Positions 1 through 29,339 of a stretch of 29,339 bases of DNA are shown piece after piece. The stretch spans positions 1-29,339 of the IMG/VR virus record IMGVR_UViG_3300017758_000078. One strand, given 5' to 3'. The notes beneath the pieces are model-generated. The model worked only from the letters and a program-made list of their open reading frames with translations, was not told where the DNA came from and searched no databases. Every line of letters starts with the position of its first letter. The stretch's first letter is position 1. This DNA is from a virus. Made by a program: the position numbers and the translations under genes.

Positions 1-20
1 AGATCCTATAGAATTGGGGT

Positions 21-530
21 ATGAGCGATGAAATAGAGATAGTTACAGATTCTAGTGGTAACGGGAATACATTAGACACGATCCAGGATCCTGAGGATTT
101 TGATATAGAGATTGTAGGTAGGCCAAGCAAACTGACCAATGAAACTGTACGAAAATTATCTAGTGGATTAAAGCTGGGATTGTCACAAAAGAAAGCGGCA
201 GACTTTGCAGGGATCTCCGAAACCACCTTTTATAGATGGCAAAGAGAGTTTGTAAAGATAGATAGAGCCTGTTTAGGCAATCCAGAACGCATAAATAACG
301 CTGATGATCTTAACTTGTGGGAGTTTTGGCAGTCCTTAAAAAAGGCAAAAATAGAGGGCGAGCTTTCTCACATAGCAAATATCACTGAAGCAGCGAATAG
401 TGGCGTTTGGCAGGCTAGTGCTTGGTTCTTAGAACGATCTAACCCACAAGACTGGGGCAGGAATGGTAGAGAACTTGAGGCAACCACAGAAGGTAAGACA
501 ATCGAATTTAATATAAAATATAGTTCTTAG
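21..530 (+). CDS. Terminase small subunit-like HTH DNA-binding protein
   Basis: A 169-residue protein. An acidic N-terminal tail (about residues 1-30) is followed by GRPSKLTNETVRKL and a helix-turn-helix (about 50-75, with AADFAGISETTFYRW), then a helical segment with LKKAKIEGELSHIANI and the closing WQASAWFLERSNPQDWGR. This order matches the small-terminase/HTH family common in phages (GRP-x-K-L-T start, AGIS-x-TFYRW helix, W-x-A-x-W-x-LER-x-x-P-x-x-WGR end). Such proteins bind the packaging site and deliver DNA to TerL. Here it lies about 7.5 kb upstream of terL, with the methyltransferase cassette between, so the role could instead be regulatory. It is followed directly by an 18-bp palindrome and hairpins. 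The start ATG has GGGG just upstream. The family resemblance is clear; the packaging role is less certain. Confidence 0.6.
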   Translation: MSDEIEIVTDSSGNGNTLDTIQDPEDFDIEIVGRPSKLTNETVRKLSSGLKLGLSQKKAADFAGISETTFYRWQREFVKIDRACLGNPERINNADDLNLWEFWQSLKKAKIEGELSHIANITEAANSGVWQASAWFLERSNPQDWGRNGRELEATTEGKTIEFNIKYSS

Positions 531-548
531 TTTTCCGACATCGGAAAA
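531..548. promoter_or_regulatory. 18-bp palindromic operator candidate (copy 1)
   Basis: TTTTCCGACATCGGAAAA begins on the base after the stop codon of the preceding gene. The 8-base arms are perfect reverse complements around a 2-base centre. A second, fully palindromic copy stands at 5212-5229, again between genes, so a dimeric repressor or activator site is likely. The binding protein is unknown. Confidence 0.6.
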
Positions 549-567
549 GTATTACATAAGACAAAAA

Positions 568-585
568 CCCTCTATTGCTAGAGGG
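568..585 (+). terminator. Hairpin, possible terminator
   Basis: CCCTCTA and TAGAGGG form a perfect 7-bp stem with a TTGC loop. An A-run precedes it but no T-run follows, so it is an incomplete intrinsic terminator or an RNA structure downstream of the HTH gene. Confidence 0.4.
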
Positions 586-609
586 CTTCATGCCAGTAAT
601 ACGAAAAAA

Positions 610-656
610 AGGAGTCGTCCTTTGATCTAGAAAGACCGAAGAGGACTCTTTATTTC
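610..656 (+). other. Structured RNA segment / second possible terminator
   Basis: GAGTC (613-617) can pair with GACTC near 644, and an inner GTCcTTT can pair with AAAGAC, giving a branched fold; a T-rich run (TTTATTT) follows. With the hairpin at 568-585 it separates the HTH gene from the methyltransferase promoter. It may be a terminator; no known riboswitch class was recognised. Confidence 0.3.
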
Positions 657-677
657 ATAAGTTAATTTAAGCACATG

Positions 678-706
678 TTGAAATTAAAGCAAGGGTTTAT
701 TATAAT
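678..706 (+). promoter_or_regulatory. Strong sigma70-type promoter of the methyltransferase operon, probably leaderless
   Basis: TTGAAA at 678-683, a 17-bp spacer, then a perfect TATAAT at 701-706. Transcription should begin near 712-713, and the first methyltransferase ATG is at 713, so the mRNA would begin at or next to the start codon. No Shine-Dalgarno sequence is present. Confidence 0.75.
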
Positions 707-712
707 ATTTTT

Positions 713-1249
713 ATGGATTTCCCTGATAAAAAATATAACATCATTTACGCAGATCCACCCTGGTCATTTAAGAATTTTAGTAAAAAAGGTGAGGGTAGAA
801 ATCCTAATCAGCATTATGCAACACAAGATCTGAACTGGATCAAGTCTTTACCTGTAAATGACATAGCTGATAAAGATTGTGTTTTATTCCTATGGGTAGT
901 TAATCACTCTTTACCACAGGCATTTGAAGTTATCGAAAGCTGGGGCTTTACTTACAAGACAGTAGCTTTCAACTGGGTTAAGAAAAATATGAGATCCGAG
1001 GGATTCTTCACTGGTTTAGGATATTGGACAAGAGGAAATCCAGAATTATGTTTATTAGCAACAAAAGGAAAACCAAGCAGAGTTTCTAAAGCTGTAAAAG
1101 AATTAGTAATAGAACCTAGATCTAAACACAGCAAAAAACCAGACAGAATTAGAGATGATATCATTGACTTGTGTGGTGATCTCCCTAGAATTGAATTGTT
1201 TGCAAGGAATACGACTAAAGGATGGGATGTATGGGGGAACGAGATTTAA
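713..1249 (+). CDS. MT-A70 family adenine-N6 DNA methyltransferase, copy A
   Basis: A 178-residue protein that transfers a methyl group from S-adenosylmethionine to the N6 of adenine. The catalytic DPPW (residues 14-17, in NIIYADPPWSF) is the MT-A70 signature. The later blocks FLWVVNH, ESWGFTYKTVAFNWVKKN, GYWTRGNPELCLLATKG and the C-terminal LCGDLPRIELFARNTTKGWD follow the family order. Its length is normal for the short phage and prokaryotic members. It is first in a chain of five overlapping methyltransferase genes and sits directly on a promoter. Copy B (next gene) shares the same architecture and a nearly identical C-terminus (HSKKPD...LCGDLPRIELFAR...GWD.WGNE), so the two look like a tandem duplication. 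The recognition sequence cannot be read from the sequence. Confidence 0.92.
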   Translation: MDFPDKKYNIIYADPPWSFKNFSKKGEGRNPNQHYATQDLNWIKSLPVNDIADKDCVLFLWVVNHSLPQAFEVIESWGFTYKTVAFNWVKKNMRSEGFFTGLGYWTRGNPELCLLATKGKPSRVSKAVKELVIEPRSKHSKKPDRIRDDIIDLCGDLPRIELFARNTTKGWDVWGNEI

Positions 1250-1779
1250 TACCTTTTCCAGAAAAGAAATATAATATTATTTATGCTGATCCACCCTGGT
1301 CTTATGATTCAGGTTTTCTTAAAAGAAATTGGGAGGGCAAATATCCTCAGATGAAACCACAAGAGATTTACGATCTACCAGTGCAAGATATAGCAGACGA
1401 CAATTGTATTTTGTTTATGTGGATCACTTATCCTAAATTACTTATAGGTTTGCAAGCTATGGAAAGTTGGGGATTCAAGTATCGCAGTGCAGCGTTTACT
1501 TGGGTTAAAAGGAATAAGAAAGCAGATACTTGGTTTTGGGGCATGGGGCATTGGACTCGTGCTAATGCTGAGGTCTGCTTTCTGGGTGTAAAAGGAAAAC
1601 CTCAAAGAGAAAGCGCAGGCGTTCACTCAATCGTTGATGAAAGAATACAAGAACACTCAAAAAAACCAGATGTAGTTAGAAATAAAATTGTAGAGCTTTG
1701 TGGAGATCTACCAAGAATAGAACTATTTGCAAGACAAACTGCTGAGGGTTGGGATAATTGGGGAAATGAAACTCTATAA
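1231..1779 (+). CDS. MT-A70 family adenine-N6 DNA methyltransferase, copy B
   Basis: A 182-residue paralogue of the preceding gene, with DPPW at residues 20-23 (YNIIYADPPWSYDSG). It shares WVKRN, the GHWTRANAEVCFLGVKGKP block and the C-terminal LCGDLPRIELFARQTAEGWD. It overlaps copy A. ATG 1231 is preferred because AAAGG (1217-1221) lies 9 bases upstream; ATG 1222 is an in-frame alternative that would add three residues. The segment between DPPW and the FMWIT block (residues about 24-60) differs from copy A (PQMKPQEIYDLPVQDIA against HYATQDLNWIKSLPVNDIA), so substrate or target choice may have diverged. Probably co-translated with its neighbours. Confidence 0.9.
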   Translation: MGERDLIPFPEKKYNIIYADPPWSYDSGFLKRNWEGKYPQMKPQEIYDLPVQDIADDNCILFMWITYPKLLIGLQAMESWGFKYRSAAFTWVKRNKKADTWFWGMGHWTRANAEVCFLGVKGKPQRESAGVHSIVDERIQEHSKKPDVVRNKIVELCGDLPRIELFARQTAEGWDNWGNETL

Positions 1780-2683
1780 AGGCGACTGTTTAGATTTTAT
1801 GAAAGAACTAGAGGATGGATCTATAGATCTAATCTTATGTGATCTTCCGTTTGGCCTTATGAAAAACATAGGTGAGGATGACGGCAGATTTCAAAATGGC
1901 ATGCTTGGTAAATTTGATTGGGATGACTCTGTAGATCTTGAAAAGTTTTTCTTCTTGTCAGAAAAGCTACTTAGAGAGTCAGGTAGATTAATTCTTTTTG
2001 GCATACAGCCGTTTACAACCACTTTGGTAAATCACGCAACATTGAGTTTGCCTTTTGCTTATTCTATGATTTGGGAAAAGGATCACTTCGGTGCAGCCTT
2101 TCAAGCAAAAAGAGCTCCACTAAACTTTTATGAAGATATACTGGTATTTACTAAAAGATACGATTCAACATTTAGCAATCCACTAAGACAGTACTTTGAA
2201 TGGTTATTAAAGCATATAGGAAAAAGTAAAGCTCGCTTGATTATGGAATTTGGACAAAAGGCTGATCATACTTTTAGAACTAGAAGTACACAGTTTAAGC
2301 TATGTACAGAGGAAACTTATAACGAAATTGTTGAGAAATATCAGATTCAAGATAACGAAAAGTTCATGCCATACGATCTCCTTAAAAAGATAAACGATCA
2401 ATACGCGCAAACTTTCAATCTATCTGATGAAGATACATTCAAAAGTAACATACTTAAGTACCCTAGAGACAGCGAAAAACACCACCCTACTCAAAAACCT
2501 GTTGATCTTCTTGTTAATTTAATTGAAACATTTACAAATGAGGACGATGTTGTAGCTGACTTTACTATGGGAAGTGGTAGTACTGGAGTTGCAGCTAGGA
2601 AAACAAACAGAATATTCTTAGGATCCGAGTTAGATGAGGACTTCTATGATATTGCCTACAAAAGAATACAAGGCCAGCTTTGA
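1766..2683 (+). CDS. Beta-class N6A/N4C DNA methyltransferase with DLPF catalytic motif
   Basis: A 305-residue protein from ATG 1766 (MKLYKGDCLDFMKEL), overlapping the previous gene by 14 bases; GGGGAA sits just upstream. In-frame codons continue upstream to 1727, but the KLYKGDCL start matches the family. The catalytic motif (residues 26-29, DLILCDLPFG) comes before the SAM-binding motif (about 265-273, DFTMGSGSTG), which is the beta-class order of the N6_N4_Mtase family. The usual DPPY/F is DLPF, a variant I know from other phage enzymes. Between them a roughly 80-residue insert (about 135-215) is a likely target-recognition region. HPTQKPVDLL marks the closing part of the family. Predicted to methylate adenine N6 or cytosine N4 of phage DNA. 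Confidence 0.88.
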   Translation: MKLYKGDCLDFMKELEDGSIDLILCDLPFGLMKNIGEDDGRFQNGMLGKFDWDDSVDLEKFFFLSEKLLRESGRLILFGIQPFTTTLVNHATLSLPFAYSMIWEKDHFGAAFQAKRAPLNFYEDILVFTKRYDSTFSNPLRQYFEWLLKHIGKSKARLIMEFGQKADHTFRTRSTQFKLCTEETYNEIVEKYQIQDNEKFMPYDLLKKINDQYAQTFNLSDEDTFKSNILKYPRDSEKHHPTQKPVDLLVNLIETFTNEDDVVADFTMGSGSTGVAARKTNRIFLGSELDEDFYDIAYKRIQGQL

Positions 2684-3339
2684 AGTTAATTAACGGAGAT
2701 TGCCTAAAAATAATATCGGAAATGCCAGAAAACAGCGTAGATCATGTTTTTACTAGCCCACCTTACAATATTGGCAGAAGTAGATCATTAGATTCTAAAG
2801 CTAAGGGTAAATACAAGCACTTTTCCGACAATAAAGATAACTACTTAGATTGGTGTACAGAAATCATAGATCAACTGCTTAGGATCACAAAAGGCTATGT
2901 TTTTTGGAATATTCAAGCAAATGCTTTAAATAAAGCTGATGTTTTTAAACTTATTGGTCATTATGCAGATGTGTTAGAACAAAACTTTATTTGGTATAAA
3001 CCTAATGCTACACCTAGTTCAAAACAGTATTATGTTTCAAATGTTGTCGAGTATGTTCTTTGTTTTTCAGAAAAGAAAGTAAAAGGCAACCAACACTTCT
3101 TAAAAAATTATGTAGAGATAAATAAAGGGACTAAGTATATAAAAGATTTAAACGCACAAATGCCTGTATCTTTATCTGATCACTTTATTACAAACTACAC
3201 ACAAAAAGATGAAGTTATACTGGATCCATTTATGGGATCTGGCACAACAGGAGTTTCTTGCAGTAATGGACAAAGAGACTTTATTGGTATAGAATTAGTT
3301 CAAGAGTACTACAAAATAGCAAAGGAAAGACTTACATGA
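2680..3339 (+). CDS. Beta-class DNA methyltransferase with TSPPY motif
   Basis: A 219-residue protein. The start is TTG at 2680, overlapping the preceding TGA (TTGA), and it aligns MKLINGDCLKII with the MKLYKGDCLDFM start of the gene before. The catalytic motif SPPY (residues 26-29, VFTSPPYNIG) precedes DPFMGSGTTG (near residue 180), so it too is beta class; SPPY is most typical of N4-cytosine enzymes but occurs in N6-adenine ones. The core is compact with almost no extra target-recognition insert. Fourth gene of the operon, coupled by overlaps on both sides. Whether it makes m4C or m6A is unresolved. Confidence 0.88.
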   Translation: MKLINGDCLKIISEMPENSVDHVFTSPPYNIGRSRSLDSKAKGKYKHFSDNKDNYLDWCTEIIDQLLRITKGYVFWNIQANALNKADVFKLIGHYADVLEQNFIWYKPNATPSSKQYYVSNVVEYVLCFSEKKVKGNQHFLKNYVEINKGTKYIKDLNAQMPVSLSDHFITNYTQKDEVILDPFMGSGTTGVSCSNGQRDFIGIELVQEYYKIAKERLT

Positions 3340-4946
3340 GATTAGGAAGCATGTTTGCAGGTATCGGTGGTGTAGATCTTGGCTTGATTAGATCAGGCTT
3401 AGTTACTGATGTTAAATGGCAAGTTGATAACGATGAGTTTTGTACAAAAATTTTAAAAAAAAATTTTCCAGATAGTTTAGTAATGCACAAAAATGTAGAA
3501 GATATAAATACAAAATATTTACCAGAAGTAGATATGATAACGGCAGGTTTTCCATGTCAGCCTGTGAGCGTGGCAGGAAACCAGAAAGGAGTATTAGATG
3601 AAAGATGGTTATGGGATGAGGTCGAAAGATTTATTGATGAGTTACGACCACAAGTCTTCATGTTGGAAAATGTCCCCAACATCCTCAGAGCAAGCAACGG
3701 AGAAGCAATTCATCGTGTCCTCAAAAGTGTGGCCGAAATGCGCCATTATAGATTTGAATGGCAACTTATATCAGCAAAGTTCGTTGGAGCAAGGCACAAA
3801 AGACAAAGATGGGTGGGAGTTGGAATCGTGGGAGACTCCGAACACTATGGATCACTTGCCAGCGAGATCAGGGGACGCTTTGGAGAGAGCGCTGTATCGT
3901 GGAGATCCAGAGAGGAAGAGCAAAAGAAAATCTACTGGCAACTTGCGAGAAAATCCGAAAATTTGGCTCACACCGACAACAATGGATCAGAAAGAGGACA
4001 GCCTGAAACACGCAACCAAACTGATGCAGGGGAAAACGAGGAGAGCTACAGGTCATCGAATACAGAGAACATTGAGCGATCAAGTATGGATGGACATGAT
4101 AGAAAAGGATCCGACCTTGATGGAGTATTACCAGGATCACGAGATAGTCAAGAGACCAATGCTTCCAGATCAAATGGAGTTCGTGGATTATCTGAGAAGT
4201 CAGACATCAGCAACCAAACTACAGAAGTTGACCAAGATCAAGAAGTCGACAGTGGATCACTGGTTCAGGAAGGACAAGTACTTCAGTCATCCGACAGTGG
4301 ATCAGTGGATTCAGATCAAACCACACCTAGAGGAGATCAAGTACGACAAGGAGTTGATGACAGTACAGGTAATGGAGTGGAAAACCAAAGAGGAGATGGA
4401 AATGTGGCCGACTCCCTCGACACAGGACAACGAACACAAGAATTTGGAATTGAACGACAAGGGCAGGAGAGTAGCAAAGACTGGGGGCGAGAGCAGATCC
4501 CTGAACCTAGCAGACAAAGTGCAGGTGAGGAAAAAGGAAACATTTTCGACACCAGCAGCCTCTCAAGCATCAAAGCCAGTCAATCGCCATACCCCATCAG
4601 CGAGAGCAGGGAAACATGGCTCTACTTTGGAACAGGACATTGGGGAACGAGATCCCACATTGATTGGGATGCGCCTCAATCCAGCATGGGTGAACAGACT
4701 TATGGGTTACCCAGATGGTTGGCTGAGCTTGGACTAACAAACGATTGGGGAGTTGGTAATGATTGGGAAGATGGTCAATCTAGAGTTGCCGAAAGAAAAG
4801 AAAATGATGTTGATCGACTTAAAGCTCTGGGTAACGGAGTTGTTCCACAGTTTTCTGAACTGGTAGGTAGATTAATTATTAAATCACTTATTGAGGATAC
4901 TTTAGTGTTTGATCCAGAGATTGTTAAGGTAGATCGTCCTCACTAA
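3336..4946 (+). CDS. C5-cytosine DNA methyltransferase (outer frame of a dual-coded locus)
   Basis: A 536-residue protein. Motif I is FAGIGGVDLG (7-16), the catalytic motif IV is GFPCQPVS (71-78, Cys74), motif VI ENV is 111-113, motif VIII is QLISAKFVGARHKRQR (143-158), and motifs IX-X end in RLKALGNGVVPQ (about 494-505). These are the hallmarks of enzymes that methylate cytosine C5 through a covalent Cys intermediate. The region between motifs VIII and IX (about residues 165-440) is long, low in hydrophobics and rich in S, D, Q, E and G, with recurring (V/L)(G/A)(D/H)(S/T)-x-x-x-G units (VGDSEHYG, LAHTDNNG, VADSLDTG). A second open frame, 3598-4737, covers most of this gene. Start overlaps the preceding stop (ATGA). 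Ordinary function is likely; the middle may be shaped by the other frame. Confidence 0.9.
   Translation: MRLGSMFAGIGGVDLGLIRSGLVTDVKWQVDNDEFCTKILKKNFPDSLVMHKNVEDINTKYLPEVDMITAGFPCQPVSVAGNQKGVLDERWLWDEVERFIDELRPQVFMLENVPNILRASNGEAIHRVLKSVAEMRHYRFEWQLISAKFVGARHKRQRWVGVGIVGDSEHYGSLASEIRGRFGESAVSWRSREEEQKKIYWQLARKSENLAHTDNNGSERGQPETRNQTDAGENEESYRSSNTENIERSSMDGHDRKGSDLDGVLPGSRDSQETNASRSNGVRGLSEKSDISNQTTEVDQDQEVDSGSLVQEGQVLQSSDSGSVDSDQTTPRGDQVRQGVDDSTGNGVENQRGDGNVADSLDTGQRTQEFGIERQGQESSKDWGREQIPEPSRQSAGEEKGNIFDTSSLSSIKASQSPYPISESRETWLYFGTGHWGTRSHIDWDAPQSSMGEQTYGLPRWLAELGLTNDWGVGNDWEDGQSRVAERKENDVDRLKALGNGVVPQFSELVGRLIIKSLIEDTLVFDPEIVKVDRPH
3585..3591 (+). promoter_or_regulatory. Shine-Dalgarno for the embedded gene
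   Basis: AAAGGAG, 6 bases before ATG 3598, lies within C5 methyltransferase codons. It is a near-ideal ribosome binding site that serves only the +1-frame gene and is one of the best reasons to accept that gene. Confidence 0.7.
3598..4737 (+). CDS. Embedded +1-frame protein with TP-x-T-x-D repeats and HTH-like segment
   Basis: A 379-residue ORF lying wholly inside the C5 methyltransferase gene in the +1 frame, with its own AAAGGAG site. Motifs visible in order: SSCWKMSP (20-27), VWPKCAIIDLNGNLYQ (44-59), WETPNTMDHLPARSGDAL (78-95) with NLRE (115-118), IWLTPTTMDQ (122-131), a predicted HTH-like part (about 190-255, with STVDHWFRKDKYFSHPTVDQW), MWPTPSTQDN (269-278), FSTPAASQ (316-323), and the end LNPAWVNRLMGYPDGW (360-375). 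I recognise the W-P-T-P-T-x-x-D and LNP-x-W-V-x-x-L-M-G-x-P-x-G-W patterns from uncharacterised phage proteins linked to C5 methyltransferases. Where this frame looks folded (HTH part) the outer frame is low-complexity. Function is unknown; a DNA-binding partner of the methyltransferase is conceivable. Confidence 0.7.
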   Translation: MKDGYGMRSKDLLMSYDHKSSCWKMSPTSSEQATEKQFIVSSKVWPKCAIIDLNGNLYQQSSLEQGTKDKDGWELESWETPNTMDHLPARSGDALERALYRGDPERKSKRKSTGNLRENPKIWLTPTTMDQKEDSLKHATKLMQGKTRRATGHRIQRTLSDQVWMDMIEKDPTLMEYYQDHEIVKRPMLPDQMEFVDYLRSQTSATKLQKLTKIKKSTVDHWFRKDKYFSHPTVDQWIQIKPHLEEIKYDKELMTVQVMEWKTKEEMEMWPTPSTQDNEHKNLELNDKGRRVAKTGGESRSLNLADKVQVRKKETFSTPAASQASKPVNRHTPSARAGKHGSTLEQDIGERDPTLIGMRLNPAWVNRLMGYPDGWLSLD

Positions 4947-5067
4947 AAGGTTCAAGATCTAATGTGTAGCCAAGACGATTATTGTAATCCCAGTCGCTTA
5001 CTCTTTTAAGCATGGCAAGTATCTCTTTAAGAGCAAAGCCACAAATGAAACCAACAATATAATCCAT
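4924..5067 (-). CDS. Small minus-strand protein, hydrophobic N-terminus, SOS-box-like promoter
   Basis: A 47-residue ORF whose last 23 bases overlap the 3' end of the C5 methyltransferase gene on the other strand. It begins MDYIVGFICGFALKEILAML, a short hydrophobic helix that could sit in the membrane, and ends with an acidic tail (LDLEPFSEDDLP). The upstream region has TAATAT 8 bases before the ATG and a GAAC-N4-GTTC palindrome beside it (5082-5093), which is promoter-like and argues for a real gene. I do not recognise the family. It is too short for a firm call; a stress-induced membrane peptide is one idea. Confidence 0.5.
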   Translation of the reverse strand: MDYIVGFICGFALKEILAMLKRVSDWDYNNRLGYTLDLEPFSEDDLP

Positions 5068-5081
5068 AGCTGACAATATTA

Positions 5082-5093
5082 GAACATTTGTTC
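5082..5093. promoter_or_regulatory. LexA/SOS-box-like palindrome
   Basis: GAACATTTGTTC matches the GAAC-N4-GTTC core of the LexA box of Gram-positive bacteria. It touches the TAATAT -10 candidate (minus strand, 5076-5081) of the small gene ending at 4924, the usual place for a repressor site. AATATT flanks occur on both sides. Confidence 0.5.
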
Positions 5094-5211
5094 AATATTT
5101 AAAGTCAATTAATGTTAAATATTTATTTCACAATGATGAGTTTTTGTGAAAAATAATTCACAATCCATTGAATTTGTGCATTTGCAAATTACTGATTGCC
5201 AATGACTAATT

Positions 5212-5229
5212 TTTTCCGATATCGGAAAA
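5212..5229. promoter_or_regulatory. 18-bp perfect palindrome, operator candidate (copy 2)
   Basis: TTTTCCGATATCGGAAAA is a perfect palindrome and differs at one central base from the copy at 531-548. Two intergenic copies of a sequence this long indicate a specific regulator binding site. Confidence 0.65.
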
Positions 5230-5271
5230 TTCACCTATAGCCTATATTTATTGAATTTTATTTTTTTCTTG

Positions 5272-5302
5272 TCCGTGTCACTGTCCTAGGACTTCCGTGT
5301 CA
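5272..5302. repeat. Direct repeat TCCGTGTCA x2 flanking a palindrome
   Basis: TCCGTGTCA occurs at 5272-5280 and 5294-5302, 22 bp apart (about two helical turns), with GTCCTAGGAC centred between them. The patch is GC-rich against its AT-rich surroundings. It could be an iteron-like or activator site. Confidence 0.5.
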
Positions 5303-5324
5303 GGTTCACTCGGATTTCCTGCGC

Positions 5325-5379
5325 TAGAGTAGAGTAGAGTAGAGAAGACTAGACTAGAGTAGACTAGAGAAGAAAAGAG
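5325..5379 (+). repeat. In-phase pentamer tandem repeat (TAGAG-type), 11 units
   Basis: Eleven consecutive 5-base units: four TAGAG, then AAGAC, TAGAC, TAGAG, TAGAC, TAGAG, AAGAA and AAGAG. The tract is purine-rich on the plus strand and ends directly at the TATAAT of the downstream promoter, so copy-number change would alter promoter geometry. Confidence 0.75.
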
Positions 5380-5381
5380 TA

Positions 5382-5387
5382 TATAAT
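5382..5387 (+). promoter_or_regulatory. -10 element of the small-gene operon
   Basis: TATAAT lies immediately after the pentamer tract. No good -35 hexamer is present 16-18 bp upstream because that space is the repeat itself, which suggests activator dependence. The first ATG is 25 bases downstream (5412). Confidence 0.5.
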
Positions 5388-5411
5388 GGGGGGTAGAAAG
5401 GGCTAGTAAGT

Positions 5412-5558
5412 ATGAAAAAAATATTAGAATACTTTAAATTAAAAATACTTGTAAATAAATTAATGAATAGAAGTAACGGACTATTAACTGAAGAAAAAGT
5501 TGTACATAAAATTAATGGAAAAGATTACAGTTTTCCAAAATATAAGGAGTTGACATGA
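5412..5558 (+). CDS. Small hypothetical protein
   Basis: A 48-residue ORF, basic at the N-terminus (MKKILEYFKLKILVNKLMNR) and polar after it, ending KYKELT. Its stop overlaps the next start (ATGA at 5555-5558), and the next gene's AAGGAG is inside its last codons, so the two are translationally coupled. It is the first gene after the promoter at 5382. Not recognised. Confidence 0.55.
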   Translation: MKKILEYFKLKILVNKLMNRSNGLLTEEKVVHKINGKDYSFPKYKELT

Positions 5559-5935
5559 AAATAATGGTCACTTTTGAATTAACGGAAGATTATATTCTTG
5601 AAGTTGAGACAGAACAAGAAGCAATAAAAAAAGTACAAAAAATATTTGATTTTAAACAAGAATCTCAGAACGATCTATTAAAGCAATATAATATTGATTA
5701 TAGTTGTGATATAGAAAAAAAGTATATCAATGTTCAAGATGATGAAGTTGTAGAAGAACCACAGCTTGATTATGAGATTATATACACCGAAACTGCTGGC
5801 AGTCCTGGTGAAGCACTTGAAAAATTGCAGAATAGGATCGTTGGGGCAGATGACTACATAGAGCCTGTAATATCACCAGTTTTAAATGAGGAGTATGAAA
5901 TACTAACTGGGATAAAGGCAGAAGGAACAGCATAA
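5555..5935 (+). CDS. Hypothetical acidic protein
   Basis: A 126-residue acidic protein with a good AAGGAG site 5 bases before the ATG. The first 40 residues (MKIMVTFELTEDYILEVETE followed by an EAIKKVQKIF helix) look like a small beta-alpha fold. A second part contains EIIYTETAGSPGEALEKL, which resembles a repeat of the first pattern (beta strand, then EA..KLQ helix), so the protein may be two copies of one small alpha/beta unit. The stop overlaps the next start (TAATG). Function unknown; an early or host-interaction protein is possible given its place next to the control region. Confidence 0.7.
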   Translation: MKIMVTFELTEDYILEVETEQEAIKKVQKIFDFKQESQNDLLKQYNIDYSCDIEKKYINVQDDEVVEEPQLDYEIIYTETAGSPGEALEKLQNRIVGADDYIEPVISPVLNEEYEILTGIKAEGTA

Positions 5936-6132
5936 TGACAGAAATACCTAATTTTCCAGCAGGTACTAAAAGAGAAGATGCTATTGACGAATTAATATCC
6001 GATGGAGATCTTAAAGAAGTTGTTTTAAAACAATTCAACTACATGAGGATCAAAGGCATTAATTTAGTTCAAGACGCAGACGATCTTGTAAACTTATATT
6101 TAAGTATTTGCAAAAAATTTGAAGAGAAGTAA
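5935..6132 (+). CDS. Small hypothetical protein
   Basis: A 65-residue protein coupled to the preceding gene by a TAATG overlap. It begins MTEIPNFPAGTKREDAIDEL and continues with predicted helices (LKEVVLKQFNYMRIKG; DADDLVNLYLSICKKFEEK). The regular charge spacing and absence of rare features suggest a real helical protein. It is last in the 5412-6132 operon and is followed by a clear intrinsic terminator. Not recognised. Confidence 0.65.
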   Translation: MTEIPNFPAGTKREDAIDELISDGDLKEVVLKQFNYMRIKGINLVQDADDLVNLYLSICKKFEEK

Positions 6133-6182
6133 ACTTAATACTGTTCATAGAAAAAGCCTTTCGTGTGAACTGAATTAAAGTG

Positions 6183-6212
6183 AAAAGCAGGTGCCAAGAC
6201 ACCTGCTTTTTA
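6183..6212 (+). terminator. Intrinsic terminator of the 5412-6132 operon
   Basis: GCAGGTG (6187-6193) and CACCTGC (6200-6206) form a perfect 7-bp GC-rich stem with a CCAAGA loop, followed by TTTTTA and preceded by AAAA, so it can work in both directions. Confidence 0.85.
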
Positions 6213-6250
6213 TTTACCCAAAACAAAAATCATATAGTCTATTATGGATT

Positions 6251-6311
6251 GTCGGCTACTAAACCGACTTCCTCCCATCATCGGCTAACTCTTAGGGGTT
6301 AGCCTTATCTT
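6251..6311. terminator. Two hairpins, probable terminator
   Basis: GTCGG (6251-6255) pairs with CCGAC (6264-6268). GGCTAAC (6283-6289) pairs with GTTAGCC (6298-6304), followed by TTATCTTTTTT on the plus strand. The second hairpin contains the stop codon of the minus-strand gene at 6292-6438. A transcription barrier between converging units is likely. Confidence 0.5.
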
Positions 6312-6438
6312 TTTTAACTACTTTTTGTTCTCTTGCAAGATCTTTTCTGATCTTCTTTGCTAAAAATCTACGAGCTTTACGATTTAAAGCTGGTGCATTT
6401 TCTTTTGAGACTATCGATAACTTTTTCATAAATCTCAT
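6292..6438 (-). CDS. Small highly basic protein
   Basis: A 48-residue minus-strand ORF starting MRFMKKLSIVSKENAPALNR and rich in K and R throughout (KARRFLAKKIRKDL, VVKKDKANP). It resembles a small nucleic-acid-binding peptide, though no family is recognised. Internal ATG 6429 (MKKLSIV) is an alternative start. It runs toward the terminator hairpins at 6251-6311 and shares a 50-bp AT-rich divergent promoter region with the thioredoxin gene; TATATG lies a few bases upstream of its ATG. Short length limits confidence. Confidence 0.5.
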   Translation of the reverse strand: MRFMKKLSIVSKENAPALNRKARRFLAKKIRKDLAREQKVVKKDKANP

Positions 6439-6473
6439 GATACATATAAATTTTAAAATTTGAATTTTTGTGC

Positions 6474-6479
6474 TACGAT
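6474..6479 (+). promoter_or_regulatory. -10 element (TACGAT) of the thioredoxin gene
   Basis: TACGAT fits the TANNNT -10 pattern common in Actinobacteria and ends 9 bases before ATG 6489. No Shine-Dalgarno fits between, so the message is probably leaderless or nearly so. Confidence 0.5.
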
Positions 6480-6488
6480 GTTCTAACT

Positions 6489-6812
6489 ATGATTAAGAAA
6501 ATAGATCAATCCAACTTTAACGAAACAATCTCAAGAGACGATATAACTACAATTGTTAAGTTTGAAGCTGATTGGTGTGTTCCATGCAAAGAGATTACAC
6601 CAGCAGTAGAGTCCCTCAATGAAGAGTGGAAAGATCAAAAGGTGGAGTTTGTAGCAGTTGATATAGAAGATGCTGCAACAGTAACTACTCAATATAATAT
6701 TTTTGGTGTTCCAACCTTTATCGCATTTCAAAATGGTCAGCCTGTTTCTGAAGTGAGATCAAGAGTAAATATTGGAAATATCAAATCTTCTTTTGAAAAG
6801 TTCTTAGTCTGA
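6489..6812 (+). CDS. Thioredoxin
   Basis: A 107-residue single-domain thioredoxin from ATG 6489; an upstream in-frame TTG (6468) is unlikely because it lies before the -10 element. It reduces protein disulfides through two active-site cysteines. FEADWCVPCKEITP holds the CxxC (Cys30, Cys33); the common WCGPC is WCVPC here, which could shift redox potential or partner choice. VDIEDAATVTTQYNIFGVPTF carries the conserved cis-proline (Pro75 in GVPT). It has no signal peptide, so it is cytoplasmic. Phage thioredoxins may serve ribonucleotide reductase, DNA polymerase processivity or redox balance; no such partner is in this window. An iron-sulfur WhiB protein elsewhere makes redox control an attractive link, by inference only. 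Confidence 0.93.
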   Translation: MIKKIDQSNFNETISRDDITTIVKFEADWCVPCKEITPAVESLNEEWKDQKVEFVAVDIEDAATVTTQYNIFGVPTFIAFQNGQPVSEVRSRVNIGNIKSSFEKFLV

Positions 6813-6817
6813 TACTT

Positions 6818-6866
6818 ATCAGGATCCCTTAGGTTTTTGTTTGTTTTTCCCTAAGCTGATCCTGAT
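6818..6866. terminator. Long inverted repeat after thioredoxin
   Basis: ATCAGGATC (6818-6826) pairs with GATCCTGAT (6858-6866), and inside it CTTAGG pairs with CCTAAG with a T-rich loop. A long T-run follows at 6881. It is a terminator or operator ahead of the packaging genes. Confidence 0.6.
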
Positions 6867-6910
6867 GTCCAAAATAATAATTTTTTTTTAAAATTGTCTT
6901 AGATACCTGA

Positions 6911-6916
6911 TATAAT
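6911..6916 (+). promoter_or_regulatory. -10 element (TATAAT) of the ParB-like/packaging genes
   Basis: A perfect TATAAT ends 8 bases before ATG 6925, leaving no room for a Shine-Dalgarno after the expected transcript start. Another probable leaderless promoter. Confidence 0.6.
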
Positions 6917-6924
6917 TAGTAATT

Positions 6925-8016
6925 ATGGGAGAGATAGTAAATACAGAAAATCGTAGGGAATCAACCTACATGCAATTAGCCGATGAGACAACTTTTGAAC
7001 AATGGTTAGATATCGGATCTAAATTAATACAAACAACACAAAATATTATGTGGTGGCTTGGTGATTGGTGGAACTTTGGTGAAAGAAAGTATGGTGAGGC
7101 AGCAAGTCAAGCTCTTTCTATGGAAATACCTTATTCTACTTTTAGTAAAGCAAGCTATGTTGCTAGGCAAATAGAAAAAGAAAGACGATTACCAGAAGTT
7201 TCATGGTCTATTCATTGTGAGATTGCACAATTAGGTCAACAAGATCAAGATTTATTTTTGTCTAAAGCTCGTGACGATAATTATAGCGTTTCAAGAACTA
7301 GAGAAGAAGTTAAGAAACATAAAGTTCAAGAATTGTTAGATGATAACGATAAAGAAAACATTATGTTATATCAAAACATAAATATCAAATCAAGTAATGT
7401 ATGGACATTTGGTAAGCCTATAGTCAATTATGGTGTTAATGACGATCAAAAAACACCACCTCAAATGTTGTTTAATCTTTTTTACTGGTTTGAAGATAGG
7501 GATCTAGAAAATCTTTCAAAGGTTGTTGATCTTACTGATAAATATCAAGTAACTTATGATGTTGCTAATGATTTTAATTTTGATTGTAATAGTTATGATC
7601 TATATCCTCATGCTCAAACTAAAAAAGTTAAAGCTGGTGATTGGACAGTTGATCATTATCCAAAAGAATTAAAAGAAGCAGATATTGTAATTTTGAATAT
7701 TCTTGACTATTTAGACAATGCTGCTGATATAGATCCAGCTAGTTTTATTAGACAGCAGATTATTAATTTATCAACAGCTATGAAACCTGGATCTCAGCTA
7801 TTTTTTATATCCAAAGATCTAGATGATTGTAAATTAGAAAATATATTTTCTTTAATTTATGATGATACAGACTTTTCAATCATTGATTTCATATCAATTC
7901 CAAATAAAGATACTTATAGTAAAGAAGAGGAAGTTCAGGCAATAGCTAATAGAACACTACTTAACAAGTTTGGTTATGTATTTGTTTTAAGAGTTATTGA
8001 TGACTCAGATCATTAA
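6925..8016 (+). CDS. ParB-like N-domain fused to degenerate DNA-methyltransferase fold
   Basis: A 363-residue protein. Residues about 20-135 carry FEQWLDIGSKL, WWLGDWWNFGERKYGE (43-58), STFSKASYVARQ and VSWSIHCEIAQL, a set I know from ParB-like/HTH proteins of actinobacterial phages. Residues about 155-285 line up with adenine methyltransferases that begin ...W.F......TP.Q....L: VWTFGKPIVNYG, TPPQMLFNLFYWF, then VVD at 200-202, DV at 212-213 and YDLYP at 224-228 with the spacing of VVDPMAGSGTT.DV...C..YD..P. The glycine-rich SAM loop is replaced by LTDKYQVT, and the DPPY site appears as ILNILDY (256-262). It is therefore probably catalytically dead. It sits directly before terL, the usual small-terminase position, so a DNA-recognition role in packaging is plausible. 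Confidence 0.65.
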   Translation: MGEIVNTENRRESTYMQLADETTFEQWLDIGSKLIQTTQNIMWWLGDWWNFGERKYGEAASQALSMEIPYSTFSKASYVARQIEKERRLPEVSWSIHCEIAQLGQQDQDLFLSKARDDNYSVSRTREEVKKHKVQELLDDNDKENIMLYQNINIKSSNVWTFGKPIVNYGVNDDQKTPPQMLFNLFYWFEDRDLENLSKVVDLTDKYQVTYDVANDFNFDCNSYDLYPHAQTKKVKAGDWTVDHYPKELKEADIVILNILDYLDNAADIDPASFIRQQIINLSTAMKPGSQLFFISKDLDDCKLENIFSLIYDDTDFSIIDFISIPNKDTYSKEEEVQAIANRTLLNKFGYVFVLRVIDDSDH

Positions 8017-8036
8017 GCTGTGTTAGACTTCAATGG

Positions 8037-9293
8037 ATGGAGTCTAAAACTAGTAAACTAGAAATTAAAGTCGGTTCTGATACTTTTGTTATCGGATTCC
8101 CTGCATTACACGAAGCTCAACAAGAAGTTGCTAATAGCGATGCTCGTTGGAAAATACTTTGTGCAGGCAGAAGGTTTGGTAAATCAAGACTTGGTGTTCA
8201 ATTGTGTATGCAAGCAGCACTTCAAGGTAAAAGAGCTTGGTGGGTTGCACCTACTTACTCTATTGCTCGTATTGGTTGGAGAGATATACAAGAAAGTGCT
8301 AGATCTTTTCCAGAAACATTAGAACCTAATATTTCTTTGGTAAACATGGAAGTTAAGTTTGAACAAACTGGTGGATCTATAGCAGTAAGATCTGCTGATA
8401 CTCCACATAGACTTCGTGGTGAGGGTTTGGACTTCTTAGTTATGGACGAGGCAGCATTCGTAAAGCCAGATGTTTGGCAACAGGTATTAAGACCTACTCT
8501 AACTGAAAGAAAAGGTGGTGCTTTGTTTATCTCCACTCCAATTGGTATGAACAATTGGTTTTATGAATTATGGGAAATGGCTGAAGGTAAAGGTGATTGG
8601 GAAAGGTTTCAGTTTCCAAGTTGGTCAAATCCTTTAGTTGATAAGGAAGAAGTAGAACAAGCAAAAACAGAAGTAGGATCTATTGTATATGCACAGGAAT
8701 ATTTGGCAGAATTTGTTGAAGCTGGTCAAGGTTTACTAAAACCTGAATGGCTTAAGTACTTTAAAGAAAAAAATGGTCGTTACTTTACTGGAAGTGAAAA
8801 TGTTAGTTTAGATGAATGTACAAGATTTGCTACAGTAGATCTAGCAACAAGTGTTAGTGAGACAGCAGACTATACAGTAATTGCAAGCTGTGCCGTAACA
8901 CCACAAGGTAAGATTTTGATCCTAGATGTTGATAGACAGAGAATGCAAGCACCTGACATAATACCTCGAATAAGACAGAAAATGGCAGAATATGATTTAC
9001 AATGGGTTGGTATGGAACGAGCTGGTTTCCAGCTTTCACTCATACAATTTGCAAAAAGAGATGGATTAGCTGTCAAAGAACTGAAAGCTGATAAAGATAA
9101 GATTTCTAGAGCAATGCCACTTGCCGCAAGAATGGAAAGTGGTGATATATACTTTAGACAAGGAGCCATGTGGCTACCTGATGTGGAAAGAGAATTAATG
9201 ACATTTCCAGTAGGTCATCATGATGACATAGTGGATGCAATAAGTTATGGGGTTTTATGCGCCCAAGTGAGAAGAGAATGGATCGCTTTTTAA
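8037..9293 (+). CDS. terL: Terminase large subunit
   Basis: A 418-residue packaging motor. The N-terminal ATPase has Walker A GRRFGKS (44-50), Walker B LDFLVMDE (131-138) and a coupling motif FISTP (164-168). The C-terminal RNase H-like nuclease has VDLA with Asp268 and the GHHDDIVDA motif (393-401). It translocates DNA into the prohead through the portal and cuts concatemers. Length is typical. ATG 8037 is used; TAGACT (8024-8029) upstream may be a -10 box of the leaderless type seen elsewhere. It abuts the portal gene with no gap (stop 9291-9293, ATG 9294). Confidence 0.95.
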   Translation: MESKTSKLEIKVGSDTFVIGFPALHEAQQEVANSDARWKILCAGRRFGKSRLGVQLCMQAALQGKRAWWVAPTYSIARIGWRDIQESARSFPETLEPNISLVNMEVKFEQTGGSIAVRSADTPHRLRGEGLDFLVMDEAAFVKPDVWQQVLRPTLTERKGGALFISTPIGMNNWFYELWEMAEGKGDWERFQFPSWSNPLVDKEEVEQAKTEVGSIVYAQEYLAEFVEAGQGLLKPEWLKYFKEKNGRYFTGSENVSLDECTRFATVDLATSVSETADYTVIASCAVTPQGKILILDVDRQRMQAPDIIPRIRQKMAEYDLQWVGMERAGFQLSLIQFAKRDGLAVKELKADKDKISRAMPLAARMESGDIYFRQGAMWLPDVERELMTFPVGHHDDIVDAISYGVLCAQVRREWIAF

Positions 9294-11927
9294 ATGGCAG
9301 ATAACAAATCAAGATTTCGTAAGGCTGTCGACTTCTTAAATAGTCCTACGAAAAGACAAGAACAAAAGTACAGTAGATACAATCAACAAACAAGTTTAGA
9401 CAGAGCCGTATACGGATATAACACAGACGCAGGTTATTGGCCAGCTTCAGAATTAGATGATATTGGAGATGGATCTAACAACTCAGCAGTTGTAGCCTGT
9501 CTTAATGTTCTTTCTACTTCTTTTGCAGAACCAAGAACAGTTCTTATAAACGATACAGGTGAATTGCACAATGAAAGAATTAAAAAACATCCTGTTTTAG
9601 ATTTATTAAACAGACCTAATCCATACACATCAGGAGTTTTGTTAGCACATTACATCATAGTTTCTTTATCTGCTCATGGTGATGCTTATTTGTACAAAAA
9701 CCGAAACAGTGATGGAAATGTGGTAGAGCTTGTACCTCTAATGCCAGATATGGTAGAACCCAAAGGTAACGAAACAGATTTGATAACTCATTATAAATAC
9801 GATCCTTATGGTGGTTTGGGAAGTAATAGTATAGTCGTTCCAACTACTGACATAGTGCATATCAGACAAGGCATAGATCCAAATAACCATAGGAGAGGTT
9901 TTGCTCCATTAAAATCTGTATTAAGAGAAATCTTAGGAGATGAGGCGGCAGGACAGTATGCAGCAGCACTCTTAAATAATATGGCTGTACCAGGTGTCAT
10001 ACTCTCACCTAAAGATGACTCTATGGGCGGTCCATCGAAAGAGGAAGCTGAGGCTATCTCTGCGATGTACAAGCAAAAGTTCGGTGGTAAGAACAGAGGT
10101 GCGCCAATGATTTTATCAGGCGCTATGAATGTAGAAGTCATCTCTTTCTCACCAGATCAGATGAACCTGACTGAACTTAGGAAACTGCCTGAAGAGAGAG
10201 TTTCGGCTGTTTTAGGTGTCCCAGCAATATTGGCTGGACTCGGTGCTGGTTTAGACGCAGCGACATACAACAACACTCGTGAATTAAGAGAATTTTTTAC
10301 AGAACAAAAACTTGTTCCATTATGGAAAACTGTAGCTGCTGAACTTACACATCAATTACTAAGAGTAGATTTTCCTTCATCATCTGAATTATCAATCAAG
10401 TTTGATCTTGAAGATGTAAGGGCTTTATCTCAAGACAAAGATGATCTATATAAGCGTATGAACACAGCCGTACAAGGTGGTTGGGTAACAATCGGAGAGG
10501 CTAGACAAGCAGTCGGACTTGATGTTGAGTCTCATCATGAGGTGTATTTAAGACCTATGAATATGATCGAAACAATACCAGGTCAATCAAATGCTCCAAA
10601 ACCAGATAAGGAAGATCCTGTTGTAGATATTGCTAAACAGCTCATTGATAAAGTATTAACTACTGGTAGTGGCTTAGTTGAACCTACACGAAGCGAAGTT
10701 TTAAAACCTACGCCAACATATTTGAATGAAGAAAAATATGTCGCAGAGATGCCTAATGGTGCATGGTGCATACTTAATCATGAAGACAATCAAGTAATTG
10801 AATGTTATGAAAATGAAGATCAAGCTAGAAGTGCTTTAGATCGCATGAAAAAACCAAAAAAAGAATTAAAGAAAGCAAAAGAAGTAAAAGCACCAAAGGT
10901 AACTAATTTTCCTAGTTCAGGGGATGACCAGACGATCTCTATCAGCAACTCCAAATTTAAGCAATTTCCAGATTACAACTATGTAAAAAATCTTAAAGAA
11001 GAATGGCCTGAGATATGGCGTAGGGCTGGTACAGGTGGTAATCCACCAACCTCGTTTACTGGTAATGATGCTTACAACAGGTGGACAAAATATAGATCTG
11101 GTGATAGATCAGAGTCAGTTTTAAACTGGGTTAAAAGACGAGAAAGTTTTATGGCTAGACACTCTGGTAACACAAAATTAAATGGTTACATAGCTGTGAT
11201 GAAGTGGGGTGGTGTCACCAAAACTGGTGCAAGTGCCATGAAAAAAACAGTTAACGAGTATAAAAAAGTAATTCGTGAAAGAAGAAAGATACAAGAAGAA
11301 TTACTTTTAGAAATAGAATCCAAAGCATTAAGTGAAGCTACTAGAACAGCTTTAAAAAATAAAGTTGAGGAACATAACTCTAAAAACCCTAAGCACAGAG
11401 CAACACTAAGAATGTTGACTGCTTGCTACAACAGAGGTTTAGCAGCTTATCAAAACAATCCAGGATCAGTTCGTGGTAATGTTGCTGGTCCATCCCAGTG
11501 GGCAATGGCCAGAGTTAATGGACTATTAAGAGCTTTGAGAACAGGTAAGTTCAAAAGAACTGCTTATGATACAGATCTTTTACCTAGTAGTCATCCTTTG
11601 AGTTCTAAAAAAGTTGCTGGAAGTGTTATTGAGGAAATAAATGTTTCTACCGAAGAGGCAGAGGCTTTATCAGAAGTTGAAATGAACTCAGCTAGATCTG
11701 AAAAGGCTAAATCTGTAAAAATTGGAGATGCAGTCTCATGGAGTATAAACAAAGATCCAGATCCACCATCAACTGTTCATGGCATTGTCACTTCAGTCAA
11801 TAATGAAAAAGAAACTGCAACAATGATGGTTTGGGCAATTATGGAAGATGGTACGCACAAGAAAACTGACAGGTCAGTCGTGCAACCAATCTCTGCATTA
11901 AGAAAGATAAAAGATTTTAGAAGCTAA
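9294..11927 (+). CDS. Portal protein with long C-terminal multidomain extension
   Basis: An 877-residue protein, about twice the normal length of HK97-type portals. Residues about 20-430 are the portal (NNSAVVACLNVLSTSFAEPR, DIVHIRQGIDP, GAMNVEVISFSPDQMNL, ERVSAVLGVPAILAGL), the dodecameric ring at the capsid vertex. Then follow a short domain near 481-515 (MPNGAWCILNHEDNQVIECY), a lysine-rich linker, a helical domain near 558-650 (PEIWRRAGTGGNPP, RRESFMARH, VMKWGG), a block near 710-765 (CYNRGLAAYQNNPGSVRG, TDLLPSSHPLS), and a Tudor/SH3-like end near 808-870 (KIGDAVSWSINKDPDPPS, VHGIVTSV). The last modules are normally found in separate or maturation-linked phage proteins. The frame is continuous, so this is a fusion, not an assembly of ORFs. 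The extension may act inside the prohead. Confidence 0.9.
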   Translation: MADNKSRFRKAVDFLNSPTKRQEQKYSRYNQQTSLDRAVYGYNTDAGYWPASELDDIGDGSNNSAVVACLNVLSTSFAEPRTVLINDTGELHNERIKKHPVLDLLNRPNPYTSGVLLAHYIIVSLSAHGDAYLYKNRNSDGNVVELVPLMPDMVEPKGNETDLITHYKYDPYGGLGSNSIVVPTTDIVHIRQGIDPNNHRRGFAPLKSVLREILGDEAAGQYAAALLNNMAVPGVILSPKDDSMGGPSKEEAEAISAMYKQKFGGKNRGAPMILSGAMNVEVISFSPDQMNLTELRKLPEERVSAVLGVPAILAGLGAGLDAATYNNTRELREFFTEQKLVPLWKTVAAELTHQLLRVDFPSSSELSIKFDLEDVRALSQDKDDLYKRMNTAVQGGWVTIGEARQAVGLDVESHHEVYLRPMNMIETIPGQSNAPKPDKEDPVVDIAKQLIDKVLTTGSGLVEPTRSEVLKPTPTYLNEEKYVAEMPNGAWCILNHEDNQVIECYENEDQARSALDRMKKPKKELKKAKEVKAPKVTNFPSSGDDQTISISNSKFKQFPDYNYVKNLKEEWPEIWRRAGTGGNPPTSFTGNDAYNRWTKYRSGDRSESVLNWVKRRESFMARHSGNTKLNGYIAVMKWGGVTKTGASAMKKTVNEYKKVIRERRKIQEELLLEIESKALSEATRTALKNKVEEHNSKNPKHRATLRMLTACYNRGLAAYQNNPGSVRGNVAGPSQWAMARVNGLLRALRTGKFKRTAYDTDLLPSSHPLSSKKVAGSVIEEINVSTEEAEALSEVEMNSARSEKAKSVKIGDAVSWSINKDPDPPSTVHGIVTSVNNEKETATMMVWAIMEDGTHKKTDRSVVQPISALRKIKDFRS

Positions 11928-12149
11928 TTAGCTACTTTCAAAATATCTAGTATTTTCTTTTGGATCATATTCGATCCCAGCTTTTTTAAGTTTATTGATT
12001 AATTTAGTCTGCTCATCTGATCCTAAGAAAACTAACCATTCTGTAATAATTTTATTACGATTTGGTTTCTGTGCCTTAGCAAGATTATCCATAAACATAT
12101 TAAATGGATTGTCTACTTTTGAGCTTCTTTCAACTCCGTTATCAGCCAT
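11928..12149 (-). CDS. Hypothetical moron protein (second of a minus-strand pair)
   Basis: A 73-residue mostly helical and polar protein (NKIITEWLVFLGSDEQTKLI, NKLKKAGIEYD). Its stop codon directly adjoins the portal stop codon tail to tail (TAATTA), giving a zero-length convergent junction within the palindrome AGCTAATTAGCT. The gene overlaps the upstream minus-strand gene by 37 bases, so the two form one operon read against the structural genes. Function unknown. Confidence 0.65.
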   Translation of the reverse strand: MADNGVERSSKVDNPFNMFMDNLAKAQKPNRNKIITEWLVFLGSDEQTKLINKLKKAGIEYDPKENTRYFESS

Positions 12150-12355
12150 TTTAGTAATCCGTTCCTATCCTCAGCGCCATACTTAAAGTCTTTAGCACTG
12201 AAATTATCTGATACTTCTATTTTACTTGTATCCAAAGATACTTCTAATTCCTTGTCAAAAATATCTAATTGACCTGTGCCGTCATCTTTGCAAAGCAAAG
12301 TAAAGGTACCAGATCCATTATGCAAAGTCGATATTAAGACTGTATCTTTTTCCAC
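12113..12355 (-). CDS. Hypothetical moron protein (first of a minus-strand pair)
   Basis: An 80-residue protein from a GTG start (EKDTVLISTLHNGSGTFTLL), beta-rich at first, then a helical C-terminus (RNGLLKWLITELKEAQK). TATACT (minus strand, 12362-12367) ends 6 bases before the GTG, so it has its own promoter and probably a leaderless mRNA. With its partner (11928-12149) and the plus-strand terminator at 12385-12424 it has the layout of a moron: a self-contained unit between portal and protease, genes that normally adjoin. Function unknown; superinfection exclusion or host modulation is typical for morons. Confidence 0.65.
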   Translation of the reverse strand: MEKDTVLISTLHNGSGTFTLLCKDDGTGQLDIFDKELEVSLDTSKIEVSDNFSAKDFKYGAEDRNGLLKWLITELKEAQK

Positions 12356-12361
12356 ATATTT

Positions 12362-12367
12362 AGTATA
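12362..12367 (-). promoter_or_regulatory. -10 element (TATACT) of the moron operon
   Basis: TATACT on the minus strand, 6 bases before the GTG start at 12355. No convincing -35 was found. It follows the leaderless spacing seen at 701, 6474 and 6911. Confidence 0.5.
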
Positions 12368-12384
12368 GCACTCATCGGCAATCT

Positions 12385-12424
12385 GTTAGTGGCTATCAGA
12401 AATACACTAACTTTTATTTTTTTT
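12385..12424 (+). terminator. Intrinsic terminator between moron and protease
   Basis: GTTAGTG (12385-12391) pairs with CACTAAC (12405-12411), followed by TTTTATTTTTTTT. It would stop plus-strand readthrough from the portal gene before the protease promoter. Confidence 0.65.
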
Positions 12425-12440
12425 ATATAAAATACTAATG

Positions 12441-12458
12441 TTTACTGTTTACAGTAAA
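12441..12458. promoter_or_regulatory. 18-bp palindrome upstream of protease/capsid genes
   Basis: TTTACTGTTTACAGTAAA has perfect 8-base arms around a TT centre. It is followed by TTTTT, so it may be a hairpin terminator with a tight loop, or an operator for the head operon. The TATAAA-rich stretch just before it is a promoter candidate. Confidence 0.5.
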
Positions 12459-12498
12459 TTTTTGCGCACATGGGTAAGTTAGGAGATTGGAATCTTGT

Positions 12499-13947
12499 AT
12501 GTCTGATGAGTATAAAAAAATTGATGTAGAGTTCAGCAAAGCTGAAGGGGAAGAGGGCAAAGTCAAAGCAGTATTTTCTGTTTTTAACGATGTTGATAGT
12601 GATGGCGATGTAGTATTGCCAACATCAATCAAGTCTGGTTTTGATCCCAACAATGAAGAAGTACCAATGGTCTGGGCGCACCAGTGGGATAAACCAATTG
12701 GCAGGGGTAAAATTGTCAAAGATGGTGAAAAAGCAGTTTTTGATGGTGAGTTTTTTATGGACACTGATAGTGGATCCGAGGCTTACAAACTTGTCAAGAA
12801 TATGGGAAATTTGCAACAATGGTCTTTTGGTTTTAGAGTAGATGACTCTGAGTATGGAAAATTTAAAAAAGCAGATCAAGACGATGAACAAGAAGTTCGT
12901 TATCTCAAAAGTTTATCAGTATATGAGGTTAGTCCAGTTTTGGTTGGAGCTAACCAAGATACATTCACTATGGCAATCAAGACACAAAAAACTGATACTG
13001 ATGAAAAGAGTGTTCTTACATCAGATGATTTTCAAAGTGCAGAACAAGATCCAAAGGCAGAAGAAGAAAAAGTTGCCTTAGCAAACGATATGTTTGACAA
13101 TCCAAAAGAAGCTGAAATGAGAGCTTTGGAATTAGGTTGTTCAGGATTTCATACACATGAAAGTGACGGAAAGCAAGTTTTCATGCCTTGTGCCACACAT
13201 GATTCATATGAATCACAGATCAAGAAAAGCAATACTTCGATAGCTTATCTAAGTGAAATTGCTGTAAATATAAAAGAAGTTTTAAAATCTATCCCTACTG
13301 ACCAAGAAACAATTGATCGTCTAAAGCAGATCAATATCGCAATTCGTGGTCTAAATAGTAGTGATGATGAAGTTTCAGAGAAAAGCGCCAGCGTGCAAGG
13401 CAAAAAGCGATTTTCTGATGAGGTAAAAGATGTGCTTGCTGCATTGAATAACCTAGTCGCAAGAGTTCAAGCTATAGGTGAACTCAGACAAAAGAATGGT
13501 AGGAAGTTGGGGGTTTCAGCAACAGAAGCTCTCAGAACAGTTCAAGAAAGTGTCTCTGATGCTTTTGATGAACTAGATAAATTCGTAGAAGAATTTGGAA
13601 GTGAGGGCGCATTGGAAGTTGAAACACAAGAAGTGCCAACTGAGACTGAAGTACCAGTCGCAGAAACCGAAACTGAAGTATCAGAACCAGAAGTTGAATT
13701 ATCTGATCCTGAAGCAGTAACAGAGGAAGTTGTAGAGGCGCAAGCTGAAACAATGACTGAAGATCCTGCTGATGAACCAGAAATCGATACTGGCGATGAG
13801 AGACAAGTTGAGGATCCTGTTGATCAGGTAGAAACAGTAGAAGTTGATACTGAGTTAGACAATCTCTGGCTTGAAAGCCAAGAGATCCTAGCAGAAATCA
13901 CAGTAGTTGATACTGAAATAGAAGAAGAAGTAGAAGTAGATATTTAG
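12499..13947 (+). CDS. HK97-family prohead protease with acidic scaffold-like tail
   Basis: A 482-residue protein from ATG 12499, with AGGAG at 12481-12485; TTG 12487 is an in-frame alternative. The first 165 residues are a serine protease of the HK97 prohead type: KAVFSVFNDVDSDGDVV, catalytic His61 in VWAHQWDKPIG, catalytic Ser109 in QQWSFGFRV, and SVYEVSPVLVGAN. It cleaves capsid proteins and itself during maturation. A middle domain near 195-245 (MFDNPKEAEMRALELGCSG, FHTHESDGKQVFMPC) recurs in such proteins. Helical segments follow, then from about residue 375 a very acidic E/V/T-rich tail. No separate scaffold gene lies before the capsid gene, so this tail or the capsid delta domain probably scaffolds assembly. 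Confidence 0.88.
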   Translation: MSDEYKKIDVEFSKAEGEEGKVKAVFSVFNDVDSDGDVVLPTSIKSGFDPNNEEVPMVWAHQWDKPIGRGKIVKDGEKAVFDGEFFMDTDSGSEAYKLVKNMGNLQQWSFGFRVDDSEYGKFKKADQDDEQEVRYLKSLSVYEVSPVLVGANQDTFTMAIKTQKTDTDEKSVLTSDDFQSAEQDPKAEEEKVALANDMFDNPKEAEMRALELGCSGFHTHESDGKQVFMPCATHDSYESQIKKSNTSIAYLSEIAVNIKEVLKSIPTDQETIDRLKQINIAIRGLNSSDDEVSEKSASVQGKKRFSDEVKDVLAALNNLVARVQAIGELRQKNGRKLGVSATEALRTVQESVSDAFDELDKFVEEFGSEGALEVETQEVPTETEVPVAETETEVSEPEVELSDPEAVTEEVVEAQAETMTEDPADEPEIDTGDERQVEDPVDQVETVEVDTELDNLWLESQEILAEITVVDTEIEEEVEVDI

Positions 13948-13956
13948 GAGATATAT

Positions 13957-15204
13957 ATGAGTAACGAAATTTCAAAAATTCGTGAGAACATAGCTAAAGA
14001 GTCTGCCGATTTAAAAGGACTTTTTGAGACAATTGAGTCACAAGAAGGACCTTCTACTGCTGAGCAAAAAAATGCAGTTATCTCTAATAACGAGAAACTA
14101 GCATCTTTAAGAGATGATCTTAAAGTCGCAGAAGCAAAAAGCAAGTTAGATTTATCTGACAGTGCAGTAGCAAGCATCCCTAACCCATCAGAAGAACCAG
14201 CTAAAGTTGGATCCTTTGGTGCAGAGGTGTTAAAATCAGCAGCCTACAAAGGCTATACTGAAAATGGTGCTAAGAATATTCAAAGCACAATTCCTTTTGA
14301 AGTTAAGACAAACTTAACTACAACTGGATATCCACCAGAGTCTTTAAGACAACCTGGAATATTGGAAACAGCTCTTCGTGATCCTAATGCAGTTATTAGT
14401 TTGTTTGATCAAATTCAAACAGATCAAAACGCTTTCGTTTATTTGGAAGAAACAACTTTCACAAACAACGCAGCTGAAGCCGCAGAGGCAGCAGCAGTTG
14501 GTGAAGGTGCATTAGCATTTACCGAGAACACAGCAACAATCTCAAAACTTGGTGTTAACATACCTGTTACAGACGAGTTAATGCAAGATGTTTCTGGCTT
14601 AGAGGGATATTTGAACTCTAGACTACAAACAATGATGAGATTAAGGTTAGACGGCCAGTTAATCGCTGGTAATGGTACTTCACCAAACCTTGAAGGTCTA
14701 TTAGACGCAGGAAAATCCTCAGTTGGATCAACTGCTTATGGATCATACTCAGGTGGTTTGGGAAGAATCGGAGCTATCTATGGAGCGATCACTGACATTC
14801 GTGTCAACGCTTTCACAGAGCCAGATGCCATCGTTATCCATCCAAATGATTGGGCGCAAATCGTCCTTCAATTAGATGAAGATTTCGCTGGTGACGCAAC
14901 AGCAGGTTATGCTGCAAAAGCACCTGTATTCACCCAAGCTGGTGGATATGCAGGTGGCGTTGCTAACCAACTTTGGGGATTAAAAGTTGTTCCGACAACT
15001 GCAATCTCTGAAGGAACTATCCTTGTTGGTAAGTTCGGTGGTGGTGAAGCCGCTCATGTCGTAATGAGACAAGGTATCGATGTCGCAGTAAGCGATAGTC
15101 ATGGTGATAACTTTACAAAGAATATCATGGTGATTAGAGCTACAATGCGTGTTGGTTTCCCTGTTTATAGACAAGCAGCGTTCCACAAAATCACAAGTGC
15201 TTAA
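13957..15204 (+). CDS. Major capsid protein, HK97 fold
   Basis: A 415-residue protein with AGGAG 6 bases before the ATG. Residues 1-70 are charged and helical (delta/scaffold-like, probably removed by the protease encoded just upstream). Then come the typical sequences LRQPGILETALRDPNAVISL, TAAEAAEAA-like Ala/Glu-rich E-loop, KLGVNIPVTDELMQDV, RLDGQLIAGNGTSPNLEGLL, IVIHPNDWAQIVL and the closing NIMVIRATMRVGFPVYRQAAF. These are standard for HK97-fold shell proteins. It forms the icosahedral head. A strong terminator follows, consistent with high expression of this one gene. Confidence 0.95.
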   Translation: MSNEISKIRENIAKESADLKGLFETIESQEGPSTAEQKNAVISNNEKLASLRDDLKVAEAKSKLDLSDSAVASIPNPSEEPAKVGSFGAEVLKSAAYKGYTENGAKNIQSTIPFEVKTNLTTTGYPPESLRQPGILETALRDPNAVISLFDQIQTDQNAFVYLEETTFTNNAAEAAEAAAVGEGALAFTENTATISKLGVNIPVTDELMQDVSGLEGYLNSRLQTMMRLRLDGQLIAGNGTSPNLEGLLDAGKSSVGSTAYGSYSGGLGRIGAIYGAITDIRVNAFTEPDAIVIHPNDWAQIVLQLDEDFAGDATAGYAAKAPVFTQAGGYAGGVANQLWGLKVVPTTAISEGTILVGKFGGGEAAHVVMRQGIDVAVSDSHGDNFTKNIMVIRATMRVGFPVYRQAAFHKITSA

Positions 15205-15222
15205 TAGCATTTAGTATTAATT

Positions 15223-15252
15223 TATGGGGGTTAGCAATAGCCCCCATATTTT
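15223..15252 (+). terminator. Intrinsic terminator after the capsid gene
   Basis: TATGGGGG (15223-15230) pairs with CCCCCATA (15241-15248), with a 10-base loop and TTTT after it. This is the strongest GC stem in the window and marks the end of the capsid message. Confidence 0.85.
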
Positions 15253-15266
15253 ATAGAAAGGATATT

Positions 15267-15329
15267 ATGCCGTATCATAATAAACCCAAGAAAAAACCTA
15301 AAGGTAAAAGACCTAAAAAAGGCAAATAG
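15267..15329 (+). CDS. 20-residue Lys-rich peptide
   Basis: ATG 15267, with AAAGGA about 6 bases upstream, opens a 20-codon frame of which half the residues are lysine or arginine (MPYHNKPKKKPKG then KRPKKGK). Tiny basic peptides of this MPY...KKK type occur beside capsid genes in many phages. It could bind packaged DNA or RNA. Its clean ribosome site and position between two intact genes support it despite its size. Confidence 0.6.
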   Translation: MPYHNKPKKKPKGKRPKKGK

Positions 15330-15349
15330 TAAGTTAGGATTAAATCATT

Positions 15350-15598
15350 ATGTCAGAGAAATTTATTAAACTCGAAAAAGATCTTTGGGAGTTAGGTGAT
15401 GGTTCTTTATTTGAAGGATCTAAAGCTGATCTACCTAAGTCAAATGCTTCTAAAATCGGTGGAGCTGGTAAAACATATCCAGAAAGCTGGTTAAAAGAAA
15501 AGGGTTGGAAAGTAGCTAAAAAAGCTCCAGCCAAGAAAAAAGCAGCACCAAAGAAAAAAGTAGAAACTAAAGCAGTTAAACCATCTGAAAATAAGTAA
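15350..15598 (+). CDS. Small head-region protein with histone H1-like tail
   Basis: An 82-residue protein. The first 55 residues (FIKLEKDLWELGDGSLFEGS, GAGKTYPESWLKEKGW) form a small folded part; the tail is K/A/P-rich (KKAPAKKKAAPKKK), like histone H1 and bacterial HU/H1-type DNA-binding tails. It lies between capsid and connector genes. It could compact DNA in the head or bind the capsid interior; no family name can be given with certainty. Confidence 0.75.
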   Translation: MSEKFIKLEKDLWELGDGSLFEGSKADLPKSNASKIGGAGKTYPESWLKEKGWKVAKKAPAKKKAAPKKKVETKAVKPSENK

Positions 15599-15609
15599 GG
15601 AGATCCTAA

Positions 15610-16248
15610 ATGGCTCTTTGTTCTTATAACGATGTTGAGGCTATTGTTCAACTAGATTTTAGTTCAACATTACAGACTTCTATAACAAATAATATTATTC
15701 CATTTGCAGATCAAGTCATTAAAACCTACTTAGGTTACAGCATTGAAGTCTCGGATCATACAGAAGTCTTATTTGGAGATAATATAAAAGAGATCTCTTT
15801 AAAACACATGCCTGTAAATTCTATTACCTCTATTACTGAAGATGGCAATGTTTTGTCTGAGGGAAACGAAAGTGAGTTTGTGTTTCACTCTAATGGTCGT
15901 GTCGAAAGAGTAAAAGGTCGCTGGTCAGGGGCTAAACCTAAAAACATAACAGTAGTTTATAATGCTGGATATTCAACAATTCCTGACGATATAAAATTTA
16001 CAAGTGCAAGAGTTTCTGCAAGAATTGTCATGTCTGCTTTAAACTTGGGTAGTCAAGCTAAAACAGGCGCAGTGGAATCACACTTAAGTGACTCTACAAA
16101 TGGGGCTACGATGACAAATATAACAGAAGAACGCATTGGAGATCTTGCAGTAAAATTTGCTGATCCGTTGGCATACTTTGATGGCGAGATACTCAAGCAA
16201 TCAGACAAACTCCTTTTACAACCATATAAAAAACAGGTCTTCGTTTAG
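15610..16248 (+). CDS. Head-tail connector (gp6-like adaptor)
   Basis: A 212-residue protein with AAGGAG upstream. It starts ALCSYNDVEAIVQLDF, has helices with IIPFADQVIKTYLGYS, a beta part (EISLKHMPVNSITSITEDGN; NITVVYNAGYSTIPDDIK) and a closing helix region. LKHMPV-x-S-I-x-x-I-x-x-x-G and V-x-Y-x-A-G-Y are recurring features of HK97 gp6/SPP1 gp15-type adaptor proteins that dock on the portal ring. The place just after the head genes agrees. Confidence 0.8.
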   Translation: MALCSYNDVEAIVQLDFSSTLQTSITNNIIPFADQVIKTYLGYSIEVSDHTEVLFGDNIKEISLKHMPVNSITSITEDGNVLSEGNESEFVFHSNGRVERVKGRWSGAKPKNITVVYNAGYSTIPDDIKFTSARVSARIVMSALNLGSQAKTGAVESHLSDSTNGATMTNITEERIGDLAVKFADPLAYFDGEILKQSDKLLLQPYKKQVFV

Positions 16249-16418
16249 TGGATCTGGCAAATTTGGTGTACCTAATAGGATTTTTAAACTTTCATGGTTT
16301 AATGTCTATTCATCTGAATAACTACACGAGAGAGAGAGTTGATATGGAAAGCTATATCAATAGAAAATTTGGTGAGATTATTGCAGGTGAGGAATGGAAT
16401 ATAAGAAGGAATCCTTAA
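16248..16418 (+). CDS. Possible small protein between connector and WhiB
   Basis: An open frame of 56 codons from GTG 16248, which overlaps the previous stop (TAGTG), to TAA 16418, overlapping the WhiB start. The first half is hydrophobic (LANLVYLIGFLNFHGL), the second is charged (TRERVDMESYINRKFGEIIA). It fills what would otherwise be a 145-base gap in a tightly packed region. Later starts at 16302 or 16344 are possible. No clear ribosome site; not recognised. Confidence 0.4.
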   Translation: MDLANLVYLIGFLNFHGLMSIHLNNYTRERVDMESYINRKFGEIIAGEEWNIRRNP

Positions 16419-16687
16419 GTAATCTTCTTAGATTACAAGAATTGTGGTGGCAAGACGATGCCAACTGCAAAGACGCTGATCCTGATATCTTTTTTCCTGA
16501 ACGAGGTGCAAGCACAAGAAAAGCAAAAGAATTATGTAATTCCTGTATTGCCCAAGAACATTGTTTAGAATACGCTATAGTCAATGCAGAAAAGTTTGGC
16601 ATATGGGGTGGACTGAGTGAAAGGGAACGCAGAAAAATTCGTAAGGAACGAGGATTAACTAGAAAGAGGAGAAAAAATGCCGAGTAG
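16394..16687 (+). CDS. whiB: WhiB-family iron-sulfur transcription factor
   Basis: A 97-residue protein with the four WhiB cysteines Cys25, Cys48, Cys51, Cys57 (ANCKD, CNSCIAQEHC), which hold a 4Fe-4S cluster, the GIWGG turn (69-73), and a basic C-terminal tail (RERRKIRKERGLTRKRRK) for DNA contact. WhiB proteins bind the primary sigma factor and respond to redox or nitric oxide; mycobacteriophage TM4 WhiB represses host whiB2. The family is restricted to Actinobacteria and their phages, which is the main host clue here. It is coupled to the next regulator by an 11-base overlap and sits inside the head-to-tail gene series. Confidence 0.95.
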   Translation: MEYKKESLSNLLRLQELWWQDDANCKDADPDIFFPERGASTRKAKELCNSCIAQEHCLEYAIVNAEKFGIWGGLSERERRKIRKERGLTRKRRKNAE

Positions 16688-17231
16688 AAGATTACCTAGC
16701 GTTGAAGAGGCACATAAATTATTTAAAGCTGATCCATATAAGCGTTTAAGCGAATGGGCAAAAGAATGGGATTGTTCTCATGAAAGAGTAAGACAATTAA
16801 GAGATCAAGCTGGTTTTCCTAAAATATCCGAAATAGATTATAAGATATCTAGACAAGTTGTTGAAAGAATAAGATCAGGTGAATATACACTCACTAGGCG
16901 TGTTACTTATGCTGATCTACCAATAGGTTATGAAAAATTTGTTAGTTGGTATCAAGAAGATCCTGCCATTTATCTTGCTGTTTTAGAGGCACAACAATAC
17001 GCCTATAATCAAAAAATGAATCCTACTGAAAAACAATGTCAAGGTTGTGGTGAAAATACTACAATAGAAAATTTTAAAAGAAGTTCTAAGTATGTTGATG
17101 GTTATTCAAAACATTGTAAAACATTTCCAGTATGCGTAAATACTGAAGAACATGTTTTAGATGCAAAGTTAGATCAAGTTAATGATAGAAGATCTAAGCT
17201 AGAGGAACTAAGGAAAAAACTAGAAAATTAA
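16677..17231 (+). CDS. HTH and zinc-finger DNA-binding regulator
   Basis: A 184-residue protein with a likely helix-turn-helix near residues 20-48 (RLSEWAKEWDCSHERVRQLR, similar in shape to sigma region 4) and a zinc-binding module near 121-153 (CQGCGENTTIENF, DGYSKHCKTFPVC; Cys121, Cys124, Cys147, Cys153), then a coiled C-terminus (RRSKLEELRKKLEN). Its start lies inside the WhiB 3' end, so both are made together. It may be a transcription regulator that works with WhiB or a homing-endonuclease-like relic; no nuclease motif is visible, so the regulator reading is preferred. Confidence 0.7.
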   Translation: MPSRRLPSVEEAHKLFKADPYKRLSEWAKEWDCSHERVRQLRDQAGFPKISEIDYKISRQVVERIRSGEYTLTRRVTYADLPIGYEKFVSWYQEDPAIYLAVLEAQQYAYNQKMNPTEKQCQGCGENTTIENFKRSSKYVDGYSKHCKTFPVCVNTEEHVLDAKLDQVNDRRSKLEELRKKLEN

Positions 17232-17253
17232 ATCTGGCTACTAAAGTAGTGGT

Positions 17254-17589
17254 ATGTCATATGATTATCAAACAAATTTAAAAGAAACTGTTGTATTCCA
17301 ATCAGTCTCTACCAACACTGTAGATGAAAGAGGATTGTATAACTCTGACTGGGCAGATGATATTACAACAAAATGTAGAATTGAATCTAATGCCTCTATG
17401 GAAGAGGATGGTAGAAGAGAGTTTGAGACATTAGATATTGCAATATTTATTCCAGCAGATGTAAATGTTAAAACCTCACACAGAGCTGTAATTAACTCTG
17501 AATACTACGATGTCTTAGGAATACAGGTAAGAAAGAATAGACACAACGATCCAGTAATAAAGGTTTGTGCTTTAAGAAAGAGTAAGTAA
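17254..17589 (+). CDS. Head closure / head-tail joining protein
   Basis: A 111-residue beta-rich protein (ETVVFQSVSTNTVDERGLYN; EFETLDIAIFIPADVNV; YYDVLGIQVRKNRHNDPVI). It resembles SPP1 gp16/HK97 gp7-type stopper proteins, about 110 residues long and encoded right after the connector in this class. It seals the head vertex and joins the tail. The WhiB and zinc-finger genes interrupt the usual adjacency to the connector. The stop overlaps the next start. The family call rests on position and fold pattern. Confidence 0.65.
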   Translation: MSYDYQTNLKETVVFQSVSTNTVDERGLYNSDWADDITTKCRIESNASMEEDGRREFETLDIAIFIPADVNVKTSHRAVINSEYYDVLGIQVRKNRHNDPVIKVCALRKSK

Positions 17590-18632
17590 TGGGTGTAAGA
17601 CAGATAAACCCAAGTAGAATTAACAAGTTTAGAAACTTCTTGTACAACACATCATCAGCTACTTTTGGTGCTGGTAACTTAATATCTTTAAATGTTTATT
17701 CAAGAGAATTAAGAGGAATTAGATCATTAGCTCTTAATACAGCTCGTCTAACATCTGACTTAAAATCTTTATCTGTTGGTGGTCAGGGATTTACTTTGCG
17801 TGCTGGTCGTAGAGTAACAGGTAGATTAGCTGGTAAAATTGGTCAATCAATTATTCCTCAAAATATGGGATTTCTTTCTCGTATGGCTAACAATTATTAT
17901 GGTAGAAATGTCGGTAGAGAAGTTCAGCAATATTTCAACAAAAAAACCAAAATACAGGCTTACATAAATGGTTACGAGATTACTAATGCTACAAAGAAAG
18001 CAATACAGCAAACACCAAGAATGCAAGGGCAATATTCTGCGGCAAAGCTAAGTTATAATACTAGTGGTGTTAGTTTGTCAGAATATAACCCAGTAAATTT
18101 GCTTTTTGATATACAGGCATACATGGTAGGTTTAAATGCTGGAACTGGTAACGCACCGATTGAGTCTGGTAACTTAGTTAAGTCTATCAATCTAAGAGAG
18201 TTTAGAACAGATGATCCAGAAGGACTTGTCACTGGAAGTATAACTGTAGGATCAAGCGAGGGTAACAATGGTGATATTGCAGATTTAGCACCTTATTGGT
18301 GGAAAACTACTTATGCTGGTGCATTTTATGATCTTCGTAAATTTGGAATTAACAATAACAGCCAGTGGATAAGTGCCTCAAAGCCTTACTGGTGGGGCAA
18401 TGCAGTTTTGCAAGGTATCAAAAAAAGTTTACCTAAACGATTAGAAATAGCTACAAAACACTTTGATGGCTGGAATTATCAGTTCAGACCTCAATCAGCT
18501 TTATCTGTAAAATATCTACAACCTAAAATACCTACTGGTGGTTATAGAGGATCTTTTGAATTATCTGCCAGAAATGTTACAAGTGAAGACTATGCTTTAT
18601 TACAAGGTATGGGATATGAAGCAGGAGTATAA
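17589..18632 (+). CDS. Neck/tail completion protein (HK97 gp10-like) with long N-terminus
   Basis: A 347-residue protein. The N-terminal 150 residues (LRGIRSLALNTARL; TLRAGRRVTGRLAGK) are basic and repetitive, and the C-terminal part contains IESGNLVKSINLREF, GSITVGSSEG, and DLAPYWWKTTYAG as in HK97 gp10-like neck proteins (GNLKNSI... VG... A.w.E.G). It is twice the normal length for that family because of the N-terminal extension. Location between stopper and tail terminator agrees. It probably completes the neck. Confidence 0.6.
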   Translation: MGVRQINPSRINKFRNFLYNTSSATFGAGNLISLNVYSRELRGIRSLALNTARLTSDLKSLSVGGQGFTLRAGRRVTGRLAGKIGQSIIPQNMGFLSRMANNYYGRNVGREVQQYFNKKTKIQAYINGYEITNATKKAIQQTPRMQGQYSAAKLSYNTSGVSLSEYNPVNLLFDIQAYMVGLNAGTGNAPIESGNLVKSINLREFRTDDPEGLVTGSITVGSSEGNNGDIADLAPYWWKTTYAGAFYDLRKFGINNNSQWISASKPYWWGNAVLQGIKKSLPKRLEIATKHFDGWNYQFRPQSALSVKYLQPKIPTGGYRGSFELSARNVTSEDYALLQGMGYEAGV

Positions 18633-18635
18633 ATT

Positions 18636-19112
18636 ATGACACAAGGTATAGAAGTTGCAAATATGCCACCTGATCCAGAAATAATATTTCGTCAGTGGCT
18701 ATTAGATCAATCATCAGTTACAGCAATTGTAGGAACTAGAGTAGCAACAAGGTTGCCGTCAGAACCCACACTTCCTTTTGTTGTTATTACAGCCTTAGGT
18801 AATGTTCCAACAAATCCAGGATCTCAGGTAGCTTTAAACGATGCAGATATAACAATTGATTGTTTTGCAGGTCGCTGGGGTGCAGATGGTTCTAAAGCTG
18901 AGCCAGATTATGCAACATCATCAAACTTAGCGCAAACAATATATCAAGCATTATTTAAAGTAGGCAGTTCATATGTCACAACAACTGGTGGTACTAAAGC
19001 AAAAATATATGGATTTGAAGTTACTAATGCACCAGTAAGAATAGAAGAGTCAGAAGTTTTAGTAGCTAATTTTAATGTCGGTGTCACTATGACATACCGA
19101 TACTCCGAATAA
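18636..19112 (+). CDS. Tail terminator protein
   Basis: A 158-residue protein: PDPEIIFRQWLLDQSSVTAI, a VATRLPSEPTLPFVVITALG strand-rich core, DITIDCFAG, and a final VNVGVTMTYR-like strand (FNVGVTMTYRYSE). This is the gpU/tail-terminator pattern (short N-terminal helix, RVATRLP, PF[VI]VI). It caps the tail tube and binds the neck. Its position just before the major tail protein agrees. Start 18636 is used; ATG 18663 is an alternative. Confidence 0.75.
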   Translation: MTQGIEVANMPPDPEIIFRQWLLDQSSVTAIVGTRVATRLPSEPTLPFVVITALGNVPTNPGSQVALNDADITIDCFAGRWGADGSKAEPDYATSSNLAQTIYQALFKVGSSYVTTTGGTKAKIYGFEVTNAPVRIEESEVLVANFNVGVTMTYRYSE

Positions 19113-19131
19113 CACTAATCTGCATAATAAT

Positions 19132-19152
19132 CCTCTAATATTATCTCAGAGG
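19132..19152 (+). promoter_or_regulatory. Hairpin covering the ribosome site of the next gene
   Basis: CCTCT (19132-19136) can pair with AGAGG (19148-19152), and AGAGG is the Shine-Dalgarno for ATG 19159. It could dampen translation of that gene. The stem is only 5 bp, so this is weak. Confidence 0.3.
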
Positions 19153-19158
19153 TAAATT

Positions 19159-19467
19159 ATGGCCAATAAGAAAATTAAAGTTAAAGTTAATCCGATCTAT
19201 CCTAGCGATGCAATCGGTGATGCCGAAACAGGCATAACATTTACTAAGAATAAATGGGAAGAAGTTAGTCAAACTAATTGGAAAAGACTTAAAGACTCAA
19301 AAGGTCGTTTGTGGAAAGATCTAAGCATACCTAGATTTATCACAGAAGATCAACATTGGGAAGTCCAACCAGTTATTGAATCCGAAATTACAATAGACAA
19401 TATTGTAGATGAGGTTGTTGAAAAGCCTGACAGTTCTGATGAGTGGTATGCCTCAGAGGAAGAATAA
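19159..19467 (+). CDS. Hypothetical tail-region protein
   Basis: A 102-residue protein starting MANKKIKVKVNPIYPSDAIG, with GITFTKNKWEEVSQTNWKRL and an acidic tail (DSSDEWYASEEE). A small domain of the type K-x-V-x-x-x-P...ag-x-x-f-x-x-g-x-w occurs in many small phage proteins between tail terminator and major tail protein. No function can be given. It is flanked by a weak hairpin upstream and by an 18-bp palindrome downstream. Confidence 0.7.
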   Translation: MANKKIKVKVNPIYPSDAIGDAETGITFTKNKWEEVSQTNWKRLKDSKGRLWKDLSIPRFITEDQHWEVQPVIESEITIDNIVDEVVEKPDSSDEWYASEEE

Positions 19468-19469
19468 AG

Positions 19470-19487
19470 ATATGTTTGCAAACATAT
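19470..19487. promoter_or_regulatory. 18-bp perfect palindrome upstream of major tail protein
   Basis: ATATGTTTGCAAACATAT is a perfect palindrome placed 3 bases after a stop codon and 33 bases before ATG 19521. Its sequence differs from the other 18-bp palindromes. Operator or RNA hairpin. Confidence 0.5.
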
Positions 19488-19520
19488 TAAGTATAAGTAA
19501 CAAGAGTAGAAGGGTATTGT

Positions 19521-20177
19521 ATGTCAACAACATCATATAATACATCAGGATCTATATCTGATGTTCTAATCGGTACTGGCGTTCTTTATGTCGCCAATGT
19601 AGGAACAGCTTTCCCAGAGGAAGATAGTACTACAGCAACCGAGTGGGCAGATGTCAGCTCAAGCTGGTCAGATGTAGGATATTCCGAAGATGGATGGACC
19701 TTAGAATACGATAAGTCTTTTGAGGACATCATGGTTGCAGAAGAGATTGATCCTATTAAATCAGTCAAAACTGCACAAGAGATCAGAATTACTGGTACAC
19801 TCGCACAAGCTAGTTTGTCTAACTTACAAACAGCTTTTGGTGGAGGTACATTAACTGAAGATGATACAACTAATTATTCATCAGGTTATGATACCTTAGT
19901 CCCACCAGCTACAACTGGATATGGCGAAAAGTCATTATTGTTAATAACTGAAGGACCTTCAGGAAACATAAGACATTTCCAAATACCTAGAGCAGTTAAT
20001 GTAGGTGCATTTTCTATGGCTCACCAAAAAGCACCTCAAAAAGTGCTTATTGCTGTTGAGTTCAAGATATTAGTACCAAGTTCTACAGCTCAATCTGTCG
20101 GAACAACTGATGGAAAAGAAAATCTATTTAGAATAGTAGAAAATACTAATGGCTCAACTGAAGGAGTCGTAAACTAA
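19521..20177 (+). CDS. Major tail protein
   Basis: A 218-residue beta-rich tube protein. It starts SGSISDVLIGTGVLYVANVG, then WADVSSSWSDVGYSEDGWTL, EIDPIKSVKTAQEIRITGTL, DTLVPPATTGYGEKSLLLIT, and the C-terminal QKAPQKVLIAVEFKIL. The pattern of an early 'GTGxLYVAP-like' strand, 'VGYTEDGVT', 'E V TQS-P...K T.. e. i.g.l.e' is typical of major tail proteins in actinobacterial siphophages. It polymerises into the tail tube. It lies directly before the frameshifted chaperone genes, its usual place. Confidence 0.85.
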   Translation: MSTTSYNTSGSISDVLIGTGVLYVANVGTAFPEEDSTTATEWADVSSSWSDVGYSEDGWTLEYDKSFEDIMVAEEIDPIKSVKTAQEIRITGTLAQASLSNLQTAFGGGTLTEDDTTNYSSGYDTLVPPATTGYGEKSLLLITEGPSGNIRHFQIPRAVNVGAFSMAHQKAPQKVLIAVEFKILVPSSTAQSVGTTDGKENLFRIVENTNGSTEGVVN

Positions 20178-20203
20178 ATTAACTCATAACGATTGGAGGA
20201 ATA

Positions 20204-20551
20204 ATGAGTAAGCGTTTTAAAGATTTTAGTGCTGCGAAAGAAGGACTAAATACCGAACCTATAGAGGTTAAGGTAGGAGAAGAAAGTTTTACTTTCCCAC
20301 CCTTTCTGACAGCCGAGACTATACTGACACAGTTAACTTGGCTAGAAGAAGATGGTTCTATCGCGGCACCAAATCTTCCGAAGTGGTTTATAGCAATTAT
20401 GGGTGAAGATAACTTCACAAAGATTGCTGCAAAGGTAGATCTACCTACACTTCAAGAAATATCACAATATCTAATGACTGAATATGGTATGCAACCAGAA
20501 GATCTTAATGCAGTCGTTCCTGAAGAGGACGAGGGTGATACCCCAAAATAA
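20204..20551 (+). CDS. Tail assembly chaperone G (short product)
   Basis: A 115-residue acidic protein with GGAGGA upstream (about 7 bases). Contains VKVGEESFTFPPFLTAETIL and LMTEYGMQPEDLNAV, then an acidic end ...EEDEGDTPK. It lies between major tail protein and tape measure, the fixed place of the lambda gpG-type chaperone. The final sense codons contain the slippery CCCAAAA. It helps load the tape measure during tail assembly. Confidence 0.85.
   Translation: MSKRFKDFSAAKEGLNTEPIEVKVGEESFTFPPFLTAETILTQLTWLEEDGSIAAPNLPKWFIAIMGEDNFTKIAAKVDLPTLQEISQYLMTEYGMQPEDLNAVVPEEDEGDTPK
20542..20548 (+). promoter_or_regulatory. Programmed -1 ribosomal frameshift site CCCAAAA
   Basis: C CCA AAA stands directly before the TAA of the G gene in the X-XXY-YYZ arrangement. 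Slipping back one base gives CCC AAA, then ATA AGT..., an open frame that runs to 20898. Confidence 0.85.
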
Positions 20552-20898
20552 GTTACTCGACTGAGGATATAATTAATGATTGGTCATCAGTCGAATCCGA
20601 CTTTAACAAAATCTATAACATTTTAGAACCTTTGGAATTAGAATGGCGTAAATTTTGGCGATTGTTAGGTACAATACCTATAGACCAGTCTTTATTCTTT
20701 GGACCGCAATATAACGCCATTGTTAATGGTGAAGATCCAAAGGAAGCGTTATCCGATGAACCACCAAAAAACTGGTATAAGGAAGAGTTAGATAAACGCA
20801 GAAATAGATCAGGTCGTCAAAGACAGGCAACAAGTATAGATGAAATGATCTCGGATCAGAAAAGAATAGGTAAGGAAGATGCCTCCAGTACAAGCTAA
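20548..20898 (+). CDS. Tail assembly chaperone T extension, made as GT by -1 frameshift
   Basis: From the frameshift site this frame is open for 116 codons with no stop, giving a GT fusion of about 231 residues with the G part. It has no convincing start of its own (the first in-frame candidate is TTG 20632), so it should be expressed only through the shift. Sequence: STEDIINDWSSVESDF, LELEWRKFWRLLGTIP, a basic DKRRNRSGRQRQ and MISDQKRIGK end, similar to T segments of actinophages that end with W.rF..l...L p..s......v....... It overlaps the tape measure start by 20 bases. Confidence 0.85.
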   Translation: MSYSTEDIINDWSSVESDFNKIYNILEPLELEWRKFWRLLGTIPIDQSLFFGPQYNAIVNGEDPKEALSDEPPKNWYKEELDKRRNRSGRQRQATSIDEMISDQKRIGKEDASSTS

Positions 20899-23800
20899 AG
20901 TCGGATTTTTAAAACTCATCATAGGTGCAACTCCTGTTGCCGAAGGATTACAAGCTGACCTAGCAAAAAGTGGTAAGGCTATGTCCGAAGCCACAAAAAG
21001 AATGCAGGCTGTTCAGTATTCTATGATCACAGGTGCTATGGTCGGTATTGCTGCTGTAACATTTGAGTTAGTAAAAGCCATACAGGCTAGCGCAGCATTC
21101 GAGTCAGCTTTCGCAGGTATCAGAAAAACAGTAGAAGCAAGCGATAAAGAATTTAAAGATTTAGCACAAAATATCCTGCGTATGTCAACGGCTATACCTG
21201 TTTCTGCTCAGGAATTATCTAGAATTGGTGAACTTGGTGGTCAGTTAGGTATTGCAGTTCAAAACTTACCAGAATTTATTGCCACAGTTTCTACTCTTGC
21301 AACAACTACTAACTTAACTGTAGATAATGCAGCTCTTGGTTTAGCTAGGCTCGATGCTATTGCACAAACTAATGGTGAAACCTTTTCCAATTTAGCTTCA
21401 ACAATCGTAGATTTAGGAAACAACTTCGCAGCTACAGAGTCAGAAATTATGACTACAGTTTTGCGTATTGCACAGGCAGCAGCTCAGGTTGGTGCTACTA
21501 CACAAGATGCACTTGCTTTTGCTACGGCACTTCAGGCAATTGGTGTTCCTGCTCAGGCTGGTGGTACTGCTGTAGCTCGTGTATTTCAAAGTATCCAATC
21601 AGCAATAATCCAAGCTGGTGACGAAGCTGATATGTTCTCAAAAGTAGCTGCAAGATCAGGCAAAGTTTCAGCAGAAGGATTTGCACAAATGTTCGGTGAT
21701 GATCCTGCTATGGCAGCTGCGGCGTTTATAGAAGGTCTTGCCGAAATGAACAAATCTGGTGAAGATACTATGACTGTTCTAGAAAAACTGGGACTATCTC
21801 AAAGAAGAACAACTCTAGCAATTCTAGGTTTAGCTGAGGCAGGTGATCTTCTACCTAGAGTTTTAGAGACAGGTAGAACAGCATTTGAGGAAAATACAGC
21901 AGCAACGGATGAGGCTATAAAGAGATATACGACTCTAGAGGCACAATTACAAATTACTAAAAACGCTTTCAACGAATTACAAGTTTCTCTAGGAGATCAG
22001 TTAATGCCTGTTGCAAAAGGTTTTAATGATGTAATACAAGAAACAATTTTAGGTTTTAGAGAATTTAATTTATTATTACCAACTTTGATTGGACTGACTA
22101 CTAGCTTTTCACTAGTTATATTAAGAGCTTTAAATATTTTAATGCCAATCACAAAAAGAGTTAAACAGTTTGGATTTGCTCTACGACTAGCTCTTACAGG
22201 ACCAGTGGGTTGGATCGCTGCAATCGTAGCTGCTTTATCTATTTTTGCTGTCAAAATGATGAATGCAAGAGGTGAAGCTGAACAATTACAAAGAACACTT
22301 GAAGCCTTTGCACAAGATGGTGAAGTCACAAAAAATACAATAAAAGCTCTTACTGAAGTTACAAATGAATATGCCAACGCACTTAACCGATTACAAGAGG
22401 AAGATAGAAGAGAAGTACGAGGAAGTATCATTGAGGGACTCGCAGGAACACCTGCTGAAAGATCAGCATATTTAAATGATCTAGATACGACTATCGAAAA
22501 AAATAAAGATCTTATAGATGTTGCTGATGATCTTCTTACACATGGTATGGGTGCTGATCTTAGAAAAAATGTGCAAAATGGAACAATCAAGACTTTTGAA
22601 GAGTTCCAAGAATTTGCTCAGAGATATTCAGGTTATTTATCTACCATAAACCAGCAAACAGATGAACAAATGGAATTAATGTTTCAGGCTTTCCAAACAG
22701 ATGATTATAGAAAATATTTGAATGATGCTGAAAATGGTTTAAAAGAACAAAATAGATTATTAGAAATAGAGTTAGAGATAGCTAGAGAAATTAATACAGC
22801 AACTACTGAATATGAACAAGCAAGAGATCAGAAGATCAGAGATGATGCTATGGAAGCTCTTGGTATCACAAGATTGGCTGAGAAAAGAACAAGACACCGA
22901 GAAGAACAAGAAAGAGAAATTGAAAATTATATAAAGAAAAATAAAAAAATGTCTGATACTGAAAAAGCACTTCAGGCAGAAAAAGAAGCAATACTTCAAC
23001 TAGATACTGTCTATTCAACTGTTACAGATAATATGAAAAAATCTACAGACTCTTTTGTACAGAGTTTTGAAGCATTACCAGATGTAACAATTAAGACAGC
23101 AGAGGAGATGGCAAAAAACTTTGCAGAAAGATTAGCTCTCGCAGAAATTTTTGAATCACAAATGCAACAATTAGAATTTGCAGGGCTGGATGATCTAGGT
23201 TTATTTGCTTCTACTTTAGGACCAGAGTTTGCACCACAGTTACAAGAATTACTTAATAATCCAGAAATAGCAAGAGCTATTGAAGCTGGTTTAGAGGGAC
23301 AAAGAATTACTGCTAGTGAAAAATTAAAAGAAAATACCGAGAAAGTTAGAGCTACTTATGGTGAAGAGTTTGAATTATTAGGTAAAGATATTGGTGGTAA
23401 CTTAATGATCGGTGCAGTTCTTGGTTTAGAGGGTGAAGAACAAATATACTATGACGCTATTGATCGTATAATATCTGAGGGTATAGTGGTCGCAAACGAT
23501 GCTGCTGGTAACTCATCACCATCTCGTAAAACAGCAAGAATATCTAAATTCATGATGTTAGGTTTTGTAAAAGGTATCAAAGATAACTACCCAGCATTAG
23601 AAACAGAATTTAAAGATACAATGATTGATCTTGTAAATATAGCTGAGCAAAGTGTTACTGATGCTATGAGCAGGATCCAAACTGTTTTTGGTAGTCAATT
23701 TAGCTTATTTGGATCGCAAAAAAGTTTATTAAGCGAAGAGCAAAAGTATAACGATCTTCTTATAGAAAGAGATAAACTACTTCAAGGTAATAGTGCTAGA

Positions 23801-24670
23801 CAGGTACTAGCTATTAGAGAAGCACAAGACAAAGTAGATTTTCTTAGAATTGCTTACGCTGAGGGAACAATTAGTGCTGAGGAATTAGCTGTTGCTGAAG
23901 AGGAGCTAGCTGAGGCACAGAATGCTAGACAAACACAACTTAATAATGTAAATAAACAAATAGAAGATTCACAAATATCTCAAGCTGAAAGTATGATGAG
24001 TTTGGCCAATCAGGCTTTCCAAATACTACAGCTTGGACCAGAGGGTATAAATCAATTTAAGAAAATTGCTGAAGTTTTAGGTATCGATAGTGGTTTGATT
24101 GAAACTGTTACTGGTAAAACAGAACAGTTGGCTAACACTATAGGAAAAGATTTTGCAGGTGTTATTAATGATTTTGGACAAGATTACTTCAACTTAAATA
24201 TGAAAATGGAACAAGAAGAAATAACTATTAAAGCTGATGCCTCACAAGCAAACAATGCACTTAGTAATTTTATAAATAATTATGTTGCTGCTCAAAACTT
24301 TGCAAGTGAAAACCCAATTGTTTTAGCAGCTGCAAAAGCAGGAATACCTATGGGTGCAGGTGGTATGCGTATGTATGCTGGTGGTGGTCGTATTCCGATG
24401 TTTGCTAATGGTGGAACATTAAGAAGTGGTTTAGGTCTAGTAGGTGAGTACGGACCAGAAATGGTGCGAGCAATACCTGGTGGTGGTGTTGATATAACGC
24501 CAATAGGTAATCATGGTAGAAGTACAATTTCCATATCTAATCTAAATGTAAATGTTGTTGGTGTACCATCTGATCCGTCACAAGCAAGAAAAGCCGCAAT
24601 AGAAATAAGAAAAGCATTACACAAGCTAGATCGTGAAGGATTAATAGGAACAGGTATAAGAGGTAGATAA
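20879..24670 (+). CDS. Tape measure protein
   Basis: A 1263-residue protein, the longest complete gene here. About residues 75-400 are the TP901-type minor tail core (FAGIRKTVEASDKEFKDLAQ, MSTAIPVSAQELSRIGELGG, ATSLQAIGVPAQAG-like TALQAIGVPAQAGGTAVARV). Two hydrophobic segments follow (about 398-421 and 441-458, GPVGWIAAIVAALSIFAV), then long helical and coiled stretches and a Gly-rich tail (MRMYAGGGRIPMFANGGTL, LVGEYGPEMVRAIPGGG). The protein sets tail length, and the hydrophobic parts may insert in the membrane during DNA entry. Length of about 1260 residues predicts a tail of roughly 190 nm at 1.5 angstrom per residue. SSPSRKTARISKFMMLGF near residue 875 is also a known tape-measure feature. 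Confidence 0.95.
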   Translation: MPPVQAKVGFLKLIIGATPVAEGLQADLAKSGKAMSEATKRMQAVQYSMITGAMVGIAAVTFELVKAIQASAAFESAFAGIRKTVEASDKEFKDLAQNILRMSTAIPVSAQELSRIGELGGQLGIAVQNLPEFIATVSTLATTTNLTVDNAALGLARLDAIAQTNGETFSNLASTIVDLGNNFAATESEIMTTVLRIAQAAAQVGATTQDALAFATALQAIGVPAQAGGTAVARVFQSIQSAIIQAGDEADMFSKVAARSGKVSAEGFAQMFGDDPAMAAAAFIEGLAEMNKSGEDTMTVLEKLGLSQRRTTLAILGLAEAGDLLPRVLETGRTAFEENTAATDEAIKRYTTLEAQLQITKNAFNELQVSLGDQLMPVAKGFNDVIQETILGFREFNLLLPTLIGLTTSFSLVILRALNILMPITKRVKQFGFALRLALTGPVGWIAAIVAALSIFAVKMMNARGEAEQLQRTLEAFAQDGEVTKNTIKALTEVTNEYANALNRLQEEDRREVRGSIIEGLAGTPAERSAYLNDLDTTIEKNKDLIDVADDLLTHGMGADLRKNVQNGTIKTFEEFQEFAQRYSGYLSTINQQTDEQMELMFQAFQTDDYRKYLNDAENGLKEQNRLLEIELEIAREINTATTEYEQARDQKIRDDAMEALGITRLAEKRTRHREEQEREIENYIKKNKKMSDTEKALQAEKEAILQLDTVYSTVTDNMKKSTDSFVQSFEALPDVTIKTAEEMAKNFAERLALAEIFESQMQQLEFAGLDDLGLFASTLGPEFAPQLQELLNNPEIARAIEAGLEGQRITASEKLKENTEKVRATYGEEFELLGKDIGGNLMIGAVLGLEGEEQIYYDAIDRIISEGIVVANDAAGNSSPSRKTARISKFMMLGFVKGIKDNYPALETEFKDTMIDLVNIAEQSVTDAMSRIQTVFGSQFSLFGSQKSLLSEEQKYNDLLIERDKLLQGNSARQVLAIREAQDKVDFLRIAYAEGTISAEELAVAEEELAEAQNARQTQLNNVNKQIEDSQISQAESMMSLANQAFQILQLGPEGINQFKKIAEVLGIDSGLIETVTGKTEQLANTIGKDFAGVINDFGQDYFNLNMKMEQEEITIKADASQANNALSNFINNYVAAQNFASENPIVLAAAKAGIPMGAGGMRMYAGGGRIPMFANGGTLRSGLGLVGEYGPEMVRAIPGGGVDITPIGNHGRSTISISNLNVNVVGVPSDPSQARKAAIEIRKALHKLDREGLIGTGIRGR

Positions 24671-24780
24671 TGAAAGATGACTTTGTACTTCCAGATAATA
24701 TGTTTACAGATAATCCTGTATTCGTAGATACTTCAAAAGATTTTGAAGCAGATGATTGTGGGGACTCATGCAAGATATAA
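24670..24780 (+). CDS. Micro-protein 1 between tape measure and distal tail genes
   Basis: A 36-residue acidic ORF (KDDFVLPDNMFTDNPVFVD, with two cysteines in DDCGDSCKI) coupled to the tape measure stop by TAATG. It overlaps the start of the next micro-gene (24768). Not recognised. Coupling and exact tiling of this 300-base stretch favour real translation. Confidence 0.5.
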   Translation: MKDDFVLPDNMFTDNPVFVDTSKDFEADDCGDSCKI

Positions 24781-24857
24781 TTTATTCACACGCTAACTTT
24801 CATCAACAACACAAAGCTACTCACGATAATGAATATGTTGAATGGGAAGAAGAGTAA
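24768..24857 (+). CDS. Micro-protein 2
   Basis: A 29-residue ORF rich in His and acidic residues (ANFHQQHKATHDNEYVEWEE). It starts within the end of micro-gene 1 and overlaps micro-gene 3 by TAATG. The His spacing could bind metal, but this is only a possibility. Confidence 0.4.
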   Translation: MQDIIYSHANFHQQHKATHDNEYVEWEEE

Positions 24858-24979
24858 TGATAGACAACAAAGATAAAGAAGTTTTAAAACCATGTAAATC
24901 AGATTTTAAATGTGGTAATTATTTTTATGGACCTAAATATAAGTATTGTGAACAATGTAGAGCAAAGGATATGTGCTAA
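24857..24979 (+). CDS. Micro-protein 3, zinc-finger-like
   Basis: A 40-residue ORF with five cysteines, four of which are spaced as a possible zinc ribbon (KPCKSDFKCG ... KYCEQC: C-x5-C-x11-C-x2-C). It is joined by TAATG overlaps to the genes on both sides. A small metal-binding tail or regulatory peptide is plausible. Confidence 0.5.
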   Translation: MIDNKDKEVLKPCKSDFKCGNYFYGPKYKYCEQCRAKDMC

Positions 24980-26211
24980 TGGCTAATACAGTAACAATAG
25001 GAAGATTAAGTTTTACATCACCAGCTACTTTAAGTGATAGTAAGAGTGGTACTAGTCATGAGTTTACTATTACTGGTAAGTTTGTGACAGAAACATTGGC
25101 AGAAGTAAAATATCTTAGAGATGAGTTATTAGCAAAAGCTAATGGTTACTATATAGTTCCTTTCACTTGGGAGGGTGATGATACTGTGTCTGGTTATGTA
25201 AAAGTAACAAGTGCCTCTGTAAATACACAAAGAGTAAATATTGGTGGTTACGATTATTCAATTTCTATGGAATTTTTAGGGAACATAGGTGAAGTAGAAT
25301 TAGAAAGTCAATTCTCAGGTGCTTTACTAGAAAATGATCACTCTATAACTTCTACAACTAAACAGTTTTATGCACCACCAACAAATCACTACAGTCATGA
25401 TCATAGTAACGAGCCAACAAGTTTTGAAAGAGTAGGGGAAGATGGATCTATTTATGCAAAATTCGGATCTTCTGTTAGATCTAACAATGCAAAATTTTTA
25501 GTAGATCCGAGTGATTTTTATAAAAATGCTTGTGAAATCTATACAAAAGATAGTTCTGATACAGAAAGGCTACGATGTGGTTTAGAAACACCAAATTTTC
25601 CGACATCGGTAAAGTTGCAAAATGGTTTAGTTCAAATGACATTTGATAACACAACTACACAATCTAGGTTTAATTTAAGAGCTTATGATGGTGATGGTTA
25701 CAAATCATTAAAACAAATAGCCGTATCAAGAGGTTCTAGTGAAGTCGAATGGCAAGGTTGGAGATCAATTCAAATACTTAAAAATGAACCAGAAGTAGCA
25801 ACTATTAGATTAACAAGTTATTATGACGCTACTACAAAAGATCAAAGACTTACTTTTGATGTCACCCTTCGTAGAGGTGCTAGACACTTTTCAATTGTTG
25901 CTACACAGTGGTCAACAGGTAAATTAAATTTAAAAACAACCTCTACATTACCTTTTACTGATAACACGAGTTATGCAGTAATGACTAACGATGACGCTGA
26001 TGGGAATCAATTGGTTATGGGTTCTCCTCAAAACTTTGATGTCGATACTACAAGTGGTGGGATAAGTACAACATCGAATACAGCTACAATGAAAGCATTT
26101 GTTGGATATGTATTCAATGGCTCCTCTGCAACTTCTTACGATACTGCTGACAGTATTAGAGATCAATATTTAGATAATATTTATGAAGTTGTGAGGATCG
26201 TTAAGTCATGA
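24979..26211 (+). CDS. Distal tail (Dit-like) protein
   Basis: A 410-residue protein from ATG 24979 (TAATG with the preceding gene; GTG 24973 is an in-frame alternative). Residues 1-110 (VTIGRLSFTSPATLSDSKSG, VKYLRDELLAKANGYYIVPF, VNIGGYDYSISMEFLGN) form a beta-rich Dit-like start; a middle and C-terminal beta domain (GWRSIQILKNEPEVATIRLT, RRGARHFSIVATQW) resembles galactose-binding or jelly-roll adsorption modules. It probably forms the hub between tube and tip. Its codons at 25596-25613 include a near copy of the TTTTCCGACATCGG operator sequence. The next gene overlaps it by ATGA. Confidence 0.7.
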   Translation: MANTVTIGRLSFTSPATLSDSKSGTSHEFTITGKFVTETLAEVKYLRDELLAKANGYYIVPFTWEGDDTVSGYVKVTSASVNTQRVNIGGYDYSISMEFLGNIGEVELESQFSGALLENDHSITSTTKQFYAPPTNHYSHDHSNEPTSFERVGEDGSIYAKFGSSVRSNNAKFLVDPSDFYKNACEIYTKDSSDTERLRCGLETPNFPTSVKLQNGLVQMTFDNTTTQSRFNLRAYDGDGYKSLKQIAVSRGSSEVEWQGWRSIQILKNEPEVATIRLTSYYDATTKDQRLTFDVTLRRGARHFSIVATQWSTGKLNLKTTSTLPFTDNTSYAVMTNDDADGNQLVMGSPQNFDVDTTSGGISTTSNTATMKAFVGYVFNGSSATSYDTADSIRDQYLDNIYEVVRIVKS

Positions 26212-29200
26212 GCGTAACAGAAAAATTAATGGCTCAAGGGCAGTTCAGCCTTGCCTTAAATAAACAGGACACACCAAATTCTATAATTAACAGTATTGAC
26301 GCATGGGGACATATCGTAATTGTTAAGGGAGATCTAAATGTGCAAGAGTTTTCTGACAGCACACTTTTAAGTGCCGCAAGATATGTAGGCATTGTAGAGT
26401 CTCTAGAGCTTGGTATGGAAAACGATGTACAAATTATGGGTACAGGTCTAGTCTCGTATCTTGGTGATGGCGATACTAGAGGTATGCCTATAGCTACAAG
26501 TGGTGGTCCATCAGGAGTAAGAAGTTATAAGAACAAAACTTTAGAACAAACATTAGATAGCACAGGATCTCCAAAAGGTATTTTAAGAGCAGAAGATGGA
26601 TCATTTGGTCCCATCAGAAAAGGGACGATAACAGAACCTACTGGTTCAAATACAACTTATACAGGAAAACATTACACAGAGTCAGTTTTAAAAGCACTCA
26701 AGTTTATTTGTTCTGATCTGAATGTTGAATTTAAAGTAAGCACTACAGGTTTATTAGATGCAGGACCATCAGCGTCTTTGTTTGCTGGTCATGATACTGA
26801 TCCAACTGCGATCATAGTTCGTGGTGCAAATGGTCAAGATCCAAACATAACTGGTATAAATACCACTAGCTTAGTTGCTCAATATGACGCTTCAGAGTTT
26901 GTAAGTCGTGTTGAATTGATTGCAAGCAAGCATGGTGCTGAGGCAAACATAGGATCTGCAACTGCAAGTTCTATTCCGTATAAAGATTTGTTTGGTGAGA
27001 GTCTATTTAGAGCGCAATATGTTTCTGATCCTCAGACAGAGGGAACTAAGAAAAATGAAAGAGCGCAAGAATATCTTTTAGAACTTAACGAGGTAAAAAA
27101 ACAATTGAATGTTTCTCTAGAGGAATATGATATAGCAGGAGACTTTACTGTAGGTGATAAAATATTTATTTTTGATCCTGATATAGGTTTTGTCGATACT
27201 GAGGCAGATAGAGTTAGCGATGGTAGATCTTCTCTATTTGAAACTGTTTATCAAGGTCAAGTATTAAATCCAACTAAGATCCGAGTATTAGGTATCACTT
27301 GGCCGATACAAAATGGTTATGGTGTTTTTTATAGAGATAAAGATGGTAATTATTTAGAACTTACAGACTATTGTATTTTTGAAACTTCAGATGTTCAATT
27401 AGAGATAGGTGATGTTGCACCGACAATTAAAGAAAGTTTAGGGTTTAGTGGTCATACTGTAGATCTTGTAGGTAGTCCAGATAAATCTATACCTGATACA
27501 CCATCAGGATTAACTACTGTAGCAGGTACTTACTCAGATGGTAATGGTATATCAAAAGGTTTTGTAAAGCTGAGTTGGACTGAACCTCTTAATACAGATG
27601 GAACATCTATAACTGACGGATCCTTTTATCGTGTCAGGTGGCGAGTAGTTCAAGATACAGATGGCAACAATATTATTGACGAAAACGATACACAAGTTAC
27701 AGAATTTAACTATTCAACAGTACAGTTTGATACAAGAGAATTTATTATTTATGATTTGTCACCAAACACTTATTATTCTGTAGGTGTTCAAGCAGTAGAT
27801 ATCACTGGTTTTGATAGTGACTTTGCCTCAATATCATCAGTACAAACTCCTGCTGATGGTGGAGCACCCAATAAACCTGATGGTTTTGCAACAATAGCCT
27901 CTAATCCATTAAGAGTTCAGTTTATACATAACTTAGGTCAAGCAAAAGATAGTAATGGTAATGCAGTCAGTCCAGTTGTAAATTTCACATTAGCTAAGGA
28001 TCTTAGTCATCTAAACATATATGCCTCAACAACAAGTGGTTTTGATCTCCAATATAATTCAACTACTAACAAAGTTACACAGACAGGTTTTAAAATTGGT
28101 CAAATAGTTGCAACTTCAGCTCATATACAAAATGGAATTGCTGCTGTTGGCTATATAGATCTTGACAATGCAGATACTCATTATTTTAGAGTGACAGCAG
28201 TTGATAGTTCTGGTAATGAGTCTGAGCCTAGTAACGAGCAAACTGGTAATGCTGATCTTGTGAACTCAGCTAATATTGCAAACTTAGCTGTTACAAATGC
28301 TCTTATTGCTAATGCAGCAATTACAGATCTAAAAGTCGCAGATGTTTCAGCAGGTAAAGTTACAGCAGGTACAATAGCAGGTCAAACAATTATCCTTAAC
28401 ACTAGTGGTGATACTGGCAATGACTCTATTATAAAATCATCTAACTACTCAACAGGATCAGCTGGTTGGGCTATAACTTCAGATGGAACAGCAGAGTTTC
28501 AAAATGCAACTATTAGAGGATCTTTAAATGCTAGTGATATTACAGCAGGTACTTTGTCATCTGATAGACTCGATACTAATTTTATAGCTGTAGGTGGTGC
28601 AGCAAGTGATGTGAACTCAGGATCAACAACTATTGATGGTGGCAACATTACAACAAACAGTATTACTGCAAACGAATTGAATTTTACACCTTTTGAAAAT
28701 GGTGACGCAATAACAGATGGAACTATTGCAGGTATAACAATAAATAGTACTGAAATACAAAGTACAGGATTTAATAGTTCTAGTGGTTTTCAAATAAGTT
28801 CTAATGGTAATGCAATATTTAGAGATGTAACTATTAGAGGTACTCTGGAAGGGACATCACTCACAGATAACTTTACTTTAGATGGTGGAACAATAAGAAC
28901 AGCTTCATCAGGATCAAGAGTTGAAATAAAAGAAACATCAAGTGTTGGTATGATCAATTTCTATGATAGTTCTGATGAACTAACAATGTCAATGCAAGCA
29001 TCAACTGATGAATTTCAAATGGTTGGTGGTTTAGATGATAATGTCAAACTAAGCACAGTCTTAGGTAAGGAACTAGAACTTAATGCAGGAACTATAAAAA
29101 TTAATGCTTATGGTAACGCCTCAGGTGGTCCAATAAATCTAGGTACACCAGGAACTAATAATATTTCACAAGTCGATGTAAAAATAGGTATAGCAACTAA

Positions 29201-29339
29201 CAATGGAAACTACGATTATGGTACATCAGGTCAAGTGTTACAAAGTAACTCTACAGGAGTATCTTGGGAAACTGTTGCAGGACATAATCACACAGGTATA
29301 ACTTTCCCTAACTCAGGAACAGTATTATCTGATAATAAT
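26208..29339 (+). CDS. Tail tip / receptor-binding protein with FN3 domains (incomplete at window end)
   Basis: Open for 1044 codons from ATG 26208, running off the window, so incomplete at the 3' end. The first 420 residues look like a baseplate/tip protein (ARYVGIVESLELGMENDVQI, TEFVSRVE-like SEFVSRVELIASKHGAEAN, EYDIAGDFTVGDKIFIFDPD). Residues about 427-545 and 558-680 are fibronectin type III-like (SGLTTVAGTY, YYSVGVQAVDITGFDS; HYFRVTAVDSSGNESEPS). Then comes the helix-like NSANIANLAVTNALIANAAI seen in many J-type tip proteins, followed by beta repeats of the type GW-x-I-x-S-x-G-x-A-x-F-x-x-x-TIRG-x-L (about 28455 and 28780). The C-terminal part probably contacts the host surface. Confidence 0.85.
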   Translation, partial: MSVTEKLMAQGQFSLALNKQDTPNSIINSIDAWGHIVIVKGDLNVQEFSDSTLLSAARYVGIVESLELGMENDVQIMGTGLVSYLGDGDTRGMPIATSGGPSGVRSYKNKTLEQTLDSTGSPKGILRAEDGSFGPIRKGTITEPTGSNTTYTGKHYTESVLKALKFICSDLNVEFKVSTTGLLDAGPSASLFAGHDTDPTAIIVRGANGQDPNITGINTTSLVAQYDASEFVSRVELIASKHGAEANIGSATASSIPYKDLFGESLFRAQYVSDPQTEGTKKNERAQEYLLELNEVKKQLNVSLEEYDIAGDFTVGDKIFIFDPDIGFVDTEADRVSDGRSSLFETVYQGQVLNPTKIRVLGITWPIQNGYGVFYRDKDGNYLELTDYCIFETSDVQLEIGDVAPTIKESLGFSGHTVDLVGSPDKSIPDTPSGLTTVAGTYSDGNGISKGFVKLSWTEPLNTDGTSITDGSFYRVRWRVVQDTDGNNIIDENDTQVTEFNYSTVQFDTREFIIYDLSPNTYYSVGVQAVDITGFDSDFASISSVQTPADGGAPNKPDGFATIASNPLRVQFIHNLGQAKDSNGNAVSPVVNFTLAKDLSHLNIYASTTSGFDLQYNSTTNKVTQTGFKIGQIVATSAHIQNGIAAVGYIDLDNADTHYFRVTAVDSSGNESEPSNEQTGNADLVNSANIANLAVTNALIANAAITDLKVADVSAGKVTAGTIAGQTIILNTSGDTGNDSIIKSSNYSTGSAGWAITSDGTAEFQNATIRGSLNASDITAGTLSSDRLDTNFIAVGGAASDVNSGSTTIDGGNITTNSITANELNFTPFENGDAITDGTIAGITINSTEIQSTGFNSSSGFQISSNGNAIFRDVTIRGTLEGTSLTDNFTLDGGTIRTASSGSRVEIKETSSVGMINFYDSSDELTMSMQASTDEFQMVGGLDDNVKLSTVLGKELELNAGTIKINAYGNASGGPINLGTPGTNNISQVDVKIGIATNNGNYDYGTSGQVLQSNSTGVSWETVAGHNHTGITFPNSGTVLSDNN

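Follow-up and report, generated by a model that had tools for sequence, protein, structure and literature searches.

A phage C5-cytosine DNA methyltransferase very probably made as two chains from overlapping reading frames of one DNA stretch

The conserved motifs of C5-cytosine DNA methyltransferases need not all reside on one polypeptide. According to PMC3404938, M.EcoHK31I (YGGCCR) consists of two polypeptides, with motifs I-VIII and X and a predicted target recognition domain (TRD) in the large chain and motif IX on the smaller second chain, and M.AquI (CYCGRG) is built of an alpha and a beta subunit, of which the small one has part of the variable region, motif IX and motif X. C5 methyltransferases cut between motif VIII and the TRD work by complementation, as described in PMC5944983. 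In ShiLan, a phage DNA methylase gene conceals a further protein in a different frame; this is a homing insertion that codes for an HNH nuclease, has no detectable ribosome-binding site and is not part of the enzyme. In the accessible portions of the open-licence literature, preprints aside, we found no published account of a wide spread of the arrangement described below; the phrase 'two overlapping' in PMC8936443 refers to overlapping target sites, not genes.

The window analysed here, which is the whole stretch of 29,339 nucleotides, is a phage contig in which a plus-strand cytosine methyltransferase ORF runs from an ATG at 3336 to 4946 (536 aa) and contains a second plus-strand ORF with its own ATG, at 3598-4737 (379 aa). 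The two starts are offset by 262 nt, which places the inner ORF in the +1 frame. A second +1-frame gene inside a C5 methyltransferase gene had been proposed in the first-pass annotation, and its coordinates, frames and motifs are all as described there. We conclude that the locus is dual-coding, with both frames under constraint, and that it very probably specifies one C5-cytosine DNA methyltransferase made as two chains, alpha (outer) and beta (inner), from the same DNA.

Alpha (3336-4946, plus strand) was recognised as a C5 cytosine methyltransferase by matches to PF00145 (3e-45, residues 1-255 on profile positions 1-234 of 324), TIGR00675 dcm (2.2e-36) and M.HhaI (4.1e-18, residues 2-159 only). 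Motifs I, IV, VI, VIII and X of the PF00145 family all occur in alpha, in order and on the plus strand. From the sequence and its alignment A2 we located FAGIGG for AdoMet binding (3354-3371), PCQ with the catalytic Cys (3552-3560) and ENV (3666-3674), which is dual-coded with the N-terminal part of beta, and from the same alignment the KRQRWVGVG region (3798-3824); these we take to be motifs I, IV, VI and VIII. Motif X, the Gly-Asn of LKALGNGVVPQ (4830-4835), lies 3' of the overlap and is indicated by sequence, alignment and codon-position pattern alike. We detected no motif IX in frame with alpha, but did so in the +1 frame, and alpha alone is therefore incomplete for an enzyme of the monomeric type. 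The two-chain reading is supported by a PF00145 match that does not reach beyond position 234 of 324, together with the presence of the Gly-Asn of motif X and the lack of a motif IX in the alpha frame.

Beta (3598-4737, plus strand) most likely represents the missing target-recognition and motif IX piece of the same C5 methyltransferase, as conservation, selection, hhalign and phrog_1008 suggest. Its four TP blocks on the plus strand are WETP (3829-3840), WLTP (3964-3975), WPTP (4405-4416) and FSTP (4543-4554), the first three lying opposite VGDS, LAHT and VADS of alpha; the codon-by-codon mirroring reported earlier is real. The match to the alpha profile stops at 3815, 14 bases 5' of the first TP block, and the putative TRD label of these blocks follows from position and homology, not from a fold. 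Motif IX of beta, LNPAWVNRLMGYPDGW (4675-4722, plus strand), is dual-coded with PQSSMGEQTYGLPRW of alpha, and a near-identical string, LNPAWVEQLMGYPDGW, occurs in frame in the relatives L031, L033 and L034; the string of L033 was set by HMMER on M.HhaI 272-289, RKLHPRECARVMGYPDSY, a weak match of -0.7 bits. Between the second and third TP blocks lies an HTH-like insert (about residues 186-250; 4153-4347, plus strand), which shares 52% identity over 59 aa with a Staphylococcus phage DNA methyltransferase and is missing from the relatives L023 and L024. The phage protein family phrog_1008 matches the window's beta at 2e-6 and its relatives at up to 5e-39. No Pfam family at its cut-off and no HNH family was found in the window's beta, and a search of the PDB with the beta profile found no C5 methyltransferase.

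The probable identity of the hidden frame is indicated by natural single-chain relatives. Six viral contigs have both halves in one frame, and beta aligns with all four of those compared; WxTP blocks, motif IX and motif X share a frame in L031, L033, L034, L155 and L157. The beta profile matched L031/L033/L034 in hhalign with a probability of 98.4 (E 6e-15), and L157 with 98.8 (E 8e-17) across three TP blocks and motif IX. Inner-frame homologues as independent proteins, on whose existence the first-pass annotation had let its proposal depend, do exist, fused in frame within single-chain C5 methyltransferases and in phrog_1008; the in-frame fusion is a form that it had not foreseen. As to whether the single-chain or the dual form came first, the single-chain clade was nested among dual ones in a larger tree, with weak support, but a topology uniting all dual genes of a thinned set in a single clade was not rejected by the AU test (p 0.59).

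Structure prediction, which had been suggested earlier, gave no confident fold for the inner product when AlphaFold modelled beta alone (mean pLDDT 57.6, pTM 0.26), with residues 191-250 of the HTH-like insert predicted at pLDDT 80-86. The single-chain L157, modelled with split alpha and beta rows, had a mean of 64.2, with values below 50 in the target recognition region and of 54-65 in the motif IX blocks, and therefore no predicted fold backs the target recognition reading. Of the 73 Foldseek matches of the beta model, none reached E <= 0.001; some were weak HTH matches, and every match of the HTH-like insert had E > 1; for L157, ranks 1-6 were M.HhaI/M.HaeIII, with spans of 165-169 columns, about the catalytic domain.

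That two frames should both be open here is not expected from either protein. With the outer protein fixed, the inner frame averaged 17.0 stops per 379 codons when codons were resampled from phage usage and 11.9 when the gene's own codons were shuffled, and it was stop-free in 0 of 2000 trials in both variants; when the inner protein was held constant instead, the outer frame averaged 39.9 stops (17.3 shuffled) and was likewise stop-free in 0 of 2000, as in seven other loci tested. The manner in which the overlap evolves points the same way. Window and L004, of equal lengths, differ within the overlap at 14.8, 3.4 and 2.1% of alpha codon positions 1, 2 and 3, compared with 9.2, 0.0 and 29.9% 5' of it and 10.1, 7.2 and 44.9% 3' of it. 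Across 20 close loci, with 18 hand-chosen pairs in the codon-position comparison, the overlap evolves chiefly as the inner frame and the outer gene is normal on either side; this set excludes the near-copies L001, L002, L006 and L007, L021 and L025, which are truncated by the end of a contig, and L058, whose alpha motif was not found by the script. In seven pairs chosen by hand, changes silent only in beta occurred at 0.045-0.082 per opportunity, as against 0.003-0.021 for those silent only in alpha. Identity between window and L008 is 89% (outer) and 84% (inner) over the first 75 inner codons, and 52% and 77% in the outer stretch that had been called low-complexity. The earlier description of this stretch needs a small correction, the outer frame being the less conserved one there. 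Over nine pairs, the first 75 beta codons, which overlie alpha motifs VI-VIII, are 83-95% conserved in seven and 41 and 44% in two pairs with L023. Relatives retain an uninterrupted inner ORF, and purifying selection, far from being confined to the outer frame, acts on the inner one and does so more strongly for the greater part of the overlap; the conserved dual-coded locus proposed at first stands.

These data bear directly on two ways of denying one of the frames. GC content does rise in the overlap, as had been noted (0.433 in 3598-3830 and 0.481 in 3831-4737; the outer gene has 0.347 on the 5' side of the overlap and 0.378 on the 3' side, and the methyltransferases upstream have 0.340), and a GC-richer stretch might hold an open frame by chance; this explanation is refuted by the codon-position pattern, and the conserved beta start and Shine-Dalgarno sequence, the motif IX census, the silent-change rates and the hhalign matches to single-chain enzymes leave it a negligible probability. 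We also consider it very improbable that only beta and the N-terminus of alpha count, with the outer frame passively read through in the latter part of the overlap. The outer frame is indeed far less conserved there (29-81%, compared with 57-97% for beta, in nine pairs), but alpha is free of stops in the eight loci tested, as against the 7.5-45 that a fixed beta would lead one to expect, and 3' of the overlap coding of the usual alpha type, motif X included, restarts.

How beta is started is relevant to the two remaining explanations. A Shine-Dalgarno sequence, AAAGGAG (3585-3591, plus strand), lies 6 bases 5' of the ATG at 3598, as reported before, and an in-frame TAG (3595-3597) directly 5' of this ATG precludes any upstream extension of the inner ORF. 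Among the 23 close loci in which the beta start is present, the sequence reads AAGGAG in 15, AAGGA in six and AAGG in two. This stretch and the ATG overlie conserved alpha codons (QKG...DER), however, and their conservation may therefore be due to alpha, which means that the Shine-Dalgarno sequence is not independent evidence. The same circumstance would suit a single protein made by ribosomal frameshifting, from motifs I-VIII in frame 0 by a +1 shift into beta and perhaps back to motif X, as would the canonical motif order along the DNA and the finding that the first TP block found starts 2-23 bases past the end of the alpha profile match in 24 of 26 tabulated loci. Against it stand the start and Shine-Dalgarno sequence kept in all 23 close loci that include the region, the conservation of the first 75 codons in the beta frame too, and an alpha frame open across the entire overlap where 17-40 stops are expected, and we regard frameshifting as improbable. 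Equally improbable, in our view, is that beta is an unrelated overprinted protein, such as a methyltransferase inhibitor or regulator, lying in the gene by accident: its own start and Shine-Dalgarno sequence, its HTH-like insert and its lack of a Pfam family would fit such a protein, but its TP-block and C-terminal region shares homology with the VIII-X segment of single-chain enzymes, which is exactly what alpha is without. The earlier suggestion that an overprinted partner would constitute a new system is not supported, as beta resembles the target-recognition and motif IX part of the same enzyme, split as in M.EcoHK31I.

The two-chain arrangement appears to be widespread. Scans for relatives used single proteins because the wide beta alignment, A1, has too few conserved stretches. 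Of the 41 loci from the first scan, 35 carry motif IX in a +1 ORF that is open and overlaps alpha, and the inner-frame stops in most homologues that would have refuted the earlier proposal are not seen; three had it in frame with alpha, and three begin at a contig end with no alpha recognised. An alpha profile, biased in that 23 of its 26 member sequences are of the dual type, was run over at least 600 stretches and gave at least 547 relatives, of which the best 80 were kept: motif IX was in the +1 frame in 64, in frame in five, downstream in three and absent in eight. One of the 64, L086, has a motif IX of canonical type (13 bits), and therefore 63 of these best 80 of at least 547 are of the window's type. 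No overlapping +2 frame with motif IX occurred among the same 80, nor in the other scans. Searching with a single-chain enzyme placed motif IX in the +1 frame in 40 of 49 loci, in frame in six and nowhere in three; bacterial genomes gave 12 of 14 in the +1 frame, the other two being without alpha, and both E. coli prophage-like loci have it there. RefSeq presents one of the two E. coli copies examined as two broken fragments, yet its alpha ORF is intact. These counts, which omit L044 (the window itself), are non-independent: L056 and L057 are contigs already found, L152-L154, L164 and L188 repeat earlier contigs, and L159-L161, L168/L169, L179/L180, L189/L190 and L155/L156 are near-copies. The 13 phage and plasmid records included in the census were hand-picked from beta matches (10, 88 and 8 records). 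Paenibacillus phages Bloom and Diva and Xanthomonas phage PhiXhv-28 have beta in the +1 frame of a C5 methyltransferase, with both frames annotated in public records.

We infer the translation of beta, its assembly with alpha, and the activity and role of the enzyme along the following lines. The outer ORF would yield alpha, in which a hydrophilic linker of low conservation connects the catalytic domain (I-VIII) to motif X, and beta would be started from its own Shine-Dalgarno sequence and ATG inside alpha, bringing motif IX and, in TRD position, the TP-block region. Along the DNA the order is the canonical I-VIII, TRD, IX, X, with the TRD-IX stretch alone in the +1 frame. Beta may bind to alpha, thereby completing the small domain, and select the DNA target, and alpha would supply AdoMet and flip and methylate the base, being inactive or non-specific by itself. 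As one of five tandem phage modification enzymes, the product could shield phage DNA from host restriction.

If this is correct, what databases list as one phage 'DNA cytosine methyltransferase' gene can encode no more than half of the enzyme, while the target-choosing half goes unannotated or is labelled hypothetical or a second methylase; recoded cloning of the annotated gene would silently destroy the enzyme, and specificity prediction, methylome matching and phage-defence work would have to include the hidden frame. It would also be a long, widely conserved same-strand dual-coding system (379 codons here) with the hidden frame better conserved over most of the overlap. A broader joint reading is possible, and we offer it tentatively: dual coding might be the norm in a large class of phage C5 methyltransferases and have arisen more than once, in that canonical phage enzymes, including dmt of a P1-like phage, would have a conserved second +1 ORF that differs in type from the TP-block/motif IX one. 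The specificity half would then overlie the linker of the catalytic half, so that target choice and enzyme integrity would be mutually constrained and the halves inseparable by recombination.

Among known systems, ShiLan likewise has a second protein hidden in the other frame of a phage DNA methylase gene, which differs from the window's beta in its HNH family. Bloom and PhiXhv-28 have betas without the HTH-like insert, unlike the window, and the beta of Diva, which bears the label 'g49 internal gene' and no assigned function, has 234 aa compared with 379. M.AquI is also a naturally split C5 methyltransferase with motif IX on the small chain, but its motif X lies there too, whereas that of the window is in alpha, and the M.AquI genes are not known to be nested. 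In M.EcoHK31I, the gene of the small chain is reported to sit within that of the large one in a different frame, and the two chains are said to be needed together in vitro. The window's small-chain gene is nested in this way, and here too the large chain has motifs I-VIII and X and the small chain motif IX. In contrast to M.EcoHK31I, the TP blocks, in TRD position, are on the small chain rather than the large one, and beta, with its 379 aa and HTH-like insert, belongs to a phage methyltransferase cluster. No restriction enzyme, nor any nuclease, was recognised among the neighbouring ORFs scanned, which include the one at 5555-5935, with no family match, but not 5935-6132. The two-chain design is already known from the bacterial enzyme M.EcoHK31I, and by this analogy the window extends systems of that kind.

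In the +1 frame of the C5 methyltransferase gene (alpha, 3336–4946, plus strand), an inner ORF, beta, is open over 3598–4737 (379 codons). A stop codon lies directly upstream of its ATG and AAAGGAG precedes it at a spacing of six bases, so the first-pass annotation's claim of an inner ORF with its own AAAGGAG and start was borne out. The open beta frame inside alpha is more than chance: with the outer protein held, the inner frame contained on average 17.0 stops when codons were resampled and 11.9 when they were shuffled, and fixing the inner protein instead put 39.9 and 17.3 stops, respectively, in the outer frame; in each direction, 0 of 2000 trials gave a stop-free frame. All 23 close loci whose sequence covers the beta start keep it, together with a Shine-Dalgarno sequence of four to six bases (AAGGAG in 15, AAGGA in 6, AAGG in 2), which is weaker evidence than it appears because the same bases code for conserved alpha residues (QKG...DER).

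Selection was assessed in 20 close loci, of which 18 pairs were compared. In a +1 overlap, the third position of the outer codon is the second of the inner one, and the outer first position is the inner wobble. On both sides of the overlap the outer gene shows the usual pattern of a coding sequence, with third positions the most variable (29.9–66.7% differ, 18 pairs). Within the overlap, outer third positions differ by 2.1–14.5% and outer first positions by 14.8–37.2% in the 16 pairs without L023, a more distant locus, and by 33.6–33.9% and 48.5–49.8% in the two pairs with it; between the window and the related locus L004, of equal length, the differences at outer positions 1, 2 and 3 are 14.8, 3.4 and 2.1%. 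Per opportunity, substitutions synonymous only for the inner protein outnumbered those synonymous only for the outer one by factors of 3.7 to 13 (7 pairs). Where the outer frame encodes motifs VI–VIII, opposite inner codons 1–75, the outer protein is conserved equally well or better; past this stretch, conservation is better in the inner frame (9 pairs). Measuring constraint separately in each frame, as had been proposed, found the inner frame constrained and the codon-position pattern inverted in the overlap relative to the flanks. Translation of the outer frame must nevertheless continue across the overlap, since ordinary alpha coding, motif X included, picks up again 3′ of the inner stop.

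Alpha matches PF00145 as far as profile position 234 of 324 and contains the Gly-Asn of motif X; a search for motif IX in its own frame found none. Beta ends in LNPAWVNRLMGYPDGW, and a near-identical string, LNPAWVEQLMGYPDGW, lies in frame between motifs VIII and X of one chain in the single-chain enzymes L031, L033 and L034; in two others, L155 and L157, several WxTP blocks (TP blocks) and then a similar string occur within the same chain. Profile comparison of the beta family gave a probability of 98.4 (E 6e-15) against L031/L033/L034 and of 98.8 (E 8e-17) against L157, the latter spanning three TP blocks and the end motif. HMMER aligned the L033 string, with a score that is meaningless by itself, to M.HhaI residues 272–289 (RKLHPRECARVMGYPDSY), which we take to be motif IX of that enzyme. 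The lack of motif IX in alpha and the matches of beta to the single-chain segment from the target recognition domain (TRD) to motif IX argue that beta is alpha's missing part, holding a putative segment in target-recognition position together with motif IX. The canonical order along the DNA is kept (I–VIII, TRD, IX, X), the frame change being confined to the TRD–IX part. Of the 26 loci tabulated, 24 have the first TP block found starting 2–23 bases past the point where the alpha profile match stops; in the remaining two the TP-block pattern caught an earlier site.

Judging from sequence, a single message most likely yields alpha and beta as separate translation products, which would assemble into one active C5 methyltransferase, with beta giving the target. 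Beta contains an HTH-like insert (about residues 186–250) that L023 and L024 lack and that recurs in a DNA methyltransferase of a staphylococcal phage, and the number of TP blocks varies among loci; this patchy presence and varying number suggest that beta is a modular recognition unit. AlphaFold confidence was low for beta (mean pLDDT 57.6) and fell below 50 in the recognition region of L157. Either the single-chain or the dual-coded form may have come first: in one tree, the single-chain clade was nested among dual genes with weak support, but an AU test did not reject a single clade of dual genes.

Because the samples are biased toward the dual type, include near-copies and in one scan cover the best 80 of at least 547 relatives, the following frames of motif IX relative to alpha show the arrangement's conservation rather than its share of all C5 methyltransferases: of 41 loci in a first scan, 35 have it in +1 and 3 in frame, and 3, at a contig end, lack alpha; in 13 phage or plasmid records opened from beta matches, 11 in +1, one with alpha cut by a stop and one unrelated methyltransferase; in the best 80 of the alpha-profile scan, 64 in +1, 5 in frame, 8 with none and 3 downstream; of 49 loci found with a single-chain enzyme as query, 40 have it in +1 and 6 in frame, and 3 have none; in bacterial genomes, 12 of 14 in +1 and 2 without alpha; and in E. 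coli prophage-like loci, 2 of 2 in +1. Two records examined in addition (L203, L204) likewise have it in +1, and no locus of these scans has motif IX in the +2 frame within the overlap. Genome contigs with the +1 arrangement are titled Pseudomonadota, Bacteroidota, Neomarinimicrobiota MAG and the actinomycete Lentzea.

Depositors annotated both frames in Bloom, Diva (beta as 'g49 internal gene') and PhiXhv-28, and only one of the two in other records. RefSeq gives an E. coli prophage-like alpha (L137, 1144–2355) as two partial pseudogene pieces; the ORF is actually open (404 codons with motif X), as is beta in +1. In a Bacteroides plasmid record (L051, 1065–2132), a single in-frame stop cuts alpha, and the +1 beta ORF is open for 353 codons. 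In the Lentzea genome, 5 of 12 PF00145 matches stop at profile positions 160–169 inside open frames of 432–551 aa, which may be a sign of further dual-coded methyltransferases.

A different +1 ORF, with a block like KYFLSxKACxGILRRAxKRGKxLP, occurs in canonical phage C5 methyltransferases, including dmt of the P1-like phage JL22 (L202, 1222–1710 and 921–3185), L201 (988–1464) and L086 (2631–3575); over 40 residues, identity among them is 59–70% in the +1 frame and 28–32% in the methyltransferase frame. Of the 240 phage records matched by the L086 ORF, none spans more than 80% of its length, and canonical motif IX alone may account for many of the matches. In this canonical-type enzyme (2456–3667), canonical motif IX, RRLTPAECERLQGFPDGWT, is in +1 and the GN of motif X in frame 0, perhaps because the split arose here independently, or through a frameshift error in sequencing.

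The window, a 29,339-base viral record that carries phage head, portal, terminase and tape-measure genes, starts with a tandem of five methyltransferase genes (six with beta) over 713–4946: two MT-A70 (713–1249, 1222–1779), two N6/N4 (1727–2683, 2680–3339) and the C5 gene, with 4 to 53 bases shared between adjacent genes as called. Between these and the next genes lies a TAGAG-like array (5-base units, 11.4 copies, 80% matches; 5325–5381), and a thioredoxin gene (6468–6812; PF00085, 1.5e-22) lies between the block of methyltransferase genes and that of head genes.

Listings of the open-licence literature showed no account of how widespread the arrangement is, of the selection acting on it or of its single-chain relatives. 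In M.EcoHK31I, the small-chain gene is reportedly nested in that of the large chain. This enzyme divides its motifs between two chains: one has I–VIII and X, the other IX, and the TRD is predicted to belong to the large chain (PMC3404938). The window locus has the same division of motifs, but its putative TRD segment is on beta; as the motif division fits and the stated place of the TRD does not, the locus would be a variant of the EcoHK31I-like design. It differs also from M.AquI, in which motif X is on the small chain rather than, as here, on alpha.
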